Assembly (NCBI RefSeq): GCF_000969885.1
Contig: NZ_CP009501.1
Span: forward strand, 1,922,001 to 1,986,000
DNA length: 64,000 nucleotides
Direction: 5' to 3'
Origin: Methanosarcina thermophila TM-1
GTDB taxonomy: Archaea; Halobacteriota; Methanosarcinia; Methanosarcinales; Methanosarcinaceae
Made by a program: the position numbers and the translations under genes. Positions 1 through 64,000 of the stretch are shown here, piece after piece. The stretch's first letter is position 1. Each line of letters starts with the position of its first letter. The notes under the pieces are model-generated. The model did not search any database, was not told the DNA's origin, and was given only the letters and a program-made list of their open reading frames with translations.

Positions 1-137
1 TAATTAAGGATCTCGGGGTTTATCAGAGAACCTGCATACATTACAAGATCGGCTTTTTCAAGCAGTTCACGCCCGAGCACAGTAATAAGCTTCGGATTCC
101 CTGGACCTGCTCCCACAAAATACACTTTTCTTTCCAT
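1..137 (-). CDS. cbiF: cobalt-precorrin-4 methyltransferase CbiF, N-terminal part
   Basis: Only the first 45 codons lie in the window; the gene runs off the left edge. The peptide begins [19 protein letters not shown] and continues into a [10 protein letters not shown] stretch, the glycine-rich SAM-binding start and second conserved block of class III tetrapyrrole methyltransferases of the CbiF/CobM type. The family methylates C-11 of cobalt-precorrin-4 in the anaerobic corrin-ring pathway. It is the third gene of a minus-strand run cbiT-cbiL-cbiF, 72 bases after cbiL. Assignment rests on the short N-terminus and on the neighbours. Confidence 0.8.
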
Positions 138-209
138 CTGGCCATTCCCTCTACTTTCGTGTTTTTGTTCTAATTGTACTGAGTTCCGCGAATATTACGC
201 AGGGCAATT

Positions 210-818
210 TTATTTCTTTCCATAAATGATACTGAAGTAGTCCCCTTCTTCCGGAATTTCTTCTTTCTTGCGGATTATAAGCTCGTTGTCCGAAAAGAGT
301 CTTTCTGCAAAGATAAATTCCGTATATCCTTCAGCTTCAAGCTGTTTAACTATAGCTTTCGGCTGCGTCGCTTTCAGGTGAATCTTATACCTCACCTCAG
401 AGCCATCGCTAACTTCAAAAGAGTTCTCAATCGCAACATCAGTCCTGGCAGCAAAGGAGGTAATTGAACTTATTCCAGGTACAGTTGCGAGTTCAACGTC
501 AGGATAGTACTTACGCATTACCTTTTTTAGATGAGAAAAGGTAGAGAAAAAGTTAGGGTCGCCGATAAGCCCGAAAGCCACTGTGCCTTCTCTCGCCTCT
601 TTTGCCACCTTATCAGCATTTTCCTTCCAGAGAGCATTGAGAACTTCAATGTCTCTTATCATGGGAAACTCCAGGATTTCGGCATCTGCATAAGGAGCCA
701 CCAAATCTTTTGCCATGCGACCTGGGACATACACCTTATCGCTGTTTTTCAAAACTTCCACTGCCTTGAGGGTCAGAAGTTCAGGGTCTCCGGGACCAAG
801 TCCTACTCCTATTAACAT
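210..818 (-). CDS. cbiL: cobalt-precorrin-2 C20-methyltransferase CbiL
   Basis: A 202-residue tetrapyrrole methyltransferase. It opens with GVGLGPGDPELLTLKA, the SAM-binding loop typical of CbiL/CobI, and carries GLIGDPNFFSTFSHL and TVPGISSITSFAA in the expected middle positions. The family transfers a methyl group from SAM to C-20 of cobalt-precorrin-2, the first dedicated methylation of anaerobic cobalamin synthesis, which feeds the corrinoid methyltransferases of methanogens. The ATG is preceded by GGAG at a normal distance. Length is slightly short of the usual 220-240 residues, as is common in archaea. It lies between cbiT and cbiF on the same strand and is probably cotranscribed with them. 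Confidence 0.93.
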   Translation of the reverse strand: MLIGVGLGPGDPELLTLKAVEVLKNSDKVYVPGRMAKDLVAPYADAEILEFPMIRDIEVLNALWKENADKVAKEAREGTVAFGLIGDPNFFSTFSHLKKVMRKYYPDVELATVPGISSITSFAARTDVAIENSFEVSDGSEVRYKIHLKATQPKAIVKQLEAEGYTEFIFAERLFSDNELIIRKKEEIPEEGDYFSIIYGKK

Positions 819-878
819 GCTATCGCTCCATAAGTTATAAAAATAAATCTAAAGCAGAATTAAATTATAAGAAAATTT

Positions 879-1433
879 TCAGTTTTGCTTTTTTCCGACA
901 ACAATATACACGGGATTCTCGGGTTTAAACATCGTTTCTCCGGCAATTGGTGCACTCCTCGAAATAGAGACATGAACTACTTCATCAAAAATCCCGAGTC
1001 TTTTCATTACCTCAATTGTTCTGACAACCGTCTCGATACGGACGGCGTTTACTACAATACTTCGAGCTTTTTTCTTAACGAGTGCCTCCAGTACCGAGCC
1101 AATGTTCTTTGTTCCGCCGACAAAAGCACAGTCGATAAAGTCAGTAAAATCATCTGAATTAAGGAGATCCGAGGCTTCACCAGCTAAAATTCTGGCGTTT
1201 TCCATATTGAAATTCTTGAAATTAGTTTCAGTAGCTCTTAAAGCTTCATTTCGCGCATCTATCGCATAGATAGTCAGGTTTCGGGCAATTTTTGCTGCTT
1301 CAATTGAAACCGATCCCGTCCCGCAGCCTACATCTGCAAACCGATCTCCATCCCGCAGCCCCAGTTTGAAAAGGGATACAGCAATGATTTCAGGCTTTGT
1401 CGGACCTCCGCTAACACTTACTATTTCGGGCAT
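879..1433 (-). CDS. cbiT: cobalt-precorrin-6B C15-methyltransferase (decarboxylating) CbiT
   Basis: A 184-residue Rossmann methyltransferase. Residues about 31-41 read FADVGCGTGSV, the class I SAM-binding motif, and the N-terminus SVSGGPTKPEI matches the CbiT substrate-side loop. CbiT methylates C-15 and decarboxylates the C-12 acetate side chain of cobalt-precorrin-6B; in many organisms it is the N-terminal partner of CbiE, which is not in this window. The start has GAGGTAAAAC just before the ATG. It is the first gene of the run towards cbiL and cbiF, with a 60-base gap to cbiL, so the promoter should lie in the AT-rich DNA to its right. Confidence 0.92.
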   Translation of the reverse strand: MPEIVSVSGGPTKPEIIAVSLFKLGLRDGDRFADVGCGTGSVSIEAAKIARNLTIYAIDARNEALRATETNFKNFNMENARILAGEASDLLNSDDFTDFIDCAFVGGTKNIGSVLEALVKKKARSIVVNAVRIETVVRTIEVMKRLGIFDEVVHVSISRSAPIAGETMFKPENPVYIVVGKKQN

Positions 1434-2165
1434 GTTTTACCTCGGGGGAAAGTAAAGCAAATATATGAAATGTAAATTAAATATATGTCGATATAATATT
1501 TAATTTTATTAAACAGATTATATACTAGGTTGAAAAGGAAGACGCGCTTCATTCAGAGATAATTATATAGAGTACATAATCGAAATTGAATATTAATAAT
1601 TCAAATCAATTTTTTCAGGTAAGCTCGATTATAAATATAACTTGTTGTAGATATACCTTATTATCGGTAAGAAGGACAGGATAGGAAAGTAAACTTTCAT
1701 AAAACTATGGAAAAAATCGGGAAAAATTTCGTAAGAAAATGTTTATGCTCATTCTTTAAATATTATACCGCCTTTTTTCCAGAAGGTATCTGTAAGTTTT
1801 TGAAAGAAAATGAGATGGTATCTTTTATCAGACTTAATAAAATAAAGAGAATAATATATAAATACCTTTTGTATTTAAAAGAAAGAGATTTTAAACATAA
1901 AAACATATCATTAACTTATCGCGGTCGTATAAAGTAAGCACTGGCGTTTAAGAATCAGGACATATAAAGTAAGATGCTGTTTGATGAAAAAAACCATAAT
2001 TGCCCCCAAAAGTGTTTTTTTTAACAGGAAACTAAGGTTCTTCGGTTAAATACAACTGATTTTTTGATCGATATATCTGAAACAGATTTTCATTGGAAAA
2101 GCTAGCAGTAAAAGCCCGCTCTCTCGATGCAGGGCCTTGTCGTCTGAAAGAAAGGAGGAAAAGCA
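1434..2165. other. AT-rich intergenic region between cbiT and the citrate-synthase-like gene
   Basis: Divergent promoter region of 732 bases. A 76-codon open frame at 1707-1937 is rich in Lys, Phe and Ile, has no ribosome-binding site and resembles no family I know, so it is not called. An inverted repeat TTGAAT/ATTCAA lies at 1586-1604. Near the right end AAGGAGG at about 2152 serves the next gene. Confidence 0.5.
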
Positions 2166-3494
2166 ATGAAAATTTACGAATCATATGATGATCTGCCCAA
2201 ATTAAAGCTGCCTTATGGAAACGATGTGCACATAAGTGACAGCACTATTCGTGACGGCTCCCAGATGCCGGGAATAGTCCTGAGCAGAGAACACAAGCTT
2301 CAAATTTATGAGTACCTGCACGAGATAGGGATTGAAAAACTCGAGGCATTTGTATTCAATAAAAGGGATAGAGATGCCGTTGATCTTATGTTCGATATAG
2401 GGTACGAGTTTCCTGAAATCACAGGCTGGGCAAGAGCCTCAAGAGCCGATATTGACAAGGTTCTTGAGGTCGATGGGATAAAGGAAACTGGAATCCTGAT
2501 GTCAGTATCGGATACCCATATTTTCTCCAAAATGAGGCTCTCAGGCAGGGAGGAAGCCGAAGAGAAATACCTGGATGCCCTGCAGTATGCGGTAGATCAC
2601 GGACTTCGCACAAGAGCACACCTTGAGGATATGACAAGGGCAGATAATTACGGTTTTGTTTTCCCGCTTGTTGAGAAAATCATGGAAATCGACCCTGACT
2701 GTATTATTCGCGTCTGTGATACTGTAGGGTACGGAATGCCCTTTGCGAATATTGACGAGCCATACGGAATTCCGAAAATCGTTCAGCACCTCAAAGAAGA
2801 AATCGGGGTTAAAAACATAGAGACACATATCCATGATGATTACGGATTTGGATCGGCAAGCTCAATTGCAGGTTTCTGGTACGGAGCAAACTGGACAAGT
2901 GTGACTTTCCTGGGCATAGGAGAACGTGCAGGGAATAGTGAAATGGAGAAAATTCTGCTTTTCCTGGCAGATAGGGTAGAAGGCTTTGAGCGATACAACC
3001 TTGAGCCGGTTACTCGCTTTGCAAGGTTCATGGAAAAAGAACTCGGGCTGCGGGTTCCGAGAAATAAGGCTGTAGTTGGGAAGAACATTTTTGCCCACGA
3101 GTCTGGAATACATGCCGCAGGCGTCCTCAAAAATCCCTTCAATTACGAACCCTATCCTCCGGAATTGGTGGGAGGAAAGCGGCTCTTGCTTATAGGTGAC
3201 TCTTCGGGACTGGAAGTTATACGATATAAGGTTCAAGAGACCTTAAATGATCTTCTTGACGTTGAGACAATAGTGGAAAAAGATGATAGCCGACTCCTGA
3301 AAATCCAGGCCGAAATCCAGAAGCTCTATGATAATGAGGAAAGGGTTTCCTGTATCTCTGATGAAGAACTGCTTGCTTATGTAGAGAAATACTTCCTTTA
3401 CCAGCCCATCTGCGATCCTGTACATACAGGGCGTAGAAAACTGAAAAACAAAGGGAAAATAGCTGAGTCAGAGGAAAGAAAATTGAAGGAATAA
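2166..3494 (+). CDS. DRE-TIM citrate/homocitrate synthase-family enzyme (probable Re-citrate synthase)
   Basis: A 442-residue member of the isopropylmalate/homocitrate/citramalate synthase family. It shows the metal- and acetyl-CoA-binding start SDSTIRDGSQMPG (residues about 24-36), the HIHDDYGFG metal site (about 221-229) and the GIGERAGNSEMEK loop (about 250-262). It lacks the C-terminal LeuA regulatory domain. Known: anaerobes lacking ordinary citrate synthase can use a Re-stereospecific enzyme of this family. Inferred: its tail-to-tail position, 23 bases from an isocitrate dehydrogenase, suggests citrate formation for 2-oxoglutarate and glutamate synthesis. Homocitrate synthase for coenzyme B or another acyl-transfer role remains possible. 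AAGGAGGAAAAGCAATG gives a clear start. Confidence 0.7.
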   Translation: MKIYESYDDLPKLKLPYGNDVHISDSTIRDGSQMPGIVLSREHKLQIYEYLHEIGIEKLEAFVFNKRDRDAVDLMFDIGYEFPEITGWARASRADIDKVLEVDGIKETGILMSVSDTHIFSKMRLSGREEAEEKYLDALQYAVDHGLRTRAHLEDMTRADNYGFVFPLVEKIMEIDPDCIIRVCDTVGYGMPFANIDEPYGIPKIVQHLKEEIGVKNIETHIHDDYGFGSASSIAGFWYGANWTSVTFLGIGERAGNSEMEKILLFLADRVEGFERYNLEPVTRFARFMEKELGLRVPRNKAVVGKNIFAHESGIHAAGVLKNPFNYEPYPPELVGGKRLLLIGDSSGLEVIRYKVQETLNDLLDVETIVEKDDSRLLKIQAEIQKLYDNEERVSCISDEELLAYVEKYFLYQPICDPVHTGRRKLKNKGKIAESEERKLKE

Positions 3495-3517
3495 AGGAAT
3501 TTTCCTTCAGTGCCTTC

Positions 3518-4546
3518 TTATTTGAGAATTTCTGCCGTATATTTTGCAATCTCGCCAGCCATCTGACTGAGTTTGGCATTGCCTCCGAGATCATAGGTTA
3601 CATACTTGCCTTCGGAAATTACACGTTCTGTAGCCTTAAATATCGCTTCAGACTTCTCCTTTTCTCCAAGATAATCAAGCATCCATGCTCCTGCAAGTAT
3701 GGTTGCGACAGGGTTTACTTTGTCCTGACCTGCATATTTTGGAGCTGAGCCGTGAGCAGGCTCAAACATTGCGAAGGAATCCCCGATATTGGCAGAATAA
3801 ATCAGCCCGATGCTGCCTACCAGAGCCGAGCACTCCTCACTGATTACATCCATAAAGAGGTTTGTAGAAAGAAGGACTTTTTTATTGAAAATCTGTGGGT
3901 TCTTAATTAGCTGCTGAGCAATATTATCAATATGATAAGGCCATATCTCGATATCCGGATAGCTCTGCCCGACCTTTTCGACCTCTTCTAAGAAATAACC
4001 GCAGGTTAGTTTCAGGATATTGCTCTTATGGATTGGCACAACAGCGTCATAGCCTCTTCTCTTAGCTTCCTCGAAAGCGTAGCTTGCAATCTTCCTGGAT
4101 GCTGTACGTGTAATTTTGCGGATTGCAATAGAAACATCGTCTGTGAGCTGGATCTCCTCTCCAATGTAGAGACCTTCCGTGCCTTCGCGCACACAGACCA
4201 TTTCCACATCCCCAAGAGGTGGATTTGAATTAGGGAAAGTTTTGATTGGTCGCACGTTTGCATAGAGATCGTACTTTCTCCTTATGGATACAGCCACACT
4301 CCTTGGAGAGCCTATGCCTCCAGGTGTGGTTGTCGGGCCTTTAAAACAGGCATCAGAACTGTCAAGAATCTCCCAAGTCTCATCCGGGATAAGGGAATTG
4401 CCTCCGTGCTTTTCCCACCATTCAGCCCCTGCTTCACACATAACAAATTCAATGTCTGTGCCAGCGGCTTCTACAACTTTAAGCATTGCATCCACAAGTT
4501 CGGGACCTACCCCGTCACCTTTGATTACTGCTGCGGTTTTACTCAT
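3518..4546 (-). CDS. icd: NAD-type isocitrate dehydrogenase
   Basis: A 342-residue beta-decarboxylating dehydrogenase. It has the N-terminal IKGDGVGPELVDAM motif, a substrate loop SPRSVAVSIRRKYDLYANVRP with Ser at the position that contacts the gamma-carboxylate in isocitrate enzymes, and FEPAHGSAPKYAGQ near the coenzyme site. The family also includes isopropylmalate (LeuB) and homoisocitrate (AksF) dehydrogenases; the loop and the convergent citrate-synthase-like neighbour favour isocitrate to 2-oxoglutarate. An upstream in-frame GTG at 4555 exists, but the ATG at 4546 has GGTGATA directly before it and is preferred. No aconitase is adjacent. Confidence 0.78.
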   Translation of the reverse strand: MSKTAAVIKGDGVGPELVDAMLKVVEAAGTDIEFVMCEAGAEWWEKHGGNSLIPDETWEILDSSDACFKGPTTTPGGIGSPRSVAVSIRRKYDLYANVRPIKTFPNSNPPLGDVEMVCVREGTEGLYIGEEIQLTDDVSIAIRKITRTASRKIASYAFEEAKRRGYDAVVPIHKSNILKLTCGYFLEEVEKVGQSYPDIEIWPYHIDNIAQQLIKNPQIFNKKVLLSTNLFMDVISEECSALVGSIGLIYSANIGDSFAMFEPAHGSAPKYAGQDKVNPVATILAGAWMLDYLGEKEKSEAIFKATERVISEGKYVTYDLGGNAKLSQMAGEIAKYTAEILK

Positions 4547-4800
4547 TATTATCACCAGATCTTAGGGTTCGTATTTAAAGAACCGTAGCGACTGAAAAGC
4601 TGAAAATGGGGAACTTTTCGAAAATTCGGTAAGAATAATTGAATCTTCCCGCGTACTGAACGTAAGGCTATATATTTCAAGTTTTGGGTAATTAATACTT
4701 GTCGAATAATCTTTAACGTGAAGTCAGCTCCGGGGCACAAACACCTGAGCACATGCAAACTTTAATTGAAGCTAGAAATTCAGACTTTTGAGGAATAAAA

Positions 4801-5643
4801 ATGCCTGCAAAAATTCCGATCACCGATAACCACATGCACATCGATCCAAGAGCCAGGGGGCTGGAAGCAGTAAAGGAATTCAAAAACTCAGGTGGAACTC
4901 ATATAATTCTGGTCACCAAACCAAGCTGGTCGCTTGGAATAACCGTCAAAAAACCCGAAGATTACCTTATGGTTTTTGACGAAACAGTCGAACTCGCATC
5001 AAAAATTCGGGAGCTTGGAGTTGGAGCTTTTCCAGTGCTTGGAGTCCATCCCGCAGAAATCTCAAAACTTACAGAATATATGGATCTGCAGGAAGCTACT
5101 GGGATAATGCAAAGAGGTCTCGAACTTGCTTCGGGATACGTTGAAAAAGGACTTGCCGTAGGGATAAAGTCAGGACGCCCCCACTATCCTGTAACTTCAG
5201 AGGTTTGGGAAGCTTCGAATGAAATTATGGAGTATGCATTTTCCCTGGGAAAAGAACAGGACTGTGCAGTTCAGCTTCATACCGAAAGTGTGGGAGAGCC
5301 TGAAATTCGTGATATAGTAAAGAGGGCAAAGAAAACAGGAATAAAAATGTATAGGGTTGTCAAGCACTACTCGCCGCCCCTGGTGAAAACCTGTGAGGAA
5401 CTTGGACTTTTCCCGGGGGTAATCTCGGTTAAAGGGGCAATAGAGCATGCGCTTGAGGAGGGTACACGATTTATGATGGAAACAGATTACATTGATGATC
5501 CCGACAGACCAGGCGCAGTACTTGGCCCGAAGACAGTCCCCAAAAGAACCATAAAGCTCATGGAAACCTATGGTGAGGAGCCGTTCTGGATAATTCATAA
5601 AGAAAATCCTGAAAAGGTATATGGTATTGAAATCAAAATTTAA
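4801..5643 (+). CDS. TatD-like metal-dependent hydrolase
   Basis: A 280-residue TIM-barrel amidohydrolase of the TatD-related archaeal group. The DNHMHIDPRA start gives the HxH metal pair (residues about 10-12); VLGVHPAEI near residue 80 and VQLHTESVGEP near residue 158 supply later metal-binding histidines, and METDYIDDP near 225 the conserved aspartate. Bacterial TatD proteins are exonucleases or deoxyribonucleases; the substrate of this archaeal subgroup is not known to me. GAGGAATAAAA precedes the ATG. It is transcribed away from the isocitrate dehydrogenase gene and appears monocistronic. Confidence 0.8.
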   Translation: MPAKIPITDNHMHIDPRARGLEAVKEFKNSGGTHIILVTKPSWSLGITVKKPEDYLMVFDETVELASKIRELGVGAFPVLGVHPAEISKLTEYMDLQEATGIMQRGLELASGYVEKGLAVGIKSGRPHYPVTSEVWEASNEIMEYAFSLGKEQDCAVQLHTESVGEPEIRDIVKRAKKTGIKMYRVVKHYSPPLVKTCEELGLFPGVISVKGAIEHALEEGTRFMMETDYIDDPDRPGAVLGPKTVPKRTIKLMETYGEEPFWIIHKENPEKVYGIEIKI

Positions 5644-5712
5644 AGGACTTTTGGAAAAGGAACATCAGATTAAAGAATTGTGTAAAACTAGAAGTAAAGG
5701 AGAACTTAAAAG

Positions 5713-5828
5713 ATGGATTCAGGAAAAAAGCTCAAAAAAGAGGGTCGAGAAAAGAGCTCAACATGAAAAGGGATTCAAAGCCCCATAAGATAAAAAAGCA
5801 CTTAAAAGCAGAAGGGAAAGAGGCTTAA
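5713..5828 (+). other. two ATGA-overlapping micro-ORFs (17 and 21 codons)
   Basis: Behind AAAGGAG at about 5697-5703 an ATG at 5713 opens a 17-codon basic peptide beginning MDSGKKLKKEG; its TGA overlaps an ATG (ATGA at 5763-5766) that opens a second 21-codon peptide ending at the TAA at 5826-5828. Both are rich in Lys, Glu and Ser. The ribosome-binding site and stop-start overlap look like translational coupling, but such short frames arise easily by chance. They could also be a decayed reading frame downstream of the TatD-like gene. No function is proposed. Confidence 0.25.
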
Positions 5829-6035
5829 GAATACACTATCTAATTGAGCCCTCGCCATCTAATTGAGCCCTCTGTCATTCCCGGAGGGGAAAACTGTCTA
5901 GAACTATGTGTTGCTGCTAGAACAAAGCTTGTAGTTGAAATTTATTTTCTCCAATTAACTTATTTTTTATTTACTGTGAATTGACTGTTTTGTTTTCTAT
6001 TCTGGAATTTACTATTTCGTCTTTTACTTTGAGAT
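5829..6035. repeat. 19-bp tandem duplication and T-rich spacer
   Basis: The unit ATCTAATTGAGCCCTC occurs at 5838 and 5857, a 19-bp direct duplication, and is followed by CCCGGAGGGG. The rest, to 6035, is T-rich and lies just beyond the stop codon of the minus-strand MBF1 gene, where oligo-T on the plus strand would not act as its terminator. Nothing else is recognised here. Confidence 0.6.
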
Positions 6036-6521
6036 TTACTTTCTCTTTATTTTCACAATATCTCCGAGGGTAGTATCCTTTCTCACGTGAGAGACTTCCT
6101 GCCCTGATACCTCTATACGTTCCGTAAGTTTGATATTAAGAGCGTGCTCGAGTTTCTTTCGAACGGAATCTTCCGGTACGATTTCTTTGCGTTCTATTTT
6201 TTTGATCAGAGATGCTTTTTCCTTGATGTTTTCAGCCAGATCCTCCTGAGACCAGCCTTTGGCTTCTCTGGCTTCCCGAATAATATGATCATAGTCATCC
6301 ACGAGTTCATCTTTCAAAATATCGAAAAAATCCCTTTTTGGCTTATTTTCGGTTCGTGGGACCACTCGAACCACTGGAGAGATTTTTCTTGACACAGGAG
6401 TTCGTTTGTCAACGGGTTTACCGTATGAAGCACATTTTTGGCAGACTTGGAGTTCACTGTTATCAATTGTAATGTATATGGGCTTTCCGCGGATCTCTGC
6501 ACCACATATTTCGCATTGCAT
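6036..6521 (-). CDS. archaeal multiprotein-bridging-factor-like regulator (aMBF1)
   Basis: A 161-residue protein with an N-terminal zinc ribbon (CEICG at residues 3-7 and CQKC about 26 residues later) and a C-terminal helix-turn-helix (residues about 75-130: [19 protein letters not shown] then [10 protein letters not shown]). This order is that of archaeal MBF1, a basal-transcription or ribosome-associated factor homologous to eukaryotic MBF1. A GTG at 6530 is in frame, but the ATG at 6521 has GTGATC four bases upstream. The gene is divergent from PAN with only 57 bases between the start codons, a pairing consistent with shared control. Confidence 0.9.
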
Positions 6522-6540
6522 ATTGATCACTTCGAAAACG

Positions 6541-6574
6541 CTATATACGGTATGGACTTAAATATTATTCGGAG
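6541..6574. promoter_or_regulatory. shared aMBF1/PAN divergent promoter segment
   Basis: The 57 bases between the two start codons contain one obvious TATA element, the self-complementary TATATA at 6542-6547, and GGAG at 6571-6574 as PAN's ribosome-binding site. For PAN the box would place the transcript start about 10 bases before the ATG. For aMBF1 it would place the start almost at the ATG, giving a near-leaderless mRNA. A single symmetrical box serving both directions is an inference. Confidence 0.4.
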
Positions 6575-6578
6575 CTCC

Positions 6579-7874
6579 ATGACGGAAAGTACCAGAAGTA
6601 AGGATGAAAGCATGCGCAGTCACCTTGGTAAGCCCAAACCGTTATATGACGGAATCGAGCCTGGAGAGCTGGGGGAAGTAATTGAAAGCGTCCAGGACCG
6701 AATGAGGCAACTTGAAAGCCGAAACAGTTTTCTGGAAGAGCAGTGCAGCCAGATTGAGTCAGAAAAACGCTATCTGGAAAACCAGAAGATAAAGTATGAA
6801 CGGGAAATACGAAAGTTGCAGTCTGAACTGGATCGGATGAAGACTTCCCCGCTCATCATTGGTACGGTCATTGACGTGATTAAGAATGACAGGATAATTG
6901 TCCGGAGCAGCAACGGACCTCAGTTCCTGGTTAATGTCTCACAATATATCGATGAAAAGAAACTGCTGCCAGGGGCAAAGGTTGCCCTGAACCAGCATAC
7001 GCTCGCCATTGCCGAGGTTATTCCTTCTACGGAAGAGCCTTTTGTCGCTGCAATGGAAGTCCTCGAAAGCGTGGAGGTGGACTATGACCAAATAGGCGGT
7101 CTAGATGAGCAAATCCAGGAACTTCGAGAGGCAGTCGAGCTTCCTCTCATTGAGCCAGAACGTTTTGCCCGGATAGGTATCGAGCCTCCTAAGGGAGTTC
7201 TTCTCTATGGGCTCCCAGGAACTGGAAAAACCCTGCTTGCAAAAGCTGTGGCTCACAGAACTAATGCGACCTTTATCAGGGTAGTAGGTTCTGAGCTCGT
7301 GCAGAAATACATAGGGGACGGTTCCAAACTCGTAAGGGAAATCTTCGAGATGGCCCGGAGAAAAGCCCCGAGCATTATCTTCATTGATGAGCTGGACTCA
7401 ATTGCCGCAAGGCGTCTGAATGAGACGACCGGCGCAGACCGTGAGGTTCAGAGGACACTCATGCAGTTGCTGGCAGAGATGGACGGATTTGACAAAAGGA
7501 AAAATATCAGGATTATTGCAGCAACAAACCGTCCAGATGTCCTTGACCCGGCGATTCTCAGACCAGGTCGCTTTGATAGGCATGTCCATGTCCCGATGCC
7601 CGGAATAGAAGCCAGAAAAAAGATTCTCGAAATTCATTGTAAGAAAATGGCTCTTGCAGCAGATATTGACTTTAAAAGGCTTGCAAAAATTACCGAAGGA
7701 ATGAGCGGAGCAGACCTGAAGGCAATAGCTACAGAGGCAGGTATGTTTGCTGTCAGGAAGGACAAAGAATTTGTTGAGATGGAAGACTTCCTCGAAGCAG
7801 TGGATAAGGTATCTATGGCTGCAAATACGCAGAAGATGATGCCCTCCAATCTTCCTGAAAGCATGTTTGTATAA
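6579..7874 (+). CDS. pan: proteasome-activating nucleotidase PAN
   Basis: A 431-residue AAA ATPase that unfolds proteins for the archaeal 20S proteasome. It has an N-terminal coiled coil (about residues 25-90), an OB-like domain with [10 protein letters not shown], Walker A GLPGTGKT, Walker [11 protein letters not shown], and the second region of homology ending in RPGRFDRHV. The ATG at 6579 is chosen because GGAG precedes it; the frame stays open further upstream but into the divergent gene. The protein ends in Met-Phe-Val, a variant of the C-terminal HbYX gate-opening motif with Phe for Tyr. No proteasome subunit gene is nearby. Confidence 0.96.
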
Positions 7875-7901
7875 AAGTCTCTTTCAGCAAACTGAATAGA
7901 A

Positions 7902-7925
7902 AGCCCCTATGGGGGCTCATTTTTA
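7902..7925 (+). terminator. hairpin terminator after PAN
   Basis: A perfect 6-bp stem AGCCCC (7902-7907) / GGGGCT (7912-7917) with a TATG loop, followed by CATTTTTAT. It lies 28 bases after the PAN stop and before the DUF99 gene. Confidence 0.65.
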
Positions 7926-7948
7926 TATTAGCTGAGAGAATAAGGGTT

Positions 7949-8632
7949 TTGCCTGAAGAATTAAGGGTTTCCCTGGACAGAAATTTTTTAGAGGACATTT
8001 ACGGGAAACCGACAAACTATTTTTGTAATCCAGACATAAGAGCATCTGTGAATTCAGATTTCCATATTAAGCCCGAAATTCGAATTCTGGGTATAGATGA
8101 TTCTGCGCTCCTCAGTGAAAAAGTGATGATAGTTGGGGCTGTTTTAAGGGGCGGGGACTGGATTGATGGAGTTCTTAGCTCAGAGATTACTAAGGATGGG
8201 CTTGATGCTACTGATATTATATGCAGCATGATAAAGAATAGCAAACATTATGGTCAGATAAGAGCGATTATTCTCGATGGAGTTACCTATGGAGGCTTTA
8301 ATGTTGTGGATATACAGAAACTTTACAGGGAAACCGGAATCCCTGTAATTGTGGTTATGCGATCCTGCCCGGATTTTGAAAAAATTAAATCCGCCCTTAA
8401 ATATTTTCCAGATGGAGGAGAGCGCTGGGAAATTATAAAACGGGCTGGAAAAATAGAAAAAATTCCCAGTAAAAAAAATTCTATTTACATCCAGAGAGCT
8501 GGCATAGGCTTGGAAACTGTGAAAAAGATTATTCAGCTTACTTCAACAAGAAGCAGTGTTCCTGAGCCTCTCAGAGTTGCCCATTTAATCGCGACAGGCA
8601 TTGTTCTAGGAGAATCAAGAGGTAAAGCATAA
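7949..8632 (+). CDS. DUF99 / UPF0215 family protein
   Basis: A 227-residue protein of the archaeal DUF99 family, a fold related to endonuclease V; catalytic activity is unproven. Seen: IRILGIDDSAL near residue 47, an AIILDGVTYGGFNVVDI core around residue 110, PVIVVMRSCPDFEKI, and a C-terminal EPLRVAHLIATGIVLGESRGKA. The acidic residues of the IDD and LDG segments are the likely metal ligands by analogy with endonuclease V. The start is uncertain: TTG at 7949 follows AAGGG, whereas a GTG at 8048 would begin nearer the conserved core. It follows the PAN terminator, so it probably has its own promoter. Confidence 0.75.
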   Translation: MPEELRVSLDRNFLEDIYGKPTNYFCNPDIRASVNSDFHIKPEIRILGIDDSALLSEKVMIVGAVLRGGDWIDGVLSSEITKDGLDATDIICSMIKNSKHYGQIRAIILDGVTYGGFNVVDIQKLYRETGIPVIVVMRSCPDFEKIKSALKYFPDGGERWEIIKRAGKIEKIPSKKNSIYIQRAGIGLETVKKIIQLTSTRSSVPEPLRVAHLIATGIVLGESRGKA

Positions 8633-9069
8633 CTACTGTTAATTCTCTAGAGAATGCGCAAAATGAAACCGAGATCATATAGGAGAATTAATCACATAAA
8701 TTAGTGCATATAAATTCGGAGAAAATGGAAAGGTAAAAATATAGGAACGACTTGAAAAAAATAAAATAATAAAAAAATGAATAATTTGGCTAAGTAAATT
8801 AAAGAAGATTGGGAAGAAGGGAATAGAAAATAGGGAATAAAACGGACTATAATAAGCCGTGAATAGAACCTGAGGTTAAACGGGAAAGTCGAAGAATTTA
8901 ATAAAATTCTTAAACAAATACCGTATAAGTTTAAAGACTGGAAAAGGAAAAATATTAAATTGGAAACTGTATATGTGAAGGTTGAAATACACGTATTCCC
9001 CCTAAAAATAAATTTATTCTTTAATACCAGCCATTAAAATTACCCCGTAAAATGGAGGAAAACAGTAGC
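8633..9069. other. AT-rich leader/promoter region of ftsZ
   Basis: About 440 bases, very A-rich, with no open frame worth calling. It should contain the ftsZ promoter. AATTTATTC at about 9010 is a weak TATA candidate. GGAGG at 9054-9058 is the ftsZ ribosome-binding site. Confidence 0.5.
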
Positions 9070-10194
9070 ATGAGATCCATTGTGGAAGAAGCCCTTGCTC
9101 GATCTGCCCTGGAAGGACGTGGCGGGCAGAGAGAGTACCCAAATTTAGATTACTCTAACGTAGACTCAGATGTTGATGCTGAACTTGAAGAGATCCTCAG
9201 AAGCCTTAAAACAACCATCAAAGTGATAGGTTGCGGAGGCGGCGGTTCAAACAGCATCCAGCGTATGATGGGCGAAGGAATCCAGGGAGCTGAGCTTGTA
9301 GCTGTGAATACTGATGCCCAGCACCTTCTTCATATACGCTCCAGTAAAAAGATTCTCATCGGGAAAAAGAAAACCCGTGGACTTGGCGCCGGAAGTCTCC
9401 CCCAGATCGGAGAAGATGCAGCAATCGAGAGTATTGACGAGATTAACAAAGTTGTCGAAGGCTCTGACATGGTCTTTATCACCGCGGGACTTGGAGGAGG
9501 AACCGGTACAGGATCGGCACCCATAGTAGCTGAGGCTGCAAGAGACGCAGGAGCCCTTACGATTGCAGTTGTCACCCTGCCCTTCAGTGTGGAAGGTCAT
9601 GTCCGCAGAACCAATGCAGAGGCAGGTCTTGAACGCCTGAGAGATGTCGCAGACACTGTAATAGTGGTTCCCAACGATAAGCTGATTGAAGTCGTTCCTA
9701 GACTCCCACTTCAGGCTGCCTTTAAAGTCTCAGACGAAGTTCTTATGAGAGCCGTGAAGGGCATAACCGAACTGATTACAAAGCCAGGACTTGTAAACCT
9801 CGACTTCGCCGATATCAGAACTGTTATGCAAAACGGAGGCGTTGCAATGATAGGGCTTGGGGAATCCGACGGAGAGAATAAAGCTGCTGAATCCGTACAG
9901 AAAGCCCTGCGCAGTCCGCTTCTTGATGTAGACATTTCAGGCGCGACTTCTGCCCTTGTTAATGTGATTGGAGGCCCTGACATGACTATTTCAGAAGCTG
10001 AGTGTGTGGTTCAGGAGGTTTACAGCCGGATAGATCCAAACGCCCGTCTTATCTGGGGAGCTCAGATCGACCCTGACCTTGAACAGACTGTACGTACAAT
10101 GATCGTAGTTACAGGAGTCACATCTGCTCAGATTTATGGTCATGGGAGCAACAAGAGTATTACCTATAAATATGGAATTGATTTTGTAGAGTGA
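9070..10194 (+). CDS. ftsZ: cell division GTPase FtsZ
   Basis: A 374-residue tubulin-superfamily GTPase that polymerises into the division ring. The tubulin signature [14 protein letters not shown] is near residue 140, and [17 protein letters not shown] (about 50-66) binds the nucleotide. [19 protein letters not shown] and [12 protein letters not shown] are also in place. The ATG at 9052 is in frame, but GGAGG lies inside that extension and points to the ATG at 9070, giving the start [10 protein letters not shown]. It heads the euryarchaeal order ftsZ-secE-spt5-rpl11-rpl1-rpl10-rpl12, but about 410 bases separate it from secE, so it may be transcribed on its own. Confidence 0.95.
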
Positions 10195-10606
10195 TCGAAC
10201 CAGAGCTAAAGGGACTTAAACCTTCGATTGGAGAAAAAATACTGTTTTCCTCTCTTTAAAAAAAGGGTCAGGAATAAAAAACCAATCGAAAACTATTTTT
10301 ATGGTAAATACAGTATGATGCCGATACGATTCGGCATCAAAAAAGAAATATTTTTACTTACGCGATTGAGATCCGGGATGAAATTGAAAAACGGTTTCGA
10401 AATCTTTTGATATTTTAAATGCCGTGTCGGTGATATCTTCATATAATAGGAATTAATAATATAAACCGCCCGTTCCTTCCATATCTTAATCGGTAAACTC
10501 CGCGCATGTAAAAAAGTGAATCTCGAGAATAGAAAACACACAGGAAGAATTACAGGCAAAAATTTCAAGACAGATAAATAAAATAAGAAAACCTGGATGT
10601 GAATTG
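10195..10606. other. ftsZ-secE intergenic region with perfect hairpin
   Basis: No gene is supported. The notable element is a perfect 8-bp inverted repeat GATGCCGA/TCGGCATC with a 6-base loop at 10317-10338, followed by an A-run. TTCATATAATAGG at about 10439 is a possible TATA region for the secE operon. Confidence 0.55.
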
Positions 10607-10822
10607 ATGGTCGAATCCACGTTTGAACCGAATATAACTGTAGAAAGCGTTGGTCAGGCAATTCGGGCACACCTGAGAGTCCTGAAACTTACTAGAAAAC
10701 CGTCCAGGGAAGAATTCTTGACCATTGCCAAAGTTGCAGGTATTGGCATTCTGGCTGTGGGAACAATCGGATTTATAGTATATGTATTGTTGACAATGTT
10801 GCCCCAGTGGGTGGCCCAATGA
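10607..10822 (+). CDS. secE: preprotein translocase subunit SecE (Sec61 gamma)
   Basis: A 71-residue single-pass membrane protein, the small clamp subunit of the SecYE translocon. The cytosolic amphipathic segment VGQAIRAHLRVLKLTRKPSREEF is followed by a transmembrane helix (about residues 43-65, IAKVAGIGILAVGTIGFIVY). Length and layout match archaeal SecE. An upstream TTG directly precedes the ATG; the ATG is taken. Its TGA overlaps the next ATG (ATGA), so translation is coupled to spt5, the usual archaeal arrangement. Confidence 0.93.
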   Translation: MVESTFEPNITVESVGQAIRAHLRVLKLTRKPSREEFLTIAKVAGIGILAVGTIGFIVYVLLTMLPQWVAQ

Positions 10823-11277
10823 GTGAGGATTCCCAGATATTTGTAATCAAAACCACGGCAAACCAGGAAAGATCGGTTGCAACAGCTCTTGCCAGGGTTT
10901 CAAAAAAGGAGAAGCTGGATATAAGGGCAATTCTAGCTCCTGATGAGCTAAAAGGATATGTCCTGGTCGAAGCTCCTAAATCCGGGATCGTAGAACAGGC
11001 AATTCAGACTATTCCCCATGCACGGGCTCTTGTGAAAGGGAGTTCTTCAATTGCTGAAATCGAGCATTTCCTTAAACCCAAACCAACAGTGACAGGAATC
11101 AAAGAAGGGGCTATAATTGAGGTCACTTCAGGGCCCTTTAAAGGGGAGAAAGCCCGGGTTAAGAGGGTTGATGAAGGACATGAGGAAATTACTGTGGAAC
11201 TGTTCGATGCTGTGGTTCCGATTCCCATAACGATTCGTGGCGACACTGTCAGAATCCTTAAAAAAGAGGAAGAGTGA
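10819..11277 (+). CDS. spt5: transcription elongation factor Spt5 (NusG family)
   Basis: A 152-residue protein with an NGN domain (residues about 5-88: FVIKTTANQERSVATAL, GYVLVEAP, ARALVKGSSSI) and a C-terminal KOW domain (ASP-free core GAIIEVTSGPFKGEKARVKR). Archaeal Spt5 pairs with Spt4 and binds the RNA polymerase clamp to raise processivity; spt4 is not in the window. An upstream GTG at 10807 is in frame, but GGGTGG precedes the ATG at 10819, which overlaps the secE stop. The KOW domain also links transcription to ribosomes in the NusG family, fitting its place beside ribosomal genes. Confidence 0.95.
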   Translation: MSEDSQIFVIKTTANQERSVATALARVSKKEKLDIRAILAPDELKGYVLVEAPKSGIVEQAIQTIPHARALVKGSSSIAEIEHFLKPKPTVTGIKEGAIIEVTSGPFKGEKARVKRVDEGHEEITVELFDAVVPIPITIRGDTVRILKKEEE

Positions 11278-11399
11278 AGCTGCAGCGAGATGGTAAATAC
11301 CGAAAAATTCCAGCTTATTAATAAATAAAATCACCAGTACTCAGAGTGGATCGAAAAAGATCTACAAAGTTTATATTTATTAAAACCGGTGAGACTCAG

Positions 11400-11885
11400 A
11401 TGACAAGTATTGTTGAAGCACTTGTCCCGGGAGGAAAAGCTAACCCTGGACCACCTTTAGGTCCGGCGCTTGGTCCACTCGGGGTCAACATAAAAGAAGT
11501 GGTCGAAAAGATCAATGAAAAAACCAGGGACTATGATGGAATGCAGGTTCCTGTTAAAGTAATAGTTGACGATAAAAGAAATTTCGAGATCGAAGTAGGC
11601 ACTCCACCCACCGCATCCCTGATCATGAAAGAGCTAGGGATTCAGAAAGGGTCAGGAAATGCAGGAAGCGAGGTTGTTGGAAACCTCAGCATCTCGCAGG
11701 TTGCAAAGATTGCCCGCATGAAAAAGGAGGATGTACTTTCCTACGATCTCAAGTCAACAATGAAAGAGGTAATAGGTACCTGTGTCCCCATGGGCGTAAC
11801 CGTAGAGGGAGTTAAGGCAAAAGATATCCAGAAGGAACTCGACCAGGGCAAGTTCGATGATTTGCTTGCCGGTGAGGAGTGGTAA
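11400..11885 (+). CDS. rpl11: ribosomal protein uL11
   Basis: A 161-residue large-subunit protein of the GTPase-associated centre. The start MTSIVEALVPGGKANPGPPL is diagnostic, with the proline-rich NPGPPLGPALGPLGVNI linker and a C-terminal rRNA-binding domain (KKEDVLSYDLKSTMKEVIGT). The frame stays open to 11346, but the ATG at 11400 follows GGTGAG and matches the family N-terminus. The 122-base gap after spt5 holds TTTATATTT at about 11370, about 25 bases before the ATG, so an extra start giving a very short leader is possible. Confidence 0.97.
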   Translation: MTSIVEALVPGGKANPGPPLGPALGPLGVNIKEVVEKINEKTRDYDGMQVPVKVIVDDKRNFEIEVGTPPTASLIMKELGIQKGSGNAGSEVVGNLSISQVAKIARMKKEDVLSYDLKSTMKEVIGTCVPMGVTVEGVKAKDIQKELDQGKFDDLLAGEEW

Positions 11886-11905
11886 GCCTTCCATCCCTTT
11901 ACCAT

Positions 11906-12143
11906 TTAATCCGGGAATTCATTACCACCAATAGTTTTAAATTGGATAGCACTAATAGCACAAGAATCTTGCACATCGTTGCAATAGATTAAAATAATAG
12001 TTATTAGCGGCTTACCGTTAAGAGTAACAGAACCCGGATTAATGGGAAGCCCTAAGACCAACCGTAGTAAGCCGAAGAGGCTGCTTGAACAAGCAAGTTC
12101 AGACACTGGACAAGCAAGTTCAAACACTACGGGGAGGAATAAG
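11906..12143 (+). promoter_or_regulatory. structured leader of the rpl1-rpl10-rpl12 operon
   Basis: The 258-base rpl11-rpl1 gap is unusually structured. Seen: TTAATCCGGG (11906-11915) is exactly complementary to CCCGGATTAA (12033-12042); CGGCTTAC (12008-12015) pairs perfectly with GTAAGCCG (12067-12074), enclosing a small GTTA-AGAG-TAAC hairpin; and a 21-bp direct duplication starts at 12089 and 12110 (ACAAGCAAGTTCA unit) just before GGGGAGGA. Known: archaeal L1 represses its own operon by binding its mRNA. Inferred: this leader is the L1 control site or an attenuator. The precise L1-binding motif was not identified. Confidence 0.45.
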
Positions 12144-12785
12144 ATGGTAGAAAAAACTATACTGGAAGCTGTCAAGAAAGTACTTGAAGAATCGCCAAAG
12201 CGCAATTTCTCTGAAAGTGTAGACCTGGCGATTAACTTAAAGAATCTTGACATGAACCAACCGAAGAATAGAGTCGATGAAGAAGTGATTCTTCCTCACG
12301 GGCTCGGAAAAGAACTGAAGATCGGCGTTTTTGCAAAAGGTGATGTGGGCCTGAAAGCAAAGGCTGCCGGTGCTGCGTATGTTATTTCTGATGTTGAGCT
12401 CGAGGAACTGGCGGCTGACAAAAACAGAGCCAGGGCTCTTGCAAACGAATGTGACCTTTTTATCGCAGAAACCCAGTTCATGCCAACTATTGGTAAGACG
12501 CTTGGTATTGTTCTCGGACCCAGAGGGAAAATGCCTATTCCGCTCTTGCCTAACAAGGATGTAGGCGAACTTATCCAGAGCAAGAAAAATGCGGTAAGGT
12601 TGAGGTCTAAAGACAAACTCACTTTCCATGTGCCTGTCGGCCGAAGGGATATGAGTCCTGAAGAGCTTGCCGAAAACATAGAAACTGTAGTGTCCAGGCT
12701 GGAGCGTGTCCTGGAGAAAGGCAGGTACAACTTGAGATCTGTCTTTGTCACGACAACTATGGGGAAATCCGAAAGGGTGGTGTAA
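12144..12785 (+). CDS. rpl1: ribosomal protein uL1
   Basis: A 213-residue protein of the L1 stalk, which helps release deacylated tRNA from the E site and in methanogens is also a translational repressor of its own operon. Recognised from FSESVDLAINLKNLDMNQPK, the RVDEEVILPHG segment and the hallmark VLGPRGKMPIPLLPNKD. Length is exactly that expected. GGGGAGGAATAAG precedes the ATG; the in-frame extension upstream to 12042 translates the leader repeats and is not protein-coding in my reading. The stop codon abuts the rpl10 ATG with no gap. Confidence 0.97.
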   Translation: MVEKTILEAVKKVLEESPKRNFSESVDLAINLKNLDMNQPKNRVDEEVILPHGLGKELKIGVFAKGDVGLKAKAAGAAYVISDVELEELAADKNRARALANECDLFIAETQFMPTIGKTLGIVLGPRGKMPIPLLPNKDVGELIQSKKNAVRLRSKDKLTFHVPVGRRDMSPEELAENIETVVSRLERVLEKGRYNLRSVFVTTTMGKSERVV

Positions 12786-13832
12786 ATGGCAGAGGAGAAA
12801 CATCACACGGAGCACATCCCGCAGTGGAAAAAGGATGAGGTAGAAAATATAAAGAATCTCATTCAGTCACATAAGGTATTCGGGATGGTCGGGATCGAGG
12901 GCATTCTTGCAACCAAGATCCAGAAAATTCGCCGTGACCTTAAAGACACTGCGGTGCTCAAAGTCTCAAGGAACACCCTTACAGAGCGGGCTTTAAACCA
13001 GCTCGGAGGAAACATTCCCGAGATGAATAAATATCTTGACAAGCAGACGGCTTTGGTATTTACCAACGAAAGTCCCTTCAAACTTTACAAAATACTTGAA
13101 CAGACAAAAACCCCTTCTCCGATTAAAGGAGGCGCAATAGCTCCGGTGGATATTGTTGTTCAGAAGGGACCTACAAGTTTCCCACCTGGCCCCATTCTCG
13201 GAGAACTCCAGAGCGCAGGAATTCCAGCTTCAATTGAGGCAGGGAAAGTTGCAATAAAGGAAACAAAGGTTGTCTGTAAAGCAGGTGAGGTAGTCCCACA
13301 GAAGCTCGCAACCATGCTTTCAAAGCTGGAAATATACCCACTTATTGTAGGGCTTGACTTAAGAGCCGCTTATGACGGTGGGACAATTTACGAGCCGGAA
13401 CTCCTTGCAATTGACGAAAGTCAGTACTTCTCTGACATTACCAGAGCAGCCCAGAACGCTTTCAATCTCTCTGTCAACACTGCGTACCCGACAAGCGCAA
13501 CAATCGTCACCCTACTATCAAAAGCCTTTGCAGAATCAAAGAACCTTGGTGTCAATGCTGTTGTGTTTGATTCCGGAGTCATGGACGCTTTGCTGGCAAA
13601 AGCTCACGCCCAGATGACATCCGTTGCATCCAAAGCCGCAGACAAAGATGCAAATGCCGTGGATGATGAACTGAGGGAAGTTCTCGGAGCAGCAGCCGCA
13701 AGCGCAGCAGCAGCCGCAAGTGTAGCAGCAGCCGAGAAGAAAGAGGAAGAAGTAAAGGAAGAAGAGGAAGAAGAGGAAGAAGATACCTCTGAAGAAGATG
13801 GAATGGCCGGTCTCGGCGCCCTTTTCGGATAA
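12786..13832 (+). CDS. rpl10: ribosomal protein uL10 (P0)
   Basis: A 348-residue base of the ribosomal stalk. The N-terminal domain (residues 1-120) binds 23S rRNA beside L11 (VGIEGILATKIQKIRRDLKD), an archaeal insertion follows, and helical spines for L12 dimers occupy about residues 230-300. The tail is an Ala-rich hinge, an acidic run and [13 protein letters not shown], the factor-recruiting peptide shared with L12. It starts on the base after the rpl1 stop. The final 72 bases match the end of rpl12 at 69 positions (see findings). Confidence 0.96.
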   Translation: MAEEKHHTEHIPQWKKDEVENIKNLIQSHKVFGMVGIEGILATKIQKIRRDLKDTAVLKVSRNTLTERALNQLGGNIPEMNKYLDKQTALVFTNESPFKLYKILEQTKTPSPIKGGAIAPVDIVVQKGPTSFPPGPILGELQSAGIPASIEAGKVAIKETKVVCKAGEVVPQKLATMLSKLEIYPLIVGLDLRAAYDGGTIYEPELLAIDESQYFSDITRAAQNAFNLSVNTAYPTSATIVTLLSKAFAESKNLGVNAVVFDSGVMDALLAKAHAQMTSVASKAADKDANAVDDELREVLGAAAASAAAAASVAAAEKKEEEVKEEEEEEEEDTSEEDGMAGLGALFG

Positions 13833-13867
13833 AAAATTTGCTATAATTGAAATTTAGGTGATCAACA

Positions 13868-14188
13868 ATGGAATACATATATGCAGCTCTCTTACTACAC
13901 AACGCTGGTAAAGCAATTACTGAAGATGCAATCACTGCCGTTCTCCAGGCAGCAGGTATAGAAGTTAACGAAGCCAGAGTAAAGGCACTTGTCGCAGCCC
14001 TTGAAGGAGTGGACATCGAAGAAGCAATCTCAAAGGCAGCATTTGCAGCTCCCGCAGCCGCAGCAGCCCCTGCAGCAGCTGCAGCAGCTCCTGCAGCAGA
14101 AGAAGCTCCTGCAGCAGAAGAGGAAGAAGAGGAAGAAGATACCTCTGAAGAAGACGGAATGGCCGGTCTCGGCGCACTCTTCGGATAA
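13868..14188 (+). CDS. rpl12: ribosomal stalk protein P1/L12
   Basis: A 106-residue acidic stalk protein. The N-terminal dimerisation domain [20 protein letters not shown] is followed by helices ([20 protein letters not shown]), an Ala/Pro hinge (residues 60-82), a Glu-rich stretch and the [10 protein letters not shown] tail that recruits elongation factors. A perfect GGTGATC precedes the ATG, the strongest ribosome-binding site of the operon, which fits the need for several copies of L12 per ribosome. It is the last gene, followed by a strong terminator. Confidence 0.97.
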
Positions 14189-14213
14189 ATGCAATAAAAC
14201 TTCAATACATACA

Positions 14214-14243
14214 GCTCGCCTCACGGCGAGCACTCTTTTTTTT
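14214..14243 (+). terminator. intrinsic terminator of the ribosomal operon
   Basis: A perfect 7-bp stem GCTCGCC (14214-14220) / GGCGAGC (14225-14231), loop TCAC, then ACTC and eight Ts. It lies 25 bases after the rpl12 stop. Confidence 0.85.
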
Positions 14244-14504
14244 CAATAGAAACTTTAACAGCGGTTTAATAACTTAGAATTAGCCGATTTTACTGTAGAA
14301 TTCTTTATCTTTTCTTAAAATCGTCTTCATTTTCTAAATTATCCCCTTTTCAGGCATTTTATTGGTGCTTTGTGATGCCGATTATAGGATTATGTTTTTT
14401 TAGTTAGAGCAATAACATACAAAACTAGCTCTCCAAAAGGTTATTAATAGAAAAAATAATGAATAATAAGTAGTCTTTTGCAGAAAAATAAGAAAGAGAT
14501 TTCT
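14244..14504. other. intergenic region before the radical SAM gene
   Basis: About 260 AT-rich bases with no supported gene. It should contain the promoter of the radical SAM gene; AAGGTTATTAATAG at about 14438 is the best TATA-like stretch. AAGAGAT is the ribosome-binding site. Confidence 0.4.
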
Positions 14505-15497
14505 ATGTCCCGATTTAATCCTATCCTCGCTATGAGAGCCCTCTGGCAGATCAGAGTAAGAAAGCGTCCCTTTGTCCTTTCCCACGGTGTAAATGCTCAG
14601 TGCAACATGCGCTGCAAATTCTGTGAATACTGGAAGAAAGCCGGGAAAGAGCCGACTAAAGAAGAGATTTTCAAGCTGTTAGATGATGCGAGGGATTTCG
14701 GGATAGGAGTTTATAATGCCTGGACTGTAGAACCTCTCCTGAGAAAGGATCTGCCCCAGATTATGGCATATGCCAAAAAAATCGGGATGATCACTTCCAT
14801 GGTCACAAATGGAAAGCTGCTTTATGAGAGAGCGGAAGAGCTTGTGGATGTAGATTATCTTTCGGTTTCTGTGGATGGGGTAGAGAGTTATAAAGAAATC
14901 CGTCGAATGGACTTCGAAACTCTGTTGAAGGGCTTAAAAAAAGCTATTGAGGTTAGAAAACTCCAGAAAAAGAAGAATCCCATCCTGATGAACTGCGTAC
15001 TTACAGGAAAAAACCTTGACGATGTCGAAACCCTTATTTTACTTGCAAAAAAGCTGAAAGTGAAGATATCCTTCGAGCCTGTCCATGAGTTTCCCGGAAT
15101 CAGTAAGGAAGTATGGAACGACATCGGAATCCGTGACATGGAAAAGTTCCGCAGAACAGTTGACCGCATAATCGAGCTTAAGACGCAGGATTACCCGATC
15201 ATAAATTCCAAAACCTACCTTAAAATGGTCAGGGATGGGAAAACGGACTACAAATGCCTTGCCAGCGGGATTATTATTAACGTCACATATGACGGCACTC
15301 TGGAGACCTGCCGTGTGCAAAACGAGCCTCTTGGAAACGTTATCTGGGACGGGCTTGAGAGCGTCTGGGAAAACTCCAAAGAACGCCGGAAGGAGATTGT
15401 CAAAAACTGCACAGGCTGCCTCTTTTTTGGATATACGGAAAATAGTTTGATGCAGAGTTTTAATCCCGAAGTTCTGATGCATTATGAGTGGATGTAA
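14505..15497 (+). CDS. radical SAM protein with SPASM/twitch-like C-terminus
   Basis: A 330-residue radical SAM enzyme. The 4Fe-4S motif is CNMRCKFC (CX3CX2C, residues about 32-39), preceded by a basic N-terminus MSRFNPILAMRALWQIRVRK that may sit on the membrane surface. The barrel segments MVTNGKLL and LSVSVDGVESYKEIR follow. The C-terminal Cys residues in YKCLASG, LETCRVQ and NCTGCLFF suggest a second iron-sulfur site as in SPASM or twitch domains. The substrate is not recognisable; related archaeal proteins act on peptides, lipids or cofactors. The ATG at 14505 follows GAGAT; a TTG 27 bases upstream is less likely. It stands alone between terminators. Confidence 0.8.
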   Translation: MSRFNPILAMRALWQIRVRKRPFVLSHGVNAQCNMRCKFCEYWKKAGKEPTKEEIFKLLDDARDFGIGVYNAWTVEPLLRKDLPQIMAYAKKIGMITSMVTNGKLLYERAEELVDVDYLSVSVDGVESYKEIRRMDFETLLKGLKKAIEVRKLQKKKNPILMNCVLTGKNLDDVETLILLAKKLKVKISFEPVHEFPGISKEVWNDIGIRDMEKFRRTVDRIIELKTQDYPIINSKTYLKMVRDGKTDYKCLASGIIINVTYDGTLETCRVQNEPLGNVIWDGLESVWENSKERRKEIVKNCTGCLFFGYTENSLMQSFNPEVLMHYEWM

Positions 15498-15523
15498 CAG
15501 CAGAGTTCCACTTCCCGATTTTC

Positions 15524-15548
15524 GCTTCGCGAGCACGAAGCCCTTTTC
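15524..15548 (+). terminator. hairpin terminator after the radical SAM gene
   Basis: A perfect 6-bp stem GCTTCG (15524-15529) / CGAAGC (15536-15541) with loop CGAGCA, followed by CCTTTTC. It sits between convergent genes, so it could serve either strand. Confidence 0.5.
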
Positions 15549-15643
15549 ACTCACTTCGTTTGCTCAAGAGAGCTGAACTAGGGGCAAAAGAAACTATTTT
15601 TTAACTTAGAGCGCTTAGCACCTCAGTTTCGGTGGCTTCTCAC

Positions 15644-15664
15644 GCTTCGCCCTCAGGCTTCGCC
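15644..15664. repeat. GCTTCGCC direct repeat in a GC-rich spacer
   Basis: GCTTCGCC occurs at 15644-15651 and 15657-15664, 13 bp apart. Together with the 15524-15541 hairpin it marks a GC-rich, repeat-prone spacer directly 3' of the KAP-FGE gene. A further inverted repeat TACTTC/GAAGTA lies at 15681-15706, just past that gene's stop. Confidence 0.5.
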
Positions 15665-15719
15665 ATTTGGGATTAACCTCTACTTCAATTATTAACCTGA
15701 GAAGTAAGGTCGAAAGTGG

Positions 15720-18128
15720 TTACAGTTCCCTCAGGAGGCGGAAACCAAGATCTCTGTAGCGGCTGCCTTGGTCGTACCAGTAGCGGTGCGCTGACCGGCA
15801 AAGCCTGGGGTCGTAGTACCAGCTACCGCCCCGCAGGATACGGAAGGAGATATCTCCATCTTCCCAAGCACTGCCATCAGAAGGAGCTCCTTCGTAACTA
15901 TTGTGCCATCTGTCCTGAACCCATTCCCAAACATTACCATGCATATCATAAAGACCCCAAGGATTAGGTTGTTTTTGACCAACAGGATGAGTTTTTTCCC
16001 TGGAGTTCTTATAATACCAGGCATAATCTCCGAGTTTTGACTCGTCATCACCAAAAGAATATCTTGAGGTAGTACCTGCACGGCAGGCATATTCCCATTC
16101 AGCTTCAGAAGGGAGACGGTACTTATCAGTGCCTTTTATTTCATTGAGTTTTTTGATAAACTTCTGAACATCATCCCAAGAAACAGATTCTACAGGTAGA
16201 TCATCACCTTTGAAACTGGAAGGATTCATGCCCATAATTTTTTCCCACTGCTTCTGAGTAACCGGGTATTTACCAAGGTAAAATGAATTTTCGATTTTTA
16301 CACTATGAACTGGCTTTTCATTATCATACTCATTGGACCCCATAATGAAATATCCCGCAGGGATCCGAATAAATTCGATTTCATCAAAAATAAAAGAAGG
16401 AAGCTCAGTACCTTTTTCCAGAGGTGCAACCACAGGTGAGATCTGCAACAGCTTGCTAAAGTCAAGGCCTGAAAGGGTAAAATCTTCTGGTTTTTTAAAA
16501 GGATCATTCCCTTGACAGCCGTATCTCAATAAATTGATCAACCTTTTATCTCTTGCCCACTTTTCCAGATTTTCATTATTATCTTCCGGAATTAACCCCG
16601 AGATTGATACATATTGTAATTGATCTAGAAGTTTACTATTAGAACCAAGAGCTGAAACCAGAGAAGGCCACTTTATGCTTATTGCCACGAATTTTGCTAA
16701 TTTTTTACAGTTCCACATATTTCCGGGGTTGGTCCCCACATCATAACAAAAGAGGCCCGTTCTTTTCCCTATAGTTCTCTGAAAACGGAACTGATTTATA
16801 AACTGTTTTATCCGGCGAGGGTTATTATCCAGAGCAGGGGCAACCATTTCAAGAATCAGTTTTGAGGTTTCATAATCTTCCACACAATCCGTGTCATTCT
16901 GAATCTCCTGTTTATTTGATTCTGGTACAACAGTACTGGAGTCATTTATTACTGGCTTTTGTCCACTAGTTTCATTCTGTGAGGATTTGGTGTCACTCTC
17001 AAGAGATTCACGGGGGGCAGAATTATCCGATGAATCTCGTTTGTCCACAGCTTCTAGCTGCTTAGAGGAAGATTCTTTTTCATAGAAGGGGAAAAATTTT
17101 AAAAAATCAGTGCTTTTTGGACGAGGAACTCTAAAGGGGAGCTGGATGAATTTTTCAATGAATTCATACCCGTATTCAAGCCCATCGACATCTAAGAACC
17201 TGAAAACTTTTTCGTTTTTAGCTGCGAACCCTGCAGAGACAACTTTTCTATCCATTCCCAGGATAAAATAAACCTTTGGATCATCCGAGATCATCAGGTT
17301 AATTGCCTGCATTAGTTCTGCTGCCTTTGGGACTTCACAGCGGTCGAGATCGTCAATAAAAACATAGACTTTCGAATCTCCGACATAGGATTTGATTATT
17401 TTGTTAAAGTCGGAATGAAAGTGCTCTCTAAAAGATAGGCGTTCCTTGTAATTCGTATTTGATTCAAGCTTTTTTAGACCGAAAGGATCTCTAAACACAT
17501 CTATAAACCACTTTTCGGCAGAAAAATAGCGCATGAGGCCCACAAGTGGAGTTAAGATCAATACAAGATTGGTTAAGTTTTCGATTAACTTATCACTTAA
17601 CTTATCATCAATAAAGTCTGGTAAACGCATTCCAAGAGGATTCAAAATATAAGTAATAAACAAAAACGAAAATGAAAAAATAAGTACGAAAGAAAGAATG
17701 TTCCAGGAGAAATGAACAATAATTAAAAAATTACTTTTCAATTTAAGTTTGTATCTCAGATAAAACAATTTGAGCCTTGAATGTTGTAGACGTTTCCATG
17801 AAAGCTGCTTCGATAACTCATCCATGAAATTAAGTGCAAAAGAAGCCCATAACTCATCTTCCTTGTCATATTTCCAGGAATTGAACCATACAGTAAAATA
17901 TTTGGTTTCTTTCTCAAGTTCATTTTTTTTGCTGATTTCCTTTCTTAACTGTTGCATGAAAGATGATTTACCACACCCCCACTGCCCCTCAATAGAAAGA
18001 GTAATCGGAGCTAAAGTTTCCTCAGAGGTAAGAAATTCTGCAATTGCCTCAACGTAAGGTTGAAATCCTAGTGAATCTTCTCCTGTTGGAGTGTCAATAT
18101 GCACACAGTAAGATTCTGATCTCGACAT
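15720..18128 (-). CDS. membrane-anchored KAP-family P-loop NTPase fused to an FGE-sulfatase (SUMF1-like) domain
   Basis: An 802-residue fusion. The KAP NTPase part has Walker A EGQWGCGKSS (about residues 47-56), two transmembrane segments inserted between the Walker motifs (about 134-162 and 184-200), Walker B VYVFIDDLDRC (about 254-264) and the family's NNPRRIKQFINQFRF. A Ser/Asn-rich linker (about 355-415) precedes the rest. From about residue 583 an FGE/SUMF1 C-lectin-type domain runs to the end (IPAGYFIMGS, YRLPSEAEWEYACRAG, GLYDMHGNVWEWV, RILRGGSW, LGFRL). The catalytic Cys pair of true FGE is absent, so it probably binds rather than modifies. A start at 18170 is possible, but GGTAGGCGAT favours the ATG at 18128. 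The last ~110 bases are about 62% GC (68/110), against 12 of 60 in the membrane segment. Confidence 0.85.
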   Translation of the reverse strand: MSRSESYCVHIDTPTGEDSLGFQPYVEAIAEFLTSEETLAPITLSIEGQWGCGKSSFMQQLRKEISKKNELEKETKYFTVWFNSWKYDKEDELWASFALNFMDELSKQLSWKRLQHSRLKLFYLRYKLKLKSNFLIIVHFSWNILSFVLIFSFSFLFITYILNPLGMRLPDFIDDKLSDKLIENLTNLVLILTPLVGLMRYFSAEKWFIDVFRDPFGLKKLESNTNYKERLSFREHFHSDFNKIIKSYVGDSKVYVFIDDLDRCEVPKAAELMQAINLMISDDPKVYFILGMDRKVVSAGFAAKNEKVFRFLDVDGLEYGYEFIEKFIQLPFRVPRPKSTDFLKFFPFYEKESSSKQLEAVDKRDSSDNSAPRESLESDTKSSQNETSGQKPVINDSSTVVPESNKQEIQNDTDCVEDYETSKLILEMVAPALDNNPRRIKQFINQFRFQRTIGKRTGLFCYDVGTNPGNMWNCKKLAKFVAISIKWPSLVSALGSNSKLLDQLQYVSISGLIPEDNNENLEKWARDKRLINLLRYGCQGNDPFKKPEDFTLSGLDFSKLLQISPVVAPLEKGTELPSFIFDEIEFIRIPAGYFIMGSNEYDNEKPVHSVKIENSFYLGKYPVTQKQWEKIMGMNPSSFKGDDLPVESVSWDDVQKFIKKLNEIKGTDKYRLPSEAEWEYACRAGTTSRYSFGDDESKLGDYAWYYKNSREKTHPVGQKQPNPWGLYDMHGNVWEWVQDRWHNSYEGAPSDGSAWEDGDISFRILRGGSWYYDPRLCRSAHRYWYDQGSRYRDLGFRLLREL

Positions 18129-18441
18129 ATCGCCTACCAAAAGAATTAACTCCGTCTTTAATTCATTCATAACATATTTATACAGATCCTCTGAAATGGA
18201 ATTTGAAGACTTTATTTTTTAAAGAAGCTCGATTCTTCTCAATTTTTTACTAACATGCATTATAAATATTTATTGAAATTATCAAATCATTAAAAAAGAT
18301 TGAACAATATTTCCTATTTTTAATACAATTAGAAGAGATAATGCATTGAGATAAAAAATAATTTAACTCCGTTTATCCAGTATTCTTAGAGCTTCAGTTA
18401 TAACCTACCTTACATTTAGGTCTGGACCATCCAGATTTATT
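18129..18441. other. AT-rich region upstream of the KAP-FGE gene
   Basis: About 310 bases, very AT-rich, with no supported gene. It should carry the KAP-FGE promoter on the minus strand. CATTATAAATATTTATTG near 18258 contains TATA-like sequence in both directions. The right end is the 3' flank of the SAM hydrolase gene; no clear terminator is visible. Confidence 0.4.
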
Positions 18442-19230
18442 TTAGAACACCCTTATTACCACCTGCTCTCCGCTCTTCAGCCCGAACTGACGCGCAGCAC
18501 TTCCCTTGTTTACCGCAATTTCCAGGAAACCATGACTACCTATAAGGGCAAGGGGTTCTTCCTGCCCGACAAGACCGTAAGTCTGAACAAAGGATACCTT
18601 TCTGCCGTTTACTTCTATCTGTGAGCCGAAGGTGGAGAATTTTAAGATAACATCTGCCGGGATATTAGTGATTACATTCCCGAAACTGTCTGCAAAAATA
18701 ACCTCCCCGACAAGAAAGGGTCCGTCAATCCCGAAATTTTCGAAATTAAGGTTCACAAAGTCCGATATTTCGGGCCCGACGGCATCGATAGGTGTACCTT
18801 TTGAGAGGTAGGCTCCAACTGGTGCAAAAATATCCCTTCCGTGGAAAGTTGCAGAAATTCCGGATTTAAGCATGAGTTCGGGATTTGTAATTTCGTGCAC
18901 TTCCATCTTCCCAAGGCGGCACGCTGCAGGTATCAGGAGCCCGTTGTCTGGGCCGACAAAAAACTGTTCTTTTCCTTCATCACCTGCTTTAATAACAAGA
19001 GCGCGGCGGGAAGTGCCGACGCCTGGGTCGACTACGCCAATATGCACAGTCCCAGGAGGGAAATATTGAACAAGTGAATAAAGAGCGAAAGCTCCTTCCC
19101 GTATTCCAGCCTGCCGGATGGAATGGGTTATATCGACTATCTGCACCTCCGGGTTAATTCCCAGAATAATGGCTTTCATAGCTGCGGGATAAAGATCCCC
19201 AAAGTCAGTAGTCAGGGAAATTAAGGGCAT
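18442..19230 (-). CDS. S-adenosylmethionine hydroxide adenosyltransferase (DUF62 / SAM hydrolase)
   Basis: A 262-residue protein of the DUF62 family, relatives of bacterial fluorinase and chlorinase. Members studied hydrolyse SAM to adenosine and methionine with water or hydroxide. Seen: the N-terminal SLTTDFGDLYPAAMK with its SAM-contacting Asp, the VHIGVVDPGVGTSRRAL motif (about residues 71-87), VGPDNGLL, TFHGRDIFAP and the C-terminal NVITNIP and LIGSHGFLEIAVNKGSA. The frame extends to 19311, but GTGAT lies just before the ATG at 19230, where the family start MPLISLTTDFGD begins. It is divergent from the lipoprotein gene. Confidence 0.9.
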   Translation of the reverse strand: MPLISLTTDFGDLYPAAMKAIILGINPEVQIVDITHSIRQAGIREGAFALYSLVQYFPPGTVHIGVVDPGVGTSRRALVIKAGDEGKEQFFVGPDNGLLIPAACRLGKMEVHEITNPELMLKSGISATFHGRDIFAPVGAYLSKGTPIDAVGPEISDFVNLNFENFGIDGPFLVGEVIFADSFGNVITNIPADVILKFSTFGSQIEVNGRKVSFVQTYGLVGQEEPLALIGSHGFLEIAVNKGSAARQFGLKSGEQVVIRVF

Positions 19231-19344
19231 AAATATCACTTGGTTTTTTTCTATTTTATCATATGCAGAAGAAGAAAATATATTAAGATGTGAGAGAGTA
19301 CAGGCTAACATTAGGATATAAAAAATTGAGGAGGCTGTGAGGAC

Positions 19345-20526
19345 ATGAGGTATACAAAAATATTGCTTATACTGATTTTCATAAACCTTGCCCTTTTTGC
19401 ATCAGGTTGCGAAGAGAAACTCAGTGCAGAAGAGATTGTAACAAAAATGAAGGAGAAAGAAGCCAGCCTTGAGGATTACTCTTGCACAATACACACAACA
19501 ACATACTTCAGCGGGGAAAAAGATCTGGAAGAGGAAATCCAGATGATGTATAAAAAACCCAACCTTATGAGGACTTCTGGTGTAGAGGAAGGAAAAAAAG
19601 TCGAATCTGTATCGGACGGAGAGTTTGTATGGAGCTATGACGTTGAAACAAATACTGTCACTAAAATAAAATTGCCTGAGGAACCACTCATAACGGAAAA
19701 AGATTTTGTCAGTATCATAGGCAATTTACTGAATGAAAGCGAGGTTTCCATGCTCGGAGTTGAAGAGGTGGATGGAAGAAGTGCATATGTTCTTGAAGCC
19801 AGACCAAAAGCTGAGGAGAGTGTGTTGTCAGAGCTAGTTTCCCGGACAAAAGTATGGGTTGACAGAGAGACATGGATGGTACTTAAATCCAGTATGTATG
19901 ACAATGAGGGAAACCTGTCAATAGACGTGGAAATACGCGACCTAAAAGTAAACACTGGGATTCCGGATTCAGAGTTTAAATTTGAGATTCCTGAAGGGGC
20001 AGAAGTAGTAACTGTGGATCTGGATGAACAATTCAAAATCCCTGAAAACCTGAGCCTTGAGGAAGCAAGACAGCAAGCTAGTTTTGAGATTCTTACCCCG
20101 GAATATATTCCGGATGGCTACGTGTTTAATTCAGCAACGGTACAGAAATACAACAATACAGCCTTCACAAATGAGAGTTCAGAAATTGTAACCCTTAGCT
20201 ACCAGAAAGGAAATGAAAGCTTAGAGATAATAGAAACTGTTTATGAAAATGATCCAGAAGAAAATACTTCCATGCTGGAAGGCGAAAAGATCAGTATCAA
20301 CGGAAGAGAAGCATATCTAAATGAATTCAGAGATCTGAAAATATTGCACTGGAAACTTGGAGAAATCGAAATAGATCTTATAGGGGATCTTGAGAAAGCC
20401 GAGATGCTGAGAATTGCTGAATCTATACGTGAACCCTCTACCGAATCATTACAGAAAAACGCTACTGTATCGCAGGATTCCTTTAATGAATCTGAATCCT
20501 CAAAAACTCCGCTGACAGCGGTATAA
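19345..20526 (+). CDS. exported lipoprotein with LolA/LppX-like fold and DUF4367-like C-terminus
   Basis: A 393-residue secreted protein. A lipoprotein-type signal peptide (residues 1-21, hydrophobic ILLILIFINLALFA, lipobox ASGC with Cys22) precedes an outer-membrane-lipoprotein-sorting-like beta domain (about 27-225; MKEKEASLEDYSCTI, MMYKKPNLMRTSG, KVWVDRETWMVLK). A second domain from about 245 (FEILTPEYIPDGYVFNSA) resembles DUF4367. Such proteins are common in Methanosarcina, which has no outer membrane to serve, so sorting of lipoproteins is not implied; binding of a lipid or hydrophobic ligand at the cell surface is inferred. GGAGG lies before the ATG. Confidence 0.75.
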   Translation: MRYTKILLILIFINLALFASGCEEKLSAEEIVTKMKEKEASLEDYSCTIHTTTYFSGEKDLEEEIQMMYKKPNLMRTSGVEEGKKVESVSDGEFVWSYDVETNTVTKIKLPEEPLITEKDFVSIIGNLLNESEVSMLGVEEVDGRSAYVLEARPKAEESVLSELVSRTKVWVDRETWMVLKSSMYDNEGNLSIDVEIRDLKVNTGIPDSEFKFEIPEGAEVVTVDLDEQFKIPENLSLEEARQQASFEILTPEYIPDGYVFNSATVQKYNNTAFTNESSEIVTLSYQKGNESLEIIETVYENDPEENTSMLEGEKISINGREAYLNEFRDLKILHWKLGEIEIDLIGDLEKAEMLRIAESIREPSTESLQKNATVSQDSFNESESSKTPLTAV

Positions 20527-20625
20527 GCAACTATGTTGAAGTTCAACCGGCTCTGCCTCTCTGAGAAAGAAAATAATTAAAAATTACAGAGTTTGTATAG
20601 AAGAAGAAAAAATGAGTTTTTTGTT

Positions 20626-21369
20626 TCAGCAAGACCTGAGAGCGCAGGGTCCGGTTGCACATTTTCCACAGGCAAGCTGATTGAATTCGGGAAAAATTCT
20701 TGCATTTTCCTGAAGCAGCTTGAAACATTTTTCCTTATCAAGCCCTCTTGCAGTAAGAGCCTCAGCCGGACATCTATTCACACAGACGAGACACTCCTCT
20801 CCTTTTTTATAACGGCAGAATTCTTCAGCAGGACGGGGAGTGGGAGGTATTTCTGCTGAAATCAGTATTGTTCCGAAGCGGCCTGCACACCCGGCTTTTG
20901 TAATCAGCATGTGATGAACCCCAAAAGTGCCAAGCCCGGCTGCAAAAGCTGCACTTCTGTGGGACCAGGCAAAGTCAAAACCTCTATTTTTGTAATCAAA
21001 AGTAACCTCAGGCACGACTGCTTTTATGTCTTCCTTTGCCAGTTCAGCCTTCAATTTCTCATTGATTTCTCCGATCAGGCAGTCGGTCTCACCTCTAGCC
21101 TGAATCCATTCCTTTACAGGTTCCGGTGACCTCCAATTTAGCTTCACAAGGTTTTTTTCAAAAGGCAGAAAGAAGGAAACAACAGTTTTTGCCTCAAGGA
21201 AGATCTCTTTCGGGTTTAGGTGGTGAGGTCCAATAATTTTCTTCATCTCATCAAAAATAGGGTCATCGGCTGAAGCATATCCGACAATAGGTTCACGGTA
21301 TCGAGTCTCAGTACCCGGATTTGTGGCGGCTGCTTTGATAATACTCTCTATCCTATTTTTAAGTCCCAT
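20626..21369 (-). CDS. QueG-like 4Fe-4S protein (epoxyqueuosine reductase-related)
   Basis: A 247-residue iron-sulfur protein. The middle (TFDYKNRGFDFAWSHRSAAFAAGLGTFGVH, about residues 124-154) resembles the cobalamin-binding region of epoxyqueuosine reductase; CLVCVNRCPAEAL (about 193-205) is a ferredoxin-type cluster motif, and further cysteines near the end (ACGKCATGPCALRSC) may complete it. It lacks the C-terminal HEAT-like region of bacterial QueG, so a different reductive role is likely. Similar orphan ferredoxin-like proteins occur in several methanogens. It is convergent with the lipoprotein gene and is probably monocistronic. Confidence 0.65.
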   Translation of the reverse strand: MGLKNRIESIIKAAATNPGTETRYREPIVGYASADDPIFDEMKKIIGPHHLNPKEIFLEAKTVVSFFLPFEKNLVKLNWRSPEPVKEWIQARGETDCLIGEINEKLKAELAKEDIKAVVPEVTFDYKNRGFDFAWSHRSAAFAAGLGTFGVHHMLITKAGCAGRFGTILISAEIPPTPRPAEEFCRYKKGEECLVCVNRCPAEALTARGLDKEKCFKLLQENARIFPEFNQLACGKCATGPCALRSC

Positions 21370-21455
21370 ATCAGTTTCTCCGGAAATCCAGTGAGAAGCA
21401 TAACCGATAAGGGAAAATAATATTGAAAGGTCAGATCAAATGTTTCCCCTACAGT

Positions 21456-21935
21456 TTATCTTTTCTCAAGCTTTAATAAATATTCCTTAATATCCAGCCC
21501 ACTTGCATAACCCGTAAGTTTTCCATCTGCCCCAATAACTCTGTGGCAGGGAATAATTATCGGTATCGGATTCCTGTTGTTTGCAAGCCCCACAGCCCTG
21601 TAAGCTCTGGGCTTTCCAATAGATGCTGCTATCTCTTTATAAGTGCGGGTTTCCCCATAAGGAATTTCACATAAAGCTTTCCAGACAGACTTCTGGAAAT
21701 CCGTTCCCTCTGGAGCCAGTTTAAGGTTGAAAGATTTTAATTCTCCGGAAAAATAAGCTTCAAGTTGCCTGACAGCTTCTTTGAAAAAATCTGTGTTTTG
21801 TATCCAGTCCTTAGGAATATCCGCTTTCTTCTTGCCTTTCAGAAAAATAAGATGTTTTAACCCATCTTCGTTTCCTGCCAGAAGAATGGGACCTATTGGT
21901 GATTCGATTATATCGTAATACACTTTGTTTGTCAC
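21456..21935 (-). CDS. ogt: methylated-DNA-protein-cysteine methyltransferase (Ogt/MGMT)
   Basis: A 159-residue DNA repair protein that removes alkyl groups from O6-methylguanine by suicidal transfer to its own cysteine. Visible are the active-site IIIPCHRVIGADG (Cys about residue 128), the preceding DNA-binding helix YGETRTYKEIAASIGKPRAYRAVGLANNRNP with the arginine finger, and the C-terminal GYASGLDIKEYLLKLE. The N-terminal ribonuclease-H-like domain starts at YYDIIESPIGPILL. Its promoter region contains a 14-15-bp tandem repeat (21981-22030). Confidence 0.94.
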   Translation of the reverse strand: MTNKVYYDIIESPIGPILLAGNEDGLKHLIFLKGKKKADIPKDWIQNTDFFKEAVRQLEAYFSGELKSFNLKLAPEGTDFQKSVWKALCEIPYGETRTYKEIAASIGKPRAYRAVGLANNRNPIPIIIPCHRVIGADGKLTGYASGLDIKEYLLKLEKR

Positions 21936-21980
21936 CTTTAGTGCGAATAGAAAATATTGTATCGTCCTAGTTGAAATGCT

Positions 21981-22030
21981 TATTCAATAGATGTCTATTC
22001 AATGATGTTTATTCAATAGATGTTTATCCA
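21981..22030. repeat. TATTCAATAGATGTT tandem repeat upstream of ogt
   Basis: Copies of TATTCAATaGATGTY begin at 21981, 21996, 22010 and (partly) 22025, with periods of 15, 14 and 15 bases. They lie 46-95 bases upstream of the ogt start codon, in promoter position. Confidence 0.65.
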
Positions 22031-22158
22031 ATAACTGGGTAAAGTAAGCTCTCTAAAGTAAACCAGATTAGAAAAATAATAAATTGAAGGTTAGGAACAC
22101 TTAAACTCACAAGCCTTCTTAAGTTTTTTACCTGAACTCTTTACCTGAGGCATCAAAC

Positions 22159-24243
22159 TCATTCTTTTTTATATTCACTTTTAAACTCGTTTTTCCAGAA
22201 AGTGCCCGAATAAATATTCAAGGTTTCTACTGCAGATTCAAATTCAGGGCTCTTCGCTTCTTTCTCCAGTTCATTAAGTTCCTGAATCCTCAATTCCACG
22301 ACATCCATTGCATCCTCAAAAAGCTGTCTATTAATTACGATCCCGAAGTACTTTTTGAGTTTTTCTTCAGGCGGCATTGTTGAACCTGCCGATAGATATG
22401 CAATGTAATTTTCATTGAAAGTTTCAGGATCTTCTTTGTACTGTTTGAAAAGGGAGAGAGTTATTGCCTTTGAGATTGCATAGTTGAAGGTATAGTAGTT
22501 GTTTGTCAGATAAATATGATTAATAGCAGCCCATTCAGCTGAATTTACACCTGAGTCTTCAATGTAATATTCGACTGATTCACTCCCATACTCATTAGAT
22601 AAATTTGTCCAGATCGCGTTGAGATCCTCGCCGCTGACTGTTCCGTTTTCAGCACATCGCTGGTGTGCTCTATATTCGAATTCCGCAATCATGGGCTGGC
22701 GAGTAAAGTAGTTCTGGTACTCCCCTATATGCTGAGAGAGAACATTAACTGCGGTCTTTTTATCAAAGTTTTGGATAACATGATCAATAAAAAGCTCTTC
22801 GTTGAAAGTAGAAGGTATTTCCATCTCGTAAATCTGTCCTGAGCAGTAGAGGTAATCGACAGAGTTCCCAATAAGGTAAAAGTTAATACCATGTCCCAGT
22901 TCATGAGTTATGGTTTTCTGATCTCTAATAATGCCATTGTAGTTGAGGAAAACAAGGGCAGGAGATTTCACAGAACATAATCCAATAGTATAACCTCCAG
23001 GCTGTTTTCCATGTTCAGGATCAGGATATACATCTACAAAATTACCAGTCACCATTCTTAAAAAGATTTCATTGAAACGAGGATCCATTTTGGAATAGGA
23101 TTTCTGGATTTCCTGCAAGGCTTCGGTATATGTGTAGTTATTCCCAGGCTGATCTGTCAACTGAAGCATGAGATCATATGGTCTGAGGGCCTCAATCCCG
23201 AGCTTATTTCTCCTGAACTCGTTATATTCCTCGAATATACCTTTTCTCTCTTTAAAAACAGTGTTCATGTCATCAATCTGAGTACGGTTAAGATAGGAAC
23301 TGTACAATGTGAAGTCATAAAAATCTGTATAGTTCAATTCCCGTGCAATAAGATCGTCAAGCTGAGCCTTTCTGGAATAGATAGATGCCATGGAATCGGA
23401 TTCATTTCGCATATGGTAGTATCTCTTTTCATAACATCTCTTCCTGTTTTCCCGATTTTGATCTGTTGAGAGTAGAGTAGAGTAGGATTGGGAATTGACA
23501 GAAAAATTTTCCCCGTTCTCAAGTGTTATATTTCCTGCCATTGTAACGTTGTTTGTTACCTTCGACATCGCCTCAGTTTCCAATTTCATGCGCTGGTTTT
23601 CTAGCTCTGCAATGTATACAGCCTGAGATTCGTTCATTGCCCTGTGATCTGCGAATCTTCTGTATTTAGCTTCAAGATAAGGTCTGTACTCCTCAAGTTC
23701 AGGCTCTTCGGAAAAGAGTTTGTTCCATTCCTCATCATTGAGTGAAGTCAGCTTCACAACTGTAAATGAGTTGACTTTCCCGTACTCGGTAACCAGATTC
23801 TGGGAGTCCGTTAGAAGAGAAACAAAGAACGGGTCACTCACATTTTTACTAAATTGAGTATATGCATAAACGTAAAGAACCTCAAGAGATTTTGCGAACT
23901 CCTTTTCAGCATTCAGGAAGTCAAGTAAAACTGGTCCGGACAAATTTTCAAATTGTGGACGGAAAGTTTTGTTTATTTCCTCAGGCTTCTTTTTTAAGAT
24001 CTCAAGTTCTTCCAGAGCTTCTTCCCTGCTGCTGAAAAGATAGGAATCATTCCACTCCGTAGTAACCTCATCGGGATCAAGTTTTTCAAATGTATATTCT
24101 TCGTTTATTACCTCAGATGAGTCCCCTAGCTTCGCAGCAGCCCCGCATTCTGAAAAAACGGAAAAGAACAGAAATATCCCAATAGTGATGAGTCCTTTAA
24201 TTATTCTGAGAGCTATGAGCCCTTTAACTGATTTTATCCTCAT
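22159..24243 (-). CDS. exported M3-family oligopeptidase (PepF-like)
   Basis: A 694-residue zinc metallopeptidase of clan MA, family M3 (oligoendopeptidase F type). The HExxH site is ITHELGHGINFYL (about residues 446-458), and the downstream glutamate should lie in the MEIPSTFNEELFIDH segment. Residues 1-37 contain a hydrophobic stretch (GLITIGIFLFFSVFSECGAAA), so the enzyme is probably secreted or membrane-tethered, unlike the usual cytosolic PepF. The N-terminal half is helical, forming the narrow channel that limits M3 enzymes to short peptides. It has its own spacing on both sides and seems monocistronic. Confidence 0.85.
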   Translation of the reverse strand: MRIKSVKGLIALRIIKGLITIGIFLFFSVFSECGAAAKLGDSSEVINEEYTFEKLDPDEVTTEWNDSYLFSSREEALEELEILKKKPEEINKTFRPQFENLSGPVLLDFLNAEKEFAKSLEVLYVYAYTQFSKNVSDPFFVSLLTDSQNLVTEYGKVNSFTVVKLTSLNDEEWNKLFSEEPELEEYRPYLEAKYRRFADHRAMNESQAVYIAELENQRMKLETEAMSKVTNNVTMAGNITLENGENFSVNSQSYSTLLSTDQNRENRKRCYEKRYYHMRNESDSMASIYSRKAQLDDLIARELNYTDFYDFTLYSSYLNRTQIDDMNTVFKERKGIFEEYNEFRRNKLGIEALRPYDLMLQLTDQPGNNYTYTEALQEIQKSYSKMDPRFNEIFLRMVTGNFVDVYPDPEHGKQPGGYTIGLCSVKSPALVFLNYNGIIRDQKTITHELGHGINFYLIGNSVDYLYCSGQIYEMEIPSTFNEELFIDHVIQNFDKKTAVNVLSQHIGEYQNYFTRQPMIAEFEYRAHQRCAENGTVSGEDLNAIWTNLSNEYGSESVEYYIEDSGVNSAEWAAINHIYLTNNYYTFNYAISKAITLSLFKQYKEDPETFNENYIAYLSAGSTMPPEEKLKKYFGIVINRQLFEDAMDVVELRIQELNELEKEAKSPEFESAVETLNIYSGTFWKNEFKSEYKKE

Positions 24244-24534
24244 AAACTACTACCCCTGACAGAATACCAAAATCATTATCCAAGTATTGTAAGAAAAGTT
24301 CCAGGCATTTTAATAAATTAGCAACAATAAGTTTAGATATTTTAAAAATAATGATGTAAAAAACTATCGATTTTAAACTGTTCTATAGATAAAAATGCGA
24401 AGCTGCAATTACATAGAAGCCCGAAAAGAAAGAAACGAAACTTGTCGAAAAAAGAGAAGCTATGTGCTTGAGAATTAATTAGATAATAAGATAGTCTCAA
24501 GAAATAGAATGATCCTAAAAGAAATAGATAAGTA
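24244..24534. other. intergenic region between thiC and the M3 peptidase
   Basis: About 290 AT-rich bases holding the peptidase promoter (minus strand) and thiC's 3' flank. A 69-codon frame at 24342-24551 lacks coding character and crosses the thiC terminator, so it is not called. Confidence 0.4.
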
Positions 24535-24548
24535 AAGCCCGAAGGCTT
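24535..24548 (-). terminator. UUCG-capped hairpin after thiC
   Basis: Read on the minus strand: a 5-bp stem AAGCC/GGCTT closed by a TTCG tetraloop, about 25 bases after the thiC stop and followed by a T-rich stretch. The C(UUCG)G cap makes a short stem unusually stable. Confidence 0.6.
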
Positions 24549-24572
24549 CACTCTGAAATTTACAGTAACTGC

Positions 24573-25859
24573 TTATTTTGCGAGGTTATAGTTCTGGTTG
24601 ACGATCTTGAGGGCACAGAAGTTCCCGCACATAGTACAGGTATCTGAGTCTTCGGGAGCCCTGCTGTCCCTGATTGCTCTTGCATGTTCAGGGTCGAGTG
24701 CAAGGGAATACATCTTTTCCCAGTCAAGTTCCCTTCTGGCTCTGCTCATATCAAGATCCCATTGTCTTGCCCTGTCAGGATACTTTATCATATCACCAAC
24801 GTGGGCTGCAATTCTTGATGTCTTAACACCTGTAATCACGTCTTCAACGTTTGGAAGTGCAAGGTGCTCTGCTGGAGTCACGTAGCAGAGGAAGTCACAG
24901 CCATAAGCTGCGGAAACGGATGCTCCGATTGCAGTTACAATATGGTCGTAGCCTGGAGCAATATCTGTAACAAGAGGACCAAGCATGTAGAATGGCTTGT
25001 GACCGCTCATTTCTTTCATAAGCTTTACATTAGTTGCAATCTGGTCAAGTGGGACGTGACCAGGACCTTCGACAATGACCTGCACACCCTGTTTGTGTGC
25101 CCTTTCAGCCATTTCGGAGTTGATGATGAGTTCCTGGATCTGGGCACGGTCGGTTGCATCGTGGACTGCCCCTGCACGCATTCCGTTGCCTGTAGAAAGG
25201 ACGACTTCGTGTTCCTTGAGGATCTCAACGAGGTAGTCGAAGTTTTCATAAAGCGGGTTTTCCTTTTCGTTGTGCAGCATCCAGGCGCTCATGAAAGCGC
25301 CACCACGGGAACAAAGTCCGCCGTACCTGCCGTGGGCTTTAAGCCTGTCAAGGGTGATGTTGTTGATCCCTGTGTGGATTGCCATGAAGTTGGTTCCGAG
25401 TTTTGCCTGGGCTTCGGTTGCATTGAAAAGCTCGTCTTCAGTCATATGCACAATTGAGCCGTACTTTCTTGCAGCTTCAATGAAAGCCTGATAGAGAGGC
25501 ACTGAACCTACTGAAAGGGAAACGCTGTCAATAACTTTTTTTCTGATTTTAAGGAAGTCCCCGCCTGTACCGAGCTCCATCAGAGTGTCTGCACCTGCGG
25601 CTTCGGCAGCCTGAGCTTTCTTAACTTCCATTTCCTCATCAACAATGTCTGAGGATACGCCTATGGACGCATTGACCTTGGTTCTGAGCCCTTCACCTAT
25701 ACCGCAGATCTTTACCTCCCTGTATGGAGAAGTTGGAATAACGATTCTTCCGGCTGCAACACCGCGGCGGATGAATTCAGGGTCAAGCCCTTCATCCTTT
25801 GCAACAATCTTCATTTCCTCAGTAATAATCCCTTTCTTTGCATCTTCCACGATTGTCAT
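24573..25859 (-). CDS. thiC: phosphomethylpyrimidine synthase ThiC
   Basis: A 428-residue radical SAM enzyme that rearranges aminoimidazole ribotide into the HMP-P pyrimidine of thiamine. The C-terminal cluster motif is CTMCGNFC (CX2CX3C, about residues 410-417), the form found in the shorter archaeal/clostridial Thi[45 protein letters not shown] and [16 protein letters not shown] are family blocks. GAGGTTAATAAT precedes the ATG. No THI-box (TPP) riboswitch was seen in the leader. It is monocistronic, with a hairpin downstream. Confidence 0.96.
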
Positions 25860-26147
25860 ATTATTAACCTCAAGCTTTCTATAATCTATAAAATTTGGTT
25901 GTAAGATTAAGCTGGAGTTAAGGCAAGGTTGAGTTAGAACATAAAAGGCGTGTAATTATATATAACACTTTTTAAAAAATTAACTTTAACTCTAATCAAG
26001 TTTACTTTACTTATATGCCTATAGGTGTTGAAAAGTATAGGAAATAAAATTAAAATAAATGTTTTATAAATAAAAGCTAAACTTCCTTTGAGTAAAAGGC
26101 AAGTAAAGTTGTTTTGGAGAAAACCGCACATTCAAAATTGCGTGTCT
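25860..26147. other. thiC upstream region
   Basis: About 290 AT-rich bases. AATTATATATAACAC at 25965 and AATTTTATAGA near 25886 (minus strand) are TATA candidates for thiC. A 65-codon frame at 25934-26131 has no ribosome-binding site or recognisable product. Confidence 0.4.
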
Positions 26148-26312
26148 TTACCCTTCAGAATATTCAGGACTTACAGTTAAAATAGCTTCATCCATCTCAA
26201 GCTCGTGCTTTATTCTGATTGCATCTTTCTCCGAAATCCAGTTTACAGTTTTCTCCGAAATCCAGTTTATAGTTCCATCTTCAAAAAGAACGTAGCAAAA
26301 AGAGTAACTTTC
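26148..26312 (-). pseudogene. coding remnant with internal 24-bp duplication
   Basis: On the minus strand one frame reads ...FEDGTINWISEKTVNWISEK... and continues EMDEAILTVSPEYSEG to a TAA at 26148-26150. It has coding character, but a stop (26313-26315) closes it upstream and there is no plausible start, so it looks like the 3' end of a decayed gene. The doubled NWISEK block is a 24-bp tandem duplication (plus-strand copies starting 26227 and 26251). I do not recognise the parent protein. Confidence 0.5.
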
Positions 26313-26433
26313 TTATTTTAATCACAAATAAAGCTCTGGGCAAAGTTCTAAAAAAGTAAAATTTTAAACGCTGCTTTCCTGCGTTTATAAGGTATAGACC
26401 TGATAAACAATGAGCTTGAAGGATAGAGTATTC

Positions 26434-27351
26434 TTATTTTCTCTGTTTATTCATTTCCTTAATTAACTGAAGGGTTTGCCTGTGAAGAGTTAATATGAAA
26501 TCGCTCAAGATTCCAAAGATGAACATCTGAAGACCGAATATGATTAGCAGGGATGTAAGGACAGAAAGGAGGGTATGGGTAATTCCATCTAGCCACTCAA
26601 CTACCACAAAAGTTCCTGTAAACAGGCCTGCCAGAATAAAGATACAGCCTATAATTCCAAAATAAAACATGGGGTTATTCATTTTTGCAAGTCCGTAAAT
26701 AGTAGTCCCAATTCTGAATCCATCTTTTATCGGGTTTAGCTTGGTTGTGCTTTTCTTACTTCTAGGGAGGTAAGTGATAGGAACTTCTTCAACCCTCTGC
26801 TTTTTAAGAACGCATTCCACGGAAATTTCGGTCTCGATCTCGAAACCTGTTTTGTTAAGTTCGAGTTCCCTTATACTCTCGAGCGTAAATGCACGGTAAC
26901 CTGAGAGAATATCTTTTAATTCAACCTCATAAGCAATATCAAAAAACATGTTTATAAGATGGTTGCCCACAAGGTTGAGCTTTGTAAAGGCACCAGGGGA
27001 ATAATTATTCAGCCGGTTGCCTATAACATGGTCAGCTCGGCCTTCCAGAATAGGCTTTAGGAGAGAATGGGCTTCACGTGCAAGGTATGTTCCGTCCCCA
27101 TCAACCATCACGACATAAGGGTTTTCTATAAGCCCGATAGCCTGAATTACTGCCTGCCCTTTGCCTTTTCCGGTCTGCATGACAACTCTTGCACCTTCAG
27201 CCTCTGCAATTTGCCTTGTGCCGTCTTTGCTGCTCCCATCAATTACTAGAATATTGGAAAAGCCTTCCTGCTTGAAATCCTTGATAAGCTGTCCTATTGT
27301 CGCAGCTTCATTCAGGGTAGGAATAAGAATGCAAACATCTGCGCTGTTCAC
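26434..27351 (-). CDS. family 2 glycosyltransferase, AglJ-like (dolichyl-phosphate sugar transfer)
   Basis: A 305-residue GT-A glycosyltransferase with two C-terminal membrane segments (about residues 226-250 and 260-287). Seen: CILIPTLNEAATIGQLI, NILVIDGSSKDGT, the metal-binding VMVDGDGTYL (about 95-104) and SGYRAFTLESIREL. This layout matches dolichyl-phosphate mannosyltransferase-like archaeal enzymes, including AglJ, which adds the first sugar to dolichol phosphate for S-layer N-glycosylation. The sugar cannot be read from the sequence. It stands alone, with no other agl genes in the window. Confidence 0.78.
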   Translation of the reverse strand: MNSADVCILIPTLNEAATIGQLIKDFKQEGFSNILVIDGSSKDGTRQIAEAEGARVVMQTGKGKGQAVIQAIGLIENPYVVMVDGDGTYLAREAHSLLKPILEGRADHVIGNRLNNYSPGAFTKLNLVGNHLINMFFDIAYEVELKDILSGYRAFTLESIRELELNKTGFEIETEISVECVLKKQRVEEVPITYLPRSKKSTTKLNPIKDGFRIGTTIYGLAKMNNPMFYFGIIGCIFILAGLFTGTFVVVEWLDGITHTLLSVLTSLLIIFGLQMFIFGILSDFILTLHRQTLQLIKEMNKQRK

Positions 27352-27467
27352 GTTTCACACATATCCTTTGCCGGCACCTCTACGCATGCCGCAGAATCCG
27401 TTTTATTGTAAAATTATATCAGGCACCTTATTTCCAGAAAAGGGTATATAAAGTATATTGAGGGTTC

Positions 27468-28019
27468 TTACAGAAGTCCCATGTTGTCTAGCTGCTGGCG
27501 GACGACTTCTACGCCTCTCTCGCAATCTTCAGGAGACTTGCCGCCTGTAACTACCAGTTTTCCGGAACTGAAGATAAGCACAACTACTTTGGGCTCATCA
27601 ATTCTGTACACAAGACCTGGGAACTGCTCAGGTTCGTATTCGATATTTTCAAGCCCAAGCCCTATTGCAATTGCATTCAGGTTCAAAATAGTATGCAAGT
27701 CTGCGGAAGCAACGATGTTCTGGACAGTTATCTGGGGGTTCTCAACGGTCTTGATCCCGATACTGTTCAGCTTTTTCGCCATATTGCCTATAACTGTATG
27801 TACATCATCAACGTTTTTTGCCCCTGTACATACAACCTTGCCGGAAGTAAAGACCAGGAATGCAGCTTTAGGATCCGACACCCTGTAAACGAGTCCGGGG
27901 AACTTCTGCTTGTTGTACTCAGCTCCTTCGAACTCGGATTCAATAACATTTAAGTCGAATTCTTCAGCGAGTTTGGTGGATGCAACCACATTTTCGATCT
28001 TGATGCTAGATTCGCTCAT
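27468..28019 (-). CDS. tbp: TATA-box-binding protein
   Basis: A 183-residue general transcription factor made of two direct repeats of about 90 residues: [12 protein letters not shown]...[29 protein letters not shown] and [12 protein letters not shown]...[29 protein letters not shown]. The paired phenylalanines that kink DNA are in FPGLVYR and VLIFSSGK-type positions. It recruits TFB and RNA polymerase. Methanosarcina species may carry several TBPs; this one looks like a standard housekeeping copy. GAGGGTTGACTA lies before the ATG. Three perfect TATA boxes precede it at a 32-bp period, suggesting self-regulation. Confidence 0.97.
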
Positions 28020-28033
28020 TAGTCAACCCTCAG

Positions 28034-28105
28034 TATATAAAGCAAGAGTAATATCCTCTAACCAGTATATAAAGCTATAGTTAAATACCTCGCATAGTAT
28101 ATAAA
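28034..28105 (-). promoter_or_regulatory. triple TATA-box array upstream of tbp
   Basis: TTTATATA (minus strand) occurs at 28034-28041, 28066-28073 and 28098-28105, exactly 32 bp apart, with conserved flanks (CAGTATATAAAGC on the plus strand for the first two). With the usual 24-26-base spacing, the middle box would start transcripts near 28043 and the distal one near 28075. The proximal box would start inside the gene, so it cannot make the full mRNA and may act as a TBP-occupied roadblock. Confidence 0.7.
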
Positions 28106-28212
28106 TGCTTATATATAGAATATAAATGCGACAGAAAAACTTAAATTCAGAACGCACATGTTTAGAAATAAATTACGAAAGATAAAATGGTTAGAATCCA
28201 TTTTCCAGCACG

Positions 28213-29328
28213 TCAGTTATCAAACTTTTTAAGACCTTCAAGAATAGAATCATATTTTGCACTGACTCTCTGGAGTAGATCACCCTCAACACTGCGGTGG
28301 GTAGGAATCAGAATCTGAGCTCCTTTTTCAATTTTAACCCCACTTTTTGAAACCCCATAATCAGGAGCAATAAGAATTCCATCTGCGGAAATTCCGAGGG
28401 AGAGATCATTTACGATTCTTGAAACCATCTTAGTTGCCGGTTTTACCTTTTTCTTGATAAGGACAGCAGAAGAAACGTATCTTTCCCTGGTTTCTCGAAT
28501 TTTCTTAATATTATTTTCGACAGTTTTGAGATCCACTTCATCCGGAAGTTCTTCTACAAGTAGATTAAGTGCATCTATAAGGTCTTCAAAGGTTGTTGAA
28601 TGCACCTCAAGGATTTTTCCGTCACAATACTGCCGTACAGTATCGGAATAACCTGCCGAGATCACAACCACGTCGGCTTCAAGTAAGTGAGAAATTTCCT
28701 CCTTTGAAGGTGAATAAGCATTGGTTACGAAGTATTCCTTGATTCCACACATATCCATGAGAGACTCATACATTGGAGTCACGATAATAGTCTTCTTCCC
28801 TATCCAGTGGCTGATTTCACTTTGTCCTCCCTGGGATCTCAAAAGTTCAAGGATTTTCTCTCTTATGGCCTTTGGGTCATTTCTTTTGAGCCCGAAATAG
28901 TCGGCAAAAAGAGGAGTTGTTGAAAGCTGTCTGCTTCTCCCACAGGGCACAGACTTCACAAAGCCTCGCTCTATAAGATCCTTTATATGGTCATAAGCTA
29001 CGCTTCCTCTCATGGCAATGAGGTCTGACTGGAGCAGGGGCTGATGATAGGCAATCATTGAAAGAGTGCGGAGTTTGGGGGCTGAAAGCTCCTTTGGGGC
29101 GATTTCTCGCATGAGTTCGGAATATTCGGGCTTGACCTGCATGACATAACGCTCCCCAAGATCAAGGATTTCGATTCCGGATCTGCGGGAAGAATATGCT
29201 TCTATCAGCTCTTTCACTGCCGATAGAACAGTTTTTTTTGGTTTCCCTGCAATTTTAGCAAGCTTTTCGAGGCTTACTGCCCTGCCAGCAACAAAAAGTG
29301 CGGCTTCGATAATCTCAAGCTCACTCAT
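28213..29328 (-). CDS. scpB: segregation and condensation protein ScpB with long C-terminal extension
   Basis: A 371-residue protein. Residues 1-165 are the two winged helices of ScpB/MukE-like kite proteins (EIIEAALFVAGRAVSLEKLA, LRTLSMIAYHQPLLQSDL, RGSVAYDHIKDLIERGFV, TTPLFADYFGL). Bacterial ScpB ends soon after; here about 200 further residues follow (from KAIREKILELL), including ADVVVISAGYSDTVRQYC and GILIAPDYGVSKSGVK, which I cannot assign to a family. The ATG at 29328 follows GTGAG; a GTG nine bases earlier is less likely. It is the last gene of the minus-strand condensin operon, 74 bases after scpA. Confidence 0.85.
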   Translation of the reverse strand: MSELEIIEAALFVAGRAVSLEKLAKIAGKPKKTVLSAVKELIEAYSSRRSGIEILDLGERYVMQVKPEYSELMREIAPKELSAPKLRTLSMIAYHQPLLQSDLIAMRGSVAYDHIKDLIERGFVKSVPCGRSRQLSTTPLFADYFGLKRNDPKAIREKILELLRSQGGQSEISHWIGKKTIIVTPMYESLMDMCGIKEYFVTNAYSPSKEEISHLLEADVVVISAGYSDTVRQYCDGKILEVHSTTFEDLIDALNLLVEELPDEVDLKTVENNIKKIRETRERYVSSAVLIKKKVKPATKMVSRIVNDLSLGISADGILIAPDYGVSKSGVKIEKGAQILIPTHRSVEGDLLQRVSAKYDSILEGLKKFDN

Positions 29329-29402
29329 AAATCTCACTTCCAGAAAGAATAAAAGTATTCTTCAATCAGTTAATAGGTATCCGGTACCAGCAAACCTTTA
29401 GT

Positions 29403-30332
29403 TTAAGGTTTCGAAAGTTCAGCTTTTGATTTTAACCTCATCTCGTGGAAAAGAGATGGGTTAGCTTCCGTGGAAAATCCAGACTCTTCTCCAGGATAGA
29501 TATATAATTCCTCAAAAAGTTCGTCCTGAAAAAGCCAGATCTTCCTGTTTGAAGCAAGGAAGAGAAGGGAAAGATAATCCATAACCTTGTCATCACTTGA
29601 TTCAATGAGACTGGAGAACTCTACTACAGACTGCTTTGTAAATAGCTCTGAGAGCTTTGACCATATAATAGCCAGCCGTGAATTAATGGCTTCTTCGTGA
29701 GCAATCCCCAGAACGTCCCCGGTAGTAAGCTGGGGATGAGGATCGGGTTCTTCTGAGCCCTTGCTGGCTTTTTTCTCTTTTTTTCTGGAAAGATTTCTTT
29801 CGGCTTTTTTGAGTTCAAGAATCAATTCATTGAGTGTTACTGGCCTTGTGGAAATCCGGCGGACAGGAAGCTTAGGAACGGGAAACTCCTCAGGTTCAGG
29901 AAAATCGGGATCGTCAGGGAAATCCGGTTCAAACGTATCGACCTCTTCCGTATCTACCTCGAGGATATTCGAAGATTTCATACGCAGGAGAATTGCAGAA
30001 TAAAGAAGCGTCCTTGAGGAGATTCTCAGATCCATCTGTTTGAGCTCTTCCACTCTTCTCAGAAAACTGTCAGTAAGCTGTACGATATCTATATCCCAGG
30101 GATCGATCTTTCCGTCCCGTGCGAGTTCAACAAGTATACCCAGAGGCTCGTAAGTCTCAAATTCTGAAATATCAAGGAGATTCCAATCAATTCCAAGGCA
30201 AGAAAGAGTGGTTGGCAGCCCATAAGTTTCAGGATTTGCAAAAAGAGAGTTGTTTTCGGATTCATGAGTCGTATGAGCCTGAAGCCGCGGAACTTCAAGC
30301 GCTGCTCCCCCGTTATCCATAAGTTCAGCCAT
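29403..30332 (-). CDS. scpA: segregation and condensation protein ScpA (kleisin)
   Basis: A 309-residue kleisin that bridges the SMC heads. The N-terminal kleisin helix region reads EPLGILVELARDGKIDPWDIDIVQLTDSFL (about residues 63-92), followed by SSRTLLYSAILLRMKSS; an acidic/Pro-rich linker (about 125-155) leads to the C-terminal winged helix that binds the other SMC head (about 215-290, VVEFSSLIESSDDKVMDYLSLLFLA). About 60 extra residues precede the kleisin core. The start codon overlaps the end of smc by 8 bases, so the two are translationally coupled. Confidence 0.9.
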   Translation of the reverse strand: MAELMDNGGAALEVPRLQAHTTHESENNSLFANPETYGLPTTLSCLGIDWNLLDISEFETYEPLGILVELARDGKIDPWDIDIVQLTDSFLRRVEELKQMDLRISSRTLLYSAILLRMKSSNILEVDTEEVDTFEPDFPDDPDFPEPEEFPVPKLPVRRISTRPVTLNELILELKKAERNLSRKKEKKASKGSEEPDPHPQLTTGDVLGIAHEEAINSRLAIIWSKLSELFTKQSVVEFSSLIESSDDKVMDYLSLLFLASNRKIWLFQDELFEELYIYPGEESGFSTEANPSLFHEMRLKSKAELSKP

Positions 30333-33300
30333 TGAGCTTCACTCCGGTAATGCTCGTAAGATTATTTTCCTGCATCGTAACCCCTATTGTCCTTGACGCA
30401 GCCTGAATCATCGGTTTTCTTAAAGATACAACAATAAACTGGACTTTCGATCCTGAGGCTTTTACACGCCTTGAAACCCTTTCAACATTCCAGCCGTCCA
30501 GAAACATATCAATCTCATCAAAAGCATAGAAAGGAGCAGGACGGTATTGCTGGATGGCGAAAATGAAGGCAAGGGCGGTAAGGCTTTTTTCTCCTCCAGA
30601 CATGGCTTCGATCCGCTGGAGGGGTTTTTCCTTTGGTTGAGCCCGGAGAGTCATCCCTCCTGCAAAAGGGTCATCAGGATTTTCAAGTATAAGCTCGCCC
30701 ATGCCGTCGGAGAGTTCATGAAAAATTTCTTTGAAATTGGCATTTATGCTTGTATAAGCATCCATAAACGCGTCCCGTTTTAACTTCTCATACTGGTCAA
30801 TGCGCTCAAGAAGCTGCTCTCGTTCAGTAAAGAGAGTGTCACGCTTTCCCTGCAAATCCGAAAGCCTGAGTTCTACTTCATTATACTCATCAATCGCCCT
30901 CATGTTCACGGGCTCAAGCTGCCTGAGAGCCTCATCGATTGCCTGAATCCGCATGTAAACGGTTTCGTAATTCGGAACCTCATCAGTTTCCTCTATGCCT
31001 CTTTTCAGGATTTCTTCAACTAATTGCTTTTCCTGGTCAAAGAGGGCATTTCTCGTAGCTGTGAGCGTAAGCACCTGCTGCTTTACCTTCTCAAGGGTAG
31101 TTGAAGCAGTACTCACCCTGCGTTTGACGGCACTGTGTTCAGCCTGAACGCTTTCCCGCTCTTTCTGGAGCCCTATTAGCTCGTTCGAGAGTTCAAGCTC
31201 TCTGGCTTTCTTTTCCTCAAGTTTTTTCTCAAATTCTTTTATTTTTATCTTCAGGGAGTTAATTTTCTCCAGTCTTGAAGCTTTCTTTTCATCAAGTTCC
31301 CGGATAAGTTCCTTCGCTTCAGCAATCTTCTGTTCAGCATACTCTTTTTCAAGTTGCAGTGCGTTAAGGGTAGCCTCAGTATCCCGAATTCTGCCCTCAA
31401 GCCGGCGGATTTCCTCATCAACAAACCCGATTTTTTTATTGATTTCAGGCAGGGGAGAATCAGCAAGTTTTGCTTCAAGCTCTGAAATCTGAGCCTCAAA
31501 TTCTGATACAGCTTTTTCCTTCTCTGCTTTTTCCGCAATCACTCTGTCCATTTCAGCCTTGAGTTCTGCCCTGGCCTCCTCAATTGCTTTGAGGTCAGCC
31601 TGCTTGGCTTCAAGAAGTTCAGCAAGTTTTGCCTCCCTGCCTGCAATCTCCTCAAGCTGCTGCTCCTTGCGTGAAATCATAGCCTCACAGTCCCGGATTT
31701 TCCGGTTTAACTCAAAAAGGTGACTTTCAATGCTGTCCTGTTTACTTATAGCTGCATTCCGGCTTGCATCCAGGGATCGGATCTCCTCTGCAAGTTCAAG
31801 GAGCTTATCTTTTTCCGCAGCAGCAAAGGAAATTCCCGACTTAGAGGAAATTGACCCTCCTACCATTGCTCCACTTTTTTCCAGAAGTTCGCCTTCAAGG
31901 GTGACCATTCTCACCTTTCCAATAAGGCGGCGAGCACTCTCAAGGTTTTCCATAACAAGTGTATCCTGGAAAACATACCAGAAAGCAGGCTCAAAAAGGG
32001 GATCGAATTCAATAAGGTCAATTGCATACCCTATTACCCCACTTTCATAACTCAGGTCTTCAAGCCGTCGGGATTCTCTCATCTTGTTGAGGGGAAGGAA
32101 AGTAGCCCGTCCTCCTTTTCTGCGCTTCAGGTACTCGATTGCTTCGGCTGCATCAGCGTCCGTATCCACAACAATTGCCTGCATCCGATTTCCTGCAGCA
32201 ATCTCAAGGGCTGTTGAGTACTGCCTGTCAACTTTTCCAAGCTGGGCAATGGTTCCATGAATTCCGAGAAGCTCCTTCTGCCTTGCAGCCCCTATTACCA
32301 TCTCTACAGCCCTTGAATAACCACCTCCCTGTTCTGAGGCTCTCACTCTTGCTTCCGTGATTGTGTACTCCTGCTGAAGGTTATGAAGCCTGTTTTCAAG
32401 TTTCCTGATATCTTCTTTTATCCTGAAATGGCTGCTTTCAATATCATCCCGGTCAAGAATAAGGGATTCCAGACTTTCAGAAAGCTTTTCAAGCTCATAC
32501 TTTACAGAAAGCGTGTCACTGTCAGATGAAGCAACTGCAGCTTCAGCATCCTGGATCTGGTTTTCGATCTCCCGGATTTCCGAAGATTTTCTTCTGAGGG
32601 AATCAAGGAGCCGATCCTCAGTTCGGATAAGCTCATTTTTCTCGTTTTTTGCATCCTCAAGGTTCTTCCTGGCTGCCATGAGCTCATCCCGTGTAGCAGC
32701 GAACTTTGCGTCAATATCCGCGATCCTGCTATGAAGCAGCATACGTTCGGTTTTGCGCTCGGAAAGTTCTGAGGAGATACTGTCTTTTCTCAGGATCTCT
32801 GCTTCGATTTTTTCCTCAAGTTCCCTGACCTTGCCCTTGGTGGAATCGATTTCTACAAAAGCTTTCCTGCGTCTTGAGTCCATTTCCTCAAGTTCGGACT
32901 CAGAAAACTCGATACTATCTACACAGCGTGAGATCTCTCCCTTTATCTCCTCAATTTCTCTCTTAACCTGAAGTTGCTCATCTTCTCCTTTTTTCTGGAT
33001 TTCAAGGGAAAGTTTTTCCAGGGTTTCCTCAAGAGCCTGAAGTTCCTGCACTCTCTCGTTCAGGACGAGCTGGACTTTCTCAAGATGCTCTTCTTTGCCT
33101 GCAAGTTCCTTATCTACATTGCGCAGTTCAGCCCTTGCATCCTTGAGCTTGGAAAGCAGGACATATCCCTCAAATTTGGTCTTCTCAGCCTTAAGAGCCT
33201 GGTATTTTAATGCCTGATCACGCTCCCCAGCCAGTTTTCCTAATTGGGCGCGTACTTCTTCAAGGATTATATCCACACGTTCAATTTGCTGCCTTACAAA

Positions 33301-33852
33301 CTCAAGTTCCTCAAGTGCCTTTTGCTTACGTTCGTCAAATTCTGCGACACCTGCGATTTCATCGACAATTTTTCTTCTTTCTACAGGAGTCATGGAGATA
33401 ATTTGAGTTACATCTCCCTGCATGACCACATTGTACCCTTCAGGCGTTATTCCTGCTTTAGCAAGCTGGGAATGGAGTTCTCCAAGGCTTACGGCTTTTC
33501 CATTGAAGTAAAAATAGCTGTAATATCCGCTTTTTGTTCGACGGACTTTTCGTGAGATTTCAATCTCATCAAGGTCCAGAGGTAACTTGCGGTCAGAATT
33601 GTCAAAACGAATTGTAACCTGGGCAAAATCAGGCTTTTTCGCCGCATCACCATTGTAAATCAGATCAGTCAGCCTTTCAGCCCGAAGAGTCCTTGAACTG
33701 GTAAGCCCGAGTGCAAAGAGAATTCCATCTATTATGTTAGACTTTCCACTTCCGTTAGGACCGGAAATCGTGGTAAAGTCATTATAAAAGGGGATCTTTA
33801 CTTTTTTTCCGAAGGACTTAAAGTTAACAAATTCAATCTCTTTTATATACAC
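30325..33852 (-). CDS. smc: chromosome segregation ATPase SMC
   Basis: A 1175-residue SMC protein of standard length. Walker A GPNGSGKSNIIDGI (about residues 32-45); two long coiled coils (about 165-500 and 670-1010) around a hinge (about 510-660, GYSRAVEMVIGAARQ to VGGSISSKSGISF); the ABC signature MSGGEKSLTALAF (about 1078-1090) and Walker B FYAFDEIDMFLD. SMC dimers extrude DNA loops to compact and separate chromosomes. It is the second gene of the operon unknown coiled-coil gene-smc-scpA-scpB, 52 bases downstream of the first. Confidence 0.97.
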   Translation of the reverse strand: MYIKEIEFVNFKSFGKKVKIPFYNDFTTISGPNGSGKSNIIDGILFALGLTSSRTLRAERLTDLIYNGDAAKKPDFAQVTIRFDNSDRKLPLDLDEIEISRKVRRTKSGYYSYFYFNGKAVSLGELHSQLAKAGITPEGYNVVMQGDVTQIISMTPVERRKIVDEIAGVAEFDERKQKALEELEFVRQQIERVDIILEEVRAQLGKLAGERDQALKYQALKAEKTKFEGYVLLSKLKDARAELRNVDKELAGKEEHLEKVQLVLNERVQELQALEETLEKLSLEIQKKGEDEQLQVKREIEEIKGEISRCVDSIEFSESELEEMDSRRRKAFVEIDSTKGKVRELEEKIEAEILRKDSISSELSERKTERMLLHSRIADIDAKFAATRDELMAARKNLEDAKNEKNELIRTEDRLLDSLRRKSSEIREIENQIQDAEAAVASSDSDTLSVKYELEKLSESLESLILDRDDIESSHFRIKEDIRKLENRLHNLQQEYTITEARVRASEQGGGYSRAVEMVIGAARQKELLGIHGTIAQLGKVDRQYSTALEIAAGNRMQAIVVDTDADAAEAIEYLKRRKGGRATFLPLNKMRESRRLEDLSYESGVIGYAIDLIEFDPLFEPAFWYVFQDTLVMENLESARRLIGKVRMVTLEGELLEKSGAMVGGSISSKSGISFAAAEKDKLLELAEEIRSLDASRNAAISKQDSIESHLFELNRKIRDCEAMISRKEQQLEEIAGREAKLAELLEAKQADLKAIEEARAELKAEMDRVIAEKAEKEKAVSEFEAQISELEAKLADSPLPEINKKIGFVDEEIRRLEGRIRDTEATLNALQLEKEYAEQKIAEAKELIRELDEKKASRLEKINSLKIKIKEFEKKLEEKKARELELSNELIGLQKERESVQAEHSAVKRRVSTASTTLEKVKQQVLTLTATRNALFDQEKQLVEEILKRGIEETDEVPNYETVYMRIQAIDEALRQLEPVNMRAIDEYNEVELRLSDLQGKRDTLFTEREQLLERIDQYEKLKRDAFMDAYTSINANFKEIFHELSDGMGELILENPDDPFAGGMTLRAQPKEKPLQRIEAMSGGEKSLTALAFIFAIQQYRPAPFYAFDEIDMFLDGWNVERVSRRVKASGSKVQFIVVSLRKPMIQAASRTIGVTMQENNLTSITGVKLNG

Positions 33853-33904
33853 AGAATGCCTCTGTAGTTTTACGTTTTTGAGAAAGTTTCTGTTCTTTTA
33901 AGCC

Positions 33905-34882
33905 TCATTTAACCCGAGCCCGAGCAGGTTTCCGGCTGCATATTATAAGTTCAGCATCTTCTGCTTCCCGCACATCCACGGACTCTTCTATGAAGTGTTT
34001 TTTCGTAGTTTTCTCAGCGATTATGTATTCACACTTATAGTCATCCTTAGGTTGGGGTTCCACAGGGTCCGTTATAACAACGGGGGGTTGTCTTTGAGGG
34101 AATGAGGATCTTGAGTACTGCTGCCCTAGAGGTTCTCTAATCAATGGCTGCTGTCTTACAGCACCTTTAAGCCGTCTTTTATCCCCGCTTTCTGCAATAA
34201 TATATTCGCACTTTGTTTCAACCTCTTCTCTGTCAAGTTCTGCTGGCTCTATCTCTTTGAGTTTCAGCTGAACCTTTGCATTTGTGCCCGGAAGAGAGGC
34301 AGGTGCTTCCCTGAATTCACCTACTCTGTATGTCGGGTTTTCTTTTCGGAACTCAGGCTTTTGCTTGAGCTTTCTGGAAAGAGGTGGAAGGTCCAAAGGG
34401 TCCTCAGGGAGGGCGAGAGCAATGGAAGGCGAAGCAACAGAAGGTGGAACTACTGACGCAGCAACTTTCGCGTCCTCTAGCTGTTTAGTGAGATTTTCGA
34501 TCTGTGTTTCCATTTTCTTTATAAGCGTTTTCTGGTCTAGTAATTCGCGGACAAGCCCATCCTGAATGCTCGCAAGTTCCTTTAGCTTCCGGTCAGTTGC
34601 TTCCGATTCGTTTTCCCCAGATACTTTCAATTCCATTCTTAATTCATTAAGTATTGAGGCTTTGAGCAAAGCAGGGTTAGGGATTCCCATAAGCTCTGTC
34701 CTGATTTCGGAAAGAACAAGATCCTTGATAGATTCATGATCGGAAACGTTTTCCATTTCGGCCCGCAGTTCATTGAGAACCGAAACCTTTATCGACTTCT
34801 TGAGAGTCTCGAGTTCCTCGTAGGTTATTGACAGTCGCCTTTTAAGCGGTGTATTATGCACATCCCTCTGTCCAGTTCTCAT
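33905..34882 (-). CDS. uncharacterised coiled-coil protein heading the condensin operon
   Basis: A 325-residue protein I cannot assign. The N-terminal half is strongly helical and charged, with repeated LNELRAEM / LSEIRTEL / LNELRMEL heptad-like units (about residues 32-85) and a coiled coil (about 95-145). A Pro-rich linker follows, then a motif that occurs twice, KCEYIIAE (about 221-228 and 285-292), each followed by basic residues. No signal peptide or membrane segment. The ATG at 34882 follows AGAGGT; a TTG at 34948 also opens the frame. Its position 52 bases before smc, on the same strand, suggests a role with the SMC-ScpA-ScpB complex; this is inference. Confidence 0.75.
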   Translation of the reverse strand: MRTGQRDVHNTPLKRRLSITYEELETLKKSIKVSVLNELRAEMENVSDHESIKDLVLSEIRTELMGIPNPALLKASILNELRMELKVSGENESEATDRKLKELASIQDGLVRELLDQKTLIKKMETQIENLTKQLEDAKVAASVVPPSVASPSIALALPEDPLDLPPLSRKLKQKPEFRKENPTYRVGEFREAPASLPGTNAKVQLKLKEIEPAELDREEVETKCEYIIAESGDKRRLKGAVRQQPLIREPLGQQYSRSSFPQRQPPVVITDPVEPQPKDDYKCEYIIAEKTTKKHFIEESVDVREAEDAELIICSRKPARARVK

Positions 34883-35475
34883 TAAAATACCTCTTATAAT
34901 AAATTCGGGTTCCGATTTCCTGATTGCCTGAAATTTTCTGGGGGGCAAAGCAAATCAGCACAATTATAATTAAATCGATTAGATCATAGAAATTTAAATA
35001 ATATGTACAAAGTACATGTAATCTTACTTTAAATATATATGGTAATCGAAAGTATTATTGTGGCTTTATAGAACTCTTCTTTAAGTAAGAATAGAATATT
35101 TTTTACTTAAATTTAAGGAAATATTTCGCATAAACCATCTGAAAGCACAGGCAAAAATATAGAAATAAGTCTTGGAAATGAAAAGGTTCTTTCCAGGGAA
35201 AAAGAGAGAATAAATCAGAAAAATAATTTGGATAAATAATTTTCGATATATGCATTAAGAAATCAGTATAGAGAAACGGAGGAATCTCACGCTTCCTGAA
35301 AAGCCGGATAAGAATAACGTTAACGTTCAAACCTGAGTAAGATTCACAGTGTAAGGTTCAGAGAAAAAGGTATCAATACTGCAAAATAGGGGAATGAAAC
35401 CTAGGCTTAACTCAAAAATAAAATGAGTTAAAGAACTGGATTTCAGTCGGGGTTGAAAATATTTAAAGGGAAGTG
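34883..35475. other. AT-rich upstream region of the condensin operon
   Basis: About 590 bases. It includes the operon promoter (AATAATATGTACAAAG and AATATATATGG stretches near 35000-35040) and no gene with coding support. A 75-codon frame at 35103-35330 is Phe/Leu-rich with no ribosome-binding site. Confidence 0.4.
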
Positions 35476-35712
35476 TTAGTTAATGGACGAAAAGGAATCC
35501 TTGAAACCCAGTACGCTCTCCCGTGATTGAACTTTGGAAAATGTACATTCCATTTCCGCAGCAGTTCTGTTAACAACAGAACCATGAGTTCCGGTACTTT
35601 CAAGGAAAGAATGAACCTCGTCAAGTTCAGGCTCATGGAAATGATCCATTTCAATTATATCCATAATAACACTCAACACGTTTTTGTGTAAGTGATTAGT
35701 AATTCGGGTCAT
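35476..35712 (-). CDS. possible small protein (78 aa), unrecognised
   Basis: A 78-codon frame beginning MTRITNHLHKNVLSVIMDII and continuing through acidic HEPELDEVHSFLES to GFKDSFSSIN. Amino-acid usage is more protein-like than the surrounding frames, but there is no good ribosome-binding site before the ATG. Two consensus TTTATATA boxes lie upstream on the same strand (35795-35802 and 35851-35858), which supports a transcript here. It could equally be the 5' part of an RNA gene. Confidence 0.35.
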   Translation of the reverse strand: MTRITNHLHKNVLSVIMDIIEMDHFHEPELDEVHSFLESTGTHGSVVNRTAAEMECTFSKVQSRESVLGFKDSFSSIN

Positions 35713-35794
35713 CGGGAATAAACACTATGTACCTGATATTAATAATTTGCGGTAAAAGCAGGATACTTTGGAAAAGAGAAAACATGCATATTAA

Positions 35795-35858
35795 TATATA
35801 AATGTTACGCTCTTGAAAAAAACTTGTCTTTCATAAAACAGTTTAAAAAATATATAAA
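35795..35858 (-). promoter_or_regulatory. two consensus TATA boxes
   Basis: Minus-strand TTTATATA occurs at 35795-35802 and 35851-35858, between the feoB stop and the 78-codon frame. Neither can drive feoB, which ends at 35933 and points the same way, so they mark a separate leftward transcription unit. Confidence 0.5.
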
Positions 35859-35932
35859 GGAAGAATGCTGCTTTTTTAACACCAGTAAGAACAGGAAAAA
35901 CTCTAAAGCTGCGAATAAAAGGGAAAAAGAAG

Positions 35933-37912
35933 TTAAAGGAAAAAAGGACCAAAAATCCGTATGAGGATACCCATACAGAGAGCCAGTAATATTGTAAAGG
36001 AAACTATCAGAGCAGTATCCTTTGTTCCAAGCTCGTGCTTCAGTACTGCAATTGTTGCCACACAGGGAATATAGATGGTTGTAATTACAGCAAACTGGTA
36101 CATCTGAACAGGGGTTAATACAGCTGCAAAGTTAGCTGTACCTGCAAGTACGGCAAGGATCTGAAGAGCCATTTCTTTTCGAAGGATTCCAAAGACCAGA
36201 GCTGTTACCGCAAATGATGGAAGCCCCAACAGACCTACAGATATGGGCTCGACAAAGTCCTGAAAGATGGAAAGAAGTCCAAGGGCATCAGCAACTCCTA
36301 GAAAAGCACTTCCGATGAGCAGAAGTGGAAAAGCAATGTAGACAAACTCTCGGCTCTTCATCCATGTTTTCTTGATGGTAGATTTCAGTCCAGGTTTCCT
36401 GAGAGGAGTCATTTCCATGATAAACCCACTTCTCTGACCTGGAAGACCTCTTCCCAGAATCCATCCCAGGCTGACAATGATAAACATCTCAAGAATATAT
36501 ATTGAAACTGCAGGCCAGAAGCCTACGAATGTTCCTACAAGCCCAAGGATGATAACCGTTCTTGCAGAGCAGGGAACAAGGGAAATAAGAACGGAAGCAA
36601 TTCTCTTTTCCCGCCGTGTACCAAGAGCATGCACTGCCATAATTGCAGGAACATTGCAGCCAAAGCCAAGAACAAGAGGGATTACGGCTCTTCCATGAAG
36701 CCCGAGCTTGTGCGCGAGATTATCCAGCAGAAAAGCTGCCCTGGTAAGATAGCCCGAATCTTCGAATATGGAAAGAATGGCGTAAAAGACTGCAATATAA
36801 GGGATTGCAATCGCAAATCCGGCTTCTACCCCCCTGAGAGAATACATGATCAGGTTTCTCAGAATAGGTGACATATCTGAAGTTAAGGCTTCGGCAGGCT
36901 GGATCACGTAAGGCTCAAAGACTTCATCTACAATCCAGGTTTCAAGGAAACCTCCTACCCGAAAAACAAGAAGGAAAGTAAGGAGCAGGGAAGATATAAG
37001 TACAGCAATTCCAAAGTGAGGGGAGGTAAGGATAACATCTATTTTATCCCTCAAACTTTTTTTAGGTGCGAACCTTGAAACCACGCTGTCCACAATATAT
37101 CCGGCTTCCCCATAAAGATCTCTTGCAACAGTTTCAGGCACCGAAATTCCATGTTCTTTCTCCAGATTCTGCCTTAATCTCCGGGCAAAAGAGAGCAGCG
37201 CGTTAGCTTCAGGTGGCATACAGCAGAGTTCTACAAACTCCGCATCATCCAGAAGAGATGCTGTTTTTACGATTGGAGGAACATCGGGAAAAGCATAGTC
37301 CAGGCTGGAAAGAGCCTGGCGGATCAACGGGCTGTATCCTACCCTGTGATGTTCCTGAGTCTTACCCTGTTCTTCAAGGGCTACAAGCATTACGTCATCG
37401 AGTCCTACCCCCCAGGTAGCTACAGTTGGCACTACAGGCAAACCAAGCAGTTCAGAGAGTCCGTCAGCATCAACGAGAATCCCAAGGTCTGCAGCCAGAT
37501 CCACCTGATTTAACGCAATAACCATAGGAATATCGAGTTCTAGAAGCTGAAGGGTCAGGTACAGATTCCTCTCAAGCCTGCTCGCATCAACGACATTAAC
37601 GATAATATCTGGCCGCTCCTCAATCAGAAATCTCTTGGTTACCTTCTCGTCTTCGTTTGTAGTCCCAAGGGAGTAAATGCCTGGCAGGTCAACAACTTCA
37701 ATAGTCTTCCCTTTGGCTTTTACAATTCCTCTCTTAAGTGCAACTGTCGTGCCAGGATAATTCGAGACTTCAACACCTACCCCGGTAAGCCTGCTAAAAA
37801 AAACGCTTTTTCCAACGCTTGGATTCCCTATGAAAGCAATTGTCATATCATAGGGACCTTTGTTCTTATCTCCACTTTCGGAAGTGCAACATGAGCTGGA
37901 AATTCCGATCAC
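35933..37912 (-). CDS. feoB: ferrous iron transporter FeoB
   Basis: A 659-residue Fe(II) permease. The N-terminal G domain has GNPSVGKS (about residues 29-36), the switch region SNYPGTT, DLPGIYS and NQVD; a helical insertion domain leads to a membrane region with about ten segments, including the Gate motif VLGFGCNVPAIM and its repeat. The GTG start follows AGGAGGT very closely, and a MTIAFIGN start 22 codons in is an alternative. The N-terminal extension holds a CC pair (SSSCCTSES). It lies 48 bases after a DtxR-type repressor gene on the same strand and is probably iron-repressed. Confidence 0.95.
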   Translation of the reverse strand: MIGISSSCCTSESGDKNKGPYDMTIAFIGNPSVGKSVFFSRLTGVGVEVSNYPGTTVALKRGIVKAKGKTIEVVDLPGIYSLGTTNEDEKVTKRFLIEERPDIIVNVVDASRLERNLYLTLQLLELDIPMVIALNQVDLAADLGILVDADGLSELLGLPVVPTVATWGVGLDDVMLVALEEQGKTQEHHRVGYSPLIRQALSSLDYAFPDVPPIVKTASLLDDAEFVELCCMPPEANALLSFARRLRQNLEKEHGISVPETVARDLYGEAGYIVDSVVSRFAPKKSLRDKIDVILTSPHFGIAVLISSLLLTFLLVFRVGGFLETWIVDEVFEPYVIQPAEALTSDMSPILRNLIMYSLRGVEAGFAIAIPYIAVFYAILSIFEDSGYLTRAAFLLDNLAHKLGLHGRAVIPLVLGFGCNVPAIMAVHALGTRREKRIASVLISLVPCSARTVIILGLVGTFVGFWPAVSIYILEMFIIVSLGWILGRGLPGQRSGFIMEMTPLRKPGLKSTIKKTWMKSREFVYIAFPLLLIGSAFLGVADALGLLSIFQDFVEPISVGLLGLPSFAVTALVFGILRKEMALQILAVLAGTANFAAVLTPVQMYQFAVITTIYIPCVATIAVLKHELGTKDTALIVSFTILLALCMGILIRIFGPFFL

Positions 37913-37960
37913 ACCTCCTGTTATTCAGCTTTTTGTCATTAGTATGCCTTCTCTGCGTTT

Positions 37961-38626
37961 TTACACGCTTTTGCTTTTAGGAGATACGAAAATTTTCTTT
38001 GCAATGTCTCTTCCAAGGGCAATTTCTGATCCTACTGCCATGACCGAGATACAACCCTGTTTTTGCTTGCGCCTTACCTCAATATCTTCTCCGGTAAGAA
38101 TACCGAGGGAGATCAGACGTTCCTTTGTTTCCTTGGGGAGGGCTACCCGCGCTACTTTACCTGAACTTCCCTCTTCCATCTCGTCAAGTGGGATGAACTT
38201 CTCATCTCGTCTGATGTTATTTTTGTCAAGATTGATAGGGTTTCCATCAGGGCAGTACTCTGGACTTCCAAGGAACTTGTAGAGCCTCTCAAGTACGGCA
38301 TCAGATACTGCATGCTCAAGCTCGCAAGCTTCTTTATGGGCATCCCTCCTATCGAAATCCAGGACGTCAACCAGGAAAGTTTCAAGCACCTGATGCTTTC
38401 TTTTAATCTTAATAGCCTGGTCAGTTCCTTTTTCGGTCAATTCGACTCCTTGATAAGGTGTATACTCCACAAGTCCCGAAGAATATAACTTTTTTATCAT
38501 CTCCGTCACGCTCGGCGGAGATACATTGAGTTCTTCAGAGATCTGTTTGGTCTTTGCAGGTCCCTTGTTCTTTCTAATAAGATAGAGGATAGTCTCAAGA
38601 TATTCTTCAAATCTATCAATGTTCAT
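37961..38626 (-). CDS. iron-dependent DtxR/MntR-family repressor with FeoA-like domain
   Basis: A 221-residue metalloregulator. The winged helix is at residues 1-65 (EYLETILYLIRKNKGPAKTKQISEELNVSPPSVTEMIKKL), the dimerisation and metal-binding domain follows (RKHQVLETFLVDVLDFD, EACELEHAVSDAVLERL with Glu/His ligands), and a C-terminal FeoA/SH3-like domain is at about 150-215. Fe(II) probably acts as corepressor, since feoB follows directly. A palindrome TTAGG-ATAA-CCTAA 41 bases upstream of the start is the likely operator, giving autorepression of the repressor-feoB operon. GGTGGGAT precedes the ATG. Confidence 0.92.
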   Translation of the reverse strand: MNIDRFEEYLETILYLIRKNKGPAKTKQISEELNVSPPSVTEMIKKLYSSGLVEYTPYQGVELTEKGTDQAIKIKRKHQVLETFLVDVLDFDRRDAHKEACELEHAVSDAVLERLYKFLGSPEYCPDGNPINLDKNNIRRDEKFIPLDEMEEGSSGKVARVALPKETKERLISLGILTGEDIEVRRKQKQGCISVMAVGSEIALGRDIAKKIFVSPKSKSV

Positions 38627-38666
38627 TAATATCCCACCAACATATACCTGACTTTAGACCAGATAA

Positions 38667-38680
38667 TTAGGATAACCTAA
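38667..38680. promoter_or_regulatory. DtxR-type operator palindrome
   Basis: TTAGG-ATAA-CCTAA, a perfect 5+4+5 inverted repeat 41-54 bases upstream of the repressor gene. TTAGGnnnnCCTAA-like sites are typical for archaeal and bacterial DtxR/IdeR-family regulators. Its position near the promoter supports iron-dependent autorepression. Confidence 0.6.
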
Positions 38681-38818
38681 AAAAGGATACTGCTTGAATA
38701 AATAATTTTTGTTTCTGGCAGTTTACATCTATTTTAAATACTATACATCGAATCACTGCGGATTCTATTTTAAATTCTTAAGAAAAGAAAAATAGTAAAG
38801 ATCAGTCTCGGAAGAAAT

Positions 38819-39298
38819 TCAGGAATTGATCGATTTCAGAACAGCAACTTCATTACAATCCGGAAACTTGGGGCATTTCAGACAACCGGACCAGATCTTC
38901 CTGGGAAGGCTATTCTTATCTACAATCTTGAAGCCCAGAGTTTCGAAAAATTCAGGCACGTAAGTAAGTGCAAAAACTTCCTTCATGCCAAGATTTTCAG
39001 CATCCTCAAGGCAGGCTAAGACAAGCTTTGTACCTATTCCTTTTCTAGCACACTTGGGATTCACGGCAAGGGCAAGTATCTCTGCAAGGTCTTCCCATAC
39101 TACATGCAGGGCACAGCAACCCACAACCTCTCCGTCAATCTCACAGACGTAATAATCTCTGATATTTTCGTACATCTCACTCAGTGAGCGGGGGAGCATT
39201 AGCTCTTCCTTAGAATAAATATTGATGATCTGCTTCATTGCAACAACATCATCTACCCTGGCTTTCCTGATCAATTCGCGTTTCCTCTTAGGTGACAT
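38819..39298 (-). CDS. GNAT N-acetyltransferase, N-acetylglutamate-synthase-like
   Basis: A 159-residue acetyltransferase. The GNAT core is visible as IRKARVDDVVAMKQII, YYVCEIDGEVVGCCALHV and the acetyl-CoA pyrophosphate loop VNPKCARKGIGTKLV (about residues 79-93). The C-terminal LPRKIWSGCLKCPKFPDC segment, with its CxxC-x5-C cysteines, is characteristic of a short archaeal/bacterial branch annotated as amino-acid N-acetyltransferase (ArgA-like). Arginine biosynthesis is plausible, but no arg genes are adjacent. Confidence 0.75.
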   Translation of the reverse strand: MSPKRKRELIRKARVDDVVAMKQIINIYSKEELMLPRSLSEMYENIRDYYVCEIDGEVVGCCALHVVWEDLAEILALAVNPKCARKGIGTKLVLACLEDAENLGMKEVFALTYVPEFFETLGFKIVDKNSLPRKIWSGCLKCPKFPDCNEVAVLKSINS

Positions 39299-39439
39299 TT
39301 TATTTTTAATAGAATGGGCTGCACCGGCTTATATATAAAAATATACCGTGTCCTGCAATGGAATTACTCTCTACAGATAAAAAATTTTCCATAATTCGCA
39401 CGGAAATATTTTATAAAAAAGCAGATTAAAGGAAATTAG

Positions 39440-39514
39440 CGGGCGCGAAGGGATTTGAACCCCCGATTTACAGCTTAGGAGGCTGCCGCCATATCCTGGC
39501 TAGGCCACGCGCCC
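39440..39514 (-). tRNA. tRNA-Arg (anticodon CCU)
   Basis: Minus-strand cloverleaf: acceptor GGGCGCG/CGCGCCC, D arm GCCTAGCCAGGATATGGC, anticodon stem GCAGC/GCTGT with loop CTCCTAA (anticodon CCU, reads AGG), T arm GGGGG-TTCAAAT-CCCTT, discriminator G. CCA is not encoded. No intron. Confidence 0.95.
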
Positions 39515-40121
39515 ATAGAGCGTTTTCTGAAGAATACAATCTAGCATCTGCCTGCTGAATTTGTATCCCCAGGTGAAGTATCCATAATACCGGCATAAGA
39601 TATATATCAAATTATCGCTCTGGAGGGAGAAAAATAAGCCAATAAAATAAGAGTTGATTCTTCAGGAAAGTTTTAAATCCAATGTAAACCATTAAACCTA
39701 ACAAGGTTAACAATGCCTTAGATCCCAATCGCTTTCACTTTCATAAGTTGGGAATTGGCGCTTATGGAGCTATCGTTATAAGGCTGACAGAACTACCAAA
39801 ATTCCCGGTTTCTATCAGCACCACAGACGCTGTTAGTCAATTTCGATTTAATTAATTCACATAAGTATCGTGAGTCATCAGTTAACTAAGTATCGTGGTC
39901 TTCATCAGTTCACATACGTGTAGATCAGTTATATTTCTATATTAGTTTGGAATTCCATCAGTTAGGCTCAATCTATGCTAATTATTGTCTATGTCTTTAT
40001 TACTAGCTTTTAACTTCACCGAATTATCTTGATTGCCAATTTTGAGGCAGAAAAGCTTTGAAAGATCCGAAAAAGGCGAGAAATATTGAAAAACCGAGTA
40101 AAAATATTAAGAGGAAAAAGT
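39515..40121. other. long bioY upstream region
   Basis: About 600 bases with no supported gene. It holds a BirA-type operator at 39682-39713. An imperfect direct repeat AAGTATCGTG...TCATCAGTT lies at 39863-39884 and 39888-39911, and CATAAG/CTTATG can pair at 39742-39766. If transcription starts near the operator, bioY has a leader of roughly 400 bases. Confidence 0.5.
39682..39713 (+). promoter_or_regulatory. BirA-type biotin operator
   Basis: ATGTAAACC (39682-39690), a 14-base spacer and GGTTAACAA (39705-39713) match the known biotin-repressor consensus TTGTAAACC-N14/15-GGTTTACAA with one difference per half-site. It overlaps TTTTAAAT (39671), a plausible TATA element. The downstream gene is the biotin transporter bioY. 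Confidence 0.6.
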
Positions 40122-40685
40122 GTGCATACAAAAAACAACGATTCCTATTTCACTCATACTCCTGAGCTCAGGATGATGGTTTTCGCATCCCTTTTTGCGG
40201 CATTGACTGCTGCAGGAGCTTACATACAGATTCCTGTACCCTTCTCTCCTGTCCCTGTTACACTGCAGGTTTTCTTTGTCCTGCTTGCCGGAAGCATGTT
40301 GAAAAGCAAATGGGGAGGCTTGAGCATGATAGTGTATACCTTGCTCGGCATAGCAGGGCTTCCTGTGTTTGCAGGAGGTACTTCCGGAATGGGAGTGCTC
40401 CTCGGGCCAACAGGCGGATATATAATCGGCTTCATCCTGGCAGCTTATATAATAGGAAAGCTTTCAGAAAAGGTTGAAAGCGCTGGCAAATCCAGCTTCT
40501 TCGTTAATGCGCTTAACATGAGCACAGCAATCTTCGTTATCTATGCCTGCGGGTATATTCAATTGATGCTTGTAGCTGAAATTGATCCCAGAACAGCCTT
40601 TATTCTTGGTGTCATTCCATTTCTGCCTGGAGAAGTCGTAAAAACTGCAGTTGCGGCATATATTGCTTCAACTTATGATCTTTAA
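40122..40685 (+). CDS. bioY: biotin transporter substrate-binding subunit BioY
   Basis: A 187-residue membrane S component of an ECF transporter. Family blocks are LRMMVFASLFAALTAAGAYIQIP, PVPVTLQVFFVLLAG (about residues 46-60), GGLSMIVYTLLGIAGLPVFAGG and the C-terminal FLPGEVVKTAVAAYIAS. Six helices are expected; the substrate is biotin. The GTG at 40122 follows AAGAGG and is preferred; a TTG at 40086 also opens the frame. It precedes ecfA-ecfA-ecfT on the same strand, and a BirA-type site lies upstream. An 18-bp tandem duplication spans its stop codon (40675-40710). Confidence 0.9.
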   Translation: MHTKNNDSYFTHTPELRMMVFASLFAALTAAGAYIQIPVPFSPVPVTLQVFFVLLAGSMLKSKWGGLSMIVYTLLGIAGLPVFAGGTSGMGVLLGPTGGYIIGFILAAYIIGKLSEKVESAGKSSFFVNALNMSTAIFVIYACGYIQLMLVAEIDPRTAFILGVIPFLPGEVVKTAVAAYIASTYDL

Positions 40686-40710
40686 ACTCCCCATGATCTT
40701 TAAACTCCCC
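40675..40710 (+). repeat. 18-bp tandem duplication over the bioY stop
   Basis: ATGATCTTTAAACTCCCC occurs twice in perfect tandem (40675-40692 and 40693-40710). The first copy includes the bioY stop codon, so the event duplicated the gene's end without changing the protein. Confidence 0.85.
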
Positions 40711-40795
40711 ACTTCTAATTTTTTAAAAGGATTGAAGTTGAAAAGAAATCGAGTTTCCAGAAAATTTAAGACAAAAAATAAAATTTCGATTAAGC

Positions 40796-41620
40796 ATGAT
40801 CAGGCTTGAAAAAGTAAGTTATAGTTATCCTGATGGCACCCCTGCGCTTAAGAATATAAATCTGGATATAAAAAAAGGAGAATTTATAGGGGTAATAGGG
40901 AAAAATGGCAGCGGAAAATCCACACTTGCCCTCCTGATTAGCGGGCTTCTGAGACCTCAAACTGGCAGGGTAATGATAGGGGGAATGGATACCTGTGACC
41001 CCTCAAAACTTAAGGAAATCCGAAAGTTTGTGGGTATTGTTTTCCAGAATCCTGAAACTCAATTTGTGGGCAGGACAGTTGAAGAAGATCTAGCTTTCGG
41101 ACCAGAGAATCTCTGCCTTCCTCCTGTGGAAATCAGAAAATGTGTGGATATGGCGCTTGCTGAAACCAAGCTTGAAAAATACAGGTATCGATCTCCAAAA
41201 ACGCTGAGTGGAGGGCAGAGACAGTGTGCGGCTCTGGCAGGAGTTCTTGCAATGAAACCTGAATGCCTTATTTTTGATGAGGTAAGTTCCATGCTGGATC
41301 CAGAGTCCGGAATGGCTGTCCTCGAAACCATAAAAAAATTACATAAAAAAGGAAAAACAATTGTATATATTACTCATAATCTCGAAGAACTCCATGACGC
41401 TGATAGAATTCTTGTCATGGAAAAAGGTAGAGTAAGGCTTGATGGAGACCCTGAAAGCGTTTTTTCTGATACCTCCCTCCAGAGCCTGGGACTTGCCCTG
41501 CCTTCCCTGACTGAGCTCGCCATGAAACTGAGAATGCATGGAGTAACAATCCCCTGGGAAAAAACCTCTTCCCCGCAAAACTTTGCAGAGGAAATATGCC
41601 GATTATTCTTGAAAACGTAA
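40796..41620 (+). CDS. ecfA1: ECF transporter ATP-binding protein EcfA (first copy)
   Basis: A 274-residue ABC ATPase. Walker A GKNGSGKST (about residues 36-44), Q-loop VFQNPETQF, signature LSGGQRQCAALAG (about 137-149), Walker B LIFDEVSSMLDP and the switch His in YITHNLEEL. It pairs with the second EcfA to drive EcfT and the BioY subunit. It overlaps the next gene by 25 bases. The signature has Cys-Ala-Ala where QRVAIA is usual, a conservative change. Confidence 0.93.
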   Translation: MIRLEKVSYSYPDGTPALKNINLDIKKGEFIGVIGKNGSGKSTLALLISGLLRPQTGRVMIGGMDTCDPSKLKEIRKFVGIVFQNPETQFVGRTVEEDLAFGPENLCLPPVEIRKCVDMALAETKLEKYRYRSPKTLSGGQRQCAALAGVLAMKPECLIFDEVSSMLDPESGMAVLETIKKLHKKGKTIVYITHNLEELHDADRILVMEKGRVRLDGDPESVFSDTSLQSLGLALPSLTELAMKLRMHGVTIPWEKTSSPQNFAEEICRLFLKT

Positions 41621-42432
41621 GTTTCTCCTATTCCAGAAAGACCCCTCTGGAAACGCCTGCTTTAAGAAACATTAACCTGCGAATAGAGAAAGGAGAGTTT
41701 GTGGGAATACTGGGAGAAAAAGGTGCAGGGAAATCCACTCTCGCAAAACTTTTCAATGGTCTTTTAAAGCCGGAAACCGGAAAAATTCTCGTGGATGGGC
41801 TTGATCCCTCTTCAAAAGAGGCGAAACGCAGGATAGGAATGGTTTTTCAACAGGCTGCTGACCAGCTTTTTTGTAAGACGGTATATCAGGAAATAGCCTT
41901 CGGTCCTCTGAACTTCGGGTGCTCGAAGAAAGAAACCGAGGAAAGAGTATATGAGGCAATTGAGGCTGTTTCTCTTGATCAGACCATACTTACTCGAGAT
42001 CCTTTCAGCCTGAGTGGAGGAGAAATGCAGAGAGTTGCTCTCGCAAGTGCCCTTGCCCTCAGACCGGATTATCTGGTACTCGATGAACCCATAACAGGGC
42101 TTGATCCGGCTGGAAAAAAGGAAATTCTTGAGGCTCTCAAAAAAATAAAAGAGAGAGGGACTGCAGTTATAACGGTTACCCATAATCTCAAAGGGTTCTT
42201 CCCATTACTGGAAACAATCGTGCTCATGAAGGAGGGAAAAATAGTCTTTCAGGGCAGCCGGGAAAGCTACCTTGAGAAAGGGTGCATACCTCTTCCGCCT
42301 ATAGCCTCCATGATGAAAGAACTCAGAGCGAGAGGATTACCAGTAAACCCTGCAGCATTCACAGTTGAAGATGCTCTTGAAGAGATCCTGAAATTAAAAT
42401 CCGCTTTTGAAAAAGAGAATAATGGAAATTAG
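41596..42432 (+). CDS. ecfA2: ECF transporter ATP-binding protein EcfA (second copy)
   Basis: A 278-residue ABC ATPase. Walker A is GEKGAGKST (about residues 38-46), followed by Q-loop VFQQAADQLF, signature LSGGEMQRVALASAL, Walker B LVLDEPITGLDP and the switch TVTHNLKG. The two paralogous ATPases in tandem are the standard ECF module architecture, forming a heterodimer. Its start lies inside the end of the first copy, so the pair is translationally coupled. Downstream, ecfT begins 97 bases later. Confidence 0.93.
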   Translation: MPIILENVSFSYSRKTPLETPALRNINLRIEKGEFVGILGEKGAGKSTLAKLFNGLLKPETGKILVDGLDPSSKEAKRRIGMVFQQAADQLFCKTVYQEIAFGPLNFGCSKKETEERVYEAIEAVSLDQTILTRDPFSLSGGEMQRVALASALALRPDYLVLDEPITGLDPAGKKEILEALKKIKERGTAVITVTHNLKGFFPLLETIVLMKEGKIVFQGSRESYLEKGCIPLPPIASMMKELRARGLPVNPAAFTVEDALEEILKLKSAFEKENNGN

Positions 42433-42529
42433 AATGGGAAAAGTAATGAGAACTGAAACAAGAGGGATTGAAACGGAAAGAACCGGAAGAATTCCTGAAA
42501 AATGCTTTACAGGGGAAACGTGATGGAAT

Positions 42530-43303
42530 ATGCAGGAACCTGTATTCAGTTACGTGCCCGGAGTCTCCTTTCTTCACAGGCTTGATCCCAGGACAAAAAT
42601 TGCAGCAGTAATGCTGCTTGGAATTCTGACGTTCAGGGTTGAGAATTTTGCAGGAATAGCGGCGCTTTTCGCTTTTTTCTTTGCCCTTGCTTCGCTCTCA
42701 GGGCTGCCAATGAAAATATTTTTTAGAGCAGTAAGGCCTATGATGTTGTTTATAATTTTCATTTTTCTAGCACAGCTATTTTTCACTGATGGAAAATCCC
42801 TTGCTTCGTACTGGATTCTGCAGCCGACGCTTGAAGGGCTGGAGACAGGGCTAAAGCTTGCTGCCCGATTTGTACTCCTTCTGCTTTTTGCAGCCCTCCT
42901 GACGGCAAGTACCGATCCATCTGCAATTACCTGCGGCATAGAGAGAATGCTAAGACCTTTACCCCTGCGATGGCTTGGAATCACATCTTTTGAGCTTGCT
43001 ACAATGATGAATATTTCTATAGCGTTTCTTCCCCTTCTGTTTGAAAGAGCTGAACGTACAAAAGCGGCTCAGGCTGCAAGAGGCATGGATTCTGTAAAAA
43101 ATCCTCTCCGTTCCGTTCCTGCCCTTGCGATTCCCCTGCTGAGAGGCGTGATCAGGGATGCCGAGGAGCTGGCTCTTGCAATGGAGAGCAGAGGATATCA
43201 GGGAAGCAGGCGAACCTCAATGCATGAGCTTTCCATGCAGAAGGACGACTGGAAAGCCCTCTCTGTCCTTACAGTCTTTTTTATCTTTGTACTGTTTTTA
43301 TAA
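42530..43303 (+). CDS. ecfT: ECF transporter transmembrane protein EcfT
   Basis: A 257-residue membrane coupling protein. It has several hydrophobic helices in the first 120 residues and two coupling motifs of the Ala-Arg-Gly type, AARGMDS (about residues 182-188) and ESRGYQG (about 221-227), which dock on the two EcfA ATPases. FLHRLDPRTKIAAVML is the usual N-terminal block. GTGATGG precedes the ATG. With BioY and two EcfA proteins it completes a biotin ECF transporter; it could also serve other S components encoded elsewhere. Confidence 0.92.
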   Translation: MQEPVFSYVPGVSFLHRLDPRTKIAAVMLLGILTFRVENFAGIAALFAFFFALASLSGLPMKIFFRAVRPMMLFIIFIFLAQLFFTDGKSLASYWILQPTLEGLETGLKLAARFVLLLLFAALLTASTDPSAITCGIERMLRPLPLRWLGITSFELATMMNISIAFLPLLFERAERTKAAQAARGMDSVKNPLRSVPALAIPLLRGVIRDAEELALAMESRGYQGSRRTSMHELSMQKDDWKALSVLTVFFIFVLFL

Positions 43304-43329
43304 GAGGCACAGAAAATTAAAAATGTAGT

Positions 43330-43460
43330 GGAATTCTGGCTACTTCCTTGATTACCACAAGTTTAGAAAGGAAGGAAAATTTACGATTTACCATATTGCG
43401 GACGAGCATGCCCGCACACTTATTGAGATGTGCCTTGAGCATGTGGAGGAAAAAGCATGA
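43330..43460 (+). pseudogene. C-terminal remnant of an ArsR-family regulator
   Basis: One frame reads KEGKFTIYHIADEHARTLIEMCLEHVEEKA and stops at 43458-43460. This is the wing and final helix of ArsR-type repressors; the helix-turn-helix is missing and a TAG lies just upstream. Its stop overlaps the ATG of the following permease remnant (ATGA), the arrangement expected for an intact arsR-permease operon. Confidence 0.6.
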
Positions 43461-43989
43461 ACTCCGTTCTCAATTCGGTTCTGGCTCTTATTTCAGGCGT
43501 TTTTTTGCATCCTGGGAGATCTTCGCCGAAGCGGCTCCCTATCTTATTTTCGGCTTTGGGATTGCAGGTCTTCTCAATTCTGATAGGAATTCCCCTTTAC
43601 ATCTGCGCTACAGTTTCTATCCCACTTGCCGCAAGTCTTGTAGCCAAAGGGATGAGTCCGGGCACAGCTTTTGTTTTCCTTCTTGCAGATCCGACAACCA
43701 ATGCAGCAACTATAACGATGGTTGCCCACTTTCTGGAAAAACGTTCAGCAGCCCTTATCTGGGAGCGATTCCTCTCTGTGTCCTGAGTGCAGGATTTTTG
43801 CTGGACTGGTTCTACCTGAAACTAGGAATAAGCGCGGTCGCAACCCCTGGTACTGCAAAAGAATTGCTTCCTGAAAACATGAAGCTGGGTTTTTCAATTT
43901 TGCTTTTGTCTCTGATGCTATACAGAACTTTCGCAGTGAGAAAATACGCGGCTGTTCGGAACGTCACTGAAATCGAAGAAAGAAAATGA
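43457..43989 (+). pseudogene. frameshifted permease (DUF318 / metal efflux type)
   Basis: The coding sequence is split between two frames: MNSVLNSVL in one, SWEIFAEAAPYLIFGFGIAGLL in the other, GIPLYICATVSIPLAASLVAKGMSPG back in the first, then YLGAIPLCVLSAGFLLDWFYLKLGI to the end in the second. In order, these are pieces of a predicted multi-pass permease of the DUF318/ArsP-related metal-efflux kind, with internal deletion and at least three frame changes. With the ArsR remnant before it, this is a decayed metal-resistance operon. Confidence 0.65.
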
Positions 43990-44053
43990 AAATAATAAAG
44001 AAGATGGAAAAGGTACCAGCATAATATAAATCCTCAAAAATAGAATAATTATT

Positions 44054-44899
44054 ATGCAGGAAAATCCCAAATCTCAAGAAAAAAAGGTGACTAAGGGGAG
44101 TTTTTTTGAAGTTCCAGGGGTAGTTAAAGCCGAATCTAAAGAAGGTACAAAACCTGAGAGAAAAACTGATGTGACCAGTGGGAGCGGTGAATCCCTAAAA
44201 AGAGAAGAACCGACAAAGAGCGAATTCAAACCTCAAGGGAAACTTGAAACCGGCTATACAGAGAAATCCTGGGGGAAACCTGAAGGTATGGAAGAGAAAG
44301 TCGCAGGAAGTCCCACAACCGAAGAGGGGATAATTCCAAAGGAAAGTGATTTCAAGGCTCCGGGAGAAATTGAAACTGGCTATACAGAGAAATCCTGGAC
44401 AAAGCCTAAAGAAATGGAAAAAGCCGCAGAAAATCCCACAATCGAAGAAAGGATAATCCCGGAGGAAAGTGATTTCAAGGCTCCAGGAGAAATTGAAACC
44501 GGCTATACGGAGAAATCCTGGACAAAGCCTAAAGAAATGGAAGAGAGAGTCATAATAGAACCCAGGGAGAGAAAAGAAGAGGAAGCAGCGAGAGAGACCG
44601 GAGAAAAAGTAAGGGAGGAAGCAAGGGAAGCGAGAGAAGAAGCAAGGGAAGAAAAGCGCACCACCTATACCATGGAGAAGCGCCTGACTAAAAGCAAGAA
44701 AAACCGTATGCTCTTTGGAGTCTGCGGCGGACTAGGGGAATATTTTGATATTGACCCTACATTCATAAGGCTCGCCTTTGCGGCTCTTGCTTTGCATGGA
44801 ATTGGCATTTTCCTGTATATCCTTCTGGCAATACTTATGCCATCAGGAGAAAATTTTGAAATGGTTCCCAGCACCAAGGGCGGCGATATCCAGCGATGA
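44054..44899 (+). CDS. PspC-domain membrane protein with repeated N-terminal region
   Basis: A 281-residue protein. Residues about 1-205 are hydrophilic and disordered, with three copies of a 41-42-residue unit containing ETGYTEKSW (unit starts 44216, 44342, 44465), then a charged run of EAREEAREE type. The C-terminal PspC domain (about 212-262: RLTKSKKNRMLFGVCGGLGEYFDIDP followed by a membrane helix, LHGIGIFLYILLAILM) resembles phage-shock-protein C, which senses membrane stress in bacteria. No pspA or pspB is adjacent. The two later repeats are almost identical at DNA level, indicating recent duplication. Confidence 0.82.
   Translation: MQENPKSQEKKVTKGSFFEVPGVVKAESKEGTKPERKTDVTSGSGESLKREEPTKSEFKPQGKLETGYTEKSWGKPEGMEEKVAGSPTTEEGIIPKESDFKAPGEIETGYTEKSWTKPKEMEKAAENPTIEERIIPEESDFKAPGEIETGYTEKSWTKPKEMEERVIIEPRERKEEEAARETGEKVREEAREAREEAREEKRTTYTMEKRLTKSKKNRMLFGVCGGLGEYFDIDPTFIRLAFAALALHGIGIFLYILLAILMPSGENFEMVPSTKGGDIQR
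44216..44547 (+). repeat. in-frame 123-126-bp repeat in the PspC gene
   Basis: Units begin at 44216, 44342 and 44465. The last two are 123 bp (41 codons) apart and nearly identical over their first 80 bases; the first is more diverged. All keep the frame. Confidence 0.8.
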
Positions 44900-45332
44900 A
44901 ACTTTATCCATGCCTGGAAAAAATGAAGGTCTGAGCTGAAAATTTCAATGTTCTCCAGCAAGCGATTTTTCTTAATTTTGTATTTTAATTCAATTTTTAG
45001 CTTTTAAATTCAATTTTTTATCTTTTATTTACTTAATTCTTTGACATCTCAGAGTTTAAGCCTTATTTTGTGAATCTCTGGTTTTGTTTATTTTGTGAAT
45101 CTTTGTTTTTGTTTATTTTGTGAATCTTCAGTTTTGAATTCAAGCTTTTTAAGTAAAATTGCGCGTGCTCTAGTAAAACTGCATCTGTGCCGAGGGTCTC
45201 TACACACAAATAGGGGAGTAAGAAAAGAACACTTAGAGAGGATATGGAGTCTTACAGAAAAGGGATAGATGTGTAGAAGATGAGAGGAATGAGAGTGTTT
45301 TGCTGAGCATTGGAAAATAGTAGAGAATAAAG
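44900..45332. other. intergenic region with three 25-bp tandem repeats
   Basis: T-rich DNA. TTATTTTGTGAATCT starts at 45063, 45088 and 45113, a 25-bp period repeated three times; upstream are two AATTCAATTTTT units. No gene is supported. Confidence 0.65.
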
Positions 45333-45407
45333 CGGGCTCGAAGGGATTTGAACCCCCGACGTCTGGGTTAGAAGCCCAGCGCTATATCCTGGCTAAGCCA
45401 CGAGCCC
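45333..45407 (-). tRNA. tRNA-Arg (anticodon UCU)
   Basis: Minus-strand cloverleaf: acceptor GGGCTCG/CGAGCCC, D arm GCTTAGCCAGGATATAGC, anticodon stem CTGGG/CCCAG with loop CTTCTAA (anticodon UCU, reads AGA), T arm GGGGG-TTCAAAT-CCCTT, discriminator G. CCA is not encoded. It shares its D-loop and T-arm sequence with the tRNA-Arg(CCU) at 39440-39514. Confidence 0.95.
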
Positions 45408-45755
45408 TCTTTGCTGTTCCTATTGCGGAATACGAAATAAGCCTTCTAACATAAAAGCTTTTTGTATGAACGCGCGAATCAGTATTGTAAAAATCTTAAA
45501 AGTATCTATGTAAAAGCGGAATTATAAAATATATTTAGTATATACCGCTATATTTAACGTTTCATCTAAAAGTTAATGTACGGAAAACTTCCCCTCAAGC
45601 TTTGAGTTCCGTTAAGAACCCATGCATAACTCGCAACTTCAATGAATGGGAGGAGCGAGTAGTGCAATCAGATCTATATTATTTGTTTGATTAAAGTGTC
45701 AGGAGAAGAGATAGAAACCCTATAAAGTACTAAAATTGCAAAGGATTGTTCGCAA
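45408..45755. other. intergenic region between tRNA-Arg and ilvE
   Basis: About 350 bases. It must contain the tRNA promoter (minus strand; AATATATTTAGTATATACC stretches near 45530-45547) and the ilvE promoter. No open frame is supported. Confidence 0.4.
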
Positions 45756-46634
45756 ATGAGTGAGTTACTTATTTATCTTGATGGGAACTTTGTTCCTAAA
45801 TCCGAAGCCAAAGTTTCGGTTTATGACCATGGCTTCCTCTATGGTGACGGTGTTTTTGAAGGAATTAGGGCATACAACGGGCGTGTTTTTAAGTTAAAAG
45901 AACATGTCGACAGGCTCTATGACTCTGCAAAAGCAATTGCAATGGACATCCCCCTTACAAAAGAAGAGATGACCGAAATAATTCTTGAGACGCTCAGGAA
46001 AAACAACCTTAAAGATGCATATATCCGCCCTATCGTCTCAAGAGGAATTGGGGATCTTGGGCTTGACCCTCGCAGGTGTGAGAAACCCACTGTGGTCGTT
46101 ATAGCCCAGGGCTGGGGAGCCATGTACGGTGACCTGTATGAAGTCGGGCTCACAGGAGTCAGCGTCTGTGTCCGGAGAAATGCACCTGATGCCCTGTCCC
46201 CGAATATCAAATCCCTGAACTACCTGAACAACATCCTTGCAAAAATCGAAGCCAATGAGAAAGGAGGAGACGAGGCTATTTTCCTCGACCAGAACGGTTT
46301 TGTGTGTGAGGGCTCTGGGGATAATATCTTTATAGTCAAGAACGACCAGGTTTTTACTCCTTATACGATCAGCAACCTGAAGGGAATTACCAGGGCTACA
46401 GCCATAGAACTCCTGGATGAGATGGGATACAAGACCATTGAAGCAAATCTTGGTCTGTTTGACCTCTACACAGCAGACGAGATATTTGTTACAGGAACTG
46501 CAGCCGAAGCCGCTCCCCTTACCAAGCTTGATGGAAGGATAATAGGTACAGGCAAACCTGGGCCGCTTACAAAGAAGATGATTGAAGCTTTTGAGAAGAT
46601 AACCCAGAATACAGGCACACCAATTTATGAATAA
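45756..46634 (+). CDS. ilvE: branched-chain amino-acid aminotransferase IlvE
   Basis: A 292-residue class IV PLP aminotransferase that makes valine, leucine and isoleucine from their keto acids with glutamate as donor. Seen: the N-terminal [34 protein letters not shown] block split by short links, the catalytic lysine in [11 protein letters not shown] (about residues 152-162), the phosphate-binding CEGSGDNIF (about 188-196) and [10 protein letters not shown] near the end. Length is typical. The gene is followed by a hairpin terminator and is probably monocistronic. Confidence 0.94.
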
Positions 46635-46678
46635 ACCAGTCCTCAAAAGCGAAAAGAATAAAAAAGTCAATTAGACCA

Positions 46679-46706
46679 GGCAGGGATTTTCCCGCCCGTT
46701 TATTTT
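46679..46706 (+). terminator. hairpin terminator after ilvE
   Basis: Stem GGC-(A bulge)-GGGA (46679-46686) / TCCC-GCC (46690-46696), loop TTT, then CGTTTATTTT. It lies 45 bases after the ilvE stop. Confidence 0.55.
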
Positions 46707-46959
46707 GGGAATAAGTGATTAAGTGTCCTTTAACAAGGTTTCTTTAACATAAGTAGTTGAATTTTAGCCTTGGTTTCCTACCGAATCTATTATTTTTATA
46801 CAGTAAAGGCTTGGGTTCAGGATTAAGATTCTGATAAGGAAAAATGTAATTGCCAGATGTAAAAAAGAAACTTTGTAAAGAGGACTCAAACTATTTTGTT
46901 TGTAAAACGGGAATATATGTTAACATTTTCCTTTCGTCTGTAAATCTCCCTGACCGGGC
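46707..46959. other. intergenic region between ilvE and the DUF1724 regulator
   Basis: About 250 bases between convergent genes. TTTTTATACAGTAAAGG near 46794 is TATA-like, but no gene follows it. Nothing else is recognised. Confidence 0.35.
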
Positions 46960-47742
46960 TTACCCTTTTATTTCCTGAGCCTGCTTCTGGTAGTGCAGAA
47001 TGAGGTCTTCAGCCCATTTAAGAGCCGCAGGCTCGAAGCATATAAGAGTTTCCTGGTCAAAAGATCCTTTTGAGGTAAGAAAATCAACAGCCATGAAACG
47101 CTCGGTCTTAACTATCATTGCAATTTTTATATCACCCGTACATAGGAAAAGCTTCTTTTTTTCCCTGGTCAGATAAAGTCTCAGTTCTTCCTCAAAATCA
47201 GTTTTCAATCTTTCATAAATTTTTTCTGTTACTATAAGAGTTATTTCGGTATCATCATCCTTGTTTGCCAGGAAGATTTCGGAAATTATCGGATGAAATA
47301 TTGATGAAAAAGAGAGGATTTTTCTTGATTTCTCTATATTCTCCAGAAAAATGGCAGGAGGCTCAAAGATATTGTCAGGATCAGGTCTAACAATAAAATA
47401 GGACTTTAATTCATTAAGCCTTTCAAGGAACTCTCTGGGTAAAGCGGTGAGATCACGTTCCTGCCAGTAACCCACATTCTCCTCAATGACCTGCAGAGTA
47501 TCGAGCAGAGGTTCCATTTTTTCAACCAGAATTTCTGCAAGAGGAGTTAACCTGTACTCCTTATCTTCTTGAAGAACCAGATGTTCGTCTTTCAGTTTTT
47601 TGATTTGAGGAAGCATGCCTGTAGGGGTAACGTTCAAAGTGTCTACAATTTCTTCTATTGTTTTCCCCCCATTTTTGAGCAGGAGCAAAAGGTCTTTCCT
47701 CTTCTGGGACATAAAGAGCAGGTCTATAAGAGCTTTGTCCAT
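46960..47742 (-). CDS. winged-helix regulator with DUF1724 domain (Methanosarcina type)
   Basis: A 260-residue transcription regulator. The N-terminal ArsR-like winged helix (about residues 1-70: LIDLLFMSQKRKDLLLLLKNGGKTIEEIVDTLNVT, MLPQIKKLKDEHLV) is followed by a linker and DUF1724 (about 120-250, ending TLICFEPAALKWAEDLILHY). Families like this are expanded in Methanosarcina; some control methanol and methylamine genes. The target is unknown. The ATG at 47742 follows GTGAGATC and gives the usual family start; an ATG at 47784 with AGGAG is an alternative. Confidence 0.82.
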   Translation of the reverse strand: MDKALIDLLFMSQKRKDLLLLLKNGGKTIEEIVDTLNVTPTGMLPQIKKLKDEHLVLQEDKEYRLTPLAEILVEKMEPLLDTLQVIEENVGYWQERDLTALPREFLERLNELKSYFIVRPDPDNIFEPPAIFLENIEKSRKILSFSSIFHPIISEIFLANKDDDTEITLIVTEKIYERLKTDFEEELRLYLTREKKKLFLCTGDIKIAMIVKTERFMAVDFLTSKGSFDQETLICFEPAALKWAEDLILHYQKQAQEIKG

Positions 47743-48102
47743 TGATCTCACTTTCCAGCTCTCGCACCTCTGCGAAAGATTCATTTCTCCTTTCGATTAT
47801 TCAGAAAGGATTTATAAAGAAATTTAATATTTATATGAGATACTCTGTAGGTATTTGAAATTAACTTCAGTCGCGCCCTCTCTGTATAATAGAAGCTTCC
47901 AATTTAGTTTTTAAATATTTCTTTTTAAATCTTATCATGTTATTTTTTAACCTTTTTCTGTAATGTCTTTTGGCAAGATAAGAAACCTTAAAGTCTATAA
48001 CCTAAATTATATAGCTCAAATATAGGACCTGGGAAGTACATGCCCTTAACTGGTAGAGTATCCTGACCAGATGCGCGAATTCCAGATCAGGGAGGACTTT
48101 GC
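47743..48102. other. divergent promoter region
   Basis: About 360 bases between the DUF1724 regulator (minus) and the phosphoribosyltransferase (plus). AATTATATAGC near 48004 is a TATA candidate for the latter. GGAGGA at 48091-48096 is a strong ribosome-binding site. Confidence 0.4.
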
Positions 48103-48120
48103 ATAGAATCATTTAAATGT

Positions 48121-48795
48121 GTGCTTACAAACTGGGATTACATTTATAACTTGTGCCGAAAAGTCTCAATCGAAATCAAACGTTCTGGATACGAACCGGA
48201 CGTTATTATTGCGCTTGCCAGAGGAGGTTGGTTTGCAGGACGAGTGCTCTGCGATTTCCTTGGGCTTGATGATCTATCCAGTCTGAAAATCGAGCACTAT
48301 GTAGGAACCGCAGCTATCGATACTGGTGAACCTTATATCCGGTACCCACTCTCAGACAACGTGGTAGAAGGCAAAAAGGTACTTATCGTAGATGATATCG
48401 TTGATACAGGAGAAAGCATGATAAGTGCTAAGGCTTATGTAGAGAGCCACAATCCAGCAGAAGTCAGGACGGCATCATTACAGTATCTGGGGAGTTCGAA
48501 AATCGACCCCGATTATGTAGGCGAACGTCTCGAGGATTGGGCTTGGATTGTTTATCCCTGGAACTTCATGGAAGATATGATAAGCATCCTGACAAAGTGC
48601 ATGAGAAAAGACCCTAAAAAGCCCTGGAGTCTTGAGGATCTCAAGCACAGCCTTTACATAAATCATGGGCTGGATCCTGTTGTCTTTGAAATCACCCAGC
48701 CAGGAAGACTTCCGGAAGTCCTTGAAGAAATGGAAAGAGTGCGCAGGGTCAGTTCCGAAATCATCAATGGAAAGAAGCACTGGAGGCTTTTATAA
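48121..48795 (+). CDS. purine-type phosphoribosyltransferase
   Basis: A 224-residue protein. The PRPP-binding signature KVLIVDDIVDTGESM is at about residues 86-100 and the N-terminal substrate side is VIIALARGGWFAGRVLCDFLG. A C-terminal region of about 90 residues (WAWIVYPWNFMEDM) resembles archaeal xanthine/guanine-type enzymes. The base specificity cannot be read reliably. The start is unusual: GTG at 48121 is the first standard codon, but GGAGGA lies 24 bases earlier, ideally placed for ATA at 48103. If that is used, six residues (IESFKC) are added. It appears monocistronic. Confidence 0.8.
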   Translation: MLTNWDYIYNLCRKVSIEIKRSGYEPDVIIALARGGWFAGRVLCDFLGLDDLSSLKIEHYVGTAAIDTGEPYIRYPLSDNVVEGKKVLIVDDIVDTGESMISAKAYVESHNPAEVRTASLQYLGSSKIDPDYVGERLEDWAWIVYPWNFMEDMISILTKCMRKDPKKPWSLEDLKHSLYINHGLDPVVFEITQPGRLPEVLEEMERVRRVSSEIINGKKHWRLL

Positions 48796-49114
48796 AAAGT
48801 TCATTATAACTTTCCTGTCAGCAAACTAATATGCAGGCTGGTTTCCTGCTTGAAAGCTGAAAGAGATTTACAACCAAAGAGTGTGTTTTACCTCTGCTGG
48901 TTGGAGCTATCTCTTTCTTTTAAAACAAAATGTTGTGTCATAAATACAAATATACATATCTATTCAGGGTATCTTTAAAGTACCCAGAAGATATCATTGT
49001 CGTCACCGTATAATCTATTAAAATAACGGTCCCGATACTTAATCGGTCTAATGTACCGAGTATATAATTACATTATTACAACAAATCATTATATTATCTA
49101 TTATCGGTGAATTC
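48796..49114. other. intergenic region before the zinc-ribbon gene
   Basis: About 320 bases, AT-rich. CGAGTATATAATTACATT near 49056 is a good TATA candidate for the next gene. No gene is supported. Confidence 0.4.
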
Positions 49115-49561
49115 ATGCCCCACAGATGCACCAGATGCGGAACCATTTTTGAAGACGGAGATTCTGTCATCTTAAGCGGCTGCCCGAATTGCGGCTGGAA
49201 TAAGTTCCTTTATGTAAAAAAAGAACTCGAAGGTTTGGAGAACCAAGGAAGACTCCCTCTGGAAGAACAAAAGCTGGATCTGGAATCTTCTCTGGATGAA
49301 GTTGTCAAAAATATTGATGAGGCTCTTGCCAGTGAGCAGGAAGATATAAAACAGGAACCTGAAGCAGAGAAGAAAACAGATGAAGAAAGAGTAGAATCTG
49401 TAAGAATTCTTGGGCCCGGTTCTTACGAACTTAACCTGGATACCCTTTTTGAAAGAAAGGAACTTGTCATGGCAATCCGGGAAGAAGGATCCTATGCCTT
49501 GCATTTACCCTCAGTTTTTCATCAAAGAAAAGAAAGAAAAAAACTAAGAAAGAAAAAATAA
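49115..49561 (+). CDS. archaeal zinc-ribbon protein (OapC/ArvC-like)
   Basis: A 148-residue protein. Residues 5-8 (CTRC) and 23-26 (CPNC) form a zinc ribbon in the context GCPNCGWNKFLYVKK; a Glu-rich low-complexity middle (residues about 40-95) and a C-terminal domain with LGPGSYELNLDTLFERKELVM and ALHLPSVFHQ follow. The end KERKKLRKKK is very basic. This layout fits the conserved archaeal OapC/ArvC zinc-ribbon family, whose role may involve RNA or replication-origin-linked functions. That name is from memory of family labels and is moderately secure. Confidence 0.7.
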   Translation: MPHRCTRCGTIFEDGDSVILSGCPNCGWNKFLYVKKELEGLENQGRLPLEEQKLDLESSLDEVVKNIDEALASEQEDIKQEPEAEKKTDEERVESVRILGPGSYELNLDTLFERKELVMAIREEGSYALHLPSVFHQRKERKKLRKKK

Positions 49562-49924
49562 TCTTTAACTTTTCTGAGATTTCTTGGAAATTTCTTGCCT
49601 GCGAATTTTTAAGAATAATTTCCGGCTACCATTATGTAAAAATCTAAAGGTATATCCTTTTAGCTTAGAGAGCAAAATTAACTAATCCTGTCTTCACTGT
49701 TCTTTTCTTTACTGTCTCCACTGTTCTTTGCTCTACTGTCTCCACTGCTCTTTACTCTAAATTCTCTTCAAGAGCTTCCGGTATAGTTTCAAAGTATTTT
49801 CTATTCAAATGAATTATATATACAAAGTTAAGGATTTTCTTTTATTAGAAAAGTTATTCTATTAAGAGTTAAATTTCATACTAAACATTAGAATTGTTAT
49901 TTTGATCTCTGAGCTGGGATTTAA
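49562..49924. repeat. intergenic region with three 24-bp tandem repeats
   Basis: CTGTCTCCACTGTTCTTT-type units of 24 bp begin at 49688, 49712 and 49736 and end near 49759. The remainder is AT-rich; AATTATATATACAAAG near 49811 is a TATA candidate for the secreted protein downstream. Confidence 0.7.
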
Positions 49925-50506
49925 ATGAAAATCGACATTGTCTGTAAAATACTAGTGTTTTTAATCTTTCTTGGATTTGCTGTTTTTTCAGGAACTATTA
50001 TCCTAGATAATAAGGATGATACTCAGAAGTGTTCTGGAAAACAGCTTGTTGAAACTATTTCTAACGAAAGTTCACCAAAGGGAATGACAGACGCTCAGGG
50101 AAACGGTATAATTCAAAAGATAAATCTTCAGGATAATCCTATTGATTCTAAAGGTTACTGGGATGATTCTGAGTCTTTTATTATTGATATTGAGAAGTTC
50201 GAGGAATCTGCTGCAAACGGAAGTATCAATATTAGATTACTGGAAAGAGACTTTGAGATAGAACTAGATGAGATCACAGTTTCTAATGGAAGCAATCATT
50301 ATTCCGGGCAAGTTAAAGGTATGCCCCAAAGCAAAGCTGAGTTTTATATTTACGGTGATGTGTTTTGTGGCTCGATAGAGTTTTGCGATTTGATGTATAC
50401 TATCGCGGTAACAACTGAAAAGTACAATGGAAAAACCGTTCATGTAGTATTTTTGATAAATTGGGAAAACGAAAGAGATAAAGTAAAAAATATGTTAATC
50501 TTCTAA
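49925..50506 (+). CDS. exported protein resembling a metalloprotease propeptide
   Basis: A 193-residue protein with a signal peptide or N-terminal anchor (residues 6-27, CKILVFLIFLGFAVFSGTIIL). The body has a beta-rich section (LLERDFEIELDEITVSNGSNHYSG, GQVKGMPQSKAEFYIYGDVFCGSIEF, MYTIAVTTEKYNGK) that looks like the pro-domain preceding M12/reprolysin-like peptidases in Methanosarcina surface proteins. No HExxH catalytic domain follows, so it may be a truncated gene or a stand-alone inhibitor-like protein. The family comparison is from memory. No strong ribosome-binding site; GAGCTGGG is nearest. Confidence 0.6.
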   Translation: MKIDIVCKILVFLIFLGFAVFSGTIILDNKDDTQKCSGKQLVETISNESSPKGMTDAQGNGIIQKINLQDNPIDSKGYWDDSESFIIDIEKFEESAANGSINIRLLERDFEIELDEITVSNGSNHYSGQVKGMPQSKAEFYIYGDVFCGSIEFCDLMYTIAVTTEKYNGKTVHVVFLINWENERDKVKNMLIF

Positions 50507-50924
50507 GTTTCCTGCGTGGCTCGGATTTAACATAAGACTTGTTAGAAACTATGAGAAACATGACCAGCAGATCCTTACCGGTGTTTGAGACTAATTTTAT
50601 TTTTTAGCTTACACTATCCGCTTTTTGTCACTTATACGGCAACCCAGTTTATCGCTTTATGTTCTCTCATATCCATTACATACTGATTTTGATTACAGGT
50701 TAAATAACAGGCAATGCAAATGTTTATATATCATTAGTGCTAACTTTAGGTTACTATCTTATACACTCCTTTCCAGCTAGTCCGGGTAAAATCGGGCAGG
50801 GTTTCTGACCCATGTCAGAACTACTCAAGACTGGATACACTACAATCTAAAAATAATAATAACAAAAAATCTGGCGCTATTGCCTCAATATCCCGTAAAT
50901 TTAAATGATAATCAGAGGGGGAAA
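50507..50924 (+). promoter_or_regulatory. promoter and structured leader of the HTH-cdc48 operon
   Basis: A perfect TTTATATA at 50723-50730 should start transcripts near 50755, giving a leader of about 170 bases. The leader holds a perfect 7-bp hairpin TTCTGAC-CCAT-GTCAGAA at 50803-50820. AGAGGGGGAAA is the ribosome-binding site. The first 200 bases of the gap contain nothing recognised. Confidence 0.6.
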
Positions 50925-51611
50925 ATGGACCCGGCAAAATTACTTGACATTCTGGGGAATGAAAACCGCAGAAGGATTATACAACTTCTTGCAAGCCGCC
51001 CCTGTTATGTCAGTGAGATCTCTGGCAGGCTGGGAGTAGGACCAAAAGCCATAATAAGTCACTTGGATCTGCTTGAACAGGCAGGGATTATAGAATGCAG
51101 TGTGGATGAACAGAGGCGCAAATACTTCAATATTGCAAATAACATGCGGCTTGAAGTGTTGTTATCCCCGTATACCTATACAGTGACGCTTCACGACATC
51201 CATTTTAACAGAGAGAAAGGAGGCGAGACTCCTTCAAAAAAAGAAACTCTTGATAGGGAAGAATCATCTACTTTATTACTTAAGTTGAGCAGTAGACTTC
51301 GAGAGCTCAAAAAAAGGCAAGAGGAATTGACACAGATGCAGCAACAGCTTCAGGCAGAATACACAGAAATCATGGACCAGTGCCTAGATTCAATTGAAAA
51401 GGTTGCCACTAATCCTATAGAGTGTGAGCTTCTATTTGAGCTCCTGAGAAATGAAACCACTCTAGCTTCCCTGTGTTACAACCTGCGCCTGCATCCCAGT
51501 GTTATTAACGCTAGTCTGACAGCCCTTGAAAAGAGAGGATTTATTGAATATAGTATCAAGAATAACCAGTATTACTGGAAAATACGTGAGACCGGAGCTG
51601 AGAATGAATGA
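50925..51611 (+). CDS. ArsR-like winged-helix regulator upstream of cdc48
   Basis: A 228-residue regulator. An N-terminal winged helix (about residues 1-75: [51 protein letters not shown]) is followed by a coiled coil (about 130-165, [22 protein letters not shown]) and a second winged-helix-like domain (about 180-225, [31 protein letters not shown]). The ATG at 50925 follows AGGGGG; a TTG at 50880 is less likely. Its TGA overlaps the cdc48 ATG (ATGA), a tight coupling that suggests it controls this stress operon, perhaps also itself. Confidence 0.85.
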
Positions 51612-53872
51612 TTGAAGAAACGAACTTGAGAGTTGCTGAAGCTTATCATAAAGACGTGGGCAGGGGAATTGCAAGAATCGACACCCGACTGATGCAGCAG
51701 ATGGGGCTTGTAAGCGGGGACATAATTGAGATCTCAGGAAGAGCCAAAACCTATGCGATTGTCTGGCCAAACGTAGAGCGCGACCAGGGAAACCGGATAC
51801 GAATTGACGGAAATCTGCGCAGCAATGCAAAAGTTGGGATTGATGACAGAGTAACTATCCGGAAAGTCCAGGCAAAACATGCTCAAAGAGTTACCCTTGC
51901 TCCCTCCCAGCCTGTAAGACTTGTCGGAGGTGCCCATTACATCCTCAGAATTATCGAGGGAAGACCTCTGAATAAAGGTCAACAGATAAGGGTGGAAACT
52001 GTAAATAACCCACTTACTTTCGTGGTGGTATCAACAAGGCCTGCAGGACCTGTTGTTGTTACCAAGGATACCGAGATCGCCATCAAAGAGAAATCGGTTG
52101 AAGAGATTAAGGTTTCAGAAGGTATTTCATACGAAGATATTGGTGGGCTTAAGCGAGAAATTCAGCTTGTTAGGGAAATGATTGAGCTGCCATTAAGGCA
52201 TCCTGAACTTTTCCAGAAGCTTGGAATTGAGCCACCCAAAGGAGTATTGCTTCACGGGCCACCTGGTACAGGCAAGACACTGATTGCAAAGGCGGTTGCA
52301 AGTGAAACTGATGCCAATTTCATTACTATCAGCGGTCCTGAGATAGTTTCCAAGTACTATGGAGAGAGTGAACAAAAACTCCGTGAGATCTTCGAGGAAG
52401 CTGAAAAGGACGCACCATCTATCATCTTCATAGATGAAATAGATTCCATTGCTCCCAAACGTGGTGAAGTTACGGGAGAACTGGAACGCAGGGTGGTCGC
52501 CCAGCTGCTTTCCCTCATGGACGGGCTTAAGTCCAGAGGTGAGGTAGTTGTAATAGCTGCCACAAACCGTCCGAATTCAATAGATGAAGCTCTCCGCCGT
52601 GGTGGAAGATTTGACAGGGAAATTGAAATCGGAATCCCAGACCGGAACGGCAGGAAGCAGATCCTCTTAATTCACACAAGAGGTATGCCAATTGAACAGG
52701 ATGTAAGCCTTGGTGAAATTGCGGATGTAACTCATGGTTTCGTAGGGGCTGATTTAGCTTCCCTATGTAAGGAAGCTGCAATGCATGCTCTGAGAAGAAT
52801 AACTCCCGAAATCGATATTGAAGAAGAGATTCCTCAGGAAGTTATTGATAACCTCGTAGTTACCAAAGAAGACTTTAGGGAAGCCCTCAAGAATATCGAG
52901 CCTTCAGCAATGAGGGAAGTTTACATTGAGGTTCCACACGTAGGCTGGGATGATATCGGAGGACTCGAGAATGCAAAGCAGGAACTTATTGAGGCTGTAG
53001 AGTGGCCTCTGAAGTATCCCGAGATCTTTAACGTCATCAATGTAAAACCCCCAAGAGGCATATTGCTCTTCGGACCTCCAGGTACAGGTAAAACCCTGCT
53101 TGCAAAGGCTGTTGCCAGTGAAAGCGAAGCTAATTTCATCAGTATCAAAGGTCCGGAACTGCTTAGCAAGTACGTGGGTGAATCCGAACGTGCAATCCGG
53201 GAGACCTTCAGGAAAGCAAAACAGGCTGCACCAACGGTTGTCTTCTTTGATGAGATTGATTCAATTGCCCCCCAAAGAAGCTCTGTTTCAGACACTCACG
53301 TGTCCGAAAGAGTTGTCAGCCAGATTCTTACTGAACTGGATGGGGTAGAGGAACTCAAAGATGTAATCATTATCGCGGCTACTAATCGTCCAGATATGGT
53401 GGATCCTGCTCTGCTGAGACCTGGCCGCTTTGACAGGCTCATTTACATCAAGCCACCTGATAAAGCTAGCAGAGAAAAGATCTTTGAGATTCATACACAG
53501 GGGAAACCTCTTGCAGACGATGTTAGCCTTTCAGAACTCGCGGATATGACTGATGGATATGTAGGTGCGGACATTGAAGGCATCTGCAGGGAAGCTGCGA
53601 TGCTGGCACTTAGGGAGGTAGTCACTCCGGGAGTTAGCAGAAGCGACATAGAGAAGCGGGCAGGAGAAATCAGGATTTCAAAGAGACACTTTGAACATGC
53701 AATCCGCCGCGTAAAGCCAACGACATCCAGAGAAACTCTTTCGGCTTATGAAAAAACTGCGGAACTCTTCGCTAAGTATGCAACTGAGCTTGAAGAGGAA
53801 GCTCCAGAAACTGGGGAACAGGAAAAAGAAATCGAACAGGAGAGTGCTCCGGGCTTCTTTGAGGCTGAATAA
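51608..53872 (+). CDS. Cdc48/VAT-type AAA ATPase
   Basis: A 754-residue double-AAA unfoldase. The N domain (residues 1-180, double-psi barrel: [36 protein letters not shown]) is followed by D1 with Walker [10 protein letters not shown] and Walker [13 protein letters not shown], and D2 with FGPPGTGKT and [12 protein letters not shown]. Each D ring has its second homology region (ATNRP...GRFDR). It extracts and unfolds substrates for proteolysis or complex disassembly. The tail is acidic and ends FFEAE, with no HbYX motif. It is translationally coupled to the preceding HTH gene. Confidence 0.96.
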
Positions 53873-53910
53873 GTCAGTCAACTGACAGGTCGGAAATCCC
53901 GACCTTTTTT
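53873..53910 (+). terminator. double hairpin terminator after cdc48
   Basis: GTCAGT-CA-ACTGAC (53873-53886) directly after the stop codon, then GGTCGG (53888-53893) / CCGACC (53899-53904) with loop AAATC and a T-run at 53905-53910. The second is a classical intrinsic terminator shape. Confidence 0.75.
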
Positions 53911-54025
53911 ATCTCAAGAGCCTGTGAATTACTGGAAAAAAATAGTAACAGCTAATATCAACGACTGTTCGATTATATTTCCCTAAAAATAAACTACTAA
54001 TAGAAATTAATAACGGAGTGATCAT

Positions 54026-54553
54026 ATGGACGGATACAGAAGAAAAAGAAGAAGCTTTTTCGATGAAATCTTCGGAATCGATCCATTTGAAGACATAGAT
54101 GAAATGTTCGAACGCATTAGCAGGGCAATGGGTATGAATATAAAGAACTTCGGGCAGCAGCCCTTCATCTATGGATTCTCTGTAACCCAGAGGCCAGGAG
54201 AGGAACCTGAAATCCGTGAATTCGGGAATATTCCCAGGTTTGAACGAACCGGGACCGGAGAAAAGCATTATATTGACGCAAGAAAACCCCTGATTGATGT
54301 ACTGGAAGCCGAGGATACTGTGCATGTAATTGCCGAGATTCCTGGCATCGAAAAAGAGAACATCAGACTAAACGCAACTGATTTAATACTTGACATCGAA
54401 ACAATAAATGGGAATCCAAAATATTCCGAACGTGTGGAACTGCCAGTAAAGGTGAACCCCCAGAGTGCAAAAGCCACATACAAAAATGGTGTGCTGGAAG
54501 TTACCTTTAATAAGCTGGAATCCAGTTCCCGAACCTCAATAAATATTGAGTGA
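54026..54553 (+). CDS. small heat-shock protein Hsp20 (first copy)
   Basis: A 175-residue alpha-crystallin-type chaperone. An N-terminal region rich in Arg and Phe (RRKRRSFFDEIFGIDPFEDID, split) precedes the crystallin domain (about residues 88-165: PLIDVLEAEDTVHVIAEIPGIEKENIRL, then the hallmark ATYKNGVLEVTF). It lacks a clear C-terminal IXI tail. GGAGTGATC lies before the ATG. It is 154 bases after cdc48 and 54 bases before a second Hsp20 gene, suggesting a shared stress response. Confidence 0.92.
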   Translation: MDGYRRKRRSFFDEIFGIDPFEDIDEMFERISRAMGMNIKNFGQQPFIYGFSVTQRPGEEPEIREFGNIPRFERTGTGEKHYIDARKPLIDVLEAEDTVHVIAEIPGIEKENIRLNATDLILDIETINGNPKYSERVELPVKVNPQSAKATYKNGVLEVTFNKLESSSRTSINIE

Positions 54554-54607
54554 TCTTTAGGGAATTGCACTGAATGTGCAACAGCACCAGGAAAAGCAGA
54601 GGTAATA

Positions 54608-55105
54608 ATGGTGGGCACAAGAAAAAGAAAAGATTTCTTTGAAGATTTTGGATCTGAACTTTTTGACAACCTGGAAGAAATGATCGAAGCCCTCCTGGAA
54701 GATATGAGAGAATCCGGACCCTTCGTCTACGGATTTTCTATCATTCGTCGCCCGGGGGAAGATGCTGAACTCCGGGAGTTCGGAGATTTTCCGGAACACT
54801 CTGAAGATGAAGAGGATCTCTACCCCCCTGAAATAAGAGATCCTTTAATTGATATCTTTGAGAGTGGAGAACTGATACAGGTACTTGCAGAGCTCCCGGA
54901 TGTCGAAAAGGAAGATCTCCTGCTGCATGCGACCGCCCAAAATCTCGAAATCAGAGTCCTTGGAGCCGCTGAATATTCGCAGGATATAGAGCTTCCAAGC
55001 CGTGTAGATCCCAGAAGCGCAAAAGCCAGCTATAAAAACGGAGTGCTTGAGGTTACTTTCAGGCGCTGTAATGAAGAAAGACCTGTTGAAATCAAAATTA
55101 ACTGA
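54608..55105 (+). CDS. small heat-shock protein Hsp20 (second copy)
   Basis: A 165-residue paralogue of the preceding gene. It shares the N-terminal FVYGFSIIRRPGEDAELREFG block and the ASYKNGVLEVTF hallmark, and its crystallin core reads PLIDIFESGELIQVLAELPDVEKEDLLL. The C-terminus is short (RPVEIKIN). GAGGTAATA precedes the ATG. The two copies diverge widely at DNA level, so the duplication is old, and they may co-assemble. A hairpin terminator follows. Confidence 0.92.
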   Translation: MVGTRKRKDFFEDFGSELFDNLEEMIEALLEDMRESGPFVYGFSIIRRPGEDAELREFGDFPEHSEDEEDLYPPEIRDPLIDIFESGELIQVLAELPDVEKEDLLLHATAQNLEIRVLGAAEYSQDIELPSRVDPRSAKASYKNGVLEVTFRRCNEERPVEIKIN

Positions 55106-55145
55106 GGTCACCGAATTTCAAGCTGAGTGAACAACTAAATAAAAG

Positions 55146-55169
55146 AGGTCACCACTGAGGGACCTTTTT
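55146..55169 (+). terminator. hairpin terminator after the Hsp20 pair
   Basis: AGGTC (55146-55150) / GACCT (55161-55165) with a 10-base loop, followed by Ts. It lies about 40 bases after the second Hsp20 stop. Confidence 0.5.
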
Positions 55170-55820
55170 GAGGACTGTAATCGAGAATTCAGTCCAAAAT
55201 CCCGATAATCACATGTCAAACAATAATTTAAAACAGATAGTATGCAGAATTAAAATAGATAGTATGCAGAATTTTCTGCAGAAAAACTATCGCGCTGTTA
55301 ATTTAAAGTAAAGTTAAGCTTTTTAATGCATACTATCCGTATCTTTATTTAGTGCGTCCGTATTTTTATTTAGTGCGCTCTGTGCCTTTTTTTAACCCCC
55401 CTTTTTAACCCCTTTTTTAACCATCCTTTTTTAACCACCTTGTGTTTTTACCTCATTTTTTAAACCCTATCTGATTATTTTCTGTTTTGCCCAAGGGTTA
55501 GATCTACAAATTAACTTACTATATTTTGCCTTGCCAGCACAATGCGCCTGTGCAACTATTTCAGTTGTCCTATCTCATATCCTTTTTATATCTTTTTCAA
55601 CTTTCATATTGGCGCTCCAAACAATGGTCAATCTAAACTATTGAGGACATTATAGAACTAAATACATATATTTTACAAAATAGTTCTGTTTCACAAATAT
55701 AGTATAAAAAGGATTTGATTGATTATAAAAAACGACTAAAAAAATTAAGTTATTTTGTTAGAAATTTTATAATTAGAGATTTTTCGTGTAAAATATCGTG
55801 CTTTTGAGAAGAAAAAAAGC
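55170..55820. repeat. repeat-rich spacer after hsp20
   Basis: Contains AAAYAGATAGTATGCAGAATT twice (55231 and 55253, 22-bp period), the inverse GCATACTATC at 55328-55337, a 21-bp duplication TCCGTATYTTTATTTAGTGCG at 55336 and 55357, and several CCTTTTTTAACC units at 55383-55438. The inverted and direct copies could form a hairpin of about 100 bases. No open frame is supported. Confidence 0.6.
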
Positions 55821-55848
55821 ACAAAATATATACGCTTGATGATTAGCA

Positions 55849-56005
55849 GGGAAACTGTAGTCCCAAAATATGAAAAACATTTGTGATCGGGGCGAAAGCT
55901 CAAGGTATTACTTCTGGCTAAAGTAAAACTTAATTCCGCAAGCCTTCAAGCCCCGAAATCCGAAATTAGTCTTGTGCAGGAGATGCTGGATAGCTGTGCA
56001 CATCT
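55849..56005 (+). ncRNA. candidate structured RNA upstream of the DUF1646 genes
   Basis: AAAATATATA at 55823-55832 could promote a transcript starting near 55855. Within it are nested pairings: GGGA/TCCC (55849-55864), CGGGGC (55888-55893) with GCCCCG (55950-55955), AAGG (55902-55905) with CCTT (55943-55946), TTACTT (55908-55913) with AAGTAA (55921-55926), and TGTGCA (55973-55978) with TGCACA (55997-56002). This could be an independent RNA or a long leader of the first DUF1646 gene. DUF1646 genes in bacteria can be controlled by a sodium riboswitch; the consensus of that class was not identified here. Confidence 0.35.
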
Positions 56006-56523
56006 GTGAAAAACAGGGAATTCTCACCTATAGAAAACTCAATTTATGCGTATAAGAAAGATAAAAACCCAAAAATGAGTTTAGAATCTTTTTATGAGGT
56101 AATACGGTAAGATATTATCTTATAAATCCAGATCAAAATTACACACTTCAAGCGCCACAAAACATAACTTAATTAAAGCTCCCCAATCAGGAGCAAATTG
56201 AAAATCTTTCTCATACGCATGGGCATTGAGTTGATCTATGGGAAAAATAGAGAAGACCCTCATAATGCTGAAAAATTTGGGACTTTGAAATGCTTAACAG
56301 CAAAAAACGCTTTCAGCCATTTGTAATCTACAGTGCTCACATTAACAATTATATTTCCTTTAAACAGCTTACTTGTTATTTACGCATCAATCAGCTATTT
56401 TATTCCTTAAAAACAAGATTCAGGCTGTTTAGAGGGTTCAGATATATACAAACAGTCCATATGCTTGCTCTATTGTGAACACTATAGACTACTATAGAAT
56501 ATATAGTAAAGGAGGAAAGAATA
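56006..56523. other. upstream region of the first DUF1646 gene
   Basis: About 520 bases, AT-rich. A 62-codon frame at 56290-56478 is rich in Phe, Arg and Ile with no ribosome-binding site and is not called. ATAGAATATATAGTAAAGGAGG directly before the gene, in two halves, supplies a TATA-like stretch and the ribosome-binding site. Confidence 0.4.
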
Positions 56524-57636
56524 ATGGCTCTTGAACCAGGCATTTTAGCTGGGTTTCTTATAATATTCCTTGCCGTACTTCTCGGTCCTTTTAAGATACA
56601 CGTTATCGAGGAAAATTTGGAGGTATTCCTGTTTGTCTGTGGAATAGCAGCAATGACCATTTCAGGTTTTGTCGAAATCCCAGGTACAGAAACAGGCTGG
56701 AGAATGGAAATAATCGAAGAAGCATTGACTTCACCGCTGCATGTCGGAGAGATAGCCGGCATTTGGATTGGTATATTCCAGATAGTTCTGATTGTCGGAC
56801 TGATTATCTATAAATGGCATGAACCTATCCATAAAGTAATCCGAAAATTGACCGACATACTTTCTGTTAAAATTTTAGGATTTCTCCTTATTGTTGTTCT
56901 TGGTTTATCTTCCAGTATTATGTCGGCTATTCTTGCGTCAATTATTCTCGTTGAAGTAGTCAATGCAATGCCTATTTCGCGAAAATCCAAAATCGACCTG
57001 ACAGTTATTGCATGTTTCTCAATCGGGCTTGGTGCGGTGCTAACTCCCCTTGGCGAACCGCTCGCAACAATTGCTGTCTCAAAACTCTCAGGTGAGCCTT
57101 ACCATGCCGATTTCATGTTCTTATTTAACATGCTGGGTAAATATATAATTCCAGGTATCCTTGCATACGGTATTGTTGGGATGTTCTTCCTTGGGAAAGT
57201 TGATATGAAAGACTCTGGAATAAAAGCCGAAGCTTATAACGAAACTTTAAAAGATGTAATAATGAGAGCTGTTAAGGTCTATCTGTTTATCATGGCTCTG
57301 ACATTTCTTGGGGATGGTTTCAAGCCTATCATATTCGAGTACTTCATACGAATACCCTCAACGGTACTATACTGGGTTAACATGGTTTCAGCTATCCTTG
57401 ATAACGCTACCCTGTGTGCCGCTGAAATCGGACCGACTATGAGTGAACTGCAGATAAAGAGTATTCTTATGGGACTTTTGATTGCAGGCGGAATGCTAAT
57501 TCCAGGAAATATACCGAATATTATCTCTGCAGGCAAACTGGGTATAACCAGTAAAGAATGGGCAAGGCTTGGAGTACCAATGGGACTTGTCACAATGGGT
57601 ATATATTTCGCCATTATCTTCGTATTGGGAATTTAA
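56524..57636 (+). CDS. DUF1646 family membrane transporter (first copy)
   Basis: A 370-residue integral membrane protein with about ten hydrophobic segments. It is recognised from the family blocks LGPFKIHVIEENLEVFLF, LGLSSSIMSAILASIILVEVV and SVLYWVNM-type region VNMVSAILDNATLCAAEIGP (about residues 283-302), and GMLIPGNIPNIISAGKL. DUF1646 belongs to the ion-transporter superfamily; sodium or another cation is a plausible substrate, not shown here. AAAGGAGGAAAG precedes the ATG. Bases 56688-56999 are identical to the second copy (see findings). It is followed by hairpins. Confidence 0.85.
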   Translation: MALEPGILAGFLIIFLAVLLGPFKIHVIEENLEVFLFVCGIAAMTISGFVEIPGTETGWRMEIIEEALTSPLHVGEIAGIWIGIFQIVLIVGLIIYKWHEPIHKVIRKLTDILSVKILGFLLIVVLGLSSSIMSAILASIILVEVVNAMPISRKSKIDLTVIACFSIGLGAVLTPLGEPLATIAVSKLSGEPYHADFMFLFNMLGKYIIPGILAYGIVGMFFLGKVDMKDSGIKAEAYNETLKDVIMRAVKVYLFIMALTFLGDGFKPIIFEYFIRIPSTVLYWVNMVSAILDNATLCAAEIGPTMSELQIKSILMGLLIAGGMLIPGNIPNIISAGKLGITSKEWARLGVPMGLVTMGIYFAIIFVLGI

Positions 57637-57673
57637 GCTTAAAATCTCCCCTACCTGATAAAATTCAGTTACG

Positions 57674-57710
57674 GAATCTGGTGGCAAACTCAATTAAAAC
57701 CACCGGATTC
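57674..57710 (+). terminator. hairpin after the first DUF1646 gene
   Basis: GAATCTGGTGG (57674-57684) pairs with CCACCGGATTC (57700-57710) over 11 bp with one G-U wobble and a 15-base loop. It lies 37 bases after the stop; no long T-run follows. Confidence 0.5.
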
Positions 57711-57802
57711 TGGAACAGAATCTTAATAAAAATAGCCGAATAATAAAAACCGCACAGAGGTAATAAAAATTATATAAAAAAGATTAAAGGCTCATTGTAT
57801 CA

Positions 57803-57861
57803 TCTTCAAATTCAAGGGAAAAAATGAATTAAGAGAAAAATTCTCACCTTAAATTTGAAGA
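57803..57861. other. large two-part hairpin
   Basis: TCTTCAAATTCAAGG (57803-57817) pairs with CCTTAAATTTGAAGA (57847-57861), 14 of 15 positions, and encloses a second hairpin GAGAA-AAA-TTCTC (57833-57845). It lies 167 bases after the first DUF1646 stop. It could be a transcript end, an RNA processing site or part of an RNA gene. Confidence 0.5.
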
Positions 57862-58620
57862 AGGTACTCTTTATTTAATTAATTTTTTCGATGTCACTTT
57901 CGATCTCAATCTATCCAGGATATGCTCAGGCGATAAATAACATATAGCTCTTTTCTCAATATCTTAATACCTTACTAGTATAACTCTTTTCTCAATATCT
58001 TAATATCTTACTTAGTTGAATCCTTTCGTATCTGTTCTCACATTATTGATGAATTTAACTATGGTTAATGTGTTAAATTTAGCAAGAAATTCTTCTCTTA
58101 TATGACAAATTCAAATTTGCAACCCGAGCAAAGAATCCCCCGAGAGAACGTAAAAGCCCATTACTAAGTGCGGGAAGCGATACTAAAATCGAGACTGTGA
58201 GTATGTATTAAAATAGTACACACTATCTCTCAGGATAGATTCCAGATAAACTTTTTGTAATGAATATCAGCCGTCATAGATAAAGCAATTTCACAGGTTG
58301 ATTGGCTGGATCAAATGACATAGACTGCTTGATCATAGAAAATTTGAGCCGAAAGTATTTTTTCGTAAACATCAAATAAATCGTGGGCTAAATCCTTAAT
58401 GTGAGGCAAATTCTCTTTACAAAAGATACAAATGTCAAATTAAATATTAAAATGACAATTTGAGTATTTGTCACATTGAATATTAAAAATATTATATTAT
58501 CAAAGAATAAATAGAGCAAGTCTTTATAAGACTAAAACATTCTAGGCTCTAATACAGTTTAACAGTAAGCCATTCAGGCTTCATAGTTTAGCATAGTATT
58601 CAAAAAGGAGGAAAAAATTA
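57862..58620. repeat. upstream region of the second DUF1646 gene with a 36-bp duplication
   Basis: CTCTTTTCTCAATATCTTAA-containing units of 36 bp begin at 57948 and 57984. Further right is a small hairpin CGAT-ACTAAA-ATCG (about 58179-58192). The last 200 bases are AT-rich promoter-like DNA, ending in AAAGGAGGAAAAA. No gene is supported in about 760 bases. Confidence 0.6.
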
Positions 58621-59733
58621 GTGGCTCTTGAAGTAGGAGTTTTAATTGGATTTCTTGTGATTTTCCTTGCCGTATTACTAGGTCCTTTTAAAATACGCGT
58701 TATTGAGGAAAATTTGGAGCCATTTCTGCTCGTGTGCGGAATAGCAGCAATGACTCTTTCAGGTTTCGTTGAGATTCCAGGCGAAGAAACAGGCTGGAGA
58801 ATGGAAATAATCGAAGAAGCATTGACTTCACCGCTGCATGTCGGAGAGATAGCCGGCATTTGGATTGGTATATTCCAGATAGTTCTGATTGTCGGACTGA
58901 TTATCTATAAATGGCATGAACCTATCCATAAAGTAATCCGAAAATTGACCGACATACTTTCTGTTAAAATTTTAGGATTTCTCCTTATTGTTGTTCTTGG
59001 TTTATCTTCCAGTATTATGTCGGCTATTCTTGCGTCAATTATTCTCGTTGAAGTAGTCAATGCAATGCCTATTTCGCGAAAATCCAAAATCGACCTTACA
59101 ATCATTGCATGTTTCTCAATAGGGCTTGGTGCGGCGCTTACCCCACTTGGTGAACCACTTTCGACAATTGCTGTCTCAAAACTCTCAGGTGAGCCTTACC
59201 ATGCCGATTTCATGTTCTTATTTAATATGCTGGGTAAGTATATAATTCCAGGCATCCTCGCATTTGGTATTGTTGGAATGTTCTTCCTCGGGAAAACCAG
59301 TCCAAAAGACCAGGGAATTGGAGCATCCGATTATAGCGAGACTTTAAAAGACGTCATAATGAGAGCTGTTAAAGTCTATGTTTTTATTGCAGCACTCGTT
59401 TTGCTTGGCGAAGGTTTCAAGCCCTTAATACTTGAATACTTTATCAAGATTCCTTCAGGTATTCTTTACTGGGTTAACATGGTTTCAGCCATCCTTGATA
59501 ACGCTACCCTGTGTGCCGCTGAGATCGGACCTGCTCTGAGTGAGCTCCAGATAAAGAGTATTCTTATGGGACTTTTGATTGCAGGCGGAATGCTGATCCC
59601 AGGAAATATTCCGAATATCATCTCTGCAGGCAAGCTTGGTATTACCAGCAGAGAATGGGCAAGGCTTGGAGTACCCATGGGACTTGTCGCAATGGCTGTC
59701 TATTTCGTCATCATCTTTGTGCTTGGAATATAA
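58621..59733 (+). CDS. DUF1646 family membrane transporter (second copy)
   Basis: A 370-residue paralogue of the preceding gene, the same length and mostly colinear. It begins with GTG behind AAGGAGGAAAAATTA. Residues about 56-159 lie in a DNA tract identical to the first copy, while the flanks differ at many silent and some replacement sites (for example KTSPKDQGIGASDYSE against KVDMKDSGIKAEAYNE). The pair may respond to different ion conditions or form a hetero-oligomer; both are inference. Each copy has its own long upstream region, so they are probably separately regulated. Confidence 0.85.
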   Translation: MALEVGVLIGFLVIFLAVLLGPFKIRVIEENLEPFLLVCGIAAMTLSGFVEIPGEETGWRMEIIEEALTSPLHVGEIAGIWIGIFQIVLIVGLIIYKWHEPIHKVIRKLTDILSVKILGFLLIVVLGLSSSIMSAILASIILVEVVNAMPISRKSKIDLTIIACFSIGLGAALTPLGEPLSTIAVSKLSGEPYHADFMFLFNMLGKYIIPGILAFGIVGMFFLGKTSPKDQGIGASDYSETLKDVIMRAVKVYVFIAALVLLGEGFKPLILEYFIKIPSGILYWVNMVSAILDNATLCAAEIGPALSELQIKSILMGLLIAGGMLIPGNIPNIISAGKLGITSREWARLGVPMGLVAMAVYFVIIFVLGI

Positions 59734-59768
59734 GCTCAAGAATTGCCCCCAAATATAAAGTAAATTGA

Positions 59769-59819
59769 GTTTCAATCCAGTGATTAATGAGGAATCAAAA
59801 AATCACTGGATTTTGAAAC
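59769..59819 (+). terminator. long hairpin after the second DUF1646 gene
   Basis: GTTTCA-ATCCAGTGATT (59769-59785) pairs with AATCACTGGAT-TT-TGAAAC (59801-59819), 17 bp with a 2-base bulge and a 15-base loop. It lies 36 bases after the stop and is the strongest stem in this part of the window. Confidence 0.65.
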
Positions 59820-60236
59820 CGAATTGTGATAAACCGCTTAAACAATATAAAGCTGTAAGAACTAATTGCAGTTTTACTATATTCTATTCAAATTCGATAG
59901 AAAATAGGCCTTCAGAAATTCTTATTATATCCTGAATTTACCAGGATCTGAGAAACGCATTCAAAAGAATTAGATTCCTTGAATATCAGAACAAGACCAC
60001 ATATTTACCTCTGAAGTGAATTTTTCCATCGAATTTGAGTAGATGCTATTTATTCAGTTAAGTTTTCGAAGGGAATTTCCTTTTTATCCCTTGCTGTACT
60101 TTATGTTTCTCAATCCAGATTTATTCCATTCAATCAAACAAGTTTTTATTTATGTTTAGTTACTTCCTTCAATCAGGATTACCAATTCTACTTTAACCTA
60201 TTCTGTAGACTAACTTATTCAACTAGGAGGAAGACA
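59820..60236. other. rbcL upstream region
   Basis: About 420 AT-rich bases with no supported gene. TTTTTATTTATGTTTAG near 60146 is a TATA-like stretch for rbcL. AACTAGGAGGAAGAC is the ribosome-binding region. Confidence 0.45.
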
Positions 60237-61523
60237 ATGCGAAGAGACTATATAGACACGGGCTATATCCCGAAGGATACCGATCTGACATGTGAATTCC
60301 ATATCGAGCCGTCGGCAGGAGTGAACTTTGAGGAAGCTGCAACCCATATGGCAGGGGAAAGCTCTATAGACTCCTGGACTGAAATTGTTACACTCAGTCC
60401 CGAACTTGCGACCAAGTTGAAACCCCATGTATTTTATGTGGACGAGGGATCACAAACTGTAAGGGTAGCTTATTCCGAAGAACTCTTTGAACTGGGTTCG
60501 GTCCCGCAGGTTCTGAGTGCAGTTGCAGGAAACATCCTGAGTATGAAAGTCGTTGATAATCTGAGGCTGCAAGATATCGCTTTTCCTAAGTCAATGCTCC
60601 GTGAGTTCAAAGGACCCAAATTCGGGTTGCCAGGAGTCAGGAAACTTACAGGTGTAGAAGACAGACCTCTCATAGGAACTATCGTCAAGCCGAAAGTGGG
60701 GTTAAACTCTGAAAAACACGCCGAGGTAGCTTACAACTCTTTTGCTGGAGGCTGCGACCTTGTCAAGGATGATGAGAACCTTACGGATCAGAAGTTTAAC
60801 AGCTTTGAAAAAAGAGCCGAACTCACCCTTAAACTTGCAGAAAAGGCAGAAGCTGAAACCGGAGAGCGCAAAATGTATATCTGCAACATTACTGCCCCGA
60901 CCTGCAAGGAAATGATCCGCCGCATGAATGTCCTTAAAGACCTGGGTGCGCACTACGCAATGATCGACATTGTTCCCGCAGGCTGGACTGCGCTTCAGAC
61001 CCTAAGAGAAGAAGTTGAAGACACAGATCTTGTACTTCACGCCCACCGATGTATGCACTCAGCCTATACTCGGAATCCTCGCCACGGAATAAGCATGCTT
61101 GTCGTTGCCAAGCTCTGCAGATTGATTGGACTTGACCAGCTTCACATAGGTACAGTTGTTGGAAAGATGCACGGAGAAAAGCACGAGGTTCTGAACCTCC
61201 GGGATGAGTGCGTACTTGACAATGTGCCTGCGGATGAAAGCCAGCACGTCCTTGCCCAGGATTGGGGAGGACTGAGACCAATGTTCCCGGTTGCATCAGG
61301 AGGGCTTGCCCCGACTATGATTCCTGACCTGTACTCTATTTTCGGAAGGGATATTATCATGCAGTTCGGCGGCGGAATTCATGCACATCCTATGGGTACG
61401 GCAGCAGGAGCTACTGCTTGCAGACAGGCGCTGGAGGCAACCCTTGAGGGAGTTAGCCTGCAGGAATATGCGAAAAAACACAAAGAACTTGAAGCTGCCC
61501 TTGATAAGTGGTTGAAGAAATAA
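60237..61523 (+). CDS. rbcL: form III ribulose-1,5-bisphosphate carboxylase/oxygenase
   Basis: A 428-residue archaeal RuBisCO. The catalytic Lys lies in GTIVKPKVGL (about residue 156) and the carbamylated Lys in GGCDLVKDDENL (about 182); LHAHRCMHSAYTRNP holds conserved His and Arg, and loop 6 is TVVGKMHGEKHE. Form III enzymes act in AMP/nucleoside recycling, converting ribulose bisphosphate and CO2 to 3-phosphoglycerate, rather than in a Calvin cycle. No AMP phosphorylase or ribose-bisphosphate isomerase gene is in the window, so the other pathway genes must lie elsewhere. Confidence 0.96.
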   Translation: MRRDYIDTGYIPKDTDLTCEFHIEPSAGVNFEEAATHMAGESSIDSWTEIVTLSPELATKLKPHVFYVDEGSQTVRVAYSEELFELGSVPQVLSAVAGNILSMKVVDNLRLQDIAFPKSMLREFKGPKFGLPGVRKLTGVEDRPLIGTIVKPKVGLNSEKHAEVAYNSFAGGCDLVKDDENLTDQKFNSFEKRAELTLKLAEKAEAETGERKMYICNITAPTCKEMIRRMNVLKDLGAHYAMIDIVPAGWTALQTLREEVEDTDLVLHAHRCMHSAYTRNPRHGISMLVVAKLCRLIGLDQLHIGTVVGKMHGEKHEVLNLRDECVLDNVPADESQHVLAQDWGGLRPMFPVASGGLAPTMIPDLYSIFGRDIIMQFGGGIHAHPMGTAAGATACRQALEATLEGVSLQEYAKKHKELEAALDKWLKK

Positions 61524-61579
61524 CCCGGATTGCCGGATAAAAACAACAGGAATAATAAGTGGAAAGGAGCTTACCCTCT

Positions 61580-62671
61580 GTGCAGGCAGAAAACGGAAAT
61601 AGAGCAAAAACCCTGGTTTTTCGGGTTTCCGATGAGAATTTCGATTCCGTCCTTGACAGGGCGGCAGACATAATCAAAAACGGCGGGACTGTAGCCTTTC
61701 CCACGGAAACGGTCTACGGGCTTGGAGCTGATGGTCTGAATCCTGAAGCAGTTCTGAAGATCTTCAAGGCAAAAGAGCGCCCTCCGGGAAATCCCCTTAG
61801 CCTGCTTGTCCATTCAAGGGAAGATATTAAGAAGGTAGCAAAAAATGTTCCTGAGAATGCTTTCAGGCTAATGGATGCTTTCTGGCCCGGTCCCCTTACG
61901 ATTATCCTGGAGAAAACCGATATTGTTCCTGATATTACCTCAGGAAACCTGCAGTCAATAGGAGTCCGCATGCCTGATCATAGAATTCCCCTGGAACTCA
62001 TAAAGAGGGCAGGCACTCCTCTTGCTGCTCCGAGTGCTAACCTGTCAGGAAAACCGAGTCCCAGCCTTGCAGCCCATGTTATATCTGATCTTACAGGCAG
62101 GATTGATGCAATTCTTGATGGAGGGAAGGCTGACATCGGTCTTGAGTCAACTGTAATTGATATGACTGTCGAGCCGCCTGTTGTGCTCAGACCCGGAGCC
62201 GTGAGTATTGAGGAGCTTGAAAGTATTATAGGAAAGGTCAGACTCGGATACAAAAGCAGCAAAGTAGAGAACGAACCGGATCTGTCCGAAAAAAAGGCAG
62301 GTCAGAAATACGGGCATTATACCCCTGATACAGAAGTCGTACTTGTTGAAGGGGAAGGCAAACCAGTCTCAGATAAGCTTGTCAAGCTACTTGATAATTA
62401 CAGGAGTAAAGGACAGAAAGTCGGGCTTCTTCTCAGTGAGGAAACCGCAGCTTTCCTTTCTATGAAAAATCTAAGCCCAGACAATTGTTTTTTACTGGGG
62501 TCCAGGAAAGAACCAGAGATAGCCGCCAGGAAACTCTTTGAAGGGCTAAGAAAACTTGACAGGAAGGGGCTGGACGTCATTGTAGCTGATGGGTCTTTCA
62601 GCCGTTCAGGACTTGGCGAAGCGCTTATTAACCGGCTTAGAGAAGCGTCTTCTAGAAAATTTGTTGTTTAA
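61580..62671 (+). CDS. sua5: threonylcarbamoyl-AMP synthase Sua5
   Basis: A 363-residue enzyme of the tRNA t6A pathway. It makes threonylcarbamoyl-AMP from threonine, bicarbonate and ATP, which the KEOPS complex uses on ANN-decoding tRNAs. The YrdC domain (about residues 12-200) shows GGTVAFPTETVYGLGADGLN, FKAKERPPGNPLSLLV, FWPGPLTIIL and APSANLSGKPSP. A linker holding QKYGHYTPD leads to the C-terminal Sua5 domain (about 255-360). The GTG at 61580 follows AAGGAG; a GTG at 61559 is also in frame but has no such site. Confidence 0.93.
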   Translation: MQAENGNRAKTLVFRVSDENFDSVLDRAADIIKNGGTVAFPTETVYGLGADGLNPEAVLKIFKAKERPPGNPLSLLVHSREDIKKVAKNVPENAFRLMDAFWPGPLTIILEKTDIVPDITSGNLQSIGVRMPDHRIPLELIKRAGTPLAAPSANLSGKPSPSLAAHVISDLTGRIDAILDGGKADIGLESTVIDMTVEPPVVLRPGAVSIEELESIIGKVRLGYKSSKVENEPDLSEKKAGQKYGHYTPDTEVVLVEGEGKPVSDKLVKLLDNYRSKGQKVGLLLSEETAAFLSMKNLSPDNCFLLGSRKEPEIAARKLFEGLRKLDRKGLDVIVADGSFSRSGLGEALINRLREASSRKFVV

Positions 62672-62721
62672 AAACTCAACTGTAATGCAAAGTTGAAGAT
62701 TCAGTTAAACGTTTAAGAGGG

Positions 62722-62961
62722 ATGGTCTTGAAAGCAGAAAAAAAGGAAAATCTGTTGAGAATGCGGGCTTATAAAAAAGTCATGGATAAAAATAAAAAAG
62801 TAAACAAAATCAATCTTGTAGTACTGGCTGCAGGCTTGCTTTTAACATTCCTGGGCATGGAGGAAGTAGGTAGTTATCTTCTCTGGGTAGGTATGTTTGT
62901 CCTTCTTATAACAGGAATTTCAGGCATTCTCGCATCTGGATCTCTTCGCAGACCAAGATAA
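62722..62961 (+). CDS. small two-helix membrane protein
   Basis: A 79-residue protein with a basic N-terminus (KAEKKENLLRMRAYKKVMDKNKK) and two membrane helices (about residues 30-45, INLVVLAAGLLLTFLG, and 52-70, YLLWVGMFVLLITGISGIL). I do not recognise the family. It lies between sua5 (50 bases before) and the DP2 gene (30 bases after) on the same strand and may be cotranscribed with them. The ATG at 62722 touches AGAGGG; a TTG at 62728 behind GGATGGTC is an alternative start. Confidence 0.65.
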   Translation: MVLKAEKKENLLRMRAYKKVMDKNKKVNKINLVVLAAGLLLTFLGMEEVGSYLLWVGMFVLLITGISGILASGSLRRPR

Positions 62962-62991
62962 GACAGATTTTCTTTTTAGAGGAGCTTTCAA

Positions 62992-64000
62992 ATGGGAGAA
63001 ACAATTGCAAGTAAGGAAATGCATGAATACTTCGACGAGCTTGAAGCAAGACTAAATGAGGCTATCGAGATTGCAAATAAGGCTCGAGCTCGTGGAGGAG
63101 ACCCAAAACCCACTGTAGAGATTCCCCTTGCTAAAGACCTTGCGGATAGGGTTGAGAACCTTATAGGAGTAAAAGGAGTTGCTGCGAAGCTCCGCGAGCT
63201 TGAGAAAAGGATGTCAAGGGAAGAAGCTGCTCTCGAAATCGGGCGCGAGGTAGCTGAGGGAGAGGTTGGAAGCTTCCCGACAAAAAAGGATGCAGTTGAA
63301 GCTGCGATTCGGGTTTCCATGGCAACCCTTACGGAAGGAGTGGTTGCAGCTCCTATTGAAGGTATTGACAAAGTTGAGCTGGGAACGAATGATGATGGTT
63401 CGCGGTATATACGGATTTTCTACTCGGGACCCATCCGGAGTGCAGGTGGAACTGCTCAGGCTCTTTCCGTGCTTGTTGGCGACTACGTAAGGCGAAATAT
63501 AGGTATTGATCGCTACAAGCCGAGGCCTGAGGAAGTAGAGCGTTATGTGGAAGAGATACTGCTTTATAAAAAGGTTGCAAGCCTGCAGTACACGCCCTCG
63601 GAAGAGGAGATCCGCCTGATAGTTAAGAATTGCCCTGTCTGTATTGATGGCGACCCAACCGAAGATGCCGAGGTTGAGGGGCACAGGGATCTGGAAAGGA
63701 TAGGGACAAACCGAGTTAGAGGGGGAATGTGTCTTGTGCTTGCAGAAGGGCTCGCACTTAAGGCGCCTAAAGTCAAGAAACATGTTAATAAGTTAAACAT
63801 GGATGGATGGGACTGGCTGGAAACCCTCATTGGCGGTACAAAAAAAAGTGATGATGAGAAAAATGAACAGAAAAACAAGATTAAACCTAAGGATAAGTAC
63901 ATAAGAGACCTTATTGCAGGCAGACCGGTTTTCTCCCATCCCTCAAGACCAGGAGGATTCAGGCTCCGATACGGGCGATCCAGAAATACTTCTTTTGCGG
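62992..64000 (+). CDS. polC: DNA polymerase II large subunit DP2 (PolD), N-terminal part
   Basis: The first 336 residues of the catalytic large subunit of the archaeal D-family replicative polymerase; the gene runs past the right edge. Family blocks are the N-terminal [36 protein letters not shown] region (in parts), GVAAPIEG-like [41 protein letters not shown] and [18 protein letters not shown]. The catalytic aspartates lie beyond the window. GAGGAGC precedes the ATG. The small subunit DP1 is not in the window. Confidence 0.95.

Follow-up and report, generated by a model that had tools for sequence, protein, structure and literature searches.

A KAP NTPase-FGE gene of Methanosarcina thermophila as a probable fossil target of a diversity-generating retroelement

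Among prokaryotic systems, diversity-generating retroelements (DGRs) come closest to receptor hypermutation. The DGR of Bordetella phage BPP-1 consists of Brt, Avd, TR, Mtd and a hairpin after VR, and efficient retrohoming requires that hairpin (PMC3240598). KAP is named among the NTPases of the NTPase-FGS conflict systems (PMC8195603), and a survey of DGR clade 5D lists KAP NTPase targets (PMC10907252). In both, an NTPase carries an FGS/FGE lectin-fold domain as its C-terminal fusion partner, the DGR components are adjacent or elsewhere in the genome, and invader sensing has been proposed. KAP-FGE sensors with DGRs are already known, mainly from bacteria. Here we describe a gene of this NTPase-FGS fusion type in a 64,000-nt stretch of the M. 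thermophila TM-1 genome (NZ_CP009501.1, positions 1,922,001 to 1,986,000; hereafter the window).

The KAP-FGE gene and its variable tail

The initial annotation of the window had proposed a KAP P-loop NTPase fused to an FGE/C-lectin fold, and Pfam matches and Walker motifs bear this out. The intact gene (15720-18170, minus strand) encodes 816 aa, with a KAP_NTPase domain at aa 36-462 (16785-18065, minus strand; Pfam E 2.7e-36) that contains Walker A at aa 62 (GQWGCGKSS), Walker B at aa 268 and, between them, hydrophobic peaks at aa ~145-180 and ~195-215. The FGE-sulfatase/C-lectin-fold domain spans aa 599-814 (15729-16376, minus strand; Pfam E 3.4e-57). The gene had been placed at 15720-18128, and while the fusion ORF stood, the start did not: 18128 is the second ATG, and the first ATG, at 18170, is the better start because similarity to a relative reaches back to about aa 3. 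With dN/dS against relatives of 0.17-0.34 (KAP part), 0.18-0.28 (FGE body) and, where calculable, 0.25-0.63 (tail), the gene is under purifying selection.

An AlphaFold2 model of the FGE domain (pLDDT 94.4) gave TvpA (2Y3C, TMq 0.92, the highest TM-score listed) and PvdO (0.90) as its best PDB matches in Foldseek, in agreement with the suggested fit to a TvpA-like C-lectin fold. In a sequence alignment, the C-terminal GGSW...GFRL stretch of TvpA coincides with the variable tail of the window gene, and the predicted C-lectin-fold domain would thus be the part that carries the variable residues, as in a DGR target by descent. The catalytic cysteine pair of FGE is absent, as had been claimed: the tail holds a single cysteine, so the pair is impossible, and alignment with human FGE gave the same result. 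The protein is accordingly unlikely to be a formylglycine-generating enzyme, which has this pair in its C-terminal part.

Base composition and comparison with templates delimit a putative DGR-derived variable region (GGC GGT AGC TGG ... CTG AG) at 15730-15830 on the minus strand. Its 3' end is the IMH-like sequence GGTTTCCGCCTCCTGAG (15730-15746, minus strand), where target-template homology stops in relatives, and its template-Asn positions are aa 785-787, 790, 795, 797, 799, 803, 806 and 807. The codons read as the initial annotation had quoted them, and the tail is as GC-rich and NNC-rich as described there. GC content is 0.627 over 110 nt, vs about 0.40 before the tail, and is matched by only 0.02% of 110-nt stretches in the window. 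NNY codons end in C or T at a ratio of 19:5 in the tail vs 126:297 in the gene body (Fisher p 1.8e-6); the FGE domain minus the tail gave 31:87. When we attempted to date the loss of diversification through decay of these C residues, about half of the third-position C had already changed between the available species.

Adenine-directed variation and templates in related archaea

An alternative is an ordinary FGE/SUMF1-like protein, its tail altered through drift or positive selection with no retroelement involved. Such a protein would share the GGSW...CRSA.R...GFRL framework, which is indeed common to ordinary FGE proteins, as the initial annotation had cautioned, and would be at home in a genome that has no DGR. 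The variation within the tail argues against this account. Across nine KAP-FGE orthologues, identity was 0.10 at the ten template-Asn sites, compared to 0.58 for the tail framework and 0.71 for the domain body, whereas two ordinary FGE paralogue groups from the same genomes kept the same ten positions (identity 0.66 and 0.92) and showed little or no contrast at A sites; these tail-variation figures are comparisons between species. Among the variable codons, the third base mostly stays C and the first base changes, the reverse of evolution by point mutation, and templates with adenine-only mismatches adjoin the same type of gene. We therefore regard ordinary divergence as quite improbable.

The mismatches themselves fall preferentially on adenines. 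Compared to the template of G110, which belongs to a sister genus, the window tail differs at 18/33 A sites and 18/87 non-A sites (p 6e-4; p 0.0048 for the 93-nt core alone), and compared to a non-cognate Methanolobus template it differs at 24/40 A and 19/80 non-A sites. This bias is absent outside the tail, where comparison with the G110 KAP-FGE gene gave odds ratios of 0.99 (KAP part) and 0.80 (FGE body); in both of these parts, it is the third codon position that varies most. In the same comparison, mismatch frequencies at codon positions 1/2/3 were 0.17/0.11/0.31 in the FGE body and 0.35/0.29/0.29 in the tail; at template AAC codons, 8/10, 3/10 and 3/10 positions differed, so that the first base changes most. 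Cognate target-template pairs were available from relatives, and mismatches were almost confined to template adenines in four of the five comparisons. These were Methanolobus (17/40 A, 2/80 non-A), G097 (28/33 A, 3/87 non-A), G111 (17/33 A, 3/87 non-A), the G110 caspase-FGE gene (21/33 A, 3/87 non-A) and the G110 KAP-FGE gene against its own template (13/33 A, 7/87 non-A). The 18/87 non-A mismatches of the window tail, the cognate template of which is lost, compare with 3/87 in most cognate pairs. Measured against templates from relatives, the variable region thus appears to differ mainly at adenines, as would be expected for a DGR target by descent.

A template core, TGCCGGTCRGCGAACCGCAACNNNAAC, was inferred from the tails of many relatives and then used as a search query. 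With up to 3 mismatches allowed, its only matches among the 31 genomes of the genus were the window gene and a single site in G010. Among the 186 genomes of the order, there were matches in eight, real DGRs included, and in two of the eight, Avd and a DGR-type reverse transcriptase (RT) lie beside the template. The recovery of this template lends weight to the proposal that the tail is a formerly diversifying face, altered by mutation at template adenines.

One complete DGR, from the uncultured archaeon LFW-280_2_2 (G097, L205), comprises an FGE target, an HRDC protein, Avd, the RT (motifs VPIGSLTSQ and YMDD) and then the template. A second, from Methanolobus psychrotolerans YSF-03 (G149, L206), has the same component order and an RT that is 68% identical; both combine an IGxLTSQ RT with an AAC-rich template. 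The HRDC-domain protein lies between target and Avd in both (L205:6434-6949, with a matching gene in L206). The G097 RT shares 36% identity with Brt of Bordetella phage and at most 50% with the DGR RTs of bacterial plasmids, the best of which, from Prosthecochloris, has an adjoining Avd; plasmid and phage records yielded only distant DGR RTs (≤50% identity). In viral contigs, the predicted template had no exact match and the DGR RT query no relative. The group II intron and retron RTs of the genus were rejected as DGR RTs, the intact readable ones having QGGxxSP or QGAPTSP rather than IGxLTSQ. We found no report of DGRs from Methanosarcina or Methanolobus genomes in the open-access literature searched.

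Other FGE fusions with variable tails were seen as well. Those at L022 and L113 have N-terminal parts that resemble TIR/SEFIR domains by eye. Caspase-FGE fusions with DGR-like tails occur in the family at L204:8542-10718, L145:6978-9131, L083, L011, L012 and L102, and at L204 and L145 they are preceded by a small gene without a Pfam match.

Absence of the machinery and probable decay at one locus

The initial annotation had noted that the window holds no RT or template, and the same is true of the whole genome, a single contig of 3.127 Mb. Searches of this contig with RVT_1 and with the archaeal DGR RT were negative, BLAST and the predicted-template and framework patterns revealed no second copy of the tail, and the covariance model of the template 3' RNA had no hit. 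The suggested search for a near-copy of the tail beside a DGR-type RT therefore came back empty on both counts, and the genome lacks the DGR-type RT and matching template of a complete or active DGR. Of the two observations named beforehand as speaking against a diversified tail, the absence of template and RT from the genome proved true, while a lack of excess tail variation proved false, the excess between species being strong at template-Asn positions.

A post-target inverted-repeat element is present at 15613-15664 (minus strand). In the archaeal loci examined, this element mostly lies 78-96 nt behind variable FGE tails, and its stem covaries among relatives (87% of cells paired; covariation score reached in 0/500 shuffles). 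By analogy, it may do the same job as the BPP-1 hairpin. The window element is present, but its 6-bp stem is broken, and it would not form a hairpin or cruciform.

Since the gene is intact and conserved, with no DGR RT, template or 3' RNA in the genome and with a broken hairpin, its binding face is most likely frozen. We conclude with high confidence that the gene is a fossil DGR target, that is, a KAP-FGE sensor with a binding face once diversified by a DGR, of which one variant was fixed in place when the machinery was lost. The KAP NTPase would be coupled to an FGE/C-lectin sensor domain as in NTPase-FGS conflict systems. An AAC-rich template would have been reverse-transcribed with random bases at adenines, and the diversified copy would then have retrohomed into the 3' end of the gene, altering the C-terminal binding face. 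Template, template 3' RNA and RT, all absent today, would have disappeared from the lineage of this Methanosarcina, and the intact gene would have retained a single binding-face variant. Ligand binding at the lectin face might be relayed by the NTPase into a defensive or cell-death-like response; domain architecture and the literature suggest that KAP-FGE acts as an invader sensor.

The locus appears in several states among relatives. The gene order DUF62 - KAP-FGE - radical SAM - L1 is common to the window, G003, G007, G010, G110 and others. Between DUF62 and radical SAM, G110 carries KAP-FGE, a truncated template, a small gene, a caspase-FGE gene with a variable tail and a non-coding template. 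In G010, a KAP remnant with stop codons is fused to a template and its 3' flank; the AAC-rich tail there was considered as a stand-alone template and rejected, being this joined remnant. Target and template probably recombined in G010, with deletion of the intervening DNA. Template-flank relics also adjoin KAP remnants in G024 and G001, and the window and G003 have an intact KAP-FGE gene with no adjoining template found.

Recombination of the kind seen in G010, together with the several fused FGE genes with common framework DNA that some relatives have per genome, could suggest that tails were exchanged between FGE paralogues through recombination or gene conversion. Swapping, however, relocates variants and does not generate adenine-directed NNC variants, and the three FGE genes of the window genome include no near copy of the tail. 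We give this explanation a very small chance of being correct, and favor the fossil target.

Two genomes of the sister genus in which no DGR RT was found, G110 (single contig; L204:8441-11150) and G111 (near-complete; L203:6045-6660), contain template-target pairs whose differences are fresh and nearly all at adenines. The only RTs found in G110 are group II-like, and G111 has no RT match. Directly 3' of the templates lies an element of ~130-180 nt (L204:11151-11330 in G110; L144:7416-7595 in G010), with further copies in G023, G024, G111, G112, G113, G106, G149 and G155. Template flanks are 96.7% identical between G110 and G010, compared to 75-84% for coding genes at this locus. Genomes that lack an RT also carry related copies, and some of these follow other FGE genes that have variable tails. 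The element had no credible match in Rfam. It may be structured, with a 3' hairpin ACCGCUGCC...GGCGGUAGCGGU; its folding-energy z-scores are near zero, so it is sparse covariation that points to a structure. Recent loss of the RT, an RT acting in trans and recent exchange of elements are all possible explanations for the RT-less pairs and their conserved flank. That these are orphan DGRs of the Methanosarcinaceae, in which templates, a conserved structured 3' RNA and lectin-face sensors persist and are still being diversified although no RT resides in the genome, the enzyme being non-canonical (e.g., of a group II intron) or provided in trans by mobile elements, seems to us an unlikely though not far-fetched proposal.

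A related question is whether the window tail itself is still diversified by a trans RT from a Methanosarcina virus or plasmid. The very fresh pairs in G110 and G111 are compatible with such a source, as is a DGR-type RT that is 37.7% identical to that of G097, in the Methanosarcinales virus record BK063673.1 (Caudoviricetes sp. vir525, 38327-39307). A trans RT alone would nevertheless be insufficient because the template and 3' RNA are missing from the window genome and the post-target stem is broken. Continued diversification is thus very improbable, and a frozen tail remains the preferred reading.

Comparison with described systems

Unlike the NTPase-FGS and clade 5D reports, which are mainly from multicellular bacteria, the window gene is in an archaeal methanogen and its RT and template are lost. 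Its KAP part resembles the PADLOC models of PifA and QatA (E ~1e-22), which act in phage exclusion and defense; the match is confined to the NTPase part and does not extend to the FGE part. With TvpA of Treponema denticola, a DGR target, it shares the fold and the place of the variable stretch within the domain, whereas TvpA has no KAP NTPase fused to it and occurs together with a DGR. The archaeal relatives resemble BPP-1 in their adenine-directed differences, Avd, Brt-like RT and inverted repeat after the target; in BPP-1, however, the repeat lies 4-34 nt after the target, compared to 78-96 nt in the archaea, and the window itself has the target only. As in EACC1/caspase conflict systems (PMC7159879), caspase-FGE genes with fresh variable tails occur beside KAP-FGE in the sister genus; unlike in those systems, caspase-FGE is absent at the window locus, and the small neighbor gene in the sister genus has no Pfam match.

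Compared to what has been described, the methanogen setting, the decay stages at one locus and the template-target pairs without any RT are new. They matter because, in methanogens, they document both an immune-receptor-like system and its decay. Within one archaeal family, a syntenic sensor locus is found as a fresh target-template pair, as a template collapsed into its target and as a frozen tail, which makes it possible to test how useful a sensor is after diversification stops and how RT-less template-target pairs originate.
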